Notes: a model not told the origin generated them from the letters alone. DNA of 64,000 nucleotides from Syntrophaceae bacterium (GCA_009773315.1 WRPE01000003.1:62001-126000); one strand, 5' to 3'. Shown: positions 1-64,000, counted from the first letter of the stretch. Translations and numbers: made by a program.

Positions 1-162
1 CACTGGCAGAAAGTGCAAAGCGTGCTGGACGCTTTCGGAAAAAATGATCTTGATCCCATTACCGCTCAGCGGCGCATTCGGGAATTAACCGGCAAAGGAA
101 TTCCGGAAGTTGTGGACGACGCGAGCTTTCTGCTGGAAAGCATGATTAAAGGGAAAAAATAG
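1..162 (+). CDS. C-terminal fragment of an unidentified protein (cut by window start)
   Basis: The first frame is open from base 1 to a TAG at 160-162 and encodes 53 residues, starting HWQKVQSVLDAF and ending ESMIKGKK. The charged, helical, lysine-rich tail looks like a normal protein C-terminus, but too little remains to assign a family. It is one of few plus-strand genes here and converges on the cyclotransferase gene at 277-1146. A weak G/C-rich hairpin followed by a T run near 171-190 may be its terminator. Confidence 0.6.
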   Translation, partial: HWQKVQSVLDAFGKNDLDPITAQRRIRELTGKGIPEVVDDASFLLESMIKGKK

Positions 163-276
163 AGAAAATGGAGCTTTATGGCCCCTTTTTTCTGAATCCC
201 GCTTAAGCGAAACGAGCGTTCATTCTCCGTAGCGAGCTCGCGAGGGGGTTAATTAGGAAATGGGTACCAAGCCTGT

Positions 277-1146
277 TTACTTGGATAGCTGAATTTCAAA
301 TATTTTAGGCCAGTATTTACCTGTCACAAAAATACGGTCTCTCTTCGCATCATAGGCTATGCCGTTTGGCACATCTACCTGCGCATTCCGGGGAAGATAA
401 GAACGGAGTGATGATAAATTAATCCAACCCGTCACCTTACCGTTTTTGGGGGAAATCCGGACAATCAAGTCTTCCATAAATATATTCGCCCATATTTCAC
501 CTTTAATGAACTCCAGCTCATTGAGATGACCAACAGGGGTATCGCTGTCATGAACACGAATTTCCCGAACCACCTTGAACGAATCCGGATCATGAAATGT
601 GATGGTTGATGACCCGTTGCTCTTCAGCAAATGTTTGCCGTCAGAGGTCAATCCCCAACCTTCTCCCCGATAGCTTATTTTCCTGATTTCCTTGAAAGAC
701 CGGGCATCATAAATCAGAAGCGTTTCATTCTGCCACGTCAGCTGATAAATTTTCTCCTTCAGCAAGGCAATTCCCTCGCCAAAATACTCCTCGGCTATTT
801 TGATTTCTTGCAAACTTTTTCCGGTTTCCACTTCTTTTCTGGATAAAGAAGATTTTCCGTGAAGGCCGGTTGATTCATAAAAACAGCCCTGATGGAAAAA
901 CAATCCTTGCGTGAACGCACCGGTATCGTGAGGATAAGTGTTTTTAACATTAACAGACGCGATCGGAGCCCTGGTTTTCAATAAGGGTGAGCGTTTAAAC
1001 TGTTGCTGCAGCATATCTTCCGAATGGATCGGGTATGGCCATACGATAAATGCCATTAAAAAGAAAACCGTTACCTGCGATATGAATATTCCCGACCATT
1101 TTCCTGTTCCTGATCGAATTTTTTTCCGGGAAATTATGACATTCAT
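277..1146 (-). CDS. Glutaminyl-peptide cyclotransferase (glutamine cyclotransferase family)
   Basis: 289-residue exported protein. Residues about 20-40 form a hydrophobic signal or anchor segment after a basic N-terminus, so the enzyme probably acts in the periplasm. The rest is a repeated beta-propeller-like sequence with family hallmarks: YPHDTGAFTQGL near residue 70, FGEGIALL, the GEGWGLT stretch, HLNELE and the C-terminal DVPNGIA. The family converts N-terminal glutamine to pyroglutamate. The start has an upstream AGGA. It is the last gene of the leftward block, 82 bases after tsaB, and may be separately transcribed. Family call is firm; substrate is not known. Confidence 0.85.
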   Translation of the reverse strand: MNVIISRKKIRSGTGKWSGIFISQVTVFFLMAFIVWPYPIHSEDMLQQQFKRSPLLKTRAPIASVNVKNTYPHDTGAFTQGLFFHQGCFYESTGLHGKSSLSRKEVETGKSLQEIKIAEEYFGEGIALLKEKIYQLTWQNETLLIYDARSFKEIRKISYRGEGWGLTSDGKHLLKSNGSSTITFHDPDSFKVVREIRVHDSDTPVGHLNELEFIKGEIWANIFMEDLIVRISPKNGKVTGWINLSSLRSYLPRNAQVDVPNGIAYDAKRDRIFVTGKYWPKIFEIQLSK

Positions 1147-1228
1147 CCTATTAAATACCGCCTGCTCTTTGTTGTGCTGTATAAAAAAATGATCTTAAAT
1201 AAAATCGAATGGCTAGATGATGATATCT

Positions 1229-1918
1229 TTAAGGTAAGGTTTCTTTTTTCAGTTCGGCATCGGCTGAACGTAAATAAACAGGGACACATGTTGCCAAATC
1301 AAGCAAATCATTGCGATGATATTTTTCTATCGCCAGGACTCCCACGGATGAAGCGCATATAAATTGTTGTTCCGCAGAGGCTATTTTATTTTTAATTGAA
1401 AAAGAACTGATCAAGTCGGCATATTTAATTGCGCCGTCACCGACATATATCACGTCCTCTTCATGGGAATGACGAATGCTTTGCGGATCAAGGGTTCTTG
1501 CGGCTTCAAGCTGACTCAAAATACCGCCTTTGTCATATTGGTAGTAAGCAAGATACACCTGCCCACGACCGGCATCCATCATCGAACAGATAATATTTTC
1601 TTTTTTTTGCACATTGAGAGCCAGCGCGGCAAGTGTTGAAATACCCGCCGCCGGTTTTCCCGTTGACAGCATTAATCCCTTGAGGGTGCTGACGCCAATG
1701 CGTAAACCGGTAAATGATCCAGGACCCAGCGTGCAGGCGAACAAATCAATTTCAGGCCATTGAATACCCGTGATACGGCATGCTTCGTCAATGGCCGGAA
1801 GAAGTACTTCAGAATGGTTCAGACCTTTATTGACAATCGTGTCATATAAAACAGCTTTATCCCGTAACAGGGATACTGAGGCTGTTTTCGAAGAGGTATC
1901 AAAAGCTAATGTCAACAT
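1229..1918 (-). CDS. tsaB: tRNA threonylcarbamoyladenosine biosynthesis protein TsaB
   Basis: 229 residues, the usual length. The N-terminus MLTLAFDTSSKTASVSL and the GPGSFTGLRIG loop near residue 67 are diagnostic of TsaB, an inactive ASKHA-fold paralogue of TsaD. TsaB scaffolds the TsaB-TsaD-TsaE complex that transfers threonylcarbamoyl to A37 of ANN-decoding tRNAs in the cytoplasm. The start codon lies one base past the rseP stop, so translation is probably coupled. No anomaly seen. Confidence 0.95.
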   Translation of the reverse strand: MLTLAFDTSSKTASVSLLRDKAVLYDTIVNKGLNHSEVLLPAIDEACRITGIQWPEIDLFACTLGPGSFTGLRIGVSTLKGLMLSTGKPAAGISTLAALALNVQKKENIICSMMDAGRGQVYLAYYQYDKGGILSQLEAARTLDPQSIRHSHEEDVIYVGDGAIKYADLISSFSIKNKIASAEQQFICASSVGVLAIEKYHRNDLLDLATCVPVYLRSADAELKKETLP

Positions 1919-1919
1919 A

Positions 1920-3011
1920 TTACTTAAAAAATTTCAAAATATCATTGATCGGTTTGATATTGAGCCGTTCAATATCGATCATGATGACAAAAATCATCAG
2001 CATCAATAATACGACAAAACCGATTTGCTGAGATATTTCTTTAATTTTACTTGGAATTTCTCTTCGGGTCACCATCTCGATGAGATAAAAGAATATATGC
2101 CCTCCATCCAAAACAGGAATGGGGAACAAATTAATTACCCCCAAGTTAATCGAAAGAATAGCCATAAAAAGAATAAACGGGACAAGACCTTCTTTGACCT
2201 GAGCTCCCGCCACCTGAGCAATAAAAATGGGTCCACCCAGAGTCCTGGGTGATATAACCCCTTCAATCATTTTTACTACGGAAATAACCGTCAATTTGCT
2301 TATTTCCCATGTCTTACCAACTGAAGAAACAATGGCCATCAGAGGATTTTTTCTTTCAATGACCACATTGCCTGCAGGCGAGACACCTATCAGGTAGGTC
2401 GATTCTTCTTCACCGAAAATATTCTTTGCCTTGGACAATTTCGGTTTTACGACGAAAATCTTCTCCTCATTCCCACGTTGAACGACTACTTTAATATCAA
2501 TACCTTTACTCTTTGTTATAATTGGTTTTATTTCTTCCCAATAGGTTATTTTTTCATCATTGAGCGCTAGAATCTTATCACCGGTGACAAGGCCCGCCTC
2601 CAAGGCAGAAGAACCCTGTGACATCTGTCCGATGACGGGAATGAGGTTAGGTAGTCCATACATAAAAACAATAAAGAAAATGACAATGGCCAGAAGAAAG
2701 TTAAAAACCGGCCCCGCCAGCACAATGAGTAAGCGCTTCCAGGTTGGTTGTTTAAAAAACGACCTTTCCTCATCTTCCGGCAGCAATTCTTCCGTACCGG
2801 ATTCACCCAACAGTTTGACATATCCACCTAATGGTATCCAGGAAAGGACATACTCTGTCTCCCCTATTTTTTTTCCAATAATTTTAGGTCCAAAGCCCAG
2901 GGAAAATTTAAGAACCCCTACTCCCCCAATGCGTGCGGCCAGAAAATGGCCCAACTCATGAACAAAAATCAGAATGCCCAGTAAAACGATAAATGAAATT
3001 AAGGTAACCAA
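1920..3011 (-). CDS. rseP: RIP site-2 zinc metalloprotease RseP
   Basis: 363-residue inner-membrane protease. The zinc motif HELGH is at residues 18-22 inside the first membrane segment. A PDZ domain lies at about residues 130-200, and the third zinc ligand motif is seen as PVLDGGH near residue 300. The family cuts transmembrane anti-sigma factors after a first periplasmic cut and also clears signal peptides. The start is TTG with an AAGGA 8 bases upstream; no better ATG exists nearby. It lies directly after dxr, the classic cdsA-dxr-rseP order. The N-terminal half carries one PDZ domain, not the two of E. coli RseP. Confidence 0.95.
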   Translation of the reverse strand: MVTLISFIVLLGILIFVHELGHFLAARIGGVGVLKFSLGFGPKIIGKKIGETEYVLSWIPLGGYVKLLGESGTEELLPEDEERSFFKQPTWKRLLIVLAGPVFNFLLAIVIFFIVFMYGLPNLIPVIGQMSQGSSALEAGLVTGDKILALNDEKITYWEEIKPIITKSKGIDIKVVVQRGNEEKIFVVKPKLSKAKNIFGEEESTYLIGVSPAGNVVIERKNPLMAIVSSVGKTWEISKLTVISVVKMIEGVISPRTLGGPIFIAQVAGAQVKEGLVPFILFMAILSINLGVINLFPIPVLDGGHIFFYLIEMVTRREIPSKIKEISQQIGFVVLLMLMIFVIMIDIERLNIKPINDILKFFK

Positions 3012-3015
3012 ACTA

Positions 3016-4182
3016 TCATCCTTTCTTTAACTTTTTAATAACGTTTTCCGCCTGTGTTCTGGCTTCACTATCGACATCGAGGATATCTTCCAGAGATGGA
3101 TTGCGTTGTGTCTGGTGCTTATCCAATACTATTTCTATTACTTTGGGCAGATCATTAAAGCAAATTTTATTTTCAATAAACGCGGCAACAGCAACTTCGT
3201 TGGCTGCATTCAATGCCGCAGGAGCCGTTTCCCCTATGAGTCCCGCCTCATACGCAAGCCCCAGGCACGGAAATTTCTTCATATCCGGTGAATAAAATTC
3301 CAGATGGCCTGTCTTCGCCAGATTTAATCTTGACAGGTCATTTATCATACGATCCGGATAGGTCAAAGCATACGCAATCGGTATTCTCATATCAGCAATA
3401 CCCAGTTGCGCTAAAATGGATCCGTCAAGAAGTTCAATCAGCGAATGAACCACACTCTGCGGATGAATTAAAACATCGATACGGCCGATGTCCAGATTAA
3501 ACAACCATTTTGCCTCAATAACTTCCAGTCCTTTATTCATCAGGGATGCCGAATCAATCGTGATTTTTCGGCCCATTTTCCAGCGCGGATGCTTGAGCGC
3601 CTGTTCCAATCTCACTTTCTTCAGATCATCCTTAGAGAAATTTAAAAAAGGGCCGCCGGACGCCGTTAAAATAATCCGGCGTAATGATTGCGGCTTCTGT
3701 CCTTCCAAACATTGAAATATCGCGCTGTGCTCACTATCTACGGGAAGTATGTTAATCTTTTTTATCTTAGCTTTTTTTGTAACGAGGTGCCCTGCGATGA
3801 CCATGGTTTCTTTATTCGCCAGCGCAATATCTTTCCCCGCCTCTATCGCCGCCAGTGTTGGTTTCAGGCCTGCTGCGCCGGAAATGGCTGAAATAACCGT
3901 ATCGGACGCTGGATAGGAAGCAACTTCTTCAACCCCCGTTTCATCGTAAAGGATTGAAATATTATTCCTGAGTCCCAGGATTTGGCGTAATCGCTCAGCG
4001 TCTTGTCTGGCTCGAACCGCAACGATCTCAGGCTGAAATTTTAAAACCTGTTGGGCCAGAAGTCGAATATTTTGGCCTGCCGCAAGCGCCATGACTTTAA
4101 ATTTTTTAGGATTTTTTTCGATAACATCCAGCGCGCTGACACCGATGGACCCTGTCGATCCTAAAAGAGTTATTTTTTTCAT
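3016..4182 (-). CDS. dxr: 1-deoxy-D-xylulose 5-phosphate reductoisomerase
   Basis: 388 residues from MKKITLLGSTGSIGVS, whose GSTGSIG loop is the NADPH-binding signature. DXR converts DOXP to MEP, the first committed step of non-mevalonate isoprenoid synthesis. The conserved LPVDSEHSAIFQ segment (metal and substrate binding) and the ASLMNKGLE motif are present. I chose the ATG at 4182, which overlaps the cdsA stop as TAATG; the open frame runs 60 codons further upstream, but that part is only the shadow of cdsA. Its product feeds uppS in the same operon. Confidence 0.97.
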   Translation of the reverse strand: MKKITLLGSTGSIGVSALDVIEKNPKKFKVMALAAGQNIRLLAQQVLKFQPEIVAVRARQDAERLRQILGLRNNISILYDETGVEEVASYPASDTVISAISGAAGLKPTLAAIEAGKDIALANKETMVIAGHLVTKKAKIKKINILPVDSEHSAIFQCLEGQKPQSLRRIILTASGGPFLNFSKDDLKKVRLEQALKHPRWKMGRKITIDSASLMNKGLEVIEAKWLFNLDIGRIDVLIHPQSVVHSLIELLDGSILAQLGIADMRIPIAYALTYPDRMINDLSRLNLAKTGHLEFYSPDMKKFPCLGLAYEAGLIGETAPAALNAANEVAVAAFIENKICFNDLPKVIEIVLDKHQTQRNPSLEDILDVDSEARTQAENVIKKLKKG

Positions 4183-4997
4183 TAGCCGATCACAAAAATC
4201 CGGTAATAATAAACAAAGGGAGCCACGAAGATCAGACTGTCCATCCGGTCCATCAGTCCCCCGTGCCCGGGCAACAGCGCACTGGCGTCTTTTCTGCCAT
4301 AATTTCTTTTGATGGCGGATTCGCAAAGGTCGCCCAACTGTCCGATGATACCGGCCACACAACCGAGAATCAGAAAGTGGATTAATGAGATCCGGGGCAT
4401 CAAATAGTATCCAAATATGCAGGCAGCTATTGTGCCGCCCACAATAAGTCCGATAGAGCCTTCGACCGTTTTACCCGGACTTACCAATGGAATCAGCTTT
4501 CTTTTACCTAAAGACTTACCCACATAAAGCGCCACAGTATCACCAACAATTGCAATGACCAGCACCAGTAAGATCCAGTAGATGCCGCTGTCCAGCTTTC
4601 GAAGCAGGATAAAATGCGATGTCAGTAACGGAATATAAACCATTCCGAAAATCACTTTGGCCACAGAGGACACATCAAAGTTGCTTTCATTGACTTTCCA
4701 GAGAAAAACAATAAATACGGCAATAGTCGCAAAGACAAGGAGGGCAACTAACAATTGGGCATCCCCGAAGAGCACAACCCCGGGAATGAGAATTGCAATC
4801 AGCAGGCTTTCAACTTTTTCTTTCAGAAAACCATGGCCAAAAACAATGCCGTTATATTCCCAAACACCGCCGATAATACACAGCGTAATTACCGCAGCCA
4901 ATAATTCTAAAGGGCCAAATACGATAATCAGAAGCAATGCCACAGCTAAAATAATACCGGTCAGCCATCTTTGCAGATTCGAATTTTTTATAACCAT
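4182..4997 (-). CDS. cdsA: Phosphatidate cytidylyltransferase (CDP-diacylglycerol synthase)
   Basis: 271-residue multi-spanning membrane protein. The CdsA signature occupies the C-terminal third, including SPGKTVEGSIG and GDLCESAIKRNYGRKDAS, ending near PGHGGLMDRMDS. The enzyme makes CDP-diacylglycerol from phosphatidate and CTP, the branch point for all phospholipids. It sits between uppS and dxr, as in many proteobacteria, and its stop overlaps the dxr start by one base. An AAAGGG lies upstream of the ATG. Confidence 0.96.
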   Translation of the reverse strand: MVIKNSNLQRWLTGIILAVALLLIIVFGPLELLAAVITLCIIGGVWEYNGIVFGHGFLKEKVESLLIAILIPGVVLFGDAQLLVALLVFATIAVFIVFLWKVNESNFDVSSVAKVIFGMVYIPLLTSHFILLRKLDSGIYWILLVLVIAIVGDTVALYVGKSLGKRKLIPLVSPGKTVEGSIGLIVGGTIAACIFGYYLMPRISLIHFLILGCVAGIIGQLGDLCESAIKRNYGRKDASALLPGHGGLMDRMDSLIFVAPFVYYYRIFVIG

Positions 4998-5018
4998 TTT
5001 TGCCCTTTGTGTAAAAAA

Positions 5019-5756
5019 CTATTTGTTGTTGACTTGCTCGCTCGTTAATCCGAAACGTCGTTCGCGGCGCTGGTAAACAGCAATCGCCTTTAACAAATCG
5101 TCTTTTTTAAAATCAGGCCATAAGACATCTGTAAAATAAAGTTCCGAATAAGCAAGCTGCCAGAGAAGAAAATTACTGATACGATATTCGCCGCTGGTCC
5201 GAATCAACAGATCGGGATCAGGAATGTTGTTCGTATATAAATAACGTCCAACCGTATCATTATCTATATCAGCGAGATCAAGTTTTCCTTCCCGGTTATC
5301 TGAAATCATTTTTTTGACGGCAAAAATAATCTCATCCCGGCTACCGTAACTTAAGGCCAGATTCAATACCATTTTACGATTTTTTTCGGTTAGTTCTTTC
5401 ACCTCAAGAAGCTTTTTTTTCACCGTAGGATAGAGTCGTTCAACATCTCCGATGGTCGTGAGCCGTATTTCCTGTTTTTGAAGTGTCGGCGCTTCCTTGT
5501 CCAAATAGTCTGTAAGCAAAGACATCAGGGCGTTAACCTCCTCATTGGGCCTGCCCCAGTTTTCAGAGGAGAAAGCAAATAGAGTCAAGCATTGAATCCC
5601 AATTTCACGACACGCTGTTACTGTTGTCTTGACGGCCTGAGCCCCTTTTTTATGGCCTCGAATTCGCCCCATCGCGTGCTGTTTTGCCCAGCGCCCATTG
5701 CCGTCCATAATAATGGCTATGTGTCGGGGTAAGTTATTTTGATCAATTTTTAACAT
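5019..5756 (-). CDS. uppS: Isoprenyl transferase (undecaprenyl diphosphate synthase)
   Basis: 245 residues, standard for cis-prenyltransferases. The N-terminal IAIIMDGNGRWA carries the catalytic Asp and the pyrophosphate-binding loop. The ALSYGSRDEI and PDLLIRTSGEYRISNFLLWQ motifs follow, then YFTDVLWPDF. It builds C55 undecaprenyl diphosphate, the carrier lipid for peptidoglycan and for the arabinose donor made by the arn operon further along. The start codon has only a weak, very close AGGA, so the exact start is less certain than the identity. Confidence 0.96.
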   Translation of the reverse strand: MLKIDQNNLPRHIAIIMDGNGRWAKQHAMGRIRGHKKGAQAVKTTVTACREIGIQCLTLFAFSSENWGRPNEEVNALMSLLTDYLDKEAPTLQKQEIRLTTIGDVERLYPTVKKKLLEVKELTEKNRKMVLNLALSYGSRDEIIFAVKKMISDNREGKLDLADIDNDTVGRYLYTNNIPDPDLLIRTSGEYRISNFLLWQLAYSELYFTDVLWPDFKKDDLLKAIAVYQRRERRFGLTSEQVNNK

Positions 5757-5830
5757 TCCTATTCAATATATCCTCAAAAACAAATGGGGAGCTTTTGACT
5801 CCCCATTGTGATGTTTCTCTGCGATTAGAT

Positions 5831-6388
5831 TTAAATCTCCATGATTTCTTTTTCTTTGGCCGCCAGAATCTTATCTGTCTTTTCAATATAGCGGTCCGTT
5901 AATTTCTGAACTTCATCTTGTGCGTCGTGTAGTTCATCTTCGGACATTTTATTATTCTTTTTTAAATCTTTTAACGCTTCGTTGGCATCGCGACGTTCGT
6001 TGCGTAATTTAACTTTACCTTCTTCCGCCATTTTTTTAACAACTTTCACAAGTTCCTTGCGCCTCTCCTCCGTTAATTGCGGAATGGACAGTCGAATGAT
6101 CTTGCCGTCGCTGGAAGGCATCAAACCCAAATCGGACTTCTGAATCGCTTTTTCAATCGCGCCGATGGCTGTCGCATCCCAAGGCGCAATCACGATGAGT
6201 CGGCTTTCCGGGACGGAAAGAGTAGCAACCTGGGCAATCGGGGTTGGTGCTCCATAATAATCAACCTTGATGCCATCCAGCAGTGAAACAGACGCTCGAC
6301 CAGTTCTTACTCTGCTGAATGATTTTTCCAGAGAAGATATTGTTTTTTCCATCTCATCCTTGAATTTCTGAAAAATCTGCTCTTTCAT
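5831..6388 (-). CDS. frr: Ribosome recycling factor
   Basis: 185 residues, starting [13 protein letters not shown]. With EF-G it splits post-termination ribosomes. The family hallmarks are the three-helix-bundle sequence with [23 protein letters not shown] and the C-terminal helix rich in Lys/Glu. An earlier ATG at 6394 exists, but GGAG sits about 7 bases ahead of the ATG at 6388 and only one base from the other, so I prefer 6388. It follows pyrH within a few bases, the usual order. Confidence 0.97.
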
Positions 6389-6390
6389 GA

Positions 6391-7721
<1,331 letters not shown>

Positions 7722-7783
7722 TTTCATATCCTCCTAGAATTCTATTCCTTACCTATACTTTTGTCCCAGATTTTGCGCATTCA

Positions 7784-8596
7784 CTACTTATCCGTTCCGG
7801 CAGAAGAAACATTTTCCATCTCGACGCTTTCCGGAATATCCGCTTCGGCATCTTTATTTTCCACCACAGCTGCCCCTGCTTCTTTGTTGGATTCGGCAGT
7901 CAACTTCTCTTCGAATCGTTTTTTGCCTTCTAAAACCGCATCAGCAAATTTCGATGCAAACAATTTTATGGCCCGAATGGCATCATCATTTCCCGGAATG
8001 ATATAATCAATATCCGTCGGATCGCAATTGGTATCGACAATGGCGACCAACGGAACTTTCAATTTCTTCGCTTCCAGAACGGTAATGTGTTCCCGGTTGG
8101 GGTCGACAATGAAAACAGCGGCCGGGTGGGACTTCATGTTCTTAATCCCGCCTAAAACATTTTCCAACTTATCCATCTCTTTTTGCAATTTGGTGATTTC
8201 TTTTTTGGGAAAAGCTTTAATGGAATCGTCATTAAACATCTTGTTTAAGCTGTTTAAGCGATCAACACTCTTTTTAACGGTGACAAAATTGGTTAACATG
8301 CCGCCCAGCCAACGCTGATTGACAAACGGCATGCCGCAGCGCAACGCTTCTTCCCGGATTGCTTCCTGGGATTGTTTCTTGGTTCCGACAAAAAGAATTT
8401 CTTTCCCCTGGCTGACCGTATCTACAACAAAGTTGTAGGCCGTTTGGAACATACCAACGGTTTGCTGTAAGTCAATAATGTAGATGTTGTTGCGCGCCCC
8501 GAAGATATAGGGTTTCATCTTGGGGTTCCATTTGTTGGTTTGATGCCCGAAATGGACACCGGCCTCGAGTAACAGTTTCATTGAAATTGCTGACAT
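7784..8596 (-). CDS. rpsB: 30S ribosomal protein S2
   Basis: 270 residues from [19 protein letters not shown], a canonical S2 N-terminus. The [19 protein letters not shown] and [15 protein letters not shown] motifs and the [12 protein letters not shown] segment are all present. An acidic extension of about 40 residues follows the core. The start at 8596 has a strong AAAGGAG; the frame is open a further 26 codons upstream but reads through a leader with no family similarity. It is the first gene of the translation/isoprenoid operon and has a plausible promoter at 8700-8728. Confidence 0.97.
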
Positions 8597-8699
8597 ATTT
8601 TTTCTCCTTTGTTTTTTTCCGCCACCCCCGTCATCTTGCGCGACACACTTAATTTCTAAGCAACATGCCGTCAATCAGAGGATGTGTGAAATTTTGAGG

Positions 8700-8728
8700 G
8701 AATTACCACAAATAATCGAATTGTTCAA
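8700..8728 (-). promoter_or_regulatory. Putative sigma-70 promoter of the rpsB operon
   Basis: On the minus strand TTGAAC (8723-8728) is followed by a 17-base spacer and TAATTC (8700-8705). This sits about 100 bases upstream of the rpsB start and downstream of argJ, giving a leader long enough for S2 autoregulation. Assigned by pattern only. Confidence 0.5.
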
Positions 8729-8777
8729 GATAAAATAACTTTTTCGGCAATAAAATTAGTATATTTTATTCATTTTC

Positions 8778-9977
8778 TCATGTTGAATAATCAGCGTTGA
8801 TTTTAACATAATCGTATGAAAGATCCGATGTATAAACCGAATAGGACTTATCGCCGCTTCCCAGACCGACACGGATCTCGATTTTGCTGCCTTGAAAGAT
8901 TTCTTTCAATTTAGAAAGAGTGATATTAGCAGGTGTATCCTGTGAAAATACGGTCATATTACCAATCGATAAACTGATTTTTTCTTTTTCCAGCGGTATT
9001 CCCGAAGAACCAATGGCTGCAATAATTCTGCCCCAGTTGGGATCTTCGCCAAAAAAAGCTGTTTTGACAAGATTAGAATTGGCAACCGCATAAGCGACAC
9101 GCCTCGCATCGGATTTTGATTTAGCGCCGTCAACCACAATGGTTATAAATTTTGTCGCACCCTCGCCATCTTTAACTACGGCACAAGACAGTTCGGACAA
9201 GACATCCGTCAGCATTTCTCGAAACCTTTGGAGGCGCGCCTGAGCCCTCTCCAACGGATTGTTTCCAGCCAGACCGTTGGCCAGAATGATAGCCGTGTCA
9301 TTGGTGCTCATGCAACCATCGACGCTGATGGCGTTGAATGTGGAATCAATCACCTGATGAAATACGGTATTGAGCGCCTTGGCGTCAATTAATGCGTCAG
9401 TCATCACGTAAGTCAGCAACGTTGCCATATTCGGTTCAATCATGCCGGCGCCTTTGGCAATCCCGCAAATCGTGATATCCTTCGCGCCAACGATTCCTTT
9501 GCGAATGGCTATTTTGGGATACTTATCCGTTGTCATCATGGCCGCTTCGGCATCTTCGATACCCCATTCGTTGAGACCCTTGACCAGCTTGCCGATGCCG
9601 CTTTCAATTTTCTTAACAGGAAGCCTTTTACCGATCACACCCGTTGAACAAACCAAAAGGTGCTCTTCGGGAATTTTTAATTGCCTGGCCGCAGCCCCCG
9701 AAACAGCCAGCGCATCCACCATGCCCTCTTTTCCGGTTGCCGCGTTGGCACAGCCGCTGTTAGTGATAATTGCTTGCGCTATTCCTTTTTTGATCCTCTC
9801 CGCATCAATTAAAACCGGTGCGGCCTTGAAAGTATTTTTCGTAAATAGCGCGGCTACCTTTGCCGGAACTGTGGAATAGATCAGCCCCAAATCCTTTTGG
9901 TCGCCACCTTTAATGCCTACGGAAACGCCATTGGCTAAAAAACCGGGAACACTAATTTTAAGCGTCGATTTCACCAT
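8778..9977 (-). CDS. argJ: Bifunctional ornithine acetyltransferase / N-acetylglutamate synthase
   Basis: About 399 residues. ArgJ moves the acetyl group from N-acetylornithine to glutamate in arginine synthesis, and some members also use acetyl-CoA. The precursor cleaves itself ahead of a catalytic Thr, seen here in KGAGMIEPNMATLLTY near residue 190. GEGATKFITI and EDPNWGRIIAAIG in the beta subunit are also typical. The ATG at 9977 has GAGGAG 8 bases upstream; a GTG at 9986 is possible. It follows secA closely and may share its transcript, though the two functions are unrelated. Confidence 0.95.
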   Translation of the reverse strand: MVKSTLKISVPGFLANGVSVGIKGGDQKDLGLIYSTVPAKVAALFTKNTFKAAPVLIDAERIKKGIAQAIITNSGCANAATGKEGMVDALAVSGAAARQLKIPEEHLLVCSTGVIGKRLPVKKIESGIGKLVKGLNEWGIEDAEAAMMTTDKYPKIAIRKGIVGAKDITICGIAKGAGMIEPNMATLLTYVMTDALIDAKALNTVFHQVIDSTFNAISVDGCMSTNDTAIILANGLAGNNPLERAQARLQRFREMLTDVLSELSCAVVKDGEGATKFITIVVDGAKSKSDARRVAYAVANSNLVKTAFFGEDPNWGRIIAAIGSSGIPLEKEKISLSIGNMTVFSQDTPANITLSKLKEIFQGSKIEIRVGLGSGDKSYSVYTSDLSYDYVKINADYST

Positions 9978-9998
9978 CACTGCCACTCCTCTAAAAGC

Positions 9999-12518
9999 TT
10001 AAGCACCGCAACATTTTTTGTATTTTTTGCCGCTGCCGCAAGGACAAGGATCGTTCCGGCCAACCTTCTCGCTCTCACGTTTGACGGTTTGATTTATCGG
10101 TGTATCTTCACCGCGGCTCAGCACATAGTCCTGTTTCTGCTTCTGTCTTATTTCTTCGACTTCTTCCTCTTTTTGTATTCTGACCATGCAAAGTTTTTCG
10201 AGCGTATCCACTTTAATGCGGCTGATCATCTCCATAAACATGGCATATCCTTCGCGCTGATATTCCCTTACCGGATCTTTCTGGCCGTAACCGCGTAAAC
10301 CGATACCTTCCCTTAAGTGATCCATGGACAGCAAATGTTCTTTCCAATGGGTATCAATAGCCTGTAACATGATGACTTTCATAAGATAAGTCGTCATGTC
10401 CGGACCAAATTCTTTTTCTTTCTCACGCAGATATTTCTGAACATTCTGCACAATGAAATCACGGATGGCTTCGACGGAATTCATATCTTTTGCATTCACG
10501 ACATCCAAACGTAAATTAAATTGTTTGAATAATGCATCATCAAGAGATTTGAGATTCCAATCTTGAGGATGATTTTTATCTTCAGTATATTCCGCTAAAA
10601 GATCGCCGGTGATTTCCTCAACCATCTCTTCAACATCAGACCATAAGTTATCTCCACGCAATACTTTTTTCCGCTGCTCATAGACAACTTTTCTTTGGTT
10701 GTTCATCACGTCGTCATAGTCGAGCAGATGTTTTCGGATATCAAAATTCTGGCCTTCCACCCGCTTCTGAGCGTTTTCAATCGCGCGCGAAATGTATTTA
10801 TGTTCAATAGGCTGACCTTCTTCAATCCCGACTGTATCCATGACGGAGGAGATTCTGTCGGCTCCGAAGACCCGCAGTAAATCATCTTCCAGGGAAAGAT
10901 AGAAACGCGACGATCCGTTGTCTCCCTGACGACCTGATCTTCCTCTTAACTGATTGTCAATGCGGCGGCTTTCATGCCTTTCTGTTCCCAAAATATGCAA
11001 GCCGCCCAATCCGGCGACATTTTCACCAAGCTTAATATCCGTACCGCGGCCGGCCATATTTGTAGAGATAGTGACCTGCCCCGGTTGCCCTGCCTGGGCG
11101 ACAATTTCCGCCTCTCTTTCGTGATTTTTTGCATTCAGAACATGATGCTTTACCCCTGCCCGAGTAAGATGCTTACCCAAGAGTTCAGACTTCTCAATGG
11201 AAATGGTACCGATCAGGACGGGACGTTTGGCTTTGTTTAAAGCCTTCACCTCTTCAATGACGGCTTTGATTTTTTCCTGCTCCGTCTTATAAATCAAGTC
11301 ATTATGATCCTGACGGATCATCGGCATATTGGTCGGCATGACCAAAACTTCAAGATTGTAAATTTTCTTGAACTCGGCGGCTTCGGTATCGGCAGTACCC
11401 GTCATCCCCGCCAGCTTTTTATACATTCTAAAATAATTCTGGAACGTAATGGATGCGAGTGTTTGATTTTCTTTTTCGATCTTTACTTTTTCTTTTGCTT
11501 CGAGCGCCTGATGCAGACCATCGCTGTAACGCCTGCCCGGCATGACTCGCCCGGTGAATTCATCGACGATAATCACCTGGCCATCTTTGACCAGATAATC
11601 CACATCACATTTAAATAATGTGTGAGCGCGCAGGGCCTGATTGACATGATGAACAATTTCAATGTTTTTCGGCTCGTATAGATTCTGGATATTTAAATAT
11701 TTTTCAACACTAGCCACGCCTTCTTCGGTCATGACAACTGTTTTGCTTTTTTCTTCAATGGTGTAATCTTGGTCTTTTTTTAAACGCGGAATAATCTGGT
11801 TTATTTTATAATATTTATCCGTTGATTCTTCCGAAGCACCGGAAATAATGAGCGGGGTGCGGGCCTCATCAATCAGAATACTATCGACTTCATCGACGAT
11901 CGCGAAATTGAATTCCCGTTGAACATAATCTTCGAGACTGAATTTCATATTATCGCGAAGATAATCAAAGCCGAATTCGTTATTGGTGCCATAAGTGATA
12001 TCCTCACCATAAGCCTTTCGGCGCTCGTCGTCGTCCATACCATGCACTATGACGCCAACCGTTAATCCCAGAAAATAATAAATGGGGCCCATCCAGTCCG
12101 CGTCGCGGCGGGCGAGATAATCATTGACCGTAACGACATGGCAACCTTTGCCTTCCAAGGCGTTCAGATATAACGGCATCGTTGCGGCGAGCGTTTTGCC
12201 TTCTCCGGTCTTCATTTCCGCTATTTTGCCTTCATGCAAAACAATCCCGCCGATAACCTGCACATCGAAAGGACGCATCATTAGCGTCCTGCGGGACGCT
12301 TCTCTGGCCACCGCAAACGCCTCCGACAGGATATCATCAAGCGTTAATCCGCTTTTAAGCTTTTCCTTAAAATAGGACGTTTTTTCCCTTAATTGCGCAT
12401 CACTGAGCGACATCAGGTTTGTTTCAAAGCCGTTGACTTCGTTTAACAGTATGGATAATCGTTTTAATTCTCGATCATTTTTTGTTCCTACTATTTTTTT
12501 GAGAATTACACCCAGCAT
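9999..12518 (-). CDS. secA: Preprotein translocase ATPase SecA
   Basis: 839-residue motor that drives unfolded preproteins through SecYEG. Walker A is [11 protein letters not shown] near residue 103, and the DEAD-type Walker B appears as [15 protein letters not shown]. The helicase motif VI region ([15 protein letters not shown]) and the C-terminal zinc/SecB-binding tail [13 protein letters not shown] are present. The N-terminus [18 protein letters not shown] is normal. AAGGTG precedes the ATG, and an intrinsic terminator hairpin ends just upstream of that ribosome-binding site (12530-12554), so expression must deal with that hairpin. Confidence 0.98.
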
Positions 12519-12529
12519 TGGTCACCTTC

Positions 12530-12554
12530 AAAAAAACCGGTATTTTTACCGGTT
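12530..12554 (-). terminator. Intrinsic terminator immediately upstream of secA
   Basis: On the minus strand an 8-bp perfect stem AACCGGTA / TACCGGTT with a 4-base loop is followed by a run of T. It can end the M23 peptidase transcript. It also lies only about 12 bases ahead of the secA start codon, too close for a secA promoter to fit between, so it may act as an attenuator for secA. Confidence 0.75.
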
Positions 12555-12682
12555 GACTTTAACACATTTAACCATTTAATAAAAACCCATATTTATTGGG
12601 GGAGTAATTTATCCGTATATCGGAACGATCCAGTTACCCGCCCGGGACTGACGTTCTTGAAATGTTAATGCAGATCCTTTGA

Positions 12683-13588
12683 TTATTTCATGTATTTTCT
12701 TGGATTAACCGGAACATCATTTACATAGACACCGTAATGCAGATGCGCTCCGGTACTCCGACCGGTATCGCCGACATACCCAATCAAGTCATCTCTTTTA
12801 ACCCGAATCCCTTGTCTTGCGACTGATTTTAATAAATGCGCATAACTGGTGGACAAACCATACCCATGATCAATCCTGACAATATGACCATCATCGGAAC
12901 GATAGGCAACCTCAACAACAAGCCCATCCGCCGGGGCCCTGACTTCTTTTCCCATTCTTGTTGCGATGTCTATGCCTCTATGAAATTCAACTCCCCTCCC
13001 AAAAGGATTGTCCCGTGAACCAAACTCGGAGGTTACCCACCCCCTGACCGGCCAGATGGAAGGCGTAGCTGCCAAAAGAGACTTCTGCTCCTGAAGAAAC
13101 TTTAAAAGTTCGTTAAAACTCAACTCTCTTTCGTTAGCATCATCATTTAACTGGCTGATACTTTTACGCATACCGGAAACAAGCTTTTCCTGATTCTGGC
13201 CAATCAACTCGTTTAATCGAATCTGCTCGCTGTTTGAACCTCCGATACCCAGCGGGATTTTTTTATCTCGTCCAGCTTGATTCGTTGCCAGTATTCTTAT
13301 TTTTTTATCGAATTGTTTAAATTCTTCCATGCGATCGGCAAATTCATCGACTTTTACGGCTAAATCAATAATTTCTTTTGATTGTTGGGCTGTCTGTTGT
13401 CTGAGGCGTGAGAGTTCTGCGCGATCTCTTTGAATACCGGCGTAATCGTAAACAACATAAAGGGTTAAAAGAACTGCCAGGATTGAACCAATAAAAAGAC
13501 CGCGAACCAAATTACTCGAAAGAGAAATCTTAGTTACCGCGCTCTTTCTACAAGGTATAATCATGAGTGTAAAAAAATTATCCGACAT
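12683..13588 (-). CDS. M23-family murein endopeptidase with N-terminal membrane anchor
   Basis: 301 residues. A cytoplasmic basic stretch is followed by a transmembrane helix near residues 25-50, then a coiled-coil segment (about 55-95), then a C-terminal LytM/M23 domain. The zinc ligands are seen in EFHRGIDIATRMG and in THLHYGVY near the end (read as GAHLHYGVY in this sequence). The layout resembles cell-wall hydrolases or hydrolase activators that face the periplasm. The start at MSDNFFTL is chosen because GGGGGAAG precedes it; the frame is open 15 codons further upstream. No neighbour shares its function. Confidence 0.9.
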   Translation of the reverse strand: MSDNFFTLMIIPCRKSAVTKISLSSNLVRGLFIGSILAVLLTLYVVYDYAGIQRDRAELSRLRQQTAQQSKEIIDLAVKVDEFADRMEEFKQFDKKIRILATNQAGRDKKIPLGIGGSNSEQIRLNELIGQNQEKLVSGMRKSISQLNDDANERELSFNELLKFLQEQKSLLAATPSIWPVRGWVTSEFGSRDNPFGRGVEFHRGIDIATRMGKEVRAPADGLVVEVAYRSDDGHIVRIDHGYGLSTSYAHLLKSVARQGIRVKRDDLIGYVGDTGRSTGAHLHYGVYVNDVPVNPRKYMK

Positions 13589-13642
13589 CTTCCCCCTAGA
13601 AAATGAAACTACAGAATAAAGGTCAAGCGCCACGAGTTGCGA

Positions 13643-13671
13643 TAGCTAACACAGGGAAAAATCAAAGTCAA
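13643..13671 (-). promoter_or_regulatory. Putative promoter of the M23 peptidase gene
   Basis: TTGACT (minus strand, 13666-13671), a 17-base spacer and TAGCTA (13643-13648) lie about 55 bases ahead of the chosen start codon. Pattern-based only. Confidence 0.4.
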
Positions 13672-13756
13672 GCATAAGTCACTGAAACAAGTATCGTCAA
13701 TTAAGTACTAACCGTTCATAAATTTCACTAATTTTTTGCTTATATCACCATGATTC

Positions 13757-14614
13757 CTACACGGCGCAAGGAGAGTGCCTGCCGGATAACAAATCCATTT
13801 TATACTTTCGCTTTGGAATAAGATATGCGTCTAAATCAGCCTTCATGTGATCCAATCCCACAACATTTATTCCTATTGTCAAAGCGTTTCTCAATACTTC
13901 CCTAAACTTATCTTCATAAATCCCCCCTTCAACTTCAGCATGAACCGGAAGTACGTGGTTGCCCCCATCGTTTATCAAACTGCTAATAATGGATACGTCT
14001 TTTTGAGGATCAACTTCTTCAAAACATGGCAAATCGGAAGGTATTTCAAGGATATTGAGTTCTTCGTGGATAAAAGGCGCCTTGGCCCGCGTGCAGCTGA
14101 GATATTCAAAATGATACTTCTGAATAATGTTCAAAACACGATCGTCAATCAGCCAGGATGGCGCGCCGAATGCGGTGGGTTTTCGTCCTGTCAGTTTTTC
14201 AAAACCTCCTATCCCCGCTTCAAACCACCGTTCTATCCATTTTGCTGATTTTTTTGGTAATTCATCCTGCCACCGGCGGTGATCCCAGGCGTGAAACTGC
14301 ACGTCGTGGCCTTCAGCCATGATTTGATTGACAAGTTCAGGAAAGGATAAAGCGATCATCGGCGCAGGCAAAAGCGTGCCATAAAGAGCGGTTTTCCAGC
14401 CGTAAAGACTGGCCGCTTTGGTCCGCAACATCTTTTTTAAGAAAAGTGGATTTTTAATAAGCTGCAATGCGGCACGCCCGGAGTTATCGGGTCCGATACT
14501 TAAGAAAAAAGTCCCCCTTACCTGAAAATCTTTCAATACCCGCAAAAGACGGGGAACGCCGTTTTTCATGCCCCAGTACGTATCCACGTCAATTTTTAAT
14601 CCGAGCATTCCCAT
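13757..14614 (-). CDS. arnD: Polysaccharide deacetylase-family deformylase (ArnD)
   Basis: 285 residues of the NodB-type deacetylase fold. GLKIDVDTYWG near the N-terminus holds the catalytic/metal Asp residues, GTFFLSIGPDNSGRA follows, and HDVQFHAWDHRRWQD holds the metal His residues. ArnD removes the formyl group from undecaprenyl-phosphate-Ara4FN to give the free amine that ArnT transfers. It is the last gene of the arn operon, just downstream of the split arnA genes, which supports this specific assignment. Confidence 0.92.
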   Translation of the reverse strand: MGMLGLKIDVDTYWGMKNGVPRLLRVLKDFQVRGTFFLSIGPDNSGRAALQLIKNPLFLKKMLRTKAASLYGWKTALYGTLLPAPMIALSFPELVNQIMAEGHDVQFHAWDHRRWQDELPKKSAKWIERWFEAGIGGFEKLTGRKPTAFGAPSWLIDDRVLNIIQKYHFEYLSCTRAKAPFIHEELNILEIPSDLPCFEEVDPQKDVSIISSLINDGGNHVLPVHAEVEGGIYEDKFREVLRNALTIGINVVGLDHMKADLDAYLIPKRKYKMDLLSGRHSPCAV

Positions 14615-14636
14615 AAAGCATTCCGTTTGAGGCCGG

Positions 14637-15671
14637 TTATGGTGTTACCGTTTTATTTTCTTCCAAGAACGAATTGAGCGTCAGCCGCATGGATTCCTGC
14701 AAGTCGACCGTCGGTTCCCAGTGAAGAAGATTTCTAGCCTTCTCGATGCTTGGTTTGCGTGTGTAAATATCCTGATAGCCTTTGCCGTAAAATGTGTCCG
14801 CGGGAATCTCAATGATGTCCGAATAAATCGAATCATTTTTATGGTCGGGATGCTCTTTAAATAATTTTTTGAGAATGTCCGCCAGTTCCTTTACCGAACA
14901 CTCATTGTCCGGATTGCCGATATTGATGATTTGATTCTTGCAGATGTCATTTTTGTTTTCCAGAATCTTCATGAGCGCGGCAATGCCGTCATCGACATAA
15001 GTGAAACAGCGCTTCTGCTGACCGCCATCAACTAGATTAATCGGACGCTTCAGGAGTAATTCAGCAATGAATTGCGTGACGACGCGGGAGCTTCCCTCTT
15101 TGGCCGTATCCAGAGAATCCAGTCTGGGCCCGACCCAGTTAAACGGCCGAAACAGTGTGAATTCCAGTTGTCCCCGCGTGCCGTATCCGTAAATAACGCG
15201 ATCCAGAAGCTGCTTGCAGCAGGAGTAAATCCAGCGTTCTTTTTGTATGGGACCGACGACCAGGTAGCTTTCGTCTTCCTTGAATTCCGGATCATTGCAG
15301 GCCCCATAGACCTCCGATGTGGAAGGAAAAACAACGCGCTTATGATACTTCACGCATTGTTTAACAATCTGGATATTCATTTCAAAATCCAGATTATAAA
15401 CCCCAATGGGATCTTCCACATAAGCTTTCGGAGTAGCAATGGCCACGAGCGGCATAATCACATCGCATTTCTTGATATGATATTCGATCCACTCCTTGTT
15501 GATGGAAATATCGCCTTCCAGAAAATTGAAGCGCGGATTATTTAGAGCCGCGCCAATCCGCTCTGTACCTAAATCCATTCCGAATACCTGCCAATCGGGC
15601 TTCTCGGCCAGGATTCTATTGACCAGATGATGACCGATAAAACCGTTTACGCCCAGTATTAATATCTTCAT
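14637..15671 (-). CDS. arnA: UDP-glucuronate decarboxylase, ArnA C-terminal-domain equivalent
   Basis: 344-residue SDR-family protein with the NAD-binding start MKILILGVNGFIGHH. The STSEVYGAC and RWIYSCCKQLLDRVIYGYG motifs match the decarboxylase half of ArnA, with the Ser/Tyr/Lys active site. It oxidises and decarboxylates UDP-glucuronic acid to UDP-4-ketopentose. In E. coli this domain is fused to the formyltransferase; here it is separate and overlaps the formyltransferase gene by 4 bases (ATGA). The symbol arnA is shared with that gene. Confidence 0.92.
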   Translation of the reverse strand: MKILILGVNGFIGHHLVNRILAEKPDWQVFGMDLGTERIGAALNNPRFNFLEGDISINKEWIEYHIKKCDVIMPLVAIATPKAYVEDPIGVYNLDFEMNIQIVKQCVKYHKRVVFPSTSEVYGACNDPEFKEDESYLVVGPIQKERWIYSCCKQLLDRVIYGYGTRGQLEFTLFRPFNWVGPRLDSLDTAKEGSSRVVTQFIAELLLKRPINLVDGGQQKRCFTYVDDGIAALMKILENKNDICKNQIINIGNPDNECSVKELADILKKLFKEHPDHKNDSIYSDIIEIPADTFYGKGYQDIYTRKPSIEKARNLLHWEPTVDLQESMRLTLNSFLEENKTVTP

Positions 15672-16588
15672 TTAAGTTTAATCACCTTTCCGGTTTTAAA
15701 ATATTCGCTGATTTGCAAATTCTTCATGCTTTTCCCGTCTATTTCAACATTCAAAAGCCTTATAGCATCCTTGCCTGTTTTCACAAGAACATCTTGCCCT
15801 GATATATCAACATCGCCCGGTTTACTTCCAAAGCACAACGCCGCGGGCTTTGCCCACCAGATAATGATCTTTTCATCATTTTCCGTGAGGGAATACGCCC
15901 CGGGGTAAGGGGTCGTCACGGCGCGTATCAGGTTGTAAATCTCATGGGCTGACCCGGTCCAGTCGATACGGCCATCCTCCGGACGCCTGCCGCCGTAATA
16001 ACTGCCCTGGGCCAAATTTTGCTTTCTGCGCGGGATTTGTCCGGTTTTGATCACCGGCAGCAAATCATTCAGCAAAAAGCCTGCTGCCTCGCAGAGTTTA
16101 TCATAGAGCGTCCGCGCTGTATCATTAAAATCAATATTTACTTCTTTCTGTCCGACGATATCACCGGCATCCGGCTTGTCAACCATGAAATGAAGCGTCA
16201 CACCCGTCTGATTTTCACCTTTAACCAACACCCAGTTTACCGGACACCTTCCGCGATAGGCCGGCAGCAGCGATCCGTGTAAATTGAGAGCGCCGAGTCT
16301 GGGAATCTCCAGAATCTCTTTGCAAATCATTTTCCGGTAATAAAAAGAAAATATTATATCCGGCTTGAATTTCAATATTTCTGCTATCCATTGCTCCGAA
16401 TTAATATTCTCTATTGTGTAATAAGGAATGTCATGTTTCAATGCCCAGTCCTTCACAGAACCGAACCAGCAGTTTTCCTGGGGATCGTCTTCATGGGTAA
16501 AAACGGCGGCAATATCAAAACCATGCCGAAAAAGCGCTTCAAGACCCGCGATTCCCATATTGTGATAGGCTAAAGCAATCGTCTTCAA
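15668..16588 (-). CDS. arnA: UDP-Ara4N formyltransferase, ArnA N-terminal-domain equivalent
   Basis: 306 residues of the methionyl-tRNA-formyltransferase-like family. The start MKTIALAYHNMGIAGLEALF, the NLHGSLLPAYRGRCPVNW segment (catalytic Asn/His region) and the KPDAGDIVG loop match the formyltransferase half of ArnA. It formylates UDP-4-amino-4-deoxy-L-arabinose with 10-formyl-tetrahydrofolate. It overlaps arnC and the decarboxylase gene by 4 bases each. Together the two genes replace the single fused ArnA of enterics. Confidence 0.92.
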   Translation of the reverse strand: MKTIALAYHNMGIAGLEALFRHGFDIAAVFTHEDDPQENCWFGSVKDWALKHDIPYYTIENINSEQWIAEILKFKPDIIFSFYYRKMICKEILEIPRLGALNLHGSLLPAYRGRCPVNWVLVKGENQTGVTLHFMVDKPDAGDIVGQKEVNIDFNDTARTLYDKLCEAAGFLLNDLLPVIKTGQIPRRKQNLAQGSYYGGRRPEDGRIDWTGSAHEIYNLIRAVTTPYPGAYSLTENDEKIIIWWAKPAALCFGSKPGDVDISGQDVLVKTGKDAIRLLNVEIDGKSMKNLQISEYFKTGKVIKLK

Positions 16589-17541
16589 TTTATTTCGCCA
16601 TGCCCTTTAGCGCCATAGATATTCTCAATTACGTATTCGGGCCGTTTGCGGACTTCGCGGAAAATTCTGCCGATATATTCTCCGATGACCCCCAAGGCAA
16701 AAAACTGCAAACCAACAAAAACAAACAAAATGGCAAATAGCGTAAAAATGCCCTCAGCCGCCCAGCGTACACCGTAAACCAGACGGGCAATGGCTAGGAA
16801 AGCGCCAAAGCACACACCCAGCAAAGACATTAAAATACCACCATACATGATCAACTTAATGGGCAAATCCGAAAAAGACGCCACCAGATCGAACTGCAGG
16901 TTAATGAGTTTTCTCAAAGGATAGTTCGATTTACCGCCAAATCGTTCTTCATGAACCACTTCTATTTCCGTAACGCGTTTGGCAAAGACAGTCGCCAATG
17001 CGGGAATAAAAGTCGCCTGCTCGTGACAGGCAATCATTCGTTCCACAACCGGACGACTATAGGCACGCAGCATGCACCCCCAATCGCGCATTCTGACACC
17101 GGTAATTTTGCGTGCGATTATATTAATAATTTTAGATGGAAAGATACGCAAAAAAGAATCCTTGCGACCTTTTCTGATGGTGCCGACAACGTCATAATTC
17201 CCCTCTTCCATCACGGAAACCAGGTTCGGTATTTCTTCCGGAGGATTCTGCAAATCCGCATCCATCGTGATAACAACATCACCCTGCACCACCGAAAACC
17301 CCGCCATAATGGCCGCGTGTTGCCCATAATTCCTGGTCAGTTCCACAACCCGCACAAAAGGATCCGACACAAATCCCTTAAGTAGTGCAAGGGAGTTGTC
17401 ACGACTACCGTCATCAATCAGGATGATTTCAAAACTTTTCCCCATATCCTTCATGACCGGCATCAGTCTGCTCATCAAAGCCGCCAGATTGGCTTCTTCA
17501 TTATACACCGGTATGACCACTGAGACCTTCACCTTAGCCAT
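16585..17541 (-). CDS. arnC: Undecaprenyl-phosphate 4-deoxy-4-formamido-L-arabinose transferase
   Basis: 318 residues. A GT2 catalytic domain (VSVVIPVYNEEANLAALM at the N-terminus, TMDADLQNPPEEIP as the DxD motif near residue 95) is followed by two C-terminal transmembrane helices (about 225-305). This is the layout of ArnC, which loads the formylated sugar onto undecaprenyl phosphate at the inner membrane. Related dolichol-phosphate mannosyltransferase-like enzymes share the fold, but the arn neighbours on both sides support ArnC. Confidence 0.92.
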   Translation of the reverse strand: MAKVKVSVVIPVYNEEANLAALMSRLMPVMKDMGKSFEIILIDDGSRDNSLALLKGFVSDPFVRVVELTRNYGQHAAIMAGFSVVQGDVVITMDADLQNPPEEIPNLVSVMEEGNYDVVGTIRKGRKDSFLRIFPSKIINIIARKITGVRMRDWGCMLRAYSRPVVERMIACHEQATFIPALATVFAKRVTEIEVVHEERFGGKSNYPLRKLINLQFDLVASFSDLPIKLIMYGGILMSLLGVCFGAFLAIARLVYGVRWAAEGIFTLFAILFVFVGLQFFALGVIGEYIGRIFREVRKRPEYVIENIYGAKGHGEIN

Positions 17542-18691
17542 TTTTTAAAATCTCCTTTATTGCCGCGCAAACGTATTGAACGTCATCTTCCATCATATCA
17601 GGAAATAAAGGCAAAGATAATATTTTATCTGCAGCCCGGTTTGTTTCCTGAAGTGGTCTATTGTTTCCGTTATCCTTGCTGTTGACATAGGATAATGTAT
17701 GTGCGGGAGGGAAATGCAGGCCATAACCGATATTATATTCCGCCAGCTTTTGCATAAACTCATCCCGGGAATAATCTTTTAATTTAATGATGAACAAATG
17801 CCAGGCATGGACGTGATCATACTGCGGCCCTTGCGGTAAATCCAGTCCGTCTATTCCTTGCAGGCCCGCAAGATAAAGCCGGGCTAGGGTTTGACGACAT
17901 CCATTCAATTCTTTCCATCGTTCAAGCTGCGCAATCCCCAACGCGGCCAGTAAATCGGGCATGTTATATTTATAGCCCGGCTCCATAATATCGTAGGAAG
18001 GATTACCGCCTCTGCCATACCTTTTCCAAGCGTCCCTTTCTATTCCATGGAATCTCAGCAAACGCAATTTCTTTTCTAAATCGGCATCATTGAGCGTGAT
18101 CATCCCGCCCTCGCCGGTTGTGATATTTTTTATCGGATGAAAAGAAAAAATAGCGGCATAGCCGAAACCACCGGCATGAATACCCTTATAGTAAGTGCCC
18201 ACCGCGTGTGCCGCGTCCTCCAAAACGATCAAAGAATATTTGCGGGCAAGCTCATTGATTTTATCCATATTCGCAGGAGCACCGGCAAAATGAACCGGAA
18301 TAATCACCTTTGTTCTGGAGGTCAGGCTCGCTTCGATCAAATCACAATTGATATTGAGCGTATCATAATCAATATCGACAAACACGGGTTTTGCCTGACG
18401 CATGGCAATCATATTGATCGTTGAGGCAAACGTCATGGAAGGTGTGATCACTTCATCTCCGGGCTGAAGGTTCAGGGCGGTCAGCATCAAGTGCATACCG
18501 GCGGTAGCCGAGTTCAGTGTGACGGCCTGCCTAGCGCCGGTCAGTCCGCAGAACTTATCTTCAAACTCCTTGCAAAGAGCGCCGGTGGTGATCCAACCTG
18601 ATTTGAGACAGGCGACAACACTGTTTATCTCCGTCTCACCGATGGATGGGCGGCTGAAGGGTAAGAAATCTTTTCTTATCTTCATCGACAT
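17534..18691 (-). CDS. arnB: UDP-4-amino-4-deoxy-L-arabinose aminotransferase
   Basis: 385 residues, DegT/DnrJ/EryC1 family of PLP enzymes. The PLP lysine lies in SFHPIKNITTGEGG near residue 190, and LEDAAHAVGTYYKG holds the conserved Asp. The N-terminus LPFSRPSIGETEI is close to enteric ArnB. It transaminates UDP-4-ketopentose with glutamate. The gene overlaps arnC by 8 bases and follows arnT by 12 bases. Confidence 0.94.
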   Translation of the reverse strand: MSMKIRKDFLPFSRPSIGETEINSVVACLKSGWITTGALCKEFEDKFCGLTGARQAVTLNSATAGMHLMLTALNLQPGDEVITPSMTFASTINMIAMRQAKPVFVDIDYDTLNINCDLIEASLTSRTKVIIPVHFAGAPANMDKINELARKYSLIVLEDAAHAVGTYYKGIHAGGFGYAAIFSFHPIKNITTGEGGMITLNDADLEKKLRLLRFHGIERDAWKRYGRGGNPSYDIMEPGYKYNMPDLLAALGIAQLERWKELNGCRQTLARLYLAGLQGIDGLDLPQGPQYDHVHAWHLFIIKLKDYSRDEFMQKLAEYNIGYGLHFPPAHTLSYVNSKDNGNNRPLQETNRAADKILSLPLFPDMMEDDVQYVCAAIKEILKNG

Positions 18692-18703
18692 TCAATCCTC
18701 CAT

Positions 18704-20371
18704 TCAATTTTTAATACGTAAAAGGTAAAATGCACCATTGTCCCAAAGAATATCGACATGGGAATATTTAGATCGCAGCTGTGTCAGCTTGTCCAGATGC
18801 TGTGTAATACAGTAAATTTCCTTTTCCTGCTCAATTTTTTCAAAAAAATCATTGACCGATAAAAAATATTTCTTTCTTTCCTGCTGCGGCATTTTCGCAA
18901 TGCCGTCTCCCAACTCACCGAAATCTTCGATAATCGGTGTTCGGATCTTGTTATAAAAATCAATCCCGTAAAAATTGACGCGATACTGATATAAAAGTTG
19001 CCCCGGCGGCACATGCCGGGCAATCGCATCTTTGGCAACCAGCGCGCTGCGATACGGAGACAGAAAATCATTGAGCGGAAAAATCATCCCCGCTAAAAGC
19101 AAACAACAAAGCAGATAGATCGTTACAAACCAGCCCGCACGAACTTTACGGGCAATGAGATCAGGGAGAAAAATCAGCAAAGCAGCCGCAATCAGCAGGG
19201 GAATGATATACACCCACCAATAATCGGAGGTCATAACGACCAGTCCTTTGGCGGGATCGGAATATTGCTTCAAAATTGGCGGCAGAAGAAGAGCAATCAA
19301 TATCATCGTTGACTGAATCCATAAGGCCATGCGGTAAAAAATCTTTCTTTTGCCGAGCAGATCCGGCAGCTCATCTTCGTGGTTTCGAAATATCCGGCCG
19401 GCAAAAAGAGCGATCGGCAAAAATACCGGAGCAATGTATGGGGCGAGTTTTGATGAAGAAACCGTGTAAAAAATGAATATAAATAAAAACCAGACGACCA
19501 ATAGTTTGTTGTCATCCTTTTGGAACAGGCAGGCTTTGATATTTTTTTGCTGCCAGGCGCGAATTAAGTAAACAAGCCAGGGAAGCATGCCGCCGATAAT
19601 AATCGGCAGAAAGTAATAAAAGGGCTCCGTCTTGCCATGCATCTGTGTTGTAAAACGCAGGAAGTGTTCACGCACAAAGAAGAACCAGAGGAAATCCGCA
19701 TTCTCTTTGTGCGCCAGATAAAGCCAAGGGCAGACAACGATCAGGAGAATTACAATTCCCACAGGCGAAATCAACCGCCCTATTTCGCGCCAGCGCCCGA
19801 CCCAAATGAGCCAAATAACCAAGATGGCAAATGGGAAAGCGACTCCGATAATCCCCTTGGTCAAGAAAGCCAAAGCACAGGTAAAATAGAATAAATAGGA
19901 TCGGTATCGTTTCTTTTCCGAGGTTAAAGATAAATATCCGAACCATATGGATAGACAAAGAAAAAAGGTCAGAGGCATATCCAGAATATTAATTCTTCCC
20001 ATAATAAAGGGAAACACGGATATGGTGAGAACGGCTGCGGCATACAGGCCGGTCTTTTCATCGCGAAAGCTCCGTCCGATAAAAAATGTGAGCAGGATAC
20101 AGCCCCAGGCGCAAAGACCTGTAAATAACCGTGCGGAGAAGTCGTTTTCTCCGAATATTTTAAAGGACACTGCCGTCCCCCAGGAAGCCAGCGGCGGTTT
20201 TTCCAGGTAAATGGTATTTTTTATATGGGGTGTAACATAGTTGCCTGTCTCGTTCATCGCGCTGGGAATCAGACTGTAGCGGGCTTCATCCGGTTCCATC
20301 TGCGGCATAACACCCAGCAGCGCGATATAGAGAAGAAACGGCATCAAAAGCAGAATATATCTTTTCTTCAT
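18704..20371 (-). CDS. arnT: Lipid A 4-amino-4-deoxy-L-arabinose transferase-like GT39 protein (ArnT)
   Basis: 555-residue polytopic membrane enzyme, the length of ArnT. The first periplasmic loop carries the conserved acidic pair in PDEARYSLIPSAM, followed by the KPPLASWGTAVSF stretch. About a dozen membrane helices precede a C-terminal periplasmic domain. It would move L-Ara4N from undecaprenyl phosphate to lipid A phosphates, lowering negative charge and polymyxin binding. The start abuts the PAP2 stop. GT39 alone would not fix the substrate; its operon does. Confidence 0.9.
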   Translation of the reverse strand: MKKRYILLLMPFLLYIALLGVMPQMEPDEARYSLIPSAMNETGNYVTPHIKNTIYLEKPPLASWGTAVSFKIFGENDFSARLFTGLCAWGCILLTFFIGRSFRDEKTGLYAAAVLTISVFPFIMGRINILDMPLTFFLCLSIWFGYLSLTSEKKRYRSYLFYFTCALAFLTKGIIGVAFPFAILVIWLIWVGRWREIGRLISPVGIVILLIVVCPWLYLAHKENADFLWFFFVREHFLRFTTQMHGKTEPFYYFLPIIIGGMLPWLVYLIRAWQQKNIKACLFQKDDNKLLVVWFLFIFIFYTVSSSKLAPYIAPVFLPIALFAGRIFRNHEDELPDLLGKRKIFYRMALWIQSTMILIALLLPPILKQYSDPAKGLVVMTSDYWWVYIIPLLIAAALLIFLPDLIARKVRAGWFVTIYLLCCLLLAGMIFPLNDFLSPYRSALVAKDAIARHVPPGQLLYQYRVNFYGIDFYNKIRTPIIEDFGELGDGIAKMPQQERKKYFLSVNDFFEKIEQEKEIYCITQHLDKLTQLRSKYSHVDILWDNGAFYLLRIKN

Positions 20372-21001
20372 TTAAGACACCTCTGACCGGGGCGCCAGTT
20401 CAATTTTAAAACGATCAAAATAATATTTGACCGCCAGCGTGCAGACGGTGCCGATTGCGGCGCCGGCAATAACATCGCTGACATAGTGCGACGTAATGAT
20501 CACCCTGCTCAACGCAATGGCTGTTGCCGGGATGAAAGCCAAAACACCAAAGCGAGGAAACAATATACTCAGAGCGGCCGCCAGGGAAAACGCTGTGACA
20601 GAGTGCCCCGAAGGAAAGGAATTCAATTCATAACCCGCTTTAAAATAATCGAATCCGAATAACCCGTGGTTAAACAGATTAATCGGCCTGTTTCTTCCGG
20701 CGATCCATTTGATCAGCATATTGATCAATCCGGACGAAGATATGGCGATAACGAGAAACAGCATCTTCATCGACCAGTTTTTGTTTTTCAAAATGAAATG
20801 AAAAATCAAGAAAGCCGGCACAAACAAAATAAAATACCATTTGGAATCTCCGGCGTTCGTTATGATTTCGGCAATATCAAGGACAGACCGGCTTAAGCCG
20901 CGGCAGGTGTAAGCAACCGAAATATCCAACTGGGTATAGGCAACATAAGTCAAAAAGACACCCGGTATCATCAGCAGGAGCGCTATCCATCTTTTTTTCA
21001 A
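20372..21001 (-). CDS. PAP2-family membrane phosphatase
   Basis: 209 residues with about six membrane helices and the three-part acid phosphatase signature: KWIAGRNRP, NSFPSGHS and SRVIITSHYVSDV. Members act on lipid phosphates or diphosphates at the periplasmic face, including undecaprenyl diphosphate and the 1- or 4'-phosphate of lipid A (LpxE/LpxF). It sits between the GT39 gene and arnT, overlapping the former by 4 bases, so a lipid A or carrier-lipid substrate is plausible. The exact substrate cannot be read from sequence. Confidence 0.88.
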   Translation of the reverse strand: MKKRWIALLLMIPGVFLTYVAYTQLDISVAYTCRGLSRSVLDIAEIITNAGDSKWYFILFVPAFLIFHFILKNKNWSMKMLFLVIAISSSGLINMLIKWIAGRNRPINLFNHGLFGFDYFKAGYELNSFPSGHSVTAFSLAAALSILFPRFGVLAFIPATAIALSRVIITSHYVSDVIAGAAIGTVCTLAVKYYFDRFKIELAPRSEVS

Positions 21002-22443
21002 TTCTTTACTCCCTGATAATTATAACACCAGACATAGTCCACGCTATTCACATTTGAACCATTAAGCTTCAAATCCATTTTATCGGCAACATCAACATGA
21101 TCGCACCGGAGTAAACGGGCCACATCAATATTTTCAAACTTTGTATTGAAAAACAGCAAATCATAGCCCAATGGTGACTTCTTCTGCCAGACGTCAAACT
21201 GATCCTGCCGTGTATCCATTACAAAAACATCATATCCATAGGGCATATTATAGTACATCACCCGGCTGCCCATCGTCCAGTTGGTCACGGCGATAGCTTC
21301 GGGCCGGGACGATGAATTTCTTTTGATGACCTTGTCCGCCTGCGCCGCCATCTCCCGGTATCCATAAATATCACGGAAAGGAGATTTGTACTCGGGGAAT
21401 GTAACAAATTTTCTAGCCAGCTCCGCATAAGCAAGCAGCATAGCGATCAGGCTGAATCCAACGGCAATATACAAAAAAGTTCTCTGCCATTTTTTCTGCG
21501 ACGTATACAAATGATAGGATCCGACGGGGATAAACAAGAGATAGAAAATAGAGGGCCAATGGGGAAGCGTCCGTTCATAAACCGATGTGACCAGAAAAAA
21601 CACCATAATGGTGCCGCCGAATAAAACGGCCAGACGCAGATAATCGTCCTTATTGCGCACGACTTTGAAGAAACCATAGACCGCGACAGCAAATAAAAAT
21701 GGACTGTAAGCGCCGAACTGCGCCGCCAGCGATTCGAAGAAATATTTAAAACTCGATGCCCACGATCCGAAAACATGAGAGCCTTGATACCGGAAACTGA
21801 TAAAGTCATGCGTGATATTCCAATAGATCACCGGCATAACCAGCAAAAACGCAATAAATGCCGCTAAAATAATATACGGCGAAAAAATAACATCATATCT
21901 TTTTTTCATGAGGAAGAAGACGATCAGAGGCGGCACAAGCAGGATCGCCGTATATTTGGCCAAACCCATTAAACCCAGGATAATGCCCAGAAAAACAAAA
22001 TCCAGCGGTCTTTTGTTGCGGGCAAGTCTTTCCCCAACAAAGATCAGCAGAAAAACCAACAGAAGCAATATCGAATCGGGCAAAAGCATGATGCCCAGGG
22101 CATTAAGCATAAAGGAGCAGTTCAACGCCAGAACGGACACTAACGCCAGGCGGAGGGATTGAGTAACCCTGAGAATAAACACATAGCCGCAATAGGACGT
22201 GGCGGCAAAAAGCAAAATAGCCGGCAGACGGGCGAGAAATTCACTGGCGCCGAAAATATATAAAAAAGGCGCATGCAGCCAACCCACAAGAGGCGGATGA
22301 TCCAAGTAACTCCAGTCAAGATACTTCGCGTATAACACATAATGGGCCTCATCAACGCCAAGACCGAAAAATGGCGCCACCATCAGGCGAATCAAAGAAA
22401 ACAACAATATCAGAATAAATATCCGTTTTTCAGCTTTGGGCAT
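20998..22443 (-). CDS. GT39-family membrane glycosyltransferase, substrate unknown
   Basis: About 481 residues from MPKAEKRIFILILLFSLIR, with GGGAGA just upstream of the chosen ATG at 22443. The frame is open 66 codons further, but that region is the end of the GT9 gene in another frame. A conserved acidic motif GVDEAHYVLYAKYLDWSYLDHPP follows the first helix, then roughly ten more helices and a soluble C-terminal tail. This is a second ArnT/PMT-like transferase in the operon. It may add another sugar or aminosugar to lipid A or the LPS core. Confidence 0.85.
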   Translation of the reverse strand: MPKAEKRIFILILLFSLIRLMVAPFFGLGVDEAHYVLYAKYLDWSYLDHPPLVGWLHAPFLYIFGASEFLARLPAILLFAATSYCGYVFILRVTQSLRLALVSVLALNCSFMLNALGIMLLPDSILLLLVFLLIFVGERLARNKRPLDFVFLGIILGLMGLAKYTAILLVPPLIVFFLMKKRYDVIFSPYIILAAFIAFLLVMPVIYWNITHDFISFRYQGSHVFGSWASSFKYFFESLAAQFGAYSPFLFAVAVYGFFKVVRNKDDYLRLAVLFGGTIMVFFLVTSVYERTLPHWPSIFYLLFIPVGSYHLYTSQKKWQRTFLYIAVGFSLIAMLLAYAELARKFVTFPEYKSPFRDIYGYREMAAQADKVIKRNSSSRPEAIAVTNWTMGSRVMYYNMPYGYDVFVMDTRQDQFDVWQKKSPLGYDLLFFNTKFENIDVARLLRCDHVDVADKMDLKLNGSNVNSVDYVWCYNYQGVKN

Positions 22444-23659
22444 TGATCTCTCCCAGATTAGGCAAGATGGCACTGAACACTGTTTCGGGATGAATGACTT
22501 GCAGACAAACATTGTCTTTACAGGCTGTTTTACGATGATTGGACGCGCTGACGCAGGGAGAACAGGCCAATCCTGCAAAAATCGGCGTTGATTTGCCCAG
22601 CGATCCATAGAGCGCAGGAGTTTCCGGACCAAAAATAACAAACGTCGGCATATCCGTCACGGCTGCAAAATGCCCCGGCCCTGAATCGTTCGTCACCATA
22701 AACTCACAAACGCTGTACAGAGGGGGCAACTGCGCGAAGCTGACCTTCCCCGCAAAATTAACGCACCGGTCATTGGCCACCTCTTCCTTGAGCTGTCGCG
22801 CCTCCTCGCGTTCACGGGGATCGCCGGTGATCAAAACAAGCGCTCGCGGGCATTTGTCCAGAATCATTTTGATCAACCGGACATAATACGGCGGCGGCCA
22901 GCGTCTTTGAATCAACAGCTCGCTGGCATTGGGATTGATCAGGACTATCTTATTTTTTTGTGGATCAAAACCGGTAAAACAATCCCGGATAATATTTAAA
23001 ATAACGTTTTGTTCAATAGGCGATATCGAAACTTTGGCCAGGATGAGATCTTCGTCGGAAACCTTTGTCTTGGAATAAGGAATTTCTTCTCTGTCCGATT
23101 TCAGAGCATTGACCAGGGCAATGAAGTTTGCCGCAATATGCATGTAAGGGTTATAGGCAACCTTATGCGTTAAAAAATCCCCTCGGTAAAGGCCTTCATT
23201 ATAATAAGCATGAAAACCGACTTTTGCCGCCGCACCGGAAAACCCGGTAAGCAGTGCCGTAAAACGAGAAAAAAGCTCCAGATCGATTACGGCATCGATC
23301 TTTTTTGTTCGTGTCCATAAAAAAAATTTCAACGTATCGAAGACAAAGAACAGCATGCTGTCTTCCCGGATGGTATAAATGTTTTCGGCCGGCACGGTCT
23401 TAAGTAGTTCCAGGCTTGGTTTATTCTTCTTGAATATTGCAAAATAAAGAGTAGCCCCTGTTTCCCGCCGCAACTTTCTCATGGCGGGGTCAACAAGGAT
23501 GGCGCTGCCCATTTCCGATAATTCGACAAATAAAACATTACGAGGCGCCTTTCGATCAGGTTTGCAGAATAGACGGCATAATTTATAGAGAATGGCGCCG
23601 ATAAAACAAAGGGGAACGCCAACATAATAATCTATCCGGCGCATGGTATCAACTTTCAT
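22430..23659 (-). CDS. GT9 heptosyltransferase-family LPS glycosyltransferase
   Basis: 409 residues. An N-terminal membrane-associating segment is followed by the GT9 fold, with ALVLITGDPREREEA and the donor-binding signature TNDSGPGHFAAVTDMPTFVIFGPETP in the C-terminal half. GT9 enzymes add ADP-activated heptose to the LPS core. Several cysteines near the C-terminus (residues about 360-385, including CSPC and CKDNVC) are unusual for the family. It is the first gene of the arn operon behind the promoter at 23709-23737. Confidence 0.88.
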   Translation of the reverse strand: MKVDTMRRIDYYVGVPLCFIGAILYKLCRLFCKPDRKAPRNVLFVELSEMGSAILVDPAMRKLRRETGATLYFAIFKKNKPSLELLKTVPAENIYTIREDSMLFFVFDTLKFFLWTRTKKIDAVIDLELFSRFTALLTGFSGAAAKVGFHAYYNEGLYRGDFLTHKVAYNPYMHIAANFIALVNALKSDREEIPYSKTKVSDEDLILAKVSISPIEQNVILNIIRDCFTGFDPQKNKIVLINPNASELLIQRRWPPPYYVRLIKMILDKCPRALVLITGDPREREEARQLKEEVANDRCVNFAGKVSFAQLPPLYSVCEFMVTNDSGPGHFAAVTDMPTFVIFGPETPALYGSLGKSTPIFAGLACSPCVSASNHRKTACKDNVCLQVIHPETVFSAILPNLGEINAQS

Positions 23660-23708
23660 GATGTGCTAAAGTCCCTTTCAACAGGCAAGTTATCTAAAAT
23701 GTGACTGG

Positions 23709-23737
23709 AATATAGGCAAAATGCATTCGACTGTCAA
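23709..23737 (-). promoter_or_regulatory. Near-consensus promoter of the LPS/arn operon
   Basis: TTGACA (minus strand, 23732-23737), a 17-base spacer and TATATT (23709-23714) lie about 50 bases ahead of the GT9 start. It is one of the best sigma-70 promoters in the window. It would drive the nine overlapping genes down to arnD. No PmrA/PhoP-type operator was recognised. Confidence 0.75.
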
Positions 23738-23844
23738 CAAAACAATACAATCCGGCCGGCAAAACCTATTTCGCGAATTCGTGATGTTTTACTTGTGCAA
23801 AATCATCGATACATGATAGTTTTTAAAAAACTTTTGATGACAAT

Positions 23845-25002
23845 ATGAATAAAATTATCAGCCGTTACATATTTCGGGAAATTGCCGTCCCTTTTCTCAT
23901 TATCCTTTTCGTCTTGACCTTTGTCCTGTTGATGGGGAAGATCCTTCAAATTATGGATCTGATGGTCAATAAAGGCATCCGTGTTTTGGACATCGGCCAT
24001 CTGATTATCCTGATCATGCCCAATTTTATGCTATTTACAATTCCCATAGCGCTTTTAATCTCTATCCTCATTGCTATGGGCAGATTTTCCGCCGACAATG
24101 AAATTACGGCCCTCAAAGCATCCGGCGTCAGTTTAATTCAGATTTATTATCCCGTAGCCATCTCCTCTTTACTGGCTTTTGTTTGTGCCATAGTCATCGG
24201 ATATTTCCTTGTGCCTCAAAGCAATTTCGCCACCAAGAGACTCCTTTTTAAACTGGCCTCACAAAATGCCAGTATTGGCATCAAGGAAAAAGTGTTTAAC
24301 TCGGATTTTAAGGACCTGCTTTTGTACGCCGATAAAGTTCCGGCGGACGGTGAATACATGGAAGGTGTCATCATTTCCGACAACCGCATCATCGGCAAAC
24401 AAAATACCATTCTGGCAAAAAAAGCTTTTCTGGTTGCCGATCCGAAATTGATGATCATAAAACTACGAATGGAAGACGGCTCGATTCATACCGTCAGTTC
24501 TGATCTCAAAAACTATCGGAAAGTTGATTTTAAAAGCTACGATGTCAATCTTGATCTATCCACAGCGCTGGCTGCTTTAACCGATGCATCCAAGTCCAGT
24601 ACTGAAATGACCATGACCGAACTCCTGGAGCGAATGAAAAAACCGGGGTTGGATGGCGCGGCCGTTCGTGAACTGGCCATCGAAGTGCATAAAAAATTTT
24701 CCATCCCCTTATCCTGTATTTTTTTCGGCCTGCTGGCCTTGCCGTTAGGCATCACCAGCCACCGTGCGGTTAAATCACGTGGTTTTGCCGTCGGCATCAT
24801 GATTGTCGCCACCTATTACCTTTTACGTGTCGGCGGTGAAGCGCTGGTGGAAACCGGTCGGCTTGCTCCATTCATCGGCGTCTGGACACCGAATTTTGTG
24901 TTTGCCCTGCTGGGTGTTTATCTGTTTTATATGGCCAACAAAGAGATTTCTCTTTTCCGAATCGCTTATGCGTATTTTTGGAAGAGCAAGCTGAAAGGTT
25001 GA
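23845..25002 (+). CDS. lptF: LPS export permease LptF
   Basis: 385 residues of the YjgP/YjgQ family: three N-terminal helices, a periplasmic jellyroll (about 125-270) and three C-terminal helices. Typical segments are MNKIISRYIFREIAVPF, NEITALKASGVS (the coupling region) and the KKFSIPLSCIFFGLLALPLG helix. With LptG and ATPase LptB it pulls LPS out of the inner membrane. It diverges from the LPS-modification operon and is followed 10 bases later by lptG. Confidence 0.95.
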   Translation: MNKIISRYIFREIAVPFLIILFVLTFVLLMGKILQIMDLMVNKGIRVLDIGHLIILIMPNFMLFTIPIALLISILIAMGRFSADNEITALKASGVSLIQIYYPVAISSLLAFVCAIVIGYFLVPQSNFATKRLLFKLASQNASIGIKEKVFNSDFKDLLLYADKVPADGEYMEGVIISDNRIIGKQNTILAKKAFLVADPKLMIIKLRMEDGSIHTVSSDLKNYRKVDFKSYDVNLDLSTALAALTDASKSSTEMTMTELLERMKKPGLDGAAVRELAIEVHKKFSIPLSCIFFGLLALPLGITSHRAVKSRGFAVGIMIVATYYLLRVGGEALVETGRLAPFIGVWTPNFVFALLGVYLFYMANKEISLFRIAYAYFWKSKLKG

Positions 25003-25012
25003 GGATAAACCA

Positions 25013-26092
25013 TTGAAACTGCTTGATAAATATATCCTTAGAGAATTCTTAAGGTTTTTCATCATCACTTGTGTCACGTTTATTGCGCTTTACCTGATTA
25101 TTGATTTTTTCGAAAAAAGTCGCATGTTCTTGAGCAACAAAGCAACAACGATTCAAATGGCGTCTTATTTTTTGTATTCTATCCCCATGATCATTTCGCT
25201 GACGCTGCCTGCGGCAATTCTTCTATCCACGCTGCTGACGTATAGTTTTTTGTCCAAATTCAGCGAAATAACGGCCATGAAAGCCAACGGTATCAGCCTG
25301 TACCGCATTGCTCTTCCCGTTTCGGCGGTGGCGGCGATAATAGCCGTATTTTTATTCTTTTTCACTGAACTGGTCACTCCATCCTCCATCCAGAAGACGG
25401 AATATATTGTGAAGGTGGATGTGCAGAAACAAAAATCCCTGGGATTTTTCAAGCAAAATGAAATCTGGTATCGCGCTCAGAACGCCATTTACAATTTTAA
25501 AATGTTTGACGTCGAAAAAAACATTTTACGCGGCATAACCATTAACAAGCTGAATCCTGGTTTCACGATGCAGATGCGAATCGACGCTGAACGGGCCGAA
25601 TGGAAAAACAATCAATGGGTTTTTTTTAACCTGCTGGTCACGACATTTAATGAAAACAATACGCCGTCCCTGGAATGGGCTAAAGAGAAAGTCATTCCCA
25701 TTCCGGAGCGACCGGACGACTTCAAAATTATCCAGAAGGACGCGGAAAAAATGGGTTATTTCGAGTTAAAGCGATATGTTCAGAAAATACAGGCGGAAGG
25801 ATATGATGTTTCCAGATATCTTGTTGATTTACAGGGTAAAATCGCCTTTCCGTTTGTTTGCCTGATTCTTGTTTTTATCGGCATGTCCTTTTCCATACAC
25901 TCGGAACGAAGCGGCGGCGTCATGCAGAGCGTGGCTCTTGGAATATTTATCGGTTTTTCCTACTGGATTGTCCACGCATTCAGCATGTCTCTGGGAAGGT
26001 CGGGAATATTACCCATTTTCCTTGCAGCCTGGGCTTCCAATATCCTCTTTACCAGCCTTGCCGCTTTCCTGTTTTATCGTATACGAACTTGA
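25013..26092 (+). CDS. lptG: LPS export permease LptG
   Basis: 359 residues with the same six-helix plus jellyroll layout as its neighbour. MKLLDKYILREFLRFF, SEITAMKANGISLYRIALP and FPFVCLILVFIGMSFSI are typical. The start is TTG at 25013 with GAGG upstream. It forms the LptF-LptG heterodimer of the LPS exporter. LptA, LptB and LptC are not in this window. Confidence 0.94.
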   Translation: MKLLDKYILREFLRFFIITCVTFIALYLIIDFFEKSRMFLSNKATTIQMASYFLYSIPMIISLTLPAAILLSTLLTYSFLSKFSEITAMKANGISLYRIALPVSAVAAIIAVFLFFFTELVTPSSIQKTEYIVKVDVQKQKSLGFFKQNEIWYRAQNAIYNFKMFDVEKNILRGITINKLNPGFTMQMRIDAERAEWKNNQWVFFNLLVTTFNENNTPSLEWAKEKVIPIPERPDDFKIIQKDAEKMGYFELKRYVQKIQAEGYDVSRYLVDLQGKIAFPFVCLILVFIGMSFSIHSERSGGVMQSVALGIFIGFSYWIVHAFSMSLGRSGILPIFLAAWASNILFTSLAAFLFYRIRT

Positions 26093-26096
26093 TTGA

Positions 26097-26138
26097 GATC
26101 AACGCATCCCCCCTGACTTTGGGGGGGATGCGTTGATC
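26097..26138. terminator. Perfect 17-bp stem-loop between convergent lptG and ahcY
   Basis: Arms at 26097-26113 and 26122-26138 are exact reverse complements around an 8-base loop, with six G-C pairs nearest the loop. It lies 5 bases after the lptG stop and 10 bases beyond the ahcY stop, so it can serve both convergent genes. There is no T run on either strand, so it is not a classical intrinsic terminator. Confidence 0.6.
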
Positions 26139-26147
26139 AGAGAAAAG

Positions 26148-27572
26148 TTAATATCTGTAATAATCGGGTTTATATGGTCCATCCAGCGGCACACCCAGAT
26201 ATTGAGCCTGCTTTTTCGTCAGCTTTGAAATCTTGGCATCCAGTCTGGCCAGATGCAAGAGAGCTACTTCTTCGTCCAGTTTCTTGGGCAGCGTATAAAC
26301 GCCTATGTCATATTTCTTAGTAGCCAGCTCAATTTGCGCCAGCGTCTGATTCGTGAAGCTGTTGCTCATGACAAAGCTCGGATGTCCTGTGGCACAACCC
26401 AGATTGACCAGACGTCCCTCGGCCAGAATGATAATCGAACGACCCGATTTGAGCGTCCATTTATCAACCTGCGGTTTGATGTTATCTTTGCGGCAAAACT
26501 TGCTCGTTTCGAGGTAATGCATATCAATTTCGCTGTCGAAATGACCGATATTGCAGACAATGGCTTCATCCTTCATCATTTCCATATGACGGCCCGTAAT
26601 GACATCGCAGCAGCCGGTCGCCGATACGAATATATCCGCAATTGGCGCCACCTCATCGAGTGTTTTCACTTCATACCCTTCCATCGCCGCCTGCAGGGCG
26701 CAGATGGGATCAATTTCCGTCACCACCACACGGGCACCGAATCCCCGCATCGACTGGGCGCTGCCTTTTCCGACATCGCCATAACCGCAAACTACGACCA
26801 TCTTGCCGGCCATCATAACGTCCGTTGCCCTTTTAATGCCGTCCACCAGCGATTCCCGGCAGCCGTACAAATTATCAAATTTTGATTTCGTGACGGAATC
26901 GTTCACATTGATGGCCGGAAATAAGAGTTCGCCTGACGCTTGCATCTGATAGAGGCGATGGACACCGGTGGTCGTCTCTTCCGACACGCCCCGGATTCCG
27001 GCGGCAACTTTTTGCCAGTGTTTATGATTTTTTTTATACAATTGTTCAAGGCGCGAAATAACAATTGCGAATTCCTTATTATCTGCTTTTTGTTTGAGCA
27101 ATTGCGGATTTTTTTCAATTTTAACGCCATGGTGAATAAACAATGTAGCATCACCGCCGTCATCCACGATCAAATCCGGCCCTGATCCGTCCGGCCAGGT
27201 TAAGGCCTGTTCCGTACACCACCAGTATTCTTCCAGTGTCTCGCCTTTCCAGGCAAAAATCGCCGCACTGCCTGCCTTGGCAATGGCCGCCGCCGCGTGA
27301 TCCTGCGTTGAAAAAATATTGCAGGACGCCCAGCGAAGATCAGCGCCCAACTCTTTCAGCGTTTCAATCAGCATGGCCGTTTGAATAGTCATATGCAGAC
27401 TGCCCATGACTTTTAAACCTTTCAGCGGTTTTTTGCGCCCGTATTTTTTGCGCACCGCCATCAAACCGGGCATTTCGTTCTCCGCCAGTTTCAACTCTTT
27501 CCTTCCCCAGGCAGCCAGGGATAAATCCGCAACCTTATATTTCAGATTTTTATCAATTTCCTGAAAGGCCAT
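26148..27572 (-). CDS. ahcY: S-adenosylhomocysteine hydrolase
   Basis: 474 residues. It splits SAH to adenosine and homocysteine, closing the methyl cycle. The Rossmann NAD site reads [31 protein letters not shown] in shorter pieces around residue 265, and the C-terminal [11 protein letters not shown] is the family's dimer-completing tail. The start MAFQEIDKN has GGAGG 5-6 bases upstream, preferred over an ATG four codons earlier. No SAH riboswitch was recognised in its 5' region. Confidence 0.97.
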
Positions 27573-27799
27573 TTTTTCCTCCAATTATTTTATAAAAATT
27601 CTTTGCTCGATTGCCGACTCTGTTAACATACTCATTACGTCAGTTCAATATCTTTATTAACAAGCATTATTATCTGAATTTCAGACCAAAATATAAGTTA
27701 AACCCGTCGGGTCGATGTACGCGATCACTCTCTCAGTCTTTACGTTGTTTTGTTTCGTCATTCGATTACTCTTTGCCTTTTCATAATTGTAAATTTTTC
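27573..27799. other. Leader region of ahcY with no recognised gene
   Basis: A/T-rich non-coding stretch upstream of ahcY. It includes a short perfect palindrome ACCCGTCGGGT near 27702-27713. A plus-strand open frame covers 27611-27949 but runs through the terminator described below and has no start signal, so I treat it as chance. No clear ahcY promoter could be fixed. Confidence 0.5.
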
Positions 27800-27828
27800 T
27801 TGACAAAAAAACGTGCATTACCTAAGTT
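27800..27828 (+). promoter_or_regulatory. Promoter of the candidate small RNA
   Basis: TTGACA (27800-27805), a 17-base spacer and TAAGTT (27823-27828). The block from the -35 to about +10 closely resembles the panC leader promoter at 41201-41229 on the other strand: both have A-run then AACGT in the spacer, TAAGT at -10, then CTTCA and ACACG. Confidence 0.7.
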
Positions 27829-27833
27829 ACTTC

Positions 27834-27899
27834 AAACACACGTAACATCCTTGGAGATAGCATCTCCGGGCCGACGCTCCCGAAAGGGGGCGTTTTTTT
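27834..27899 (+). ncRNA. Candidate small RNA of about 65 nt
   Basis: Bounded by the promoter at 27800-27828 and an intrinsic terminator at 27875-27899. It contains one hairpin with 6-bp arms GGAGAT/ATCTCC (27853-27867) and the terminator hairpin. No reading frame with a ribosome-binding site fits, and no plus-strand gene follows within many kilobases, so it is not an obvious mRNA leader. It does not match a riboswitch class that I recognise. Evidence is structural only. Confidence 0.6.
27875..27899 (+). terminator. Intrinsic terminator with GAAA tetraloop
   Basis: CGCTCCC (27875-27881), loop GAAA, GGGGGCG (27886-27892), then seven T. A stable G/C-rich stem with one G-T pair. Confidence 0.88.
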
Positions 27900-27958
27900 A
27901 TTGTGGTTTTTTTATTGATAATACGGTTTATTTGAGCCCGTCAAACTGAGCTTTAAAT

Positions 27959-28375
27959 TTATATCTTTAATAGTCCTTTTTCCATGAGGTAATAACCGTT
28001 ACCACTCGTAGAGTATGAAAGCTCAATAAATGCCTTTAGGACATCATCGATTTTCTTTTTTTGTTCTACTACACCAATAACGTCGTCCAATAAAGATTCA
28101 AGTTGTTCAATTTGTCTCTCATTTACTTCAATATTTATATCCCCTGCTTTCATCGCAGCGAGTCTTTGCTGAAATGCACCCTGGGTGTGATTAACAACAT
28201 GGTGTAAATATAAAATGTCGTTATCATATTCCAAGTTCAGCACCCTTAAAAACTGGGCGGGGATCGCGCTGTAATAAAATAGTTTCTTTTCCAGGCTGGA
28301 ATTTTCTTTCATTTTTTTCTGCACATATTTTATTTCATTAACGATTGCAGTTTTATAAATTTTACTTATTTTCAT
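27959..28375 (-). CDS. Third gene of the toxin-antitoxin operon, unknown function
   Basis: 138 residues, acidic and mostly helical, with no signal peptide or membrane segment. It contains a cluster of Gln/Glu/Leu heptad-like residues around 95-115 that could form a coiled coil. I do not recognise the family. It follows the HTH antitoxin by 13 bases in the same direction, has a GGAG upstream of its ATG, and is the last gene of that operon. Three-gene TA operons exist in which the extra gene is a chaperone or regulator, but nothing in this sequence assigns such a role. Confidence 0.75.
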   Translation of the reverse strand: MKISKIYKTAIVNEIKYVQKKMKENSSLEKKLFYYSAIPAQFLRVLNLEYDNDILYLHHVVNHTQGAFQQRLAAMKAGDINIEVNERQIEQLESLLDDVIGVVEQKKKIDDVLKAFIELSYSTSGNGYYLMEKGLLKI

Positions 28376-28388
28376 ATTTCTCTCCTAT

Positions 28389-28811
28389 TCAACAATTCGC
28401 TGCTGATGTTATATTCGTTAGCATCCATGCTGGTGGTGTATCTGCTAAATCGGATGCCTCAACTACTCTTTTTGTTTCAATCTGAGCATCTTCAGCAGTT
28501 GTGGCAACACGTTTAACTTCGGGAGAAGAAATTCCTTTTCCTTTAAATTCAATTGACAAGTCAGTTTTTAAAACGTCGGCCATCGATAATAAAGTGCGAA
28601 TAGTAAAATTCGGATTGCCGTTAAGAATTTTACTTACTGCCGCCGGTGTCACGTTTAGTTTCTCGGCAAATTGTTTGCGACTGATTTTTTCTTCTTTTAA
28701 TTTCTTACTGATTTGCTCCGTAAGCTCAAAGACTAGCGCTTCGAGACGAAAATCGAAATCATCCTTATAGGAATCAAACAGATCGCCAAACCATTTTTCA
28801 GTGCTTTTCAT
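28389..28811 (-). CDS. XRE-family HTH antitoxin (HigA-like)
   Basis: 140 residues. The central helix-turn-helix reads ISRKQFAEKLNVTPAAVSKILNG (residues about 43-65), a textbook Cro/CI fold. The N-terminus may hold dimer contacts, and the C-terminal 45 residues are probably disordered, suited to wrapping a toxin. It lies just downstream of the HigB-like gene, the toxin-first order typical of hig modules. Palindromic sites at 29213-29228 and 28818-28831 are its likely operators. Confidence 0.85.
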   Translation of the reverse strand: MKSTEKWFGDLFDSYKDDFDFRLEALVFELTEQISKKLKEEKISRKQFAEKLNVTPAAVSKILNGNPNFTIRTLLSMADVLKTDLSIEFKGKGISSPEVKRVATTAEDAQIETKRVVEASDLADTPPAWMLTNITSAANC

Positions 28812-28817
28812 TATAAT

Positions 28818-28831
28818 TAACCTTTAGGTTA
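28818..28831. promoter_or_regulatory. Second HigA-like operator, between toxin and antitoxin genes
   Basis: TAACCTTTAGGTTA is a perfect palindrome with 6-bp arms and a 2-base centre, 7 bases upstream of the antitoxin start. It shares the AACCT half-site with the palindrome over the operon promoter at 29213-29228. Confidence 0.6.
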
Positions 28832-28842
28832 CTTTTAATAAG

Positions 28843-29208
28843 TTATCGACGCTTTTCACGTAATTCTTTAAGCCATTGCATGGCTTTTTCTTTTTCCTGC
28901 TTTAATACTTTCGAGTGCGGTTTAACGAAACCATGGGTAAGGACAAGCTTTCTTTCTCCATGCCAGAAACACAATATTCTTATGCCATTACGTGTTTTGA
29001 GCTCAAATATTTCGTCGCCCAGGGACCTGAAATGCTGCTGATTGTGAATATTTAATCTATCCGCTCTTTGCTTAATAAGATTAACGACCTGTTTCCTGTC
29101 GCTATCTTCAAGCCCACTGATAAAATCTCGAATAAGTAACTTTTTGTTTACTACCAAAGCATACAGAATGAGTTCTTCGCCATCCAGCAATACTTCAATA
29201 TCAACCAT
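28843..29208 (-). CDS. RelE/HigB-superfamily toxin
   Basis: 121 residues of the phage-derived Gp49-like (HigB) family. The core has NGIRILCFWHGERKLVLTHGFVKP, the beta-strand region common to these mRNA interferases, and a basic C-terminus. Such toxins cut mRNA on the ribosome unless bound by the cognate antitoxin. It is the first gene of the operon; its start codon lies only a few bases after the predicted transcription start, so the toxin message is nearly leaderless. Confidence 0.85.
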   Translation of the reverse strand: MVDIEVLLDGEELILYALVVNKKLLIRDFISGLEDSDRKQVVNLIKQRADRLNIHNQQHFRSLGDEIFELKTRNGIRILCFWHGERKLVLTHGFVKPHSKVLKQEKEKAMQWLKELREKRR

Positions 29209-29212
29209 TTTG

Positions 29213-29246
29213 TTAACCTATAAGTTAATTTACTTGGCATTGTCAA
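29213..29246 (-). promoter_or_regulatory. Promoter and overlapping operator of the toxin-antitoxin operon
   Basis: TTGACA (minus strand, 29241-29246), a 17-base spacer and TTATAG (29218-29223). A 16-base near-perfect palindrome, TTAACCTATAAGTTAA at 29213-29228, covers the -10 element with one mismatched pair. Binding of the antitoxin here would block polymerase, the usual autoregulation of TA modules. Confidence 0.8.
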
Positions 29247-29264
29247 GCATTTTCTAGATTTCGG

Positions 29265-32200
29265 CTAGAATTTCCATTCCTTCTTTATTTTCTTTAAAAC
29301 CTCGTCAATTTCCTTTGTATCCATGCCTGGCTTAGGCTTGATGCTGATGCAGGCTTCAACAACGGGGTCGCAGCCGGCTAGTAACTTTGTGATTTGGTGA
29401 ATCTCTTCTCCAAGCGTCTGCACGTCGGCAATGTTGAGTGTCACCATGTTGGTTCTTCGACGACCACCATAAGGTTTTTCCGGGGACGGCTCTGCATCGC
29501 GTATGCGTTTGATGATCAATGCCTTTTTCCCGTCATGCAGCAAGGAATCAATGCGCGCTGAACCGGAAGCGACATGAATAAAGCCCTGACCAATAGCGCT
29601 GTTGATTCCGTCCAGGAAAATGTTTTCCGGCCATGGTTTTCCGCGGATCGTCTTAAGTGCGGCGTAAAGTGCTGCTACATCCGATTTTGGCTCGTCCTCT
29701 TTGGACCAAGCGGCGGGTAACGCTGCGGGGAGAAAATCAATTGCCGCCAGGGCTTGCGGCGGTCTGTAAAGCTGCGCATCGGGATCAAGCTGAATGGTGC
29801 TTGGTTTTTCTTTAAAAACACTGTCGTTGCCGTAAATCAACCACAGGGCGCCTCCGGTAACTGAAGAACTGATCGCCGATTGAACGACAATATAATCCAC
29901 TTGGGGTATTGGACGCGGCTCCGGTGGATAACCCGGCATGGTCTCTTCCTCAAAGCAATGACTACCGTCAAACCAGCTATATAATTCGGACAACTTGACG
30001 CCACGATCATCTGCCGGCCATAAGCTGGTTAGAGCATCCGGCAAAACGGCTGACGGACTAAGCGAAGTCAATTTTGCTTTTTGCGGCAACCAGGCTTCGG
30101 CGATTTGCTCCCAATCCGCCATATCGATTGCGCTATGCCAGAACCATTGTTCCGACCCGTCCGACCGCACGCAACGCAAAGCCAAAATGCCCTTGCGTAC
30201 GGCATCTTCAATCGTATTGACCACAACCTGCCGGTTGAGCAGTTTGGGCAGCTTGGCCTGCTGGCCAAACGCCTGATAAAGATCAGTGACGCGCATGCTG
30301 GCATCGGTCGGCGGCCAGATCGCGTAAGGCCCGCCCGGCATCAATGCTGTTGCATCCATCCGCTCCATCAATAACCGGAGATCCTTTTCCATGAGAAGGG
30401 TTGATATGAGTGATTGAGCACCGATAGTGATCTTGCGTGAAGGAATCGAACCATCCTTGTCCAGATAAAGCACAATTTCATAAGCGTTCTTCACCGCATT
30501 TTGCGCTTCTTGCAGGGTTTCCTTTTCGCGCTTTTTGACCGTATCCTGCTGATATGACTCTAACTCGCCATATTTAGAGGAATTTTTAATTTCACCCCAG
30601 GCCATCCAGTCGGCAAGATGCTGTTCGGCCTGCGCAAGCCCGCTGACGCTCGGCGTGACCACGAGGATGATATTTTGATAGGTGCGTGTATCCGTCGGTG
30701 ACGAGTGGGTGCGGATATAATCCACAGCGCCCGGATTCGGCGGATCGCCCGTAACCCCGGCATAATCCGCGCCCAGCACCACCAGGCGAAATGTGCCGTC
30801 GTCTTCGACATCGGCGGGCGTTGCCGGAAGTTTGTGCGCCTTGATCTTATGCTGTTCAATTTCGGCAAAAAGCGGCGGGCACTTGGTTTTGGCCAGATCG
30901 TCAAATTTTGACTTTGCGTGTTTGAACATCTGGCGTTTATAGCTGTCATGGACCTGATTCAAATTCGGCTTCGGTCCCAGCCGCCAGAATTTCGGCACAC
31001 CGCTGCCGCTTTCCGTGCTGTCGCATTCCTCCAGATACCACGAGACACGCGCCCAGGATGTCAGCCCCGCATTAAGCACCGCCGGCATGTCGCACGTTGC
31101 CCCCAGAAGCCAACGCAAATCGCTAAGTTCTGCCTGCTCGCCGACCGGCTGGGAAAAAATAAACGAAGCAACGCAGGCCGTTTCTATTTCTCTTCCTGTC
31201 AGGGTGGGCGCATCGGCCTTTTGGGCTTCCAGCGCGCGGGGCAGTTCCGTTTCCAGATTCTCTTTCCACGGCGGCAAGGTGTTGTCGCGGGCGGAAAGCT
31301 TGGCCACATCTGCCAGCTTCAATAACGCCTCGCTTAATCCGCCCTGACCGGGAGCGGCCAAAAATACCTGCGGGCCGACAAGCGGCGACGTATCCCACCC
31401 CTCGGCGTCGCGAAGCGCCATGGCAAACGTTTGCAAGACCCCCCGAGTGCGCTGGAACTGGGACAGATCAACCCATTTCCCGAAAAAACGGTCGAGAAGA
31501 TCTGGATGAAACGGATAGGCTTTCTTTAAGCGTTCTTCCGAATCGGGCATTTTTGCCTTGATCGGATCAATGTTTTTCATCCGCGACCAGAAGGCCAGCA
31601 CATGGCTGTGACGCACGGTTTCCGCTTCGGGATATTTTTCAAACATTCGCCGTCTTAAAAGTTCCGCCAGATCGTCTTTTTCCACCGGCGACTGGATGGA
31701 GGCCATCCTGCCCAAACCGCTGTTGCAGGCGGCCATGATGGACTGCCCCACACCGTCAGCAATCTTTGACGGATCGGTGGCCAGAAGCGAAACGACAATG
31801 CAGGAACGCTCGGAAGATTCCACAGCCTGCACCAGTTTTTGAAAGAAATTTTTAAGCCGGTCATACCAAAATGGACCGCGCAATGTGCCATCACCTGTTG
31901 AAGCGGGGGATGCCGCATCATGCGCCCACATCAGAAATTCATCAATGAGGATCAAAGCCCCATTCCCCGATGATTCAACTTCCCGGAGAATGTCCGACCA
32001 AAGGGTATCCGAGGGCGGCGTGTCAAAATCCGGTTCCGCCTCGTTGCGATTAAGAATGTCCAGCCCCTTTTGACCGAGAAGCTGCCAGGCAATCAGATTC
32101 CACGGCATTTTGAACCGGCGGATTTCGCCCGCAGGGGATTTGACTTCGCCGCCACTTTTCCAATCCACGTGTTCGAATGACACCGCAGCAATGCGCGCCA

Positions 32201-32597
32201 CGGGCGGGTTTTTAATATGAGCGTCATTGAGAATCATTTTTACCGACGTTTCTTCTTTGGGCAGCGCCGGTCCCAGCGTCGTCAGATAGTAAAGCGTCGT
32301 GAGGGTGTGCGACTTCCCACCGCCAAAGGTTTGCGATATGTTGATGACCGATTCGCCGCCTGATTCTCCGGCCAGGCGTTTCAGCACAACCTTGCAGAAC
32401 TGCCGCAGGTTTTGTGTGGCATAGGTCGTGGAAAAAAAGTGGGCAGGATCGCAATAATAAGGCTTTGGACCGGGCGCGCCAAAGGTGACCTTATGGAGAT
32501 CGATAGCAAAATCGCTTGCCGATAACGTCCGTTCCCGGATCTCCTTGCGCAGGATGCAGGTTTTGCTCCACGGCTGAATTGTAAAAGTTTTATTCAT
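29265..32597 (-). CDS. DUF499 AAA-type ATPase of a defence system
   Basis: 1110 residues. Walker A is FGGGKSHT at 91-98 and Walker B is ALILIDEF around 214-221. This is the DUF499 (COG1483) family of large predicted ATPases, which in many genomes are encoded with DUF1156 methylases and large helicases. A role as an NTP-driven restriction or translocation component is inferred from the company it keeps. GAGGTG lies upstream of the ATG. It is the third gene of the island operon but is separated from the methylase gene by 307 bases of repeats. Start, length and motifs look intact. Confidence 0.88.
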   Translation of the reverse strand: MNKTFTIQPWSKTCILRKEIRERTLSASDFAIDLHKVTFGAPGPKPYYCDPAHFFSTTYATQNLRQFCKVVLKRLAGESGGESVINISQTFGGGKSHTLTTLYYLTTLGPALPKEETSVKMILNDAHIKNPPVARIAAVSFEHVDWKSGGEVKSPAGEIRRFKMPWNLIAWQLLGQKGLDILNRNEAEPDFDTPPSDTLWSDILREVESSGNGALILIDEFLMWAHDAASPASTGDGTLRGPFWYDRLKNFFQKLVQAVESSERSCIVVSLLATDPSKIADGVGQSIMAACNSGLGRMASIQSPVEKDDLAELLRRRMFEKYPEAETVRHSHVLAFWSRMKNIDPIKAKMPDSEERLKKAYPFHPDLLDRFFGKWVDLSQFQRTRGVLQTFAMALRDAEGWDTSPLVGPQVFLAAPGQGGLSEALLKLADVAKLSARDNTLPPWKENLETELPRALEAQKADAPTLTGREIETACVASFIFSQPVGEQAELSDLRWLLGATCDMPAVLNAGLTSWARVSWYLEECDSTESGSGVPKFWRLGPKPNLNQVHDSYKRQMFKHAKSKFDDLAKTKCPPLFAEIEQHKIKAHKLPATPADVEDDGTFRLVVLGADYAGVTGDPPNPGAVDYIRTHSSPTDTRTYQNIILVVTPSVSGLAQAEQHLADWMAWGEIKNSSKYGELESYQQDTVKKREKETLQEAQNAVKNAYEIVLYLDKDGSIPSRKITIGAQSLISTLLMEKDLRLLMERMDATALMPGGPYAIWPPTDASMRVTDLYQAFGQQAKLPKLLNRQVVVNTIEDAVRKGILALRCVRSDGSEQWFWHSAIDMADWEQIAEAWLPQKAKLTSLSPSAVLPDALTSLWPADDRGVKLSELYSWFDGSHCFEEETMPGYPPEPRPIPQVDYIVVQSAISSSVTGGALWLIYGNDSVFKEKPSTIQLDPDAQLYRPPQALAAIDFLPAALPAAWSKEDEPKSDVAALYAALKTIRGKPWPENIFLDGINSAIGQGFIHVASGSARIDSLLHDGKKALIIKRIRDAEPSPEKPYGGRRRTNMVTLNIADVQTLGEEIHQITKLLAGCDPVVEACISIKPKPGMDTKEIDEVLKKIKKEWKF

Positions 32598-32904
32598 ACG
32601 CGCACCTCACTAAAAGTCGGATATTTCCCATCAATATATCGTTCATGTCTTTTCTCCCTCGCTTTGTTGACACTAATACCCACTTCTTTTGTCATTGCTC
32701 CCGGAGGGAGCGCGGCAATCTAAACAGATTGCTTCGCTGCGCTCCTAAGAAACTTCCCCGCCCCTTGCGGGAGGGGATTGAGGGGAGGGGGCAGCTTTTA
32801 CTCTCACCCTCCCCCTGCCCCTCCCGTCGAGGGAGGGGTGATTACAGTTTCTTCCATTTATAACCCGGTGCGAATCATCGGGTAAATTACCCGCAATGAC
32901 ATCT
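32598..32904. repeat. Composite dispersed-repeat element between methylase and ATPase genes
   Basis: 307 bases without a gene. At 32691-32745 lies a GTCATTGC...GCGGCAATCT...AGATTGCTTCGCTGCGCTC element that folds back on itself (GGCAATCT/AGATTGC). It resembles a common dispersed repeat class seen in many bacterial genomes. At 32753-32839 a second element of C/G tracts (CCCCTCCC, GAGGGGAGGGGG) also forms inverted repeats. Short plus-strand open frames here have no coding character. Confidence 0.75.
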
Positions 32905-35900
32905 TCATGTTTCGGTGGATTCCTTTTTCTCATAGCCGATGTCCACATTAACCATCCTATCTTCCAAAACCGTTCTTTTGGTCACTTTCAACTGCGAGGC
33001 CAGCGCTTCAGCGATACGCCTTTCCGTATCGTCCTTATCGCGCAGGGCCAGTTCGCGGACAGCTTGCAAAAGCGGCGCAAACGCCTTCTCACTGGCGAGC
33101 GCCCAGGCATCAAAAAGCTGCTGTACGTCCGTCACGCGATTTTTCTCAAAAAGATACATCAGGCGATGCAGCCGGTCGATGAGCGGCGGCGTGAGACCGC
33201 CCCGCGACTCACCCAAATCGTCGCGTCCGACACGCTCCCGCCAGGAAAGAAGACGATACTCATTGCCCTTGCTTTCGCTTTCTTCATCTTCCGGATTGGC
33301 GTCGGTTGCGGCCGGTCGGCCTTTTTTCGATTTTCCGCCCTGTTCAATGATGTGCCAGACCATCTTCAATTCCGTTTCATTCTTCCCGCAGGCATTGGCA
33401 TAAAGAATACACGCGCCGGCAGGGGCCGGATCGAGGCCAAAATAAGCGCGGTGCAGAAGATAGTATTGTGTAACGGGGTCTAGATCAACGCCTTCGCCTC
33501 TTCCCTGCGTGGTCTGCTGAATATCTCGGAAACCCGGCAGTTCACCTAAGGAAAACTGCAAAACCAACCTGCGCACCTCTTTGAGAAATTCCGAGGCCTC
33601 CATGATGCCACCAGCAGTCTTTTTAACATAAGGATGAGCGCTGTAGGCTTCCAGCGCCGGACCGAGCGCTGCCCAGATAAAGTCCGGCCCCTTGATACCA
33701 AGATCAAAATAATATTGCAGGATATTTTTATTGCCCAATGCTACGCGTGGTTCAAAGAGCTTTTTACGCATGTCATCGAAAACTGTTTCCGCCCATCCCG
33801 GCTGGGCAAACTTATCTCTTTTTCGGCAGACAATCCAAACAGAAGTGGCCAATGCAGCGGAACTCATGCTACGTGTCCTTGTAGGCATTTCAGTCTCTAT
33901 AGGCCAGCTAGCTGTTACTACAGCACCGCCTCGAATTAAAGCCTGTATAAGTGTTTCCCATGCATCCACTTCTTTATTGGCAAATACTACAACCATTCGT
34001 CCATTTTTTTCCAATGAACCGCAGCAGCTTTGGAAGGACTGCGCCATACCATTTTCGTATGCTTTCTTAGATGCTGCTTTATCACCACCAAAGCGCGACT
34101 CATCATCAATCAGCTCACCATCTTGTCGGGTATGATCCCATTTGGGAGTTAGTTTTTCTTGTATCGTATCATCGACAATCGAAGAAATCCCCCATAAATT
34201 ACGGCGTAGCCATACATAAAAAAAATCCATAAGATCAGAATATGGAATAGCATCGTAGTATGGTGGGTCTGTTAGGACCAAATCAATACCTGTCCTTGAT
34301 ATGGATGTCGCAGACTGGATGTTTGCTGATATTTCCAATCCATGCAAACAGGCTTCTAGTCCGTGGTTGACATAACGGGAAACCCACTCAAGAGCCCCGC
34401 CGTAATTACCAGTCGTATTTGATACTGGCGATACCTCAGCGAAATCCCACACCATTGGAAGAGCAAAACGGCCAAAAGTATTGCGCATTTTCTCAGCCGT
34501 GTTATGCCACGTACAAAGTGCACTTGAATAGTCAACAAGTCTGTCAAAGACCAAAGACAAATAAGCGCCGACGGCTTCAGCTTCTTCATTTATGTTATGC
34601 CTTTTGTCGTTTGCTATCTCATGAATTGCTTTTCTGGTATGCTTAACAAATACACCAAGTGCATACAACTGACGCGGCGTAAACATCTCACGCCATTTTT
34701 TTATGCCATATTTGTGCAGAGAGAACGCTCGCGCCGCGCCGCTTCCGCCACCGGCGGGCGTTGGCTCATCAGGAATACCAAAAGGAATATCTTTGAAAAC
34801 CTCTTCAAGGTCTTCAATTTCTACTTCCGCTGCTTTCAACTCTTGTTCTTCGGGAAGGCGATATTTCTTGCAGGTCGTTTTTTTACCTGGTTTTACTGCC
34901 TCCACAACTACTGCGGTCATCTGTGTTCCCAAAAGACCTTGCTGGCCTTGGCGGCGCAGGTCGTCCATAGTTAACGCAATAAGCCCCGGCCGCCCAGTGC
35001 AGGGGCTCCATACCCCGGCGCGGTTCATCGTACCCTTGTTGAGAAAATCGTTTAAATTCTCCGCCGTCACATCCCAGGATTTCAGGTGCGGATATTGTTC
35101 GTGAAGCTTCTTTATGCCACCCGCAAAGAAATCTTCATCCAGTAATTTAAAATCGACGCCTGTCCCGTCTTGCTTCGGTATCGGCATAAGGGCACTACGG
35201 CGGCCGCTTTTCTTGCAGAGCCAAAAGGTCTTTAGCAGTGGGATACGGCCATAGGGCTGCATCTTATCGCGTGCGGTGCGCGCCCAAAGATAAGCCACGG
35301 TTGGTTCACCGTCAATGACGGGATAGCGCGCAGCCAGGTCCGCCCGCGCACGTTCCAGCACCCATCTGCCCCAGGCACGCACATGCCAGGCCAGATCGGC
35401 ATCCGGCATAGTGAATAGTTGTGGTTGTGAGGGATCAAAGAAAGGCCTCGTCTCTTTTCCCTTCCTTTTTTTGATTTTTCCTATATGCAGGTCTTCGATA
35501 AAATCCGGCCACTCTTTTACAAAATCGGGAAGGGGCCATTTCTTTCCGGCAAACTGGCGGGGATAGTCCAAAGTGCATTTGAGAATAAACCAGGCAACAG
35601 GATTAATATCCGAGGCGGTCACATCACAGCCGAGCCGCATGGCTTCGAGCGGTATCGCGCCACCGCCAGCAAACGGGTCAAGGACTTTAGGGGCTTTTCC
35701 ACCATAGGCTTCGAGAATCATCTTTCTGAATTCATCCATGTCCGGACTATTCTCCTGCCCCCAGGCCAGAACACCGCCTGCCAAACCCTCTTTTTCTTCA
35801 TTGATGCTGACACCGTCATTATCCGTGCTCTTCACATTTTTCATCACCAACGCGCCGCCGATCCGGTCCAGCAGTTCCTGGCGTTTTACCGGATCGCCCG

Positions 35901-36075
35901 GATCAGGAAGCAGGGTTGCCAAAAGCGCCGCGCGGCAGGCCGCCAATGGACGGCGTGCAGGCCAAATATGCAGGGTGGAGATGTGGCCGTGCCGGACATT
36001 CTTTTCATGCACGCTGGCTACGGATGCCTGTTTCATCGGGAAGGCCACTTCGATCAGCCTCGTCTTATCTTCCAT
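32905..36075 (-). CDS. DUF1156 DNA adenine methylase of a defence system
   Basis: 1056 residues. The N-terminal DUF1156 region (residues about 10-75, with HISTLHIWPARRPLAA) is followed by the AdoMet motif DPFAGGGA at 133-140. The catalytic motif DPPY is at 603-606, so about 460 residues containing target-recognition-like and unknown sequence separate them. The order and motifs suit an N6-adenine or N4-cytosine methylase (COG1743). It starts 2 bases after the helicase stop, so the two are co-translated. Its role would be to mark self DNA for the system. Confidence 0.9.
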   Translation of the reverse strand: MEDKTRLIEVAFPMKQASVASVHEKNVRHGHISTLHIWPARRPLAACRAALLATLLPDPGDPVKRQELLDRIGGALVMKNVKSTDNDGVSINEEKEGLAGGVLAWGQENSPDMDEFRKMILEAYGGKAPKVLDPFAGGGAIPLEAMRLGCDVTASDINPVAWFILKCTLDYPRQFAGKKWPLPDFVKEWPDFIEDLHIGKIKKRKGKETRPFFDPSQPQLFTMPDADLAWHVRAWGRWVLERARADLAARYPVIDGEPTVAYLWARTARDKMQPYGRIPLLKTFWLCKKSGRRSALMPIPKQDGTGVDFKLLDEDFFAGGIKKLHEQYPHLKSWDVTAENLNDFLNKGTMNRAGVWSPCTGRPGLIALTMDDLRRQGQQGLLGTQMTAVVVEAVKPGKKTTCKKYRLPEEQELKAAEVEIEDLEEVFKDIPFGIPDEPTPAGGGSGAARAFSLHKYGIKKWREMFTPRQLYALGVFVKHTRKAIHEIANDKRHNINEEAEAVGAYLSLVFDRLVDYSSALCTWHNTAEKMRNTFGRFALPMVWDFAEVSPVSNTTGNYGGALEWVSRYVNHGLEACLHGLEISANIQSATSISRTGIDLVLTDPPYYDAIPYSDLMDFFYVWLRRNLWGISSIVDDTIQEKLTPKWDHTRQDGELIDDESRFGGDKAASKKAYENGMAQSFQSCCGSLEKNGRMVVVFANKEVDAWETLIQALIRGGAVVTASWPIETEMPTRTRSMSSAALATSVWIVCRKRDKFAQPGWAETVFDDMRKKLFEPRVALGNKNILQYYFDLGIKGPDFIWAALGPALEAYSAHPYVKKTAGGIMEASEFLKEVRRLVLQFSLGELPGFRDIQQTTQGRGEGVDLDPVTQYYLLHRAYFGLDPAPAGACILYANACGKNETELKMVWHIIEQGGKSKKGRPAATDANPEDEESESKGNEYRLLSWRERVGRDDLGESRGGLTPPLIDRLHRLMYLFEKNRVTDVQQLFDAWALASEKAFAPLLQAVRELALRDKDDTERRIAEALASQLKVTKRTVLEDRMVNVDIGYEKKESTET

Positions 36076-36077
36076 TA

Positions 36078-39000
36078 TTAATCCCTTTCCGCTTCTTGTA
36101 TAATATCACCCATGTTGATGGTGAAGCTCTGGCGCGTTCGCACGGCCAATTTAAACGCCGGGTCTTGAACGCGGTAGAGCACCGGTTTGGTCGCGCAATC
36201 CACCACCACATAAAGCCAGTAGCGCTCCCGGATATTGGCCGCCGTTGGCCATTCGTTTTCTGTTAATTGTACCGGTCCCCTTCCGGCGCGGCCTTTGACT
36301 TCGATAGCGATTTTCTCGCCACTGGCACGATGGCTTTCGAGATCATACCCGCGAGCCAGCCTGGGCGACGAAACATCATAGACACGCGCCTGATGGTGGT
36401 CGATTTCATAATTGCGGGCGATGCGCATAGCCATCGCTTCAATGTTTTTATCGTAAGTCTCCTGCGCTTCGGGGCTGGTGTCCGGCACAACAAGCGCAAC
36501 GGCAATCTTTTCCATGCGGATGATTTCCAGTCTGTCGGCACGGTTTTGTTCATAGAGCATGGCCTTGGCTTTTTCTTCTTCCAGAAGCTTTTGTTTGTTA
36601 CGCACCTCTTCAAGGTCCTTTTGCGCCACCTGGTCGCCTTCACGGGCGCGGCGCGCAAGATCGCTTCGAGATTGTGCGAGTTCACTGCTTAAATAGTCAT
36701 AGCCGCGCGCCAGATCGTCCAAGCGGGAAACGGTTTCGGCCTGCACTCGTGTGCGTATCTGCTGCAGGAAGGTTGAATCGGCAAACATTCGCGCGTAGGT
36801 ATCGGCTTTATAAACCTGATCTTCGGGATTAAGCAGAAGATTACCGGCCTTCCAAATGAGTGACCGTGGGGCGGCAAGCAAAGCTAGTAAATGGTTAAAG
36901 GCACATTCCTCGAAGTTGCCTTGCTCATCCCAGCGAATGCCTAATAATAAACGGTCGGAAAGTGTTTTGGCTGTTTTTTGCGAACCGCTATCGGGTAGCA
37001 TTTCACCAATCTGAAAGATATAGACGGCTAAATAATAAGGTTTTTCCGCAGTTGGATCACAAAATGCCGCTCCCCGCATAATATCCGCCCGCAACCGGTT
37101 GATGGCCTCACTGCACATGGTGTCGAAGATAACTTCACCGGGCCTAAGAAAAGCGCATCTGGAAGCGTCGATATCGCCCAAAGCAAGATCGCGCTTAACT
37201 GAAAGATAATCCGGCAGGCCTTGCGGAAAATGCTCCGATAAATCATATAACCAGCGCCCCTCGGCGCCGGATACGGAAAAACGCGCCGGGCCTATGAGAT
37301 CACCCTGAATCTCCATGCCAAGCCGTGGCGCAGCCTTTTCAACAAAATTTTGCACATAAGCGGGCAGAAGTTTTGTGAAGCGCTCTACATCTATCTCGTT
37401 ATTGAGCTGACCAAGCCGCTTGGCCACGTCGCCAAAGGCGGAGGCATTCTTTCGTTGCTCTTCGATGGTTGCTCTTAGCTTTTGCGTGGCAAAAATGGAT
37501 TCTAACTTTTTCTGGGCGGAATAAGGTGGGATTTCAAACAGAGCGTCACGCAAAAGATCGCGCAAGGAAACATCTTTCAGTAATTGTCCGACCACATCAA
37601 ATACTTTATCGCTGCATAGCGCTTTTCTGGCTTCTTCCAGCTTTTCAAGAAGCGTCGCCAGCACGTCACCTTCACGCGTATTTTCCGCGACAAGATTAAA
37701 AATGCGCACTTCGGGATTCTTCTGGCCGAAGCGGTGCAGCCGCCCCATGCGTTGCTCTAACCGTGCCGGATTCCAGGGGATGTCGAAGTTTACCATAATC
37801 CAGGCAAATTGAAGATTGATGCCTTCACCAGCCGCATCCGTGGCCAGCATAATCCGGGCGCTTGGGCCTTCGGGATTTTTCACCCCTTGAAGACGGCGCG
37901 TTGCAGGCGGCATAAAAAACACCCGCTGCCGTTCACGCTCTTCAACGTCCATGCCGCCATGGATATGGGCAATCTGGCCTGTGTAACCAAGTGCTTCAAA
38001 TCTCTGAATCAGGTATTCCAGCGTGTCGCGGTGCTCGGTAAAAATGAGCAGTTTTTCGTTTTGATATTGGGCGGATTCGATCAGTTCCCGCAGTTTGAAA
38101 AATTTAGCTTCCTGGAAGGATTCTTTGACGGATTCGCCCAACTCGATGGTGCGTTCAAGATACTCTAATTCTTTTTTAAGCTGTGCGGCGTTCTTCGGTT
38201 TCGCCAGATCAAGGGCTGCCGATTCAATATGTTCATCCGATTCCTGTCCATCGCTGGACGGTTCACTATCGTCAGCCGTGCTGGTGTCGAAATAGTCAAT
38301 CAAATCTTTGAGGGATAGCGGATGATTTTTTTCTTCCGTTTCCGAAGCACTTTGAATAATACGGGCTTTGCGTCTTTTGAGCGATTCGACCATGGCATAT
38401 GCGGAGCTGGCCAGGCGACGCTGCAATACGGCCAAAACCATGGCGGCAGCATTTTTGTTAAGACTGGTGTTATTTTCATAACTCCAACGTAAATATTCGG
38501 ATACTTCTTTGTAAAAATGCTGTTCAGCTTCGGTAAGCTGGAAGCTGATGGTTTGGCAAAGCCGCGGCATGTAAATCGGACGGCCTTCGTAATCAATCAT
38601 TTCTTCTTTGAGACGTCTTATAAAATATTTTGGCCGTTTATCCATTGCTAAAGCCGCGACGGCATCTTCCGACGTAAAGACATTGCCATCCAAAAGACGC
38701 CAAAGGGCTGTATAAGGAAAAGACTTCCCCATGTGTGGGGTTGCCGTTAAAAGAAGAAGGTGTGTTGAGTTGTCGCCCAGTGCTTCAGCAAGCCGGTAAC
38801 GCCGGGTTTTGCTGTCTGGTCTTTTGGGATCACTCCAGGAAAGTTTATGCGCTTCGTCAAAAACTAACAAATCGAAAACATCTATCGCATCAGACGTAAG
38901 GTGATCCTTAATGGATACAGTTGCCGCCGTATCAACACTAATGATCGCAAAACATTTATCATGGGCTGGAATCGGGTTCCCCTTGGTAAAATCCGTACCG

Positions 39001-39572
39001 CGCAATATGGTGAAATCCAGATCGAAGAAATTTTTTAATTCCCGTTGCCAGTTCCAGGTCAAACCGGCAGGACAGCACACAAGAACGCGAGAGAGGCGCC
39101 CGCGATTGACCATCTCCCGAATATACAGACCGGTCATAATCGTTTTTCCCGCGCCTGCATCATCGGCAAGGAAAAAGCGCATGGGATTTTGCGGAAGCAT
39201 GTGTTCATAGACTGCTATGCGCTGGTGCGGCAAGGGGACTACGGTGGAGAGTTCCAGACCATAAGCCTTATTAAAAAGATGACCATTTTGAAGACGGTAA
39301 GCGTCAACAACAAGTTTCAACGATTCGGCATCGCCTTCAAAGTCAAGGCGGGGTATGAGTGGGATTTGCATGGCTATATTTGATCCCGATTCATTAATCG
39401 TTGACTTTTCATCTAGAAGAGAACGCAATCTATCTATTCTGTCTTTTTGTGGCTTCGCCTTCCCGTTTTCCCATCTATTGACGGTGGCAAAGGAAACCCC
39501 TATTTTGGCAGCCAAATCCTGTTGGGAACAACCCAGTCTTATTCGAATATTTTTTATTTCTTCTGCTTTCAT
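36078..39572 (-). CDS. HTH-SNF2 helicase-DUF3883 fusion protein of a defence system
   Basis: 1164 residues. Residues 1-55 are a Cro/CI helix-turn-helix (CSQQDLAAKIGVSFATVNRW). An SNF2-type superfamily 2 helicase follows, with Walker A DDAGAGKT at 137-144 and DEAH at 239-242; motif VI is LEQRMGRLHRFGQ. A coiled-coil stretch (about residues 985-1035) leads to a C-terminal DUF3883 domain with GYDLES...IAIEVKG, which resembles the D...ExK core of PD-(D/E)XK nucleases. The HTH fused to a restriction-type helicase is unusual. The ATG is almost at the predicted transcription start, with no ribosome-binding site. Confidence 0.9.
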   Translation of the reverse strand: MKAEEIKNIRIRLGCSQQDLAAKIGVSFATVNRWENGKAKPQKDRIDRLRSLLDEKSTINESGSNIAMQIPLIPRLDFEGDAESLKLVVDAYRLQNGHLFNKAYGLELSTVVPLPHQRIAVYEHMLPQNPMRFFLADDAGAGKTIMTGLYIREMVNRGRLSRVLVCCPAGLTWNWQRELKNFFDLDFTILRGTDFTKGNPIPAHDKCFAIISVDTAATVSIKDHLTSDAIDVFDLLVFDEAHKLSWSDPKRPDSKTRRYRLAEALGDNSTHLLLLTATPHMGKSFPYTALWRLLDGNVFTSEDAVAALAMDKRPKYFIRRLKEEMIDYEGRPIYMPRLCQTISFQLTEAEQHFYKEVSEYLRWSYENNTSLNKNAAAMVLAVLQRRLASSAYAMVESLKRRKARIIQSASETEEKNHPLSLKDLIDYFDTSTADDSEPSSDGQESDEHIESAALDLAKPKNAAQLKKELEYLERTIELGESVKESFQEAKFFKLRELIESAQYQNEKLLIFTEHRDTLEYLIQRFEALGYTGQIAHIHGGMDVEERERQRVFFMPPATRRLQGVKNPEGPSARIMLATDAAGEGINLQFAWIMVNFDIPWNPARLEQRMGRLHRFGQKNPEVRIFNLVAENTREGDVLATLLEKLEEARKALCSDKVFDVVGQLLKDVSLRDLLRDALFEIPPYSAQKKLESIFATQKLRATIEEQRKNASAFGDVAKRLGQLNNEIDVERFTKLLPAYVQNFVEKAAPRLGMEIQGDLIGPARFSVSGAEGRWLYDLSEHFPQGLPDYLSVKRDLALGDIDASRCAFLRPGEVIFDTMCSEAINRLRADIMRGAAFCDPTAEKPYYLAVYIFQIGEMLPDSGSQKTAKTLSDRLLLGIRWDEQGNFEECAFNHLLALLAAPRSLIWKAGNLLLNPEDQVYKADTYARMFADSTFLQQIRTRVQAETVSRLDDLARGYDYLSSELAQSRSDLARRAREGDQVAQKDLEEVRNKQKLLEEEKAKAMLYEQNRADRLEIIRMEKIAVALVVPDTSPEAQETYDKNIEAMAMRIARNYEIDHHQARVYDVSSPRLARGYDLESHRASGEKIAIEVKGRAGRGPVQLTENEWPTAANIRERYWLYVVVDCATKPVLYRVQDPAFKLAVRTRQSFTINMGDIIQEAERD

Positions 39573-39579
39573 GGTTATC

Positions 39580-39626
39580 AGTATAGCGCTTAATAAAGCA
39601 ATGTCAAGATATTATTTATTGCTATA
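39580..39626 (-). promoter_or_regulatory. Promoter and candidate operator of the defence operon
   Basis: Minus-strand TTGACA (39603-39608), a 17-base spacer and TATACT (39580-39585), almost perfect consensus. The expected transcription start is about 39573, next to the ATG at 39572. An imperfect inverted repeat flanks it: TATAGC at 39582-39587 with GCTATA at 39621-39626, and AGCAAT at 39597-39602 with ATTGCT at 39618-39623. This could be bound by the HTH of the encoded helicase. Confidence 0.65.
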
Positions 39627-39793
39627 TATAGTATGTTATATATTTTTTATGTATATGTTTATAATAATTTTTTAATTGTTTATTACGAATTGCAAAACGT
39701 CTTGATTATAAAAGAGCGACGGCAAATCATCATAAGTGGTTGATTTTTAGCTGGTGAACAATTGCACGGGTTTTTTCGGAATTGGGGTTTCAC

Positions 39794-39830
39794 AAAAAAA
39801 AGCATCCCCTGATAACATAGAGAATGCTTT
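39794..39830 (-). terminator. Terminator after panD
   Basis: 7-bp stem AAAGCAT (39799-39805) / ATGCTTT (39824-39830) followed on the minus strand by a T run. It lies about 25 bases after the panD stop. The flanking A and T runs could make it work both ways. Confidence 0.65.
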
Positions 39831-39853
39831 TGTTTTGTTTTTTGAAACTAAAT

Positions 39854-40213
39854 TTATTTAGATACTTTTTTAATTTTATTTTTAGCATCCACCAGAACGC
39901 ATATGGGTTTCCATTTTTTGGCTTCGGCGTCATCAACCGTCACGAAGGTGGCTATAATTATTAAATCACCCTTGGCCACCATACGAGCGGCGGCGCCATT
40001 GAGGCAGATGATTCCCGAATTACGTTTCCCTTTTATGATATAAGTGGAAAAACGCGCACCGTTATTAATATCGTAAATTGCCACTTTTTCATAAGGCACC
40101 ATGTTGGCTTCTTCCAAAAGTTTTTCATCAATGGTGATACTGCCTTCATAATGTAAATCCGCGTCCGTGACAGTGGCGCGATGGATTTTTGACTTCATCA
40201 TAAATCTTTGCAT
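39854..40213 (-). CDS. panD: Aspartate 1-decarboxylase precursor
   Basis: 119 residues. PanD makes beta-alanine from aspartate with a pyruvoyl group formed by self-cleavage between Gly24 and Ser25. The sequence HYEGSITID places the serine at exactly residue 25 if the ATG at 40213 is used, and GAGG lies about 9 bases upstream of it; the ATG at 40222 has no room for a ribosome-binding site. [12 protein letters not shown] and [11 protein letters not shown] are typical. It follows panC by about 30 bases and supplies PanC's substrate. Confidence 0.96.
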
Positions 40214-40243
40214 GGTTATCATTCCTCTCCTGTCTGTAAAATA

Positions 40244-41110
40244 TTACGCTTTGAGCTCTGCACCCAAAACGGAATTGTCAATCAGCCTGGTTTTTCCTAC
40301 TTTTACGGCCAAGGCCATCACAGCCTCCCCTTTTATATCATCCACATCTTCCAGAGTGGCCGCATCGCATATTTTAATATAATCGATAGCGGTAGATTTG
40401 GCGCTATCAATAAGTTTTTCCGCCTGTTTGATCATCACTGCCGCATTTCTTTCGCCTCCCGCGTAAAGCTTTTGCGCCAGCCTGAGCGCACCAATCAGCG
40501 TCAGGGCCGATGGCCGCTCCTCTTGACTCAGGTAAAAATTACGTGAACTCATAGCCAGACCATCCGGCTCTCTGAACGTCGGCAAACCGATGATCTCCAG
40601 ATCCAGATTCAAATCGGCAACCATTCGTTTAATCGCCGCCAGTTGCTGAAAATCTTTCTTACCAAAGATTGCGCTATGCGGCTTAACAATATTAAATAAT
40701 TTGCAACAGACCGTCGTAACACCGCGAAAATGCCCCGGCCTGGACATACCGCATAGATTTTGCGTTACCTGCTCTACATCAACATAGGTTTGATAAGCGT
40801 TTGGGTACATTTCCGTATTTGCCGGGAAAAAGATAACATCGACGCCTACACTCTGCGCCATTTGAGCATCCCGTTCAAAATCTCGCGGGTATTTGGAGAA
40901 ATCTTCTTTAGGACCAAACTGGGTGGGATTAACATAAATACTGACAACAACATGATCCGCCGTCTTGCGGGCTTCCTTCATCAGAGAAAGATGACCCTCA
41001 TGAAAATAGCCCATCGTGGGAACAAAAGATATCTTCTTACCGGAAAGTCTTAAGCTTTCACAGTGAGCCTGCATTTCTTTGATGGATTCTATAACTCTCA
41101 TTTTTTCCAT
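40244..41110 (-). CDS. panC: Pantothenate synthetase
   Basis: 288 residues. It joins pantoate and beta-alanine with ATP. The HIGH-like motif is in SFVPTMGYFHEGHLSLM near residue 35; SIYVNPTQFGPKEDFSKYPR and the KMSKS-like SSRNFYLS follow. The ATG at 41110 has AGGGG 8 bases upstream; ATG at 41101 is the alternative and gives the more typical family N-terminus. The AGGGG is part of the 3' arm of a terminator hairpin in the leader (41116-41143), so transcription and translation may both be controlled there. Confidence 0.95.
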   Translation of the reverse strand: MEKMRVIESIKEMQAHCESLRLSGKKISFVPTMGYFHEGHLSLMKEARKTADHVVVSIYVNPTQFGPKEDFSKYPRDFERDAQMAQSVGVDVIFFPANTEMYPNAYQTYVDVEQVTQNLCGMSRPGHFRGVTTVCCKLFNIVKPHSAIFGKKDFQQLAAIKRMVADLNLDLEIIGLPTFREPDGLAMSSRNFYLSQEERPSALTLIGALRLAQKLYAGGERNAAVMIKQAEKLIDSAKSTAIDYIKICDAATLEDVDDIKGEAVMALAVKVGKTRLIDNSVLGAELKA

Positions 41111-41194
41111 AAAAAAAGCCCCTTGTCGCAAGACGAGAGGCTTAACATTCCTTCTAGAGTTCCCTTCCGTCCCAGTCCTTTCGGATCCAAGCGT
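41111..41194 (-). promoter_or_regulatory. panC attenuator-like leader RNA
   Basis: About 84 nt between the promoter and the panC start. Its last part is an intrinsic terminator: a stem at 41116-41143 followed by five or more T on the minus strand, ending at the panC ATG. The 5' arm CCTCTCGTC (41132-41140) can instead pair with GACGGAAGG (41163-41171) upstream, with 8 of 9 positions matched including one G-T pair, giving an antiterminator. A TCC-GAAA-GGA mini-hairpin lies further upstream. I do not recognise a known riboswitch class. Confidence 0.6.
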
Positions 41195-41200
41195 GTGAAG

Positions 41201-41229
41201 CACTTAACAACAACGTTTGTTTTTGTCAA
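41201..41229 (-). promoter_or_regulatory. Promoter of the panC-panD leader
   Basis: TTGACA (minus strand, 41224-41229), a 17-base spacer and TAAGTG (41201-41206). It begins inside the T run of the preceding terminator. It is strikingly similar to the small-RNA promoter at 27800-27828. Confidence 0.75.
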
Positions 41230-41231
41230 GT

Positions 41232-41263
41232 AAAAAACCCCTCAGTCTGATGGACCTGAGGGG
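41232..41263 (-). terminator. Terminator of the small membrane protein operon
   Basis: 8-bp perfect stem CCCCTCAG (41238-41245) / CTGAGGGG (41256-41263), then TTTTTT on the minus strand. It lies 35 bases after the 79-residue gene. Confidence 0.85.
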
Positions 41264-41298
41264 GCTATATTACCCAGATCATGTTTTTGGTGCAGCGG

Positions 41299-41538
41299 CT
41301 ATAAGTTCTTCATTCTAATCTTCGCTTCCTGATAAAGTCTCATGACGCAGATGAAGATTGCCAGCATGAATAATCCCAGCATGAAGTTCGGTGCAGTTCC
41401 CAGCATTTCATCCAGGAGGTAACCGATGTAGAGGAACAGGAAGGATGCAACCACCATCGCTAAACCCCAGGCCGATAACATTAACACTCCGCTGAAGGCC
41501 TGATACTTCTGATAATTTGTCTTGTTTGTCGCGATCAT
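41299..41538 (-). CDS. Small two-helix membrane protein, AtpZ/AtpI-like
   Basis: 79 residues: a short polar N-terminus, two membrane helices (about 17-41 and 50-68) and a basic C-terminal tail. The pattern GLAMVVASFLFLYIGYLLDEMLG and its length resemble the AtpZ/AtpI family encoded near F-type ATP synthases, but no ATPase genes are here. GGAGG lies upstream of the ATG. It is followed by a clear terminator and preceded by another tiny membrane gene. Confidence 0.7.
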   Translation of the reverse strand: MIATNKTNYQKYQAFSGVLMLSAWGLAMVVASFLFLYIGYLLDEMLGTAPNFMLGLFMLAIFICVMRLYQEAKIRMKNL

Positions 41539-41589
41539 AGCTTTTTCCTCCTTTCTGGCTTTCTATCTACGTCTTTTTACTACTTTCTA

Positions 41590-41742
41590 TCAGGTCACAA
41601 TGTTCTTCACAGCATCAATAACCGGGTTGGTAAACAGCGCCATCAAAATGGTGTAGAGGGCAAAGGCGCCAACAACTTCCGCCGTGTCCGTTAAAAGAAC
41701 AACTGCTGCCGCCGTTACGATGGTTCCTAGTGTCTTTTTCAT
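41590..41742 (-). CDS. 50-residue hydrophobic protein
   Basis: MKKTLGTIVTAAAVVLLTDT followed by a second hydrophobic stretch and the tail DAVKNIVT. The ATG has a perfect AAGGAGGT 8 bases upstream, the best argument that it is real. One or two membrane segments are predicted. It lies 51 bases ahead of the AtpZ-like gene in the same direction, so the two probably form a unit. No family recognised. Confidence 0.65.
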   Translation of the reverse strand: MKKTLGTIVTAAAVVLLTDTAEVVGAFALYTILMALFTNPVIDAVKNIVT

Positions 41743-41933
41743 GATCTGTTACCTCCTTAGGGTAGTCTGTGTTTGTTTTAATTGCCTTTATACTAATGAA
41801 ATTTGCATGCCAGATTTTAACGGCGCAAGAAAAATAACTGCAACCAATCGATTATTATCATTATTTAACCATAACAACACTAGACGACCCAACGCAAATA
41901 ACCATCTTTTTCTTCTTTCTTTCAATGAAATGT

Positions 41934-42254
41934 TTAACCGGCTTGAACGAAATGTGGAAAACGTAATGAGAGCTTTGAAAAACGCTCCAATGTTGGTTCT
42001 CCTGATTTGAGATAAAAATACAATGGTGTTTTCTTCCTGCCCTCTGTCTTCCATTCATAAAAGCCGTCTGCAATAATGAGGCACCTTCTCGTCTTGAACG
42101 CTGTCCGGAAATTCGGCTTTTCATGAATAGTCTCAGCCCGCGCATTGATTATTTGAGAAAGTAAACTGATTTGTCGTATATAACTAAACGGGTTTATCTC
42201 TCCCTTCCGTTTTAACAGCATCTCATAAAGTTTTTGATGGTCCTTATCGTTCAT
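41934..42254 (-). pseudogene. Remnant of a SRAP/YedK-family gene
   Basis: The frame encodes INARAETIHEKPNFRTAFKTRRCLIIADGFYEWKTEGRKKTPLYF, the central core of SRAP proteins, which crosslink to abasic sites in single-stranded DNA. The family's essential N-terminal MCGRF, with catalytic Cys2, is absent, and the sequence after KSGEP diverges where FAFAGLW would be expected. Only about a third of a normal 220-residue protein survives. It is probably not functional. Confidence 0.75.
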
Positions 42255-42594
42255 CCAAGATAAACAGACTTGAACATAGGCAGATAACCCCTGTAGTCTT
42301 TAAATCCCTTCAATCCTTTTCCCATTGCGTACCCCTTTCTTGCGTTATAATACAATAGCACCAGCAATTAGGCAGCCAATAGCCGAAGGTAAATCAGAAG
42401 GTTCGATTCATTCTTTAATAACAGACAATTAGACGAATAAGGAAGGGCAGCCCCAAAAGATAAACTGATTCGTTTGGCCTCAATATTTAGTGGAGCCTCC
42501 ATATTTTGAGGGCTGTTTTGAAGAAGGTGGATAACTACTTCGTTGATTTTGATATGAAATAAGGGACAGTTTACCTCTCCCCGGTTTGTCTGCT
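42255..42594. other. Non-coding stretch with no recognised feature
   Basis: 340 bases between the SRAP remnant and the anSME gene. A minus-strand open frame beginning with TTG at 42598 has no ribosome-binding site and no family resemblance. It may be decayed sequence belonging to the same degraded locus. Confidence 0.4.
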
Positions 42595-43761
42595 TCAATA
42601 AGCGTTTACCCGTTGTCTGATTTCCGGCAGGTGCGGTTCAATATGAGCATAAACCATCTTGATCGCCGTGCAGTACTCACTGATATTGCTACACCCGTTT
42701 TCCTGAAGATGCCTGAAACGGGTACAGTCGCCCATGCAAAATGAGACAATCCGGCATTCCTGGCATGTCTCCGGAAGATCAGCTTTGAGGGAAGCAAACT
42801 CGGCCCGCAGCCGGCTGGTCATAATTGTCTGGATGCCACTCTCCATCAGGTTCCCTAGTCTCCATTCTTCGAAGACAAAAAAATCGCAGGGGTAACAGTC
42901 GCCGTTATGTTCGACAACCAGGTAGCTGTTGCATTCTTTATTATAGCAGCATGACGCCTTGACGCCGTCAACAAGGTACAGAAGGATGTCTTCAAAAAAC
43001 CTGATCGATACATGGAAGAAGTCATTATTAAACCACTCATCAAACAGCTTCATATAAAATTCCCCGGTTTCCTTTCCACGAACAGAAAATGTTTTCAGAA
43101 AGCCGGATGCGTAATCATGTTCAAAGCAGTTAATAAATTGAAGGAACTTGAAATCATGAGAGCGGAAAAAATTATAAATCTCCGCTGGTGATTTTATATT
43201 CCGGTCGGTCAGCAGGCACAGGATATTGAATTGAACATCATGCTTTTTCATCAGCCCGATGCCCTTCATCACGTCTTTAAATGTGCCTTTTGAGGCACGA
43301 TCTTTTCGGTAAAAATCATGGATCGGGGCAGGGCCATCCAAGCTGATGCCGACAAGAAAATTCTCTTGACGAAGAAACTCGCACCACTGATCGTCCAAGA
43401 GTAGGCCGTTGGTCTGCATGGAATTTTCAATGACCTGTCCGGGGCGTGAGTATTTTTTTTGAAACGCAACAGCTTCCCGGAAAAAATCCAGTCCCATCAG
43501 TGTCGGCTCTCCTCCCTGCCAGCAGAAACTGTTGAGCTGTGCGTTTGATAAAAGAGTCTTGCGGATCAAGGTTTTTGCCACAGGAAGGCTCATTTTCGTC
43601 GGCGTTTTCGGATAAAGATCCTGAGCACGCCGGTAAAAGCAATACGAGCAAGAAAGGTTGCACAGGCCGGAAACCGGTTTTACAAGCATTGATATTGACT
43701 GCAAAGCGTTTTGTTCTTCCCTTTCCTGACGATGCTTGTTTTTCTGACTACCTCTAACCAC
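42595..43761 (-). CDS. Anaerobic sulfatase-maturating enzyme (radical SAM/SPASM)
   Basis: Up to 388 residues. The radical SAM motif is CNLSCSYCF, followed by SFCWQGGEPTLMGLDFF. The C-terminal SPASM region carries cysteines in CCYNKEC, CYPCDFF, CQECRIVSFCMGDC and CSNISEYC. It oxidises the active-site Cys or Ser of a sulfatase to formylglycine without oxygen. The start is uncertain: GTG at 43761 overlaps the sulfatase stop by a few bases, while a TTG near 43704 and an ATG at 43689 are also possible. The coupled sulfatase upstream is its evident substrate. Confidence 0.9.
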   Translation of the reverse strand: MVRGSQKNKHRQEREEQNALQSISMLVKPVSGLCNLSCSYCFYRRAQDLYPKTPTKMSLPVAKTLIRKTLLSNAQLNSFCWQGGEPTLMGLDFFREAVAFQKKYSRPGQVIENSMQTNGLLLDDQWCEFLRQENFLVGISLDGPAPIHDFYRKDRASKGTFKDVMKGIGLMKKHDVQFNILCLLTDRNIKSPAEIYNFFRSHDFKFLQFINCFEHDYASGFLKTFSVRGKETGEFYMKLFDEWFNNDFFHVSIRFFEDILLYLVDGVKASCCYNKECNSYLVVEHNGDCYPCDFFVFEEWRLGNLMESGIQTIMTSRLRAEFASLKADLPETCQECRIVSFCMGDCTRFRHLQENGCSNISEYCTAIKMVYAHIEPHLPEIRQRVNAY

Positions 43762-45307
43762 GGAATCCCCGCGGATTCTTTTTTGCCTGCTTTTCCCATT
43801 CAACCAGCATCCCGTGCATTTTTTCGGCGATCTCGGGATAGGTGTTGATGGCGTTGTAGTTTTCGCCCGGATCAATAGAAAGATCATAGAGCAAAGGCCC
43901 CCGGCTTCCCAGTTGCTTTTTCCCCATCGCATCGGGTAACGCTTCCGCATCAAGAGGTATCGGCCAAACGTACCGGTTTAATTTTCGAAAGTACTTCCAC
44001 TTCCCGTAGCGGATGCCTTCAAGCTGGTCATAATGATAGAAATAGACGGCATTATGCGGCGACTTGGGATTGCGCCCGGAAAGAAGGCCTTCGATGTTTT
44101 TCCCGTCAATGATCCTGTCTGATGGTTGTTCAATTCCAGCCAGTGAAAGCAACGTGGGAAAAATATCCAGATTGATGGCCGTCTCGCTTGAAACTGTGCC
44201 GGGACGGATATGCCCCGGCCATTTCGCGATAAAGGGCACTCGAAATCCACCTTCGTAACTCTGACCTTTGCGGCCCCGGAAGCTTCCCGGACTTCCTTCA
44301 TACCAGGGACCGTTATCGCTGGTAAAGACGATAAGTGTATTTTGCTCGATGTTTTGTTTTTGTAACGTCTTGATTATTTCTCCTACGCTCCAGTCTATTT
44401 CTTCAACGGCATCGCCGAATTTTCCGGCTTTTGATTTTCCGGCAAACTTCTCCGAGGCATATAGCGGCTGGTGCGGAAACGTATGGGCAAAATAGAGAAA
44501 GAACGGACTGTCTTTTGACTTTTCAATAAATTCCAACGCTTCCTTTGTGTACAGGCCGGTTAGCCGTGCCTGGTTGTCTCCAATATCCGCTTCCAACTGT
44601 GTTTCGTTTCTAAAAAGCGGGCAGGGCTGCATATCATTGCTGTGAGGGACGCCTAAGTACTGGTCAAAACCATGCCTTAACGGATTGAACTCCGGCTGCC
44701 GGCTGTAGTCTCCTAAGTGCCATTTTCCCACCATTGCGGTTTTGTAACCGGCAATCTTCAGGGCTTTGGCTATGGTTATTTCTTTGCCGGAAATCCCCGC
44801 GGCAACGCAATCCTCATGCAGATCAACAGCTCCCAGGGGCGTAAATATGTAAGCAATTTTTCTTTCGATCCTGCGCAAAAGTGGTGAATCCGCAGGATAC
44901 GGATTACCAATGATGCCCGTCCTGAACGGATGGCGTCCGGTCAGCAGGCCTGCGCGAGATGGCGCACAGACGGCATTGCAGGCATAATAGTCGGTAAGCA
45001 TTATTCCGTCATGGGCGAGGCGGTCGATGTTGGGTGTGCGGATTGCCTTGTTGCCGTAACAGCCGAGGTCGCCATAGCCCAAATCGTCGCAGTAGATGAC
45101 GATCACATTCGGTTTCGCAGCGGAAGAATTGGTGATCTTCAGTTGCTTCAGTTTGGAATCTTCTGGATATGGTCCGTATACGTCATCAATCGATTTACTG
45201 CTGAACAGTTTGTAGCCTGCCGTGCCGACAGCGGCAACGCCACCGATGACAAGACCTGCTTTAAGCGATTTTTTAATCACATCACGTCTGGACATTTTTG
45301 CAGTCAT
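43754..45307 (-). CDS. Exported type I sulfatase
   Basis: 517 residues. The N-terminus MTAKMSRRDVIKKSLKAG with a following hydrophobic stretch is Tat-like, although RRDVIKK is not perfect. NVIVIYCDDLGYGDLGCYG supplies metal ligands. CAPSRAGLLTGR holds the Cys at residue 114 that becomes formylglycine. KWHLGDY is the second active-site motif. The CxPSR form is a substrate for anSME, encoded next. The family cleaves sulfate esters; the substrate is unknown. GAGGG precedes the ATG. Confidence 0.93.
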   Translation of the reverse strand: MTAKMSRRDVIKKSLKAGLVIGGVAAVGTAGYKLFSSKSIDDVYGPYPEDSKLKQLKITNSSAAKPNVIVIYCDDLGYGDLGCYGNKAIRTPNIDRLAHDGIMLTDYYACNAVCAPSRAGLLTGRHPFRTGIIGNPYPADSPLLRRIERKIAYIFTPLGAVDLHEDCVAAGISGKEITIAKALKIAGYKTAMVGKWHLGDYSRQPEFNPLRHGFDQYLGVPHSNDMQPCPLFRNETQLEADIGDNQARLTGLYTKEALEFIEKSKDSPFFLYFAHTFPHQPLYASEKFAGKSKAGKFGDAVEEIDWSVGEIIKTLQKQNIEQNTLIVFTSDNGPWYEGSPGSFRGRKGQSYEGGFRVPFIAKWPGHIRPGTVSSETAINLDIFPTLLSLAGIEQPSDRIIDGKNIEGLLSGRNPKSPHNAVYFYHYDQLEGIRYGKWKYFRKLNRYVWPIPLDAEALPDAMGKKQLGSRGPLLYDLSIDPGENYNAINTYPEIAEKMHGMLVEWEKQAKKNPRGFRG

Positions 45308-45445
45308 ATCTTTTCCCTCTGCACTAACTTAACATCTTTGATTGTGATCTCATATCGCCGTCATTCGTTGATAGACACGTCCCCAACATTCCTGGCCGGA
45401 AAATAGATACGAAAAATAACATGACAGTTTGTTATATTCTTTGGT

Positions 45446-46645
45446 TCAAGTCGGGAATGCTGTCATCTGGTCAAGGCGTTTTTTCAGGGCTTCTGAAATT
45501 GCACTGTTGGCAGCCTCCAGCCGGACAGCAGGAACTCCTCCAAAAATGCCATAGCTATGGGTGAGAATCCTATCGTCCCAGATGGTGTTGAGGCTGTTTT
45601 TGGTTATTGTTTCAGATGCAAAAGCCGATCCCCATCCGCCCAACCAACTGGTTACCATATGATTGGCAACCCTAGAAACTACGTTGCTCGTATCTATAAA
45701 ACCATCCTTTTCCGAAGCAGGAATAATACGCCGGTTTTCCAAGAGCCAGGCCAGCGAAACCATATCGTGGGCCACGACTGAATCAGAGGCAATGATCAGG
45801 CCGTTTTCAGGCTCGAAAACGTACCCCTTGTCCGGTCCAACGGTGCTGAGTAGCTTATTTGCCGCTGAAATTACGAGGCGCTGCTTTGTTTTTAGAGTAG
45901 GAACCGTATTGCCCTCGGCTGTCTTCTCCTGCAGAGTGGCAGCATCCCGGTGATACTCCAGGCGTGTATCATGGCGCCAATAGCCCACCACAGCCTTTAG
46001 ACCCAACGAACTTCCTGTCAATATATGCCGGGAGCAACGGGGCATAAGGACGATGTGTTGAACCTCTTTGAGGATATTCGGCATCATGAGGCCATGTTTC
46101 CAGTTTGATCCGTTCGCAGGTATATCTTCATAGAAGGCGTTCCATCCGCTTTCTTCGAAGCAATGTATTTCAGCCCCCGAAGCCTGAACAGCCTTGGACA
46201 TGCCTGAAGAAGCCATTAATGAGCGAGTGCTTCCGGAAAGTAAAGTCGGTGAAAAACGCAGTTCCTGAACGCCGGACATGTCCCCCACGATTACCCTTTT
46301 CGCCCCTTTTTCCTTAAGAATCTCGACAATGGCGGCAATGGCCGTTGGGTTGGTGGTGGCCGGATAAGGGTTGCCTGAATTGTTGACTGGTTTGATGAAC
46401 ACCGCATCACCTTTGGAAAGCCATGAAAAATCTGTTGCCGCGTTGGCAGCATTACGGACCGCAAGTTTTATATCTTGTTCGGGAGCCCCCCTGCTCACCC
46501 CTGCCAGAAAAACTTTAGTCTGAGAACCCAGCGTAAGTTGACTGACCTTGACAAGAGCCTGGGACACCTCTACGCTGCCTGTACACGGGCATAATGCCGT
46601 TGCCGATGCCCCTATAGCCATTTTCATAAAGTCTCGTCGCATCAT
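45446..46645 (-). CDS. Tat-exported DUF362-family protein
   Basis: 399 residues. The N-terminus MMRRDFMKMAIGASATALCP is a clear twin-arginine signal. DUF362 proteins are often annotated as iron-sulfur or uncharacterised; here NAANAATDFSWLSKGDAVFIKPVNNSGNPYP and the HILTGSSLGLKAVVGYW segment fit the family, but no ferredoxin-like CxxCxxC cluster is seen. A cysteine pair CPC lies in the signal region. It lies upstream of the sulfatase in the same direction, 138 bases away. Molecular function unknown. Confidence 0.85.
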   Translation of the reverse strand: MMRRDFMKMAIGASATALCPCTGSVEVSQALVKVSQLTLGSQTKVFLAGVSRGAPEQDIKLAVRNAANAATDFSWLSKGDAVFIKPVNNSGNPYPATTNPTAIAAIVEILKEKGAKRVIVGDMSGVQELRFSPTLLSGSTRSLMASSGMSKAVQASGAEIHCFEESGWNAFYEDIPANGSNWKHGLMMPNILKEVQHIVLMPRCSRHILTGSSLGLKAVVGYWRHDTRLEYHRDAATLQEKTAEGNTVPTLKTKQRLVISAANKLLSTVGPDKGYVFEPENGLIIASDSVVAHDMVSLAWLLENRRIIPASEKDGFIDTSNVVSRVANHMVTSWLGGWGSAFASETITKNSLNTIWDDRILTHSYGIFGGVPAVRLEAANSAISEALKKRLDQMTAFPT

Positions 46646-46838
46646 AAGTGTTCTCGTTTCTTATTTATTTGAAGCAAGCAGGCTAGTTTCTCTCGATATA
46701 TATGTTTAGGTTTGTTTTTTCTTTTTATTAGTTGGTTTCCTAGCGGTGCTATAGCATTTCAACTATTAACGCTTTAAATGTTGCATACTTTTCAGAACTC
46801 GTCAATTAGCGGGTACAGGAAGAAAGACTTTCATCGCG

Positions 46839-47540
46839 TCAGGCCATCATTCCGTCATCCGCAAAGCTGAAATAATTGCCGTCACCAATAATGATATGAT
46901 CCAGAACCTTGATGCCCATGAGTTTTCCGGCGGCATGCAGTTCACCGGTAAACCTTTTATCTTCCGGGCTGGGCGCGACATTGGCGCTGGGATGATTGTG
47001 CACGCAAATGATTGCCGCCGCGAATTTTTGCAGGGCGGCATGGATGATTTCCCGCACAATCGGCATAGCCTGGTTGACCGTTCCTATGGCAGCATCGCTG
47101 ATTTCGATGATTCGATTGTTGCTGTTGAGATAGACCACTTTGAATATCTCCGTCTTGAGATCGCGCATTTGCGGCATGATGATGCTGATAACGTCCCCGG
47201 CGGACGCGATCTTTTGCTTGACGCTCAGGACTTCGTCTTCACGGAAACGCCGCCCGATTTCAAGGGCCGCCTTGATTTGTGCGATTTTGGCCGGGCCCAG
47301 GCCTTTGAACTCTTTCCACTCGCGCATATCCGTATGGCTCATATTGCGGAAAGTGCCAAACTTCTCAATAATCCGGCGCGCCAGATCAATGGCGCTGTTT
47401 CCCGCAACGCCCGTACGCAAAAGGATCGCCAGAAGCTCCGAATTACTCAGCGCCCCCGCGCCGTGCTTGAGCAGCTTCTCTCTGGGCCGGTCATCGGACG
47501 GCCAGCTTTTGATTCCGGTTGATTTATTTTTTTCAGTCAT
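46839..47540 (-). CDS. radC: RadC/JAB1-MPN-domain protein
   Basis: 233 residues. An N-terminal HhH-like region (FKGLGPAKIAQIKAALE) precedes a JAMM domain. The zinc motif is EIIHAALQ...VHNHPSANVAPSPEDKRFT, full and apparently active. Despite its name, no repair role is proven for RadC, and it is common near mobile elements. Here it has a full-length two-domain form typical of the chromosomal copy. Confidence 0.92.
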   Translation of the reverse strand: MTEKNKSTGIKSWPSDDRPREKLLKHGAGALSNSELLAILLRTGVAGNSAIDLARRIIEKFGTFRNMSHTDMREWKEFKGLGPAKIAQIKAALEIGRRFREDEVLSVKQKIASAGDVISIIMPQMRDLKTEIFKVVYLNSNNRIIEISDAAIGTVNQAMPIVREIIHAALQKFAAAIICVHNHPSANVAPSPEDKRFTGELHAAGKLMGIKVLDHIIIGDGNYFSFADDGMMA

Positions 47541-47616
47541 GTCCCGCTATCCCTTTCAGACCATTTGATTAAGGGGCATACCCCTCTAATAAAGGGCTGG
47601 CAGTCCTTGGGAACGA

Positions 47617-48411
47617 TTATTCGCTCTTTTCTGCTTTTACCTTCTTCAACAGTTTGCCGGCCCCCTGTTGAAATTCCCGTAAGTATGCCTGTTGCGTGGA
47701 TGACTCAAACAGGAGCCCCACGTCGGCAGGGTAATTCACGGCGATGTTAATCGATCTCTTGCAGCCTATCACGGGTGAACCATTATCCGATATTTCCTGC
47801 GCCATCTTCATGGCCTCTTCCATCAACTGCGCCTTGGGGTAAACATGTTCCACCAAGCCGATCCGCAGCGCTTCCTTTGCATCAATTCTCCGTCCGGTGT
47901 AGATTAACTCTTTGGCTTTTCCGACCCCCACAATTTTGGGAAGCCGTTGTGTCCCCCCTCCGTCAGGAATAATCCCAAGCTGAACCTCGGGGATTGAGAA
48001 TAATGCCGTTTCATCTGCCAATCGAATATCACACCCGAGAGCCAACTCCAGACCTGCGCCAAAACAAAACCCGTTAATGGCTGCGATAACCGGGACGGGA
48101 AGCTTCTCATAGGCTGTAAAACAGTCTCTGTAGATCTGGATATGTCCGAAACTGTCATGCCGTTTGGCTCCGCCTGTCATATCTTCTCCTGCAGAAATCA
48201 TCTTCAGGTCTATGCCGGCGCAAAAGGCCTGGTCGCCTGCGCCGGTGAGGATCACCACATTGATTGACGGTTCGGTCAGGATATGGTTTGCGGCCTCATA
48301 CAATCCCTGAAGGATTCCCCTGTTGAATGCATTTCTTGCCTTCGGGCGATTGAGCGTGACGATTGCTATTTTTTCCTTCATTTCCAATAAAACATCGTGA
48401 AAAGAAACCAT
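47617..48411 (-). CDS. Enoyl-CoA hydratase/isomerase-family protein
   Basis: 264 residues of the crotonase fold. AFCAGIDLKMI and GFCFGAGLELALGCDIRLAD form the oxyanion hole, and ALFSIPEVQLGIIPDGGGTQRLP carries the conserved Glu. The start at 48411 has AAGGAGG upstream, preferred over the ATG at 48432. It follows the acyl-CoA synthetase-like gene by 45 bases, consistent with an acyl-CoA degradation or aromatic-acid pathway. Substrate chain length is not readable. Confidence 0.92.
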   Translation of the reverse strand: MVSFHDVLLEMKEKIAIVTLNRPKARNAFNRGILQGLYEAANHILTEPSINVVILTGAGDQAFCAGIDLKMISAGEDMTGGAKRHDSFGHIQIYRDCFTAYEKLPVPVIAAINGFCFGAGLELALGCDIRLADETALFSIPEVQLGIIPDGGGTQRLPKIVGVGKAKELIYTGRRIDAKEALRIGLVEHVYPKAQLMEEAMKMAQEISDNGSPVIGCKRSINIAVNYPADVGLLFESSTQQAYLREFQQGAGKLLKKVKAEKSE

Positions 48412-48456
48412 GAAAACACCTCCTTGTAACATATTGTTATTATCAGTCTTCAGTCT

Positions 48457-49902
48457 TCAGCCTTTAGTCTTCACCCTTTCCACAAAATGGCCATAATATT
48501 TCTGAAAACGGGCGAGAGCGCCAATGGCCCTTTCAAAAGAAGGAAACGCGGGTATCCCCGCTTCACAAAAATGGCTCCGAAGCTGTGACCCTTTCCGGAT
48601 GAGATCGGGATCGCCGCCGTCATAATCTATGGTAAAAACCGTTGGCTTCGCCTGCCTGTGCGTTTTTATGAAATCGACAATCTCGGAGACGGAATCGGGA
48701 AGTTCGGGGCTGTGAAAAGCAATGCGTGGAATCAAGCGGTCAACGATAACCATGTGAATGTTTGGGTCCTCATAGGCTATGTCAAGAATTTCGAAAAGAC
48801 GTTTCACATTAAGAAAAGCTTCCCAGAAATCAAGAGGGTTCCCGGCGATACTACCGGCTATGGGAACAAAAGGACGGATTCTTGCCATGCTTTCCCTAGA
48901 GAGGGATGGAACGTCCAGGCCCGCCCTGATGCACGAGTCGGAAAAAATCACACTGTTTCCACCGCCGCCGCCGACAATGAATACCCCTTTCCCCTGTGTT
49001 TTCGGCAGGCAGGAAAATGTCAGGCAGGCGTCAACCCATTCATTCATATTGGAAACGGGTACAACACCGGTCTGCTCAAAAAAGGCCCTCCATATTTTCT
49101 GATCACCCGCCATCCTTCCCGTGTGAGACGCTACCGTCGCTGCTCCCTGTTCCGATTCGCCGCCTTTTAACATAATGATGGGTTTCCGGGGCGACACATC
49201 GCGGGCCAGCTCAAAGAAGCGCCGTCCGTCCCGGATGCTTTCCAGGTATATGGCGATGATGCGGATAGCTTCATCGTCGGCCATGAATTCCAGAAAATCC
49301 GGGTTGTCCAGCACGGCGGCATTGCCGATACTGGCCGCTTTACTCACCCCGACGCCAAGGGAACAAATGTATTCCGTGAACCGCTGTGTTACACCGCCGC
49401 TCTGAGAGATAATCCCCAGGTTCCCATCGCGTCCCGGAACAGCGCCCCAGGCCGTCAAGCGAACAGACGGGCAGTAAGGGCCCATGCAGTTCGGCCCCAT
49501 GATCAGCAGATTGCGTTCTTCGGCAATGGCCGCAAGGCGCCTTTCCAGTTGCCTGCCCTCTTCCGTCCCGATCTCGCTGAAGCCTGCAGTAAGGACATGA
49601 ACATAACGAACACCCTGGCTCGCGCATTCCTCAAGCGCGGCGGGGACCAGGTCGGCCCGAACCGCAATCATAACCAGATCCGGCGTCTCCGGAAGCGACG
49701 AAAGCGACGGGTAGGCTTTCAAGCCCAGCACCTCTGAAGCTTTTGGATTGATCGGGTAAAGGCGCCCGGAATATCCCGCCTGCAGGTAATGATGAAGGAA
49801 GCTGGTTCCTCCAAAGCTCATGGATTCACGGGATACGCCGATAATGGCAATGCTTTCCGGTTTGAAAAACCCATCTAGTTTACGGACGAGATGATGACCC
49901 AT
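48457..49902 (-). CDS. ADP-forming acyl-CoA synthetase, CoA-binding alpha-type subunit
   Basis: 481 residues. The CoA-binding domain (FFKPESIAIIGVSRES at the start) is followed by succinyl-CoA-ligase-like domains. The phosphohistidine loop appears as SHTGRMAGD near residue 258. The enzyme class couples acyl-CoA hydrolysis to ATP synthesis, useful in fermentative or syntrophic metabolism. No ATP-grasp beta domain is present in this protein or next to it, so a partner subunit must be elsewhere. It follows the flavin reductase-like gene by 11 bases. Confidence 0.88.
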   Translation of the reverse strand: MGHHLVRKLDGFFKPESIAIIGVSRESMSFGGTSFLHHYLQAGYSGRLYPINPKASEVLGLKAYPSLSSLPETPDLVMIAVRADLVPAALEECASQGVRYVHVLTAGFSEIGTEEGRQLERRLAAIAEERNLLIMGPNCMGPYCPSVRLTAWGAVPGRDGNLGIISQSGGVTQRFTEYICSLGVGVSKAASIGNAAVLDNPDFLEFMADDEAIRIIAIYLESIRDGRRFFELARDVSPRKPIIMLKGGESEQGAATVASHTGRMAGDQKIWRAFFEQTGVVPVSNMNEWVDACLTFSCLPKTQGKGVFIVGGGGGNSVIFSDSCIRAGLDVPSLSRESMARIRPFVPIAGSIAGNPLDFWEAFLNVKRLFEILDIAYEDPNIHMVIVDRLIPRIAFHSPELPDSVSEIVDFIKTHRQAKPTVFTIDYDGGDPDLIRKGSQLRSHFCEAGIPAFPSFERAIGALARFQKYYGHFVERVKTKG

Positions 49903-49913
49903 TTGTTTAACCG

Positions 49914-50414
49914 CTATTCCGTTTCGTAACAGGCCAGTATCTCGCCAAAGTAAAGCGTGTGGTAATCTTTTTGCGGGTACATGGCCTGATCATAACTTTT
50001 ATCCAGGAAAGCCGTATTCATGGCGGACTTGTAAACGATTTTGCATTCATAGTGAATCCCCGGAACTTTAATAATCGGTGATGCGACATGCTGTCCGTTG
50101 GCTGTTTCCAGATTGCACATCTTGAATTTATCCACATCCCGGCCCGATTTCGTTCCGCAAAAAGCAATTGCCTTGCTCATATCCTTTGAAGGGATGGTGA
50201 CTGTAAAATCGGAAGCCTTTTCCATGATACCAAAGGTGTGACGGGAATCGCGAACCGCCACCATCATGATCGGCTTTTGCCAGATGAATCCGAAAGTAGC
50301 CCAGCCGATGGTCATGGTGTTCAGCGCACCAGCGGCCTTAACGGTTAAGAAAGCTCCCTTTCTAATTTTGCTCATGGCATCCTCGGCAATGCTCATATAC
50401 TTTAATTCTTTCAT
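49914..50414 (-). CDS. Flavin reductase-family FMN-binding protein (flavoredoxin-like)
   Basis: 166 residues. NTMTIGWATFGFIWQKPIMMVAVRDSRHTF is the FMN-binding split-barrel signature. The family includes flavin reductases and flavoredoxin electron carriers in anaerobes. The ATG at 50414 has GGAG 6 bases upstream; the one at 50420 directly abuts it. It leads the unit with the acyl-CoA synthetase and enoyl-CoA hydratase genes, which suggests a redox role in that pathway. Confidence 0.88.
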   Translation of the reverse strand: MKELKYMSIAEDAMSKIRKGAFLTVKAAGALNTMTIGWATFGFIWQKPIMMVAVRDSRHTFGIMEKASDFTVTIPSKDMSKAIAFCGTKSGRDVDKFKMCNLETANGQHVASPIIKVPGIHYECKIVYKSAMNTAFLDKSYDQAMYPQKDYHTLYFGEILACYETE

Positions 50415-50498
50415 GGTCATCTCCTTTCTAGTTTAGAAGACCTGCCCCCTTTGACTTCTCAAGCCTGTTACTTCGGTGGCAGTTCACCTCTTTTGTGA

Positions 50499-50747
50499 TT
50501 ATGGGCATAGTTTCCTTCCTGCTTGGGATAAGGTCGTAGAATTATCAGGTAGCACTTTAAACTTCATGGGCTTTTTTCCGTAAACCATTTCATAAGCAAC
50601 GCAAAAGGGGCATATGCCATTCTCTATATTCTTGACAAACCAATAAGCAAGCCCCCGCTGTTTTTTCCTGGCATGCTTGCATACCGGGCATTCGGCGCAT
50701 CGCTGAGCCATTTGTTTATCTTTTTCGGAAGCAGCAATTGTGTTCAT
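50499..50747 (-). CDS. Small cysteine-rich (zinc-ribbon-like) protein
   Basis: 82 residues with two cysteine groups, CAECPVCKHARKK near residue 17 and GICPFCVAYE near residue 45, which could bind zinc or an iron-sulfur cluster. No family recognised. The start has GGGAGG 7 bases upstream. It precedes the flavin reductase-like gene by 79 bases in the same direction and may be co-transcribed. Confidence 0.7.
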   Translation of the reverse strand: MNTIAASEKDKQMAQRCAECPVCKHARKKQRGLAYWFVKNIENGICPFCVAYEMVYGKKPMKFKVLPDNSTTLSQAGRKLCP

Positions 50748-50806
50748 TTACAGACCTCCCAATGTAATAGAATATAACCAACCCCTTTTATTCCTTCTAT
50801 AAATAT

Positions 50807-52294
50807 TTATTTCCCGTTAATGGTCACCATTATCTCTTTGAAGCTCTCCACTGCCGCTTCCAGATTTTCGATGATGTCGTTGGCTAATATATCCGGGTCG
50901 GGCAGATTGTCGAGGTCGGCCAACGATTTATCTTTGAGCCAGGTAATATCCAGGCTGGTCTTATCGCGGCTGACAATTTCATCGTAAGTGAATTTACGCC
51001 AGCGCCCTTCGGGATTGCTGTCTTCGTTAAATGTTTCTTTGCGTTTGTGGCGATTCGCCGGATTGTAGCAAGCAATGAAATCTTTGAGCACTTCAATATT
51101 TAACGGGTTCTTTTTTAAAGTGTGATGAATGTTTGTGCGGTAATCATATACCCATATTTCTTTTGTCCAAGGGTTTTTGCTGGCCGGTTTGTTATCGAAG
51201 AAAATAACATTGGCTTTTACTCCCTGAGCGTAAAATATACCTGTGGGTAATCGTAAGATCGTATGCAGGTCTGTTGTTTCCAATAATTTTTTACGAACCG
51301 TTTCACCGGCACCACCTTCAAACAAAACATTATCAGGAACAACAACGGCAGCAAGCCCGGTTGTTTTGAGCATTGAACGGATGTGCTGAACAAAGTTCAA
51401 TTGCTTGTTGCTGGTGGTCGCCCAAAAGTCTTGACGGTTGTAAGTTAAATCGTCTTTCTCCTGTTCTCCTTCGTCGTTGGTAAAGGTCTGACTGCTCTTT
51501 TTACCGAAAGGCGGATTAGCCAACACATAATCGTAAGTTACAGGCGAAGCGGCGATCAAGGCATCGGCAGGCGAAATAAAATTGTCGCAGTCGATATCGC
51601 CAATGTTGTGAAGAAACAAATTCATTAAAGCCAACCGTCTTGCGCCGGCCACAATTTCGTTGCCGTAAAAAGTTTCTAGTTTGATAAACTTGTTTTGCTC
51701 TTTGTCAAGTTTGTTGTTGGCTACCAGATAATCGTAAGCTGCCAAAAAGAAACCGCCGCTGCCGCAAGCAGGGTCGGCAATAGTTTTCATGGGCTTAGGC
51801 TGAATACAGGCAACCATTGCCTTAGTCAATGGGCGTGGCGTGAAGTACTGACCTGCACCGCTTTTTACATCTTGAGCGTTTTGCTCCAACAGCTTTTCGT
51901 AAATATCGCCTTTGACATCTGCGCCCATTACCAGCCACTCTTCGCTGTCGATCATATCAATAATTTTAGCCAGCATTGCCGGGGCTTGTATTTTGTTTTG
52001 GCTCTTGGTAAATATCTGCCCCAAAATGCCTTTGGCTGTACTTAACTCACGGAGCAAAGTTACATAATGCAGTTCCAGTTCTGCGCCTTTTTTGGCGGTT
52101 AAGCTTCCCCAGTTGTATGTCTTGGGGATATTCAGTTTACGATTGTGCGGCGGTTTGCTGTATTCATCGGCCATTTTTAGAAACAGCAAATAGGTAAGCT
52201 GTTCCAAATAATCGCCGTACCCCACGCCAACATCGCGCAGGGGATTGCAGAAAGACCAGACTTTGCTGGTGATACTCGCAGTGCTGTTACTCAT
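50807..52294 (-). CDS. hsdM: Type I restriction-modification methylase subunit HsdM
   Basis: 495 residues. An N-terminal helical HsdM_N region is followed by the N6-adenine methylase domain: AdoMet motif DPACGSGGF at 174-182 and catalytic NPPF at 260-263. It would work with HsdS as M2S. The start overlaps the rhuM stop by 4 bases. Gene is intact, so DNA modification may persist even though hsdR is broken. Confidence 0.95.
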   Translation of the reverse strand: MSNSTASITSKVWSFCNPLRDVGVGYGDYLEQLTYLLFLKMADEYSKPPHNRKLNIPKTYNWGSLTAKKGAELELHYVTLLRELSTAKGILGQIFTKSQNKIQAPAMLAKIIDMIDSEEWLVMGADVKGDIYEKLLEQNAQDVKSGAGQYFTPRPLTKAMVACIQPKPMKTIADPACGSGGFFLAAYDYLVANNKLDKEQNKFIKLETFYGNEIVAGARRLALMNLFLHNIGDIDCDNFISPADALIAASPVTYDYVLANPPFGKKSSQTFTNDEGEQEKDDLTYNRQDFWATTSNKQLNFVQHIRSMLKTTGLAAVVVPDNVLFEGGAGETVRKKLLETTDLHTILRLPTGIFYAQGVKANVIFFDNKPASKNPWTKEIWVYDYRTNIHHTLKKNPLNIEVLKDFIACYNPANRHKRKETFNEDSNPEGRWRKFTYDEIVSRDKTSLDITWLKDKSLADLDNLPDPDILANDIIENLEAAVESFKEIMVTINGK

Positions 52295-53298
52295 TTTTTT
52301 CCTTTTTTAGCAGAAGACGGCAAAAGCTTTTTTACTGCTTTATCGAAATCGCTTTCAATTGCATTTTGTTGTTCCGTATTATACTTTTCATATTCATTTT
52401 CTGCTTTTTCTATAGCTAACTGATGCGAAATTTTTCCGGCATGTTCTAAAATGTTCCGGTCGTTGAGTTCTAAAAATCCATTGAGTTTTTCAATCCAATC
52501 CTTCATATACATAGGAACTCTTCGCATTGCCTGACCTGCGGCAAAAATTAAATATTGTTCCACCAGATTATTGAGCGCTGCAAGTTCGGTTTCATCAAGA
52601 TAATTTTTTGCAATAGCCACGTCTTGTTTTCGCGGCCTGGTTCCTCGCCAGTTGGTTAAACCCATGTTTTGTTTACGGCTGTCAGCACGCTGTGAAATTA
52701 TCTCCGCGGCTGTTTTTCCTGTAATAGCCCAGTGCATTTTATTTTGAACTGTTTGAAAGAACAAAATGCTTCCTTCATGCGTAGGATCGTAGTCAACACT
52801 CGTGGCATAAATATCGGTTATCTTTTGGTAGAATCGTCTTTCAGAAGTACGGATATCCTGAATGCGCTTAAGTAATTCTTCAAAATAATCAAAAGGCAAA
52901 TCCGGATTTTTCAGACGTTCATCATCCAGCACAAATCCTTTTATCATGTATTCTTTGATGTGTTGTGTTGCCCACTGACGGAAACGGGTGGCAACAGCCG
53001 ACTTTATTCTGTAACCGACTGAAATAATTGCATCTAAGTTGTAGAATTTTTGATTCCGCTCTATTATTCGTCCACCTTCTTTTCCAACCTGTAAGAAATC
53101 CTTACAAGTTGCCACTTCATTCAATTCGCCCTCTTCAAAGATATTTTTAAGATGAATAGTAATGTTTTGCGGTGTGGTTTGAAAAAGCTTCGCCATCAGT
53201 TTTTGCGTAAGCCAAACTGTTTCGTTTTCCAGGCGGACTTCTAATTTTGTTTCACCCTTTTCAGTCGTATAAATTATTATCTGCGATTTATTTTCCAT
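52291..53298 (-). CDS. RhuM-family protein inside the type I operon
   Basis: 335 residues of the Virulence RhuM family. ENETVWLTQKLMAKLF resembles a DNA-binding helix-turn-helix, and FYNLDAIISVGYRIKS with FRQWATQHIKEYMIKGF is diagnostic. Despite the name, function is unknown; the family is frequently found within type I restriction loci. The start MENKSQ has GGGGAAAC upstream and overlaps hsdS by 11 bases; the frame stays open six codons more. Its N-terminal 120 residues are paralogous to the protein at 57823-58824. Confidence 0.88.
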   Translation of the reverse strand: MENKSQIIIYTTEKGETKLEVRLENETVWLTQKLMAKLFQTTPQNITIHLKNIFEEGELNEVATCKDFLQVGKEGGRIIERNQKFYNLDAIISVGYRIKSAVATRFRQWATQHIKEYMIKGFVLDDERLKNPDLPFDYFEELLKRIQDIRTSERRFYQKITDIYATSVDYDPTHEGSILFFQTVQNKMHWAITGKTAAEIISQRADSRKQNMGLTNWRGTRPRKQDVAIAKNYLDETELAALNNLVEQYLIFAAGQAMRRVPMYMKDWIEKLNGFLELNDRNILEHAGKISHQLAIEKAENEYEKYNTEQQNAIESDFDKAVKKLLPSSAKKGKK

Positions 53299-54502
53299 GG
53301 ACAAGTTTCCCCTCAAACGCCTTTTTCAGGATGCTTTGGCGCAATGTTTCTGCTTGTTGCAAACTTTGGCTGATGGTTTCTTCTATTTTATCGCATACGG
53401 TGAGTTTACTTTCGAGTTCGGCGACGATGAGTTTTTGTTCTTCAAGAGAAGGCAATGGTATTTTTACTTTTTCTAAAATATCTACATTAATATTTTTCTG
53501 CGCTGTGGCAGGTGCTAATTCTTCCAACTTTGACTTGTGAGAAACGAAAAAATAGTTTGTGTATTTATTTAAAAGAAATTTCTCGTTACAAACCAAACCT
53601 ACAACGCTATCAGGGAAACAAGCATCTAAATCTAAAATTGCAGTTTCTCCAATATTTGCAGCTATTGTAATGCATAAAGTTCCTTTTGCCCAAAGTTTAC
53701 TTTGTTGAAGTCCAATTTCGCTGTATGTTTGGCTAAAATTTTTGATGTATCCACCATTAGCATTTCTAATATCCCCTGTTTGAATGAATGGATATTTACC
53801 ACCAAAAAGAGAAGGTTCGTTTCTTGGTCTATGTTTTGATTTTCCTCTTTTAATTTCACAAACTTCTTTCAACTCAACAATTTTCCATCCCTTCGGCAGG
53901 CTCAGGGCATCGCCCTTCGGCAATTCACCATCTTTTAGATTTTTGTTGGTGAGTTTCCCTTCAAAGGCCCATTTCAACAAACTTTGGCGGTAAACTTTTA
54001 ATTGCTGTTGTGCGGTTTGCAGTTGTTGCTTGCCATTTTCTAAATCGCTGAGCAGTTCTTCTATTTTGGCGACGATGGCTTGTTGTTCGGGGAGAGGGGG
54101 AACTGAAATATATAATTCTACTGCATTATTTATAGTTACTTGTGGTTGTGCTGTGCCAGTGACTAATTTTGTTTTCTTTGCTATGCTCAATGCATAGAAT
54201 AAATAATTTTTATCTAACTCATTTTTCTTTTTTATATCTAAAACCAATGAATTATTTGTTACATAACATTTTTGCGGAGATAGATTAACTTTTCCACTCG
54301 CAGCACCTCGACAAGAAATCAAAACTTGTGGTTCTTCAAATAAATATTTGTCATTAAAACCAATTATGCCATTAGCTCCAAATACTGGATATCCAGATGG
54401 CTTGAGCGCCTTAACAGGCAGACCTTTTCCATAGATAATTCCGCATACCTCTCCCAACTTCTTTACTTCCCAATGCTCTGGTATATCTTTTACTTCACTC
54501 AT
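53288..54502 (-). CDS. hsdS: Type I restriction specificity subunit HsdS
   Basis: 404 residues with two target-recognition domains, each followed by a conserved helix: PPLPEQQAIVAKIEELL near residue 135 and LEEQKLIVAELESKL near 345, each ending in the WAFEGKL/KAFEGKL pattern. It sets the bipartite DNA target. The linker between the halves contains LPKGDALSLPKGW, encoded by DNA resembling the local dispersed repeat (53890-53907). The frame is intact. Confidence 0.93.
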   Translation of the reverse strand: MSEVKDIPEHWEVKKLGEVCGIIYGKGLPVKALKPSGYPVFGANGIIGFNDKYLFEEPQVLISCRGAASGKVNLSPQKCYVTNNSLVLDIKKKNELDKNYLFYALSIAKKTKLVTGTAQPQVTINNAVELYISVPPLPEQQAIVAKIEELLSDLENGKQQLQTAQQQLKVYRQSLLKWAFEGKLTNKNLKDGELPKGDALSLPKGWKIVELKEVCEIKRGKSKHRPRNEPSLFGGKYPFIQTGDIRNANGGYIKNFSQTYSEIGLQQSKLWAKGTLCITIAANIGETAILDLDACFPDSVVGLVCNEKFLLNKYTNYFFVSHKSKLEELAPATAQKNINVDILEKVKIPLPSLEEQKLIVAELESKLTVCDKIEETISQSLQQAETLRQSILKKAFEGKLVHGK

Positions 54503-54544
54503 TATGTTTCCGATACTTAATTTAGTTCAGTAAATAATTGCGAA

Positions 54545-54684
54545 CCCTGAGCTTGTCGAAGTGGCACTGGCCATTTTCAGTTCAACCACCGTGTTCAATC
54601 ATCAGGCGTAGCTACCAGGTTTGATCCCTGAGCCTGTCGATTCGGTCCCTGAGCCTGTCGATTCGGTCCCTGAGCCTGTCGAAG
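54545..54684. repeat. REP-like repeat copies around the GIY-YIG gene end
   Basis: Copies of CCCTGAGCCTGTCGAAG or a one-base variant occur at 54545-54561 and three times in tandem at 54624-54684 with a 21-base period. The tandem copies lie inside the 3' end of the GIY-YIG reading frame and are translated as RQAQGPN units. Confidence 0.85.
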
Positions 54685-54960
54685 GGAGTTCTTGGATAAC
54701 TCAGGCAACTTACCATACTCCCCATTTATCAATGCTTCCTTTTTCTTTCTGTCCCATCCCTGCACTTGCTTTTCTCTGAAAAAAGCCTCGTCTATGCGCT
54801 GATATTCTTCGCAATAAACTAATTTTACGGGCAAGTGTTTTTTTGTGAAATTAGCACCTTCACCGTTTTGGTGTTGTGCTAATCTTTTTGCAAGGTCATT
54901 TGTACTACCAGTGTAGTATTGGCCGTTTGAACAAAGCAATATATACATGTAGCCTTTCAT
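54595..54960 (-). CDS. GIY-YIG-family small nuclease-like protein
   Basis: 121 residues. The GIY-YIG domain is YMYILLCSNGQYYTGSTNDLAKRLAQH at the N-terminus, with the Tyr pair and Arg, and extends to about residue 88 (single-domain UPF0213/YhbQ type). The last 30 residues, with three RQAQG units, are translated repeat DNA and not part of the family. It lies between hsdR and hsdS. Its function in this setting is unknown; small GIY-YIG genes of this class are often scattered as single copies. Confidence 0.85.
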   Translation of the reverse strand: MKGYMYILLCSNGQYYTGSTNDLAKRLAQHQNGEGANFTKKHLPVKLVYCEEYQRIDEAFFREKQVQGWDRKKKEALINGEYGKLPELSKNSLRQAQGPNRQAQGPNRQAQGSNLVATPDD

Positions 54961-54971
54961 AATGTGCCTTT

Positions 54972-55141
54972 GGCTTCGACAGGCTCAGCCACCGTCCCTA
55001 GGCTCAGTCACCGGGTTTTGGCCCTTCGACAAGCTCAGGGCCCTCATTATTAGCTCAGGGCCCGGGATGGTCGCACTGGTCGCTGAGCCTAGTTTATCCG
55101 GTCGCTGAGCCCGGTTTATTTGGTCGCTGAGCCTGTCGAAG
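54972..55141. repeat. Cluster of REP-like repeats in both orientations
   Basis: Seven or more full or partial copies of the CTTCGACAGGCTCAGGGACC-type repeat, some degenerate, on both strands between the GIY-YIG gene and the hsdR tail. Plus-strand forms are at 54974-54988 and 55022-55040; minus forms are around 55080-55095 and 55127-55141. Spacing is irregular and the units are not separated by unique spacers, so it is not a CRISPR. Confidence 0.85.
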
Positions 55142-55154
55142 CGCCGAAGCGAAG

Positions 55155-55511
55155 TCATGCTGCCAACGCTTCATTTAGTTCGTTAATAATTTCTTCTGTC
55201 TTATCGCCAAACAATTGCCACATTTTGCCTAATCCGCCTTGTGCATTAAAGGGGTTTAAATCAAAATCTTCTTTTTCAATATGAAAACTGCTGATTACAT
55301 AATCTTTAATCATGCGCAGCCACTGCATTTGTTCTTCGTTAAACTTTATTGCCCCTGATTGCTTTTTAAATACCCAATCCTGAAAGTTTTTGTCCACCGT
55401 TTTATCGTAAGCAGTAAGGGTGGCATCCAATCCGCTTACTTTACGAATAAGCGAAACAATGGCGGTGAGCTCGTTGCGAGGCGAACCGCTGCTCGTGTGC
55501 TTTGCGCACAT
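55155..55511 (-). pseudogene. hsdR: Detached C-terminal fragment of HsdR
   Basis: The frame encodes ELTAIVSLIRKVSGLDATL and continues to the end with FNEEQMQWLRMIKDYV and GGLGKMWQLFGD. This is the C-terminal part of the EcoEI-type HsdR C domain. It is out of frame with the main hsdR gene and overlaps its last 71 bases. The ATG at 55511 has no ribosome-binding site. It is best read as the broken-off end of hsdR. Confidence 0.85.
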
Positions 55512-57654
55512 TTTCTATATAATCGTTAAGAACGCCTGTAAATACTTTTGCGGCTTCGTTTTGTAGTTTTTCGGTTTCGGCTTTTATGGCGGCTGCAATC
55601 TCTATGGGTGCGGCACCTGCTTTTTCGGCGCGTACTTTAGTTTCAATGTCTTCCAGCACATCGGGGTTAAAAGCATTCAACAACTCTTTGGCCACCTGCG
55701 AAACGCTTTTGCCGTTTGCTTTCTCGGTAAATTGCTTACGCTCTTTTTCGGTTATTTGTTTGTCTAAACGGGTAAGACGGCTGGCAAGCATGGTAAACAA
55801 TTCTTCTTCCCGTGCACCCACGGCTATGGCTGCAAGCAAATCTTTGAGCGGTACACCGGGCTTTTTCTCCAATGGTCGGCTGTCGGTTTTTAAACTTGTG
55901 GTAACACCAATGGCATCAATAATTACAAAATGGTCTTTGGTAAATTGAGCGGTAGGCGTAACTTTGCGCAAACTGTCTAAATCGATAGTCCGCGTTCCTC
56001 GCCCTTTCATTTGCTCAAAATAGTTGATGCTTTTAACATCGCGCATAAAAAGCAAACACTCCAGCGGTTTTACATCTGTTCCCGTGGCAATCATATCAAC
56101 CGTTACGGCAATACGTGGGTAATAAGTGTTGCGAAACTGTGCCAATGTGCTTTTGGGGTCGAGGGCTGTGTAAGTTATTTTTTTGCAGAATTTATTTTCT
56201 TCGGCAAATTCTTCTCTGACAATTTGAATGATGTCGTCAGCATGACTATCTGTCTTGGCGAAGATTAAAGTTTTAGGCACTTCAAAGTTTCCGTCTTTAT
56301 CGTAGCGTTCTTTGAAAATGCTGGGCAGGTTATTTTTGAATGTTTGGATGATGGTTCTGATCTGGTTGGGATTTACCACATCTTTATCCAATTGCAGTTT
56401 TGAATAATTCTCATCTTCGTCCTGCAATTCCATTCGTTTCTTGCGGCTCAGGCGCTCACGGTGTTCAATGTATTCACCTTTCCAAAGCGTGGCACCTTGG
56501 TTAGTTACTTTGGTATCAATGATAAAGACTTCATAACCAACATTTACGCCATCGGCAACCGCCATTTCGTGAGAATATTCGCTCACCATATTCTGATCGA
56601 AGTAACCAATGGTGCGTTTGTCGGGTGTGGCGGTTAAGCCAATTTCAAAAGCATCGAAATATTCTAAGACTTGCTTCCAAAGGTTGTAAATACTGCGGTG
56701 GCATTCGTCAATTACAATGAAATCGAAAAACTCAATCGGCATTTTTCCATCGTATTCAATCGGTGGAATTTCTTTGGGTTGCCATTTGCGCTCGTTCGGG
56801 TTTTCTTCTTCGGCACTTTCTTCCAACTCTGTTCCTTTTAAAATGGAATACAAACGCTGAATAGTGCTGATGCAAACCTGGCTGTCGGTGGCGACATAGC
56901 TCGATTTTAATCGCTGCACACTGTATAGCTCAGTAAATTTACGGTTGTCGTCATTCGGCACGAACGACATAAATTCCTGTTCGGCTTGCTCGCCAAGGTT
57001 TTTGGTATCCACCAAAAACAAAACCCGTTTCGCTTTAGCATATTTCAGCAAACGATAAACGGAAGTAATGGCTGTAAAGGTTTTTCCTGACCCCGTTGCC
57101 ATTTGTATTAATGCCCTTGGGCGGTTTTCTTTAAAAGAGATTTCTAATTTGTTGATGGCGTTCATCTGGCAGTCACGCAAACCATCGGTTTGCAATGCAG
57201 GTAAATCAAACAATCTTTTGCGCAGCGATTTGTCTCTTTTTGTCCAATCACGTAATGTTTCCGGTCGATGGAAAGTGAAAACCGGTCGGGAACGAGGCTT
57301 GGGATCGCGATAATCGGTAAAACGGGTTAGCGTACCGGTGCTTTCATAGACAAAAGGTAGGGGATCGTTATTAAGATATTTCAGTTTGCTGTCGGCATAA
57401 TCTTTAGACTGATCTTCATGAATCGTTAATCGAGCGCCCTCTTCTTCTTTTTTCGCTTCAATTACACCTACGGGTTTGCCCTCGACAAATAAAATATAAT
57501 CCGCAGGGCCAATTTCCGTTTGGTATTCCGTAACAGCTACACCAAGCCCGACACTCAGATTAATTTGCTTCTTCTTCTGAATAATCCAGCCGCATTCAGT
57601 TAACTGCTTGTCAATATTATCGCGTGCAATCTGTTCCGGGTTTTGATTGGTCAT
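55441..57654 (-). pseudogene. hsdR: Type I restriction subunit HsdR, truncated by deletion and frameshift
   Basis: 737 residues. The nuclease domain has D52 and E66-x-K68 (in FVEGKPVGVIEAKK). The helicase part has ATGSGKT near residue 187 and DECH with GLTATP further on. Normal sequence stops at VRKAHEQ near 55489; the remaining 15 residues are out-of-frame readthrough. The matching C-terminal piece resumes at once in the other frame, with roughly 80 expected residues missing. Nuclease and motor motifs remain, but the C-terminal domain needed for complex assembly is split. Confidence 0.85.
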
Positions 57655-57822
57655 AGTGTCACATAGTGTCAGGTCTTGAAATATAAGTTTTCCTGCGTCT
57701 CGCAGAGCTTTTTATTAATCGCACGCATAATACAACTTCCTGGAAACATTGCAACAAAATACCAGCCATTCCTGGCTGCCTTTGGAAAGAAGGGAATGGC
57801 ACCCTATTTTCCGATCCGCCTA
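57655..57822. other. Gap upstream of hsdR
   Basis: 168 bases with no gene. It has a short direct repeat TAGTGTCA at about 57654-57672 and a small inverted repeat CAGCCATTCCTGGCTG near 57763-57778. No clear promoter was found for hsdR. Confidence 0.4.
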
Positions 57823-58824
57823 TCATTTCTTTTCATTCAGTAAATTTAAGATCACTTTTGTGATAATTTCTTTTTCCGACGGTTTGCTTGCGGCAATCAT
57901 GAGCGTCAGTGCGACTAGTGCATTGTCGTCAATGCGTTTGCGCCCGTCCTTATCCAGCAAAATACCGTTCCTTTGAAGAAAGCAGACAAAAAGCGCCGCC
58001 GCGATGCGCTTGTTACCATCAATAAAGCTGTGATTCTTTGTCACAAAATAAAGCAGATGGGCGGCTTTCTCTTCCACGGTGGGATAGACGTCTTTGCCGT
58101 CGAAGGTCTGATAAATCGCGCCGATGGAGCCTTGAAAACTTTTATCTTTCTCCTGTCCGACAAGCGCGGAACCTTTGAATCTGATTCTCATCTGTTCAAT
58201 GACATTTCTGGCTGCCTCATATGTCAGTTTGTATTTTGCCTTTTTCGTTCCTTTCGGTGCGGCCAGTCGCTGGTGGTCAAAGTCGTCAAGAATATTCAAC
58301 GCCCGTGAATATTCAGCAATGATCTGAACAATACCTTTTGCTTCATCCGATACACCATCAAGCAACGCTATGTTGCCAAGCAAGCGGACTGTGTCCTGTA
58401 ATTCCCTGATTTTGCTTCGCTGGGCCGTCAGTCGTTTCTTATTGATGGTATAGCCTTCAACCAGATGTTTACGCAAAACATTGGTCGCCCATATACGAAA
58501 TTGGGTGCCACGCAGTGATTTAACTCTGTAACCAACTGAGATAATTACATCCAGGTTATAGAAATCAACACCCCTTTCTACTGTTCTTCCGCCCTCATTT
58601 TGAACTATCCGGAAATTCCGGATAGTTGGTTTTTCATTTAATTCTTCTTCTCGATAAATATTCTTTATGTGTTCGTTTACCGTTCGCACATCCTTATCAA
58701 AGAGTACAGCTAGTTGTTTCTGTGTCAGCCAAACTGTTTCGGCTTCCAACTGGACATCAATTTGTGGGCCATCCTTTGCTTTGTAAATTTCGATTTCGCC
58801 TTTTTCAAATTCTTTATTTTTCAT
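57823..58824 (-). CDS. RhuM-Fic fusion protein
   Basis: 333 residues. Residues 1-130 are a RhuM-type domain (ETVWLTQKQLAVLF, FYNLDVIISVGYRVKS). The C-terminal half is a Fic/Doc domain with the active motif HSFIDGNKR at 265-273, of the Doc-like GNK form rather than GNGR. Fic enzymes transfer AMP or other phosphate groups to protein targets. It is the first gene of the restriction locus. A separate inhibitory antitoxin motif is not seen within the protein or next to it. Confidence 0.9.
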   Translation of the reverse strand: MKNKEFEKGEIEIYKAKDGPQIDVQLEAETVWLTQKQLAVLFDKDVRTVNEHIKNIYREEELNEKPTIRNFRIVQNEGGRTVERGVDFYNLDVIISVGYRVKSLRGTQFRIWATNVLRKHLVEGYTINKKRLTAQRSKIRELQDTVRLLGNIALLDGVSDEAKGIVQIIAEYSRALNILDDFDHQRLAAPKGTKKAKYKLTYEAARNVIEQMRIRFKGSALVGQEKDKSFQGSIGAIYQTFDGKDVYPTVEEKAAHLLYFVTKNHSFIDGNKRIAAALFVCFLQRNGILLDKDGRKRIDDNALVALTLMIAASKPSEKEIITKVILNLLNEKK

Positions 58825-58907
58825 AGCCTTCTTTTTCGCCTTAATTTAGCGTTCGCTGCCTAATGCCAGCTTAAGCAAAAAAATCGTATCCATCCGAAGC
58901 TTCGTCT

Positions 58908-59057
58908 TTACCCATTTTTGCGCTCGTCGGTCTGCAGGTCTCCCAGGCCACTCAAAATGGTGCGGTCGCTCATTTTTTCCAGCCTTGCGATACGCTTCTG
59001 CAACAGTTGCCCATAAGCCATACCGGCACGCTTACCTACGATTTCTTTATTAATCAT
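58908..59057 (-). CDS. 49-residue ORF overlapping the prc stop codon
   Basis: MINKEIVGKRAGMAYGQLLQ with a helical, charged remainder ending TDERKNG. The ATG overlaps the prc TGA as ATGA, the same coupling used throughout this genome. No family recognised. It may be a real small gene co-translated with prc or the truncated start of a gene cut by the insertion of the restriction locus. Confidence 0.35.
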   Translation of the reverse strand: MINKEIVGKRAGMAYGQLLQKRIARLEKMSDRTILSGLGDLQTDERKNG

Positions 59058-61150
59058 GGTGTTACGGCCCCCAGCGTCACCATATCGCGCAGGATGTTGA
59101 CACTCTCGTTCACAAAAGGCGCGTACTGCTCCCGGATCTTTTGCCTCTGTTCGGAAGGCGTTTCATTCTCTTTGCCGCCGTTTTCCTTCTTCATCGTCTT
59201 GCGAAAATCATCAAGCTGGATGATGTCCTTCTTACCCGCAGCTTCTTTGTTGTCTTTGATGATTTTGGCAAACTTTGCGTCTGTCGCAATCCGGCTCTGC
59301 GACTTGGACATCAGCGTCGCGATCAGGGGCTTGTCAACAGGCTTCCATTGCGGCGCAGCATTGCCCCACACGCCCAGGAAGGGTACGATGGCCTGGGCCG
59401 GCAGCGGATAGTCCAGTGCCGCTTCACCGATATCTTCGAGTAAAAACCATCCAGGCAACCTCACGTCCGCTATCACACCCGTCTTCTGCGTTGATTTGCC
59501 ACCGGGCAGGAAGTACAACCCTGTGGTGACCTTCATGGCGCCAAGCTCCCAGGGCAACGGTATTATTGACTGTACGGAACCCTTGCCGAAGGTATGGTCC
59601 GACCCGACAATCACCGCGCGGCGGTAGTCTTGCAGGGCGCCCGCGACGATCTCGCTGGCCGAGGCACTCAGCCGGCTCGTCAAAACGACGAGAGGGCCCA
59701 TGTAGAGTGCCCGTGAATCCTCCACGGGAGCAGCAACGATGCTGCGCTTGTCATATTCTTTCACCGGGGCGGCTGAACCATTGGCAAGAATCGTCACCTG
59801 TCCCCGGCTGTCCTTGACTGCTACTATGCCGCCCTTACCAATGAAAAGGCCGGCAAGGCGCACCGCCTCCTCAAGCAGCCCACCGCCGTTGCGCGACAGG
59901 TTTAGCACGATGCCGTCCACCTGCTGCCGCCTGGCCTCGGCGAGAATTTTTTTCACGTCTTCGTAACTGGACTTGCCGCCCTTCTCACCGCCATAGAAGG
60001 AAGGAAGATCGATTACGCCGAAACGGTACTGCCTGCCACCCACATTCCGAATCTCGTAGGTGATCTTCGCCTCCTGTTCCTTCACGTCGATCTGGTCGCG
60101 CATGATGGTGACGTTGAAGCGATCCTGACGATCAGCCTGCCGCAGGATCGTCAAGGTTACCCGTGTGCCTTTCTTGCCACGGATCATGCTAATGACGTCG
60201 CGCAGGTCCATATCGATGACGTCGACCGGCATTTCCCTTTCCTGGGCCACGGCGATGATTTTGTCCTTTGGCTTCAGCAGACCCGTTTTCTCGGCGCCAC
60301 CCCCGGGAATCAACTCTTCAATAACGGTAAAGCCGGTGTCGCTCGACAGAACGGCCCCGATTCCCTCCAGGGAAAGCTTCATCTGAATCTGGAGATCCTC
60401 GAGGTTTTTGGGGGTGAGGTAACTGGTGTGCGGATCCAGGGCCCGGGCGAAAGCTTCGGCAGAGGTTGCAATGAGCTGTACGGGATTCTGCTCGACCACC
60501 CGCATCGTCTGTAACTCATAGCGGTGTATCTGCTTCTTTTTGGCTGTAGCCAGGTCAATTCCTGCATGCAGTGAATTTTCGATCTGGAATTGTATGATTT
60601 TTTTCAGGAGCTCCTGCTTTTCCGCCATCGTCTTCGGATAGGGGCGCTTGTCCACGTTGGTATTCAGCGCCACCTTGTTATCAGATCGAAAGTCCGGCCC
60701 CAGAATCTTTTTGACGATGGCTTCGTTCTCCCGCGCTCGGGCAACGAGCAAGTCATAAACCAACTGGAGCGACGTGCAGTTGCCTTTTTCCGCGCTAACA
60801 AAAACGTCCAGAAGGAGTGGTTTGAGGTTCTCCAAATCAGACTCGTACAGCAGCGTTTTAGAGGGATCAAGGCGCTTGATCATCTGGTCGACGGCGTGAA
60901 TCTTGATCTCCGGGGTGATACTCTTCATTGCGTAGTGGTTTTCGTGGAATGCTTCCATCAGCTGGGGAAGGCGGCTACAGTTAAGGTCTTTTGCCACCAC
61001 AGTGCAGGAGACAAGGAGGATCATCATCAGAATCAGCGGCAAAAGGACACAGAATCTGCCTTTCGGGGCAAAGGCTGTTGTATAGTTCCCGTGATTGTTC
61101 CGAATGGTATTTTTAGAGATATTCTTCACTCTTTTGTTGTACACGTTCAT
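59054..61150 (-). CDS. prc: C-terminal processing (tail-specific) protease, S41A family
   Basis: 698 residues, the long Tsp/Prc form. A long N-terminal hydrophobic segment ends at LLVSC, a lipobox-like site, so it may be a periplasmic lipoprotein. A PDZ domain with LSLEGIGAVLSSDTGFTVIEELIPGGGA precedes the protease core. SRLSASASEIVAGALQDYRRA holds the catalytic Ser and GKGSVQS the catalytic Lys. It degrades or trims periplasmic proteins by their C-termini. AGGAG precedes the ATG. It is not functionally linked to the restriction genes beside it. Confidence 0.93.
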   Translation of the reverse strand: MNVYNKRVKNISKNTIRNNHGNYTTAFAPKGRFCVLLPLILMMILLVSCTVVAKDLNCSRLPQLMEAFHENHYAMKSITPEIKIHAVDQMIKRLDPSKTLLYESDLENLKPLLLDVFVSAEKGNCTSLQLVYDLLVARARENEAIVKKILGPDFRSDNKVALNTNVDKRPYPKTMAEKQELLKKIIQFQIENSLHAGIDLATAKKKQIHRYELQTMRVVEQNPVQLIATSAEAFARALDPHTSYLTPKNLEDLQIQMKLSLEGIGAVLSSDTGFTVIEELIPGGGAEKTGLLKPKDKIIAVAQEREMPVDVIDMDLRDVISMIRGKKGTRVTLTILRQADRQDRFNVTIMRDQIDVKEQEAKITYEIRNVGGRQYRFGVIDLPSFYGGEKGGKSSYEDVKKILAEARRQQVDGIVLNLSRNGGGLLEEAVRLAGLFIGKGGIVAVKDSRGQVTILANGSAAPVKEYDKRSIVAAPVEDSRALYMGPLVVLTSRLSASASEIVAGALQDYRRAVIVGSDHTFGKGSVQSIIPLPWELGAMKVTTGLYFLPGGKSTQKTGVIADVRLPGWFLLEDIGEAALDYPLPAQAIVPFLGVWGNAAPQWKPVDKPLIATLMSKSQSRIATDAKFAKIIKDNKEAAGKKDIIQLDDFRKTMKKENGGKENETPSEQRQKIREQYAPFVNESVNILRDMVTLGAVTP

Positions 61151-61288
61151 ACTCCTGGTCCTTTCCGCCGCACTGTGAACGGCGGGTTATGCTTTCGCTC
61201 TGCATGAGAAATCATGAGGGTGCGACGATAGAAGGCTCACGGGCTTCTGTCAAGAGAAAAGCCGTTCACCGTTGATGAAGATTTTGCC

Positions 61289-62197
61289 TCACACCATCAA
61301 CGGATATGACAGAGCATACACTTCCGTGGCATTCGGGAAGGGACGGGCATTTTCCAGGCTTTTAATCTTCTCGAACTGTTCCATTACCTCTTCTGCGGCT
61401 ATGTCCCGCTCGGTGTCGCCGATGCAGACACCCTCTCCCGAAACAACCGCCGTTCTTGCAAACCAGCCGGCGCTCATCGTGAAGATCATCCCCGTATCCT
61501 GATTTTCTTCGGAACACAGATACACGGTCATGGGAACGTTGAATTTCGGTTTCAGCTTCCTGGCGATCTCTTCCGGAATAAGTCCCCGTGTCATCTGGGT
61601 ATCAGCATTCGGTGCGACCGTGTTGACTTTGATGTTGTATTTTACCAGTTCCTGCTTGATGACGTTCATAAAGCCGACCTGTGCCATCTTGGCGGCGCCG
61701 TAATTCGCCTGGCCGAAGTTCCCGTAAATACCCGACGTGGAAGCGGTCAGGACAATCCGTCCGTAATTATTTTCCTTCATGACCAGAGCGGCCGGCTGCG
61801 TCACACAAAAGGCGCCCCGCAGATGCACGGCAATGACCTGGTCCCAATCGGCTTCCGTCATTTTGAGGAAGCTCCGATCCCGCAAAATCCCCGCGTTATT
61901 GATGAGAATATCCACTTTTCCGAAATGATCCACGGCGGTTTTAACAATATTTTTACCGCCCTCCATGGTCGAGACGGAATCATAATTGGCCACGGCCTCA
62001 CCGCCTATCGCCTTGATTTCTGCTACGACTTTGTCCGCCGCTGATGAACCGCCGCCGCTTCCATCGAGCGATCCACCTAGATCATTGACGACAACTTTCG
62101 CGCCTCGTTTTGCCAAATCAAGGGAATATTCCCTGCCCAGACCACCACCGGCACCCGTGACAATAGCCACTCTTCCTTTAAAGCTGATTCCTGACAT
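61289..62197 (-). CDS. SDR-family (3R)-hydroxyacyl-CoA dehydrogenase-like protein
   Basis: 302 residues. The NAD(P) loop is TGAGGGLG near residue 15. NDLGGSLDGSGGGSSAADKVVAEI is a signature shared with the dehydrogenase part of peroxisomal multifunctional enzyme type 2. The catalytic set is ASTSGIYGNFGQANYGAAK, with Ser, Tyr and Lys. It probably oxidises 3-hydroxyacyl-CoA thioesters. A strong AAGGAGG precedes the ATG. No hydratase or SCP-2 domain follows, unlike the eukaryotic fusion. Confidence 0.9.
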   Translation of the reverse strand: MSGISFKGRVAIVTGAGGGLGREYSLDLAKRGAKVVVNDLGGSLDGSGGGSSAADKVVAEIKAIGGEAVANYDSVSTMEGGKNIVKTAVDHFGKVDILINNAGILRDRSFLKMTEADWDQVIAVHLRGAFCVTQPAALVMKENNYGRIVLTASTSGIYGNFGQANYGAAKMAQVGFMNVIKQELVKYNIKVNTVAPNADTQMTRGLIPEEIARKLKPKFNVPMTVYLCSEENQDTGMIFTMSAGWFARTAVVSGEGVCIGDTERDIAAEEVMEQFEKIKSLENARPFPNATEVYALSYPLMV

Positions 62198-62286
62198 TTA
62201 AAATCCTCCTTCAAAATTGTTTTTATGGATCGGTATAAAACCCCAAACACCCATCGAGGTAGTTCCGTGGTTGAAACACACCGGTT

Positions 62287-62853
62287 TCAGTCATAGAGCT
62301 TTCTCACCATCCAGGAGATCTTTTGCCCCAGGGCCTGTGCGCTCTGGACACCTTCCTCATCTTTTTTTACATCTCCCTTATCTCTGGCAACACTCATGGC
62401 TCGACCGGCAATAATAAGCTCGTTACTGAAGAAAAAATGGTTCATGGTTTCGATTGTATGTAACCCTCCGGTACGACGAAAGCAGGATACAGAAGCCCCG
62501 ACTTTGTTCTTGTACATCCTCCCATTTGCCAGTCCGACGAAACCCGCCCGGTCGATCAAAGCCTTCATTTCCGCTGTTACAGCCTGAAAATAAGAAGGAG
62601 ATCCCAAAACGATACCCTGAGCCGTTGTCATCTTTTCGATATACGCATTCGCCGCATCGTTCTTAACGGCGCATCGTCGGTCCTGATTCTCGAAACATTT
62701 ATAGCATGCTATACACCCGTGAATCGCCTTTGCCGAGAGCTAAACGAGTTCTGTTTCAATACCCTCCTTCTCGATCTCCCGTAAGAGATAGCCTATCAAC
62801 GTGGTGGTGTTGCCATCTTTCCTAGGACTACCATTGAAAGCGATAACCTTCAT
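62287..62853 (-). pseudogene. Iron-sulfur flavoprotein-like gene with an in-frame amber codon
   Basis: The frame starts at 62853 (AAGGA upstream) with MKVIAFNGSPRKDGNTTTL, the FMN-binding loop of NADPH-dependent FMN reductase-like flavodoxins. It stops at TAG 62740-62742, after ELV. The same frame then continues with GCIACYKCFENQDRRC, a C-x2-C-x2-C-x7-C cluster typical of iron-sulfur flavoproteins, and runs to 62287 with normal family sequence. Full length would be 188 codons. The TAG could be a nonsense mutation (CAG to TAG), a sequencing error, or read through. Confidence 0.8.
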
Positions 62854-62931
62854 ATCTGTCGTCCTTTTCATCATGAGGTATTGTCGAAAGTTTCGAGAGG
62901 GTGAACTCCCCCCGATATTTATTTGTACCAC

Positions 62932-63173
62932 ATGTTAAGTTAGATTTCAGCAGTCTTTTGATTATCTCCGACTTGCTTCGGCGATCTTCTACAAGGTATT
63001 AATATTGTAATCATTAATGGAATCACTTAAATAAATCTTGACCGTAAAACTGATCCTGTGCCAAAATTCTATCATCCATACGGTCTTTTGGGGGACGCCT
63101 CATCATGAATTGAATTATTGCCGCTGTAAATTTCTGCATTTCAGGATATTTCATTGTCAATATCATCAAGCAT
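62932..63173. other. Intergenic region between divergent genes
   Basis: 242 bases separate the flavoprotein gene from the plus-strand membrane gene. Promoters for both must lie here, but I could not fix one with confidence. A minus-strand open frame at 63023-63439 is only the shadow of the membrane gene. Confidence 0.4.
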
Positions 63174-63734
63174 ATGATTCGTCCCGGGATGAATTCGGAA
63201 TATACGCGCATGCTGATGTTTGCCTGCCTTGCAACCATTCCACTGGTTTTCATGCTGATGATGGTCGCGGGCAAAGAACGCTGGTTATTCCTTCTGGACC
63301 ACGGCAAAGAAATGGCCGGGGGTGGCCCACTGATGGTTCTCCTTCTTGTGGGTCTGGTTATTCTGCTCATTTTGATGCCGCTTGGAATGCTTGCCGGCAT
63401 CTGGTACGGCATGGGCTTCCAATTCGGTACGATGTTCATCCTTTATTTTGTTCCGATCATCTCCCGGCTTATTTTCAACACCACTCAACAATCGATTGTA
63501 GCCGCAATCACGCAGGGACTTCTCTTTTTTGCTGCCTTTTTAATCGGTATATCCATTGTTGAAATCCTGGAACGCTTCAGCTCGGGCGCGCAGCTATATG
63601 ACGCGCATCTGCAATTGGTTTGGCCCGACTATCGTGATGCGGCCAAAATGTTTTTCAGTGTCTGTGTTTTCGCACTGATCAACCAGATAATCGCGGTTTA
63701 TTATGAGGTCCAGTCCATGCTGGGCCGCACTTAA
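63174..63734 (+). CDS. Multi-spanning membrane protein of unknown function
   Basis: 186 residues with about five membrane helices (near 13-35, 50-80, 82-105, 110-130 and 150-175). No family recognised. The ATG at 63174 has no good ribosome-binding site; AGGA sits 7 bases ahead of an ATT at 63153 in the same frame, so a rare start there is possible. It is followed 51 bases later by another membrane protein gene on the same strand, so the pair may form an operon. Confidence 0.65.
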   Translation: MIRPGMNSEYTRMLMFACLATIPLVFMLMMVAGKERWLFLLDHGKEMAGGGPLMVLLLVGLVILLILMPLGMLAGIWYGMGFQFGTMFILYFVPIISRLIFNTTQQSIVAAITQGLLFFAAFLIGISIVEILERFSSGAQLYDAHLQLVWPDYRDAAKMFFSVCVFALINQIIAVYYEVQSMLGRT

Positions 63735-63785
63735 GGAAATAAGGGCATTCTTAATATTCTTCCACTATGGAGGGTGTGTTAACAA

Positions 63786-64000
63786 ATGCTTGGTAAACTG
63801 CTAGCCTTCGTTTTTTCTTTCTTCGCGGTAATTGCGGCTGTGCCGCTTATTGTGGTGATTGCCGTATTCCTGTTTAAATTCGACCTCCGTTCCTTTATGA
63901 ATCTGCATCCCCTCGGGTCGGCCCTCATTGCGGCCGGATATGCATTCATCTGGGTCATGTCATTTTTCGCCCTGCAGGATTATTTTATTGTCTGGAAGCC
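63786..64000 (+). CDS. Membrane protein, N-terminal part (cut by window end)
   Basis: 71 residues are seen: MLGKLLAFVFSFFAVIAAVP, a hydrophobic helix of about 25 residues, a short polar loop with FDLRSFMNLHP, and the beginning of a second helix. GGAGGG lies about 12 bases ahead of the ATG. No family can be named from this part. Confidence 0.65.
   Translation, partial: MLGKLLAFVFSFFAVIAAVPLIVVIAVFLFKFDLRSFMNLHPLGSALIAAGYAFIWVMSFFALQDYFIVWK

Follow-up and report, generated by a model that had tools for sequence, protein, structure and literature searches.

The 64,000-nucleotide stretch of Syntrophaceae DNA analyzed here (hereafter, the window) carries, at positions 29265–39572, three long minus-strand open reading frames (ORFs) transcribed in the order hmaA, hmaB, hmaC (Table 1). 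An initial annotation of this DNA had placed three very large same-direction genes at exactly these coordinates and read them as an SNF2-type helicase, a DPPY methylase, and a Walker-type ATPase, a reading with which Pfam and sequence motifs agree. Above curated cut-offs, Pfam finds HTH_3, SNF2, Helicase_C, and NOV_C (= DUF3883) on HmaA, DUF1156 on HmaB (2e-18), and DUF499 on HmaC (6e-18), which upholds both the family assignments and the fusion of an HTH to the helicase. The helicase motifs of HmaA (DDAGAGKT, DEAH, QRMGRLHRFGQ) are accompanied by an IEVK core at aa 1090–1093, and the motor and catalytic motifs all appear intact in the three proteins.

The hmaA and hmaB genes lie 2 bp apart, and hmaB and hmaC 307 bp apart. 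The latter spacer was considered as a dispersed repeat and rejected as such (one other 40-bp match in the genome); its GC-rich inverted repeats are possibly a scar or an RNA structure. The adjoining toxin–antitoxin module of the initial annotation is present, with a Gp49/RelE-like member at 28843–29208 and an HTH protein at 28389–28811 (Pfam); it is not found in related loci and was discarded as a core part of the operon. After this pair comes a 138-codon ORF of no known family (27959–28375). Visual inspection of the flanks suggests PanC/PanD-like genes to one side of the operon and AdoHcyase- and LptF/G-like genes to the other.

Table 1. Features of the hma locus and its neighbor, in window coordinates.
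Feature	Position	Strand	Description
hmaA	36078..39572	-	1164 aa; XRE-HTH + Swi2/Snf2 helicase + RapA-like middle region + NOV_C (DUF3883) PD-(D/E)XK nuclease (predicted)
HTH_3 domain, N-terminal, of HmaA	39411..39557	-	aa 6-54; Pfam 2e-12; recognition helix SFATVNRWENG
NOV_C nuclease domain of HmaA (predicted)	36171..36440	-	aa 1045-1134; Pfam 2e-17; D1077, E1091, K1093 invariant
hmaB	32905..36075	-	1056 aa; DUF1156 amino-methyltransferase; DPFAGGG, DPPY
hmaC	29265..32597	-	1110 aa; DUF499 AAA+ ATPase; Walker A GGGKS; without N-terminal HEPN
Putative HmaA operator	39625..39640	.	TATAACATACTATATA on hmaA strand; clade variant of TATAnCAnnTGnTATA
Sigma-70-like promoter of hmaA	39580..39607	-	TTGACA-16-TATACT; 11/12 consensus bases
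hmaB-hmaC spacer	32598..32904	.	no evident gene; GC-rich inverted repeats
HigBA-type toxin-antitoxin pair	28389..29208	-	neighbor, outside core; Pfam

Relation to known defense systems

Judged from its genes, the window operon is the known Hma anti-phage system (helicase-nuclease, DNA methylase, ATPase): the three adjacent genes on one strand match the corresponding PADLOC models at E-values of 4e-154 (HmaA), 7e-108 (HmaB), and 1.5e-70 (HmaC). The Hma trio was named in 2021 and is widespread, with 1,638 loci in 26 phyla (Payne et al., 2021, PMC8565338), and in 2026 it was placed as Type-1 among three BREX-related (BR) types (Rakesh and Krishnan, PMC12839542). As early as 2013, an SNF2 helicase fused to DUF3883 (a “novel REase domain”) had been described alongside a DUF499 ATPase and R-M components encoded in the same operon (Anantharaman et al., PMC3710099). 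Since this composition was described in 2013, 2021, and 2026, it is usual, and indeed the rule in Hma/Type-1 BR systems, for the helicase itself to carry DUF3883 and for no further nuclease to be encoded; these two points are not distinctive, as the initial annotation took them to be. That annotation knew of no experimental work on this exact composition; anti-phage activity of a related Halomonas nuclease–Snf2 helicase was reported in 2024, at least as cited in PMC12839542.

Within the BR classification, the window holds the Type-1 gene set (DUF499 ATPase, DUF1156 methylase, and Swi2/Snf2 helicase, each above curated Pfam cut-offs), and the C-terminus of HmaA has a predicted nuclease fold with invariant residues, corresponding to the active PD-(D/E)XK nuclease present at this end of the Type-1 helicase in 79% of taxa (PMC12839542). 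Type-1 helicases were also assigned an N-terminal TUDOR domain, a proposed reader module (PMC12839542); at this position in HmaA, Pfam and the structure model give instead HTH_3 within a five-helix N-terminus, with the helicase starting at about residue 75. With an HTH in place of TUDOR, the window is thus a Type-1-like variant, atypical of Type-1, from which it further differs in an ATPase without HEPN and in predicted self-regulation. The marks of Type-2 (a DUF3780 gene and an HKD nuclease at the helicase N-terminus) had no Pfam match in the three genes and three small downstream genes, and PglZ (Type-3 BR/BREX) is not in the locus, where the operon consists of three genes only. Against the DISARM DrmD equivalog the helicase scores 351.6 bits (cut-off 610), the NCBIfam equivalog models for DUF1156 and DUF499 proteins are likewise missed by far, and the phage collection yielded no homologue. 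The 2013 neighborhoods share with the window the SNF2–DUF3883 fusion beside R-M components and DUF499 but differ in that HEPN is fused to DUF499 there (PMC3710099). Compared with Hma as published (PMC8565338), helicase, methylase, and ATPase are again in one operon and all three PADLOC models match, whereas in the window lineage the helicase begins with an XRE HTH and the promoter contains a conserved palindrome.

The nuclease fold, the absence of which would have counted against the restriction-like reading of the initial annotation, is in fact predicted. Modeled alone, the NOV_C domain (pLDDT 84) resembles archaeal Holliday-junction resolvases (best Foldseek E 4e-4; against 2wcw, VIA-align Z 11.1 and rmsd 2.7 over 111 residues), with further matches to the homing endonuclease I-Ssp6803I, SPARDA subunits, and restriction enzymes. 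Fold comparison was needed to see this likeness, since a sequence search for PDB relatives of the domain came back empty. Together with the invariance of D1077, E1091, V1092, K1093, and E1107 in an alignment of 38/38 diverse HmaA proteins, the model predicts a PD-(D/E)XK nuclease fold with a putative catalytic D…EVK. In the whole HmaA model (pLDDT 83), residues 73–1033 track RapA (Z 23.6, 737 aligned, rmsd 7.7), a resemblance already published for this family.

A lineage of HmaA with an N-terminal HTH

The HTH of HmaA is 434-repressor-like by sequence. In the window's phylum, eleven HmaA relatives (the window's included; 41–100% identity) align over their full length from the very N-terminus, and many lower-identity relatives align only from about residue 75. 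An HTH peculiar to the window could be dismissed, given the HTH-bearing lineage: scanning bacterial and archaeal genomes gave at least 80 HTH-bearing loci among at least 495 related stretches, a mutually related set in which changed helices are under-sampled because the search pattern was a peptide from the HTH recognition helix. By Pfam, HTH_3 and NOV_C are both present in 38/38 lineage members, and no HTH was detected in seven HTH-less HmaA proteins, the N-termini of which are beta-rich by eye. In a tree built from the helicase core only, HTH and HTH-less proteins (the latter mainly from one phylum) are split by a branch with support of 100. The HTH lineage spans more than 15 phyla, among them Pseudomonadota, Thermodesulfobacteriota, Acidobacteriota, Verrucomicrobiota, Planctomycetota, Chloroflexota, Bacillota, Armatimonadota, Spirochaetota, Bacteroidota, Gemmatimonadota, Lentisphaerota, and several candidate phyla, along with one archaeon. 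On these sequence comparisons, the HTH is the mark of a monophyletic HmaA lineage, in which it stands in place of the reported TUDOR. In the main texts of PMC8565338 and PMC12839542, we found neither an N-terminal HTH nor a promoter palindrome, and the HTH-bearing branch is apparently undescribed.

In all 69 loci with an hmaB match (69/69), hmaB lies downstream of hmaA on the same strand, and the gap between the two ranges from an overlap to about 8 kb across the fetched loci. Cargo in this gap includes a CBASS nucleotidyltransferase with Cap15, YhcG/DUF1016 (PDC-S02), HEC-07, HEC-01A, Schlafen-AlbA, and metallo-beta-lactamase (examples of the slot are L039, L079, L040, L038, L046, L041, and L105), and all of it sits downstream of the candidate operator described below. 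This embedded cargo gives the Hma relatives a strong defense context. The window has no cargo between hmaA and hmaB, and its HigBA-type pair is instead downstream of hmaC. In plasmid p3 of Planktothrix agardhii (L137, 8797–18835), the helicase and DUF1156 genes of the Hma operon are separated by a RelE/ParE–HigA pair.

A palindrome upstream of hmaA

A motif search constrained to palindromes, run for 82 loci on the 220 nt that precede the HTH, yielded a 16-bp palindrome, TATAnCAnnTGnTATA, upstream of hmaA (19.4 bits; ~90% of loci), with a log-likelihood of 597 against 38–46 in eight shuffled sets. At 12 bits, it is found in 68/82 loci and in 0.34% of shuffled sequences; at 15 bits, 65 matches fall in the 17.8 kb of hmaA upstreams versus 1 in the remaining 1.48 Mb, and this sole distant match is itself at an operon head, in a locus with an extra 491-codon gene before hmaA (L066). 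None of 18 upstream regions of HTH-less hmaA (0/18; a comparison set mainly from one phylum) exceeds 4 bits. The motif also carries over to other data: with the matrix frozen, 11/13 newly fetched HTH loci score at least 12 bits (one of the two below has an altered helix, VSLAS), and a matrix trained on the window's clade only (15 loci) recovers the motif and detects it in 53/67 other loci.

Presence of the palindrome follows the recognition helix. With a helix of the form [ST][FY]x[TSA][VIL]NRWE, it is found in 65/71 loci, and with other helices in 3/11 (p 1.1e-5, a value that is indicative only, given the helix-patterned search and the related loci); the helices of these three differ only by S-to-A before the phenylalanine. 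A few loci with the canonical helix are without it (L092, L069, L072, L045, L058). Altered recognition helices (VNFVTLSRWELG, VTPLTVxRWESG, ASSSAVNRWENG, VSVAAVNRWENG) occur without the palindrome in L094, L078, L065, L098, L096, and L113; by sequence these HmaA loci probably have other operators and would form a natural specificity-switch set. In L096, translations ~3.4–4.9 kb upstream of hmaA contain repeated PPRARGQ/FTPACAGTT peptides, in the manner of a CRISPR array.

The position of the palindrome relative to promoter-like sequences varies. In many loci, a −35-like TTGAC or TTGCC lies 10–12 bp before it, so that the palindrome fills the −35/−10 spacer, and at such spacer-type promoters repression is the likely sign of regulation; in other loci the −35 follows the palindrome, at about +19 to +23 or +32 to +35. 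A second element, CACGCGAT, accompanies 36/68 palindromes at an offset of 31–32, on one side in 25 loci (e.g., L103, L105, L085) and mirrored on the other in 13 (e.g., L101, L112, L072), with both sides occupied in only 2. This geometry, constant in either orientation, suggests that palindrome and CACGCGAT make up one composite element that is recognized as a whole. Methylation of CACGCGAT by HmaB was also considered, and no result of the analysis speaks for it.

The window's own copy, TATAACATACTATATA, is the top match of the 64-kb window at 18.6 bits and still scores 13.0 bits with a matrix trained without its clade, a value reached by 0.6% of shuffles (p 0.006). It is an imperfect palindrome with a weak right half-site, and L034, L037, L040, and L046 keep this variant, or one almost identical to it, at a closely similar distance. 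Because the site is a variant, the strict consensus TATAnCAnnTGnTATA has zero matches in the window's own genome; CACGCGAT is absent from the window's hmaA promoter. The putative operator lies upstream of the −35, not in the spacer, with its center ~60 bp before the predicted start. The TTGACA-16-TATACT promoter downstream of it predicts an hmaA transcript starting at about the ATG, i.e., a leaderless or nearly leaderless mRNA. A weaker second match to the operator matrix (12.2 bits), far from hmaA at 62698–62713, is possibly due to chance.

Proposed self-regulation and alternative readings

We consider it probable that the window represents an Hma lineage with an XRE HTH in the place of TUDOR, in which HmaA would be both effector and regulator of its own operon through the promoter palindrome. 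As a dimer, the HTH would bind the TATAnCAnnTGnTATA-family palindrome at the operon promoter, and from there HmaA may set the expression of hmaA, hmaB, and hmaC as well as of the defense cargo (CBASS, YhcG, Schlafen) that loci of the lineage often carry between hmaA and hmaB; binding of HmaA to its own promoter and its control over the operon are our inference. HmaB would mark self DNA by amino-methylation, HmaC would act as an ATP-driven scaffold or sensor, and HmaA would move on foreign DNA and cut it with its PD-(D/E)XK domain. The restriction-like reading of the initial annotation, in which the helicase chain senses and cuts unmodified DNA and the methylase marks self, stands in part: the literature, the predicted nuclease, the intact motifs, and the defense cargo of relatives agree with it, but it left the HTH unexplained, and for this domain the comparisons across loci favor a role in self-regulation over one in sensing unmodified DNA.

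The HTH might instead serve in target recognition and guide the helicase-nuclease to particular sites on foreign DNA, regulation being secondary or absent; this would accord with the sensing idea of the initial annotation, and the position of the HTH, where TUDOR, a proposed reader, is reported in other Type-1 helicases, speaks for it. We nonetheless judge it improbable, given that within these loci the palindrome sits at hmaA promoters and almost nowhere else (65 versus 1), that its presence tracks the recognition helix, and that a 16-bp site would occur too seldom in phage DNA to serve well as a target. Ownership of the palindrome by a different regulator (host factor or partner protein), with another role for the HmaA HTH, would fit the second element at fixed spacing, which implies more than one DNA contact at these promoters, and the weak right half-site of the window's operator. 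Such an owner is quite improbable in the face of a palindrome that recurs across more than 15 phyla with differing host regulators, is missing from all 18 HTH-less Hma promoters, and goes together with the recognition helix of HmaA itself. As for the new three-gene defense composition first proposed, the low NCBIfam equivalog scores (DUF1156, DUF499, DrmD) are what could be said in its favor; with PADLOC Hma models matching all three genes and the composition laid out in three papers, it is refuted by published descriptions, and we give it next to no credence.

Self-regulation of this kind has parallels in restriction–modification (R-M) systems, where some methyltransferases use an N-terminal HTH to repress the gene that encodes them and where C proteins serve as regulators (reviewed in PMC3874152). 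As there, a defense protein would act through an HTH at an operator in its own promoter, and sequence comparison finds in the window both an HTH on a defense enzyme and a conserved palindrome at that enzyme's promoter; the HTH is carried there by the methylase or a small separate protein, whereas in the window the helicase-nuclease, on the restriction side, bears it. RptR likewise represses a defense operon at its promoter through a site conserved across genomes (PMC12255303), but is a separate small protein with a 6-bp site, TAGCTA.

A more speculative extension of the self-regulation model is that HmaA, drawn onto invading DNA, might leave its operator and so alter operon output. HmaA would then be sensor, regulator, and effector in one chain, sitting on the composite promoter element, leaving it upon engaging invading DNA, and switching on the operon with its exchangeable cargo (CBASS, YhcG, Schlafen). 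We hold this to be unlikely, though if true, one effector would command a whole defense cassette.

For Hma/BR systems, little has been established about how large restriction-like operons are controlled so as to spare the host and about how the embedded cargo comes to be expressed with them. The palindrome TATAnCAnnTGnTATA offers a signature for the operon heads of the HTH lineage, even where a gene is inserted before hmaA, and a conserved operator combined with an HTH on the effector amounts to a directly testable control circuit across more than 15 phyla.
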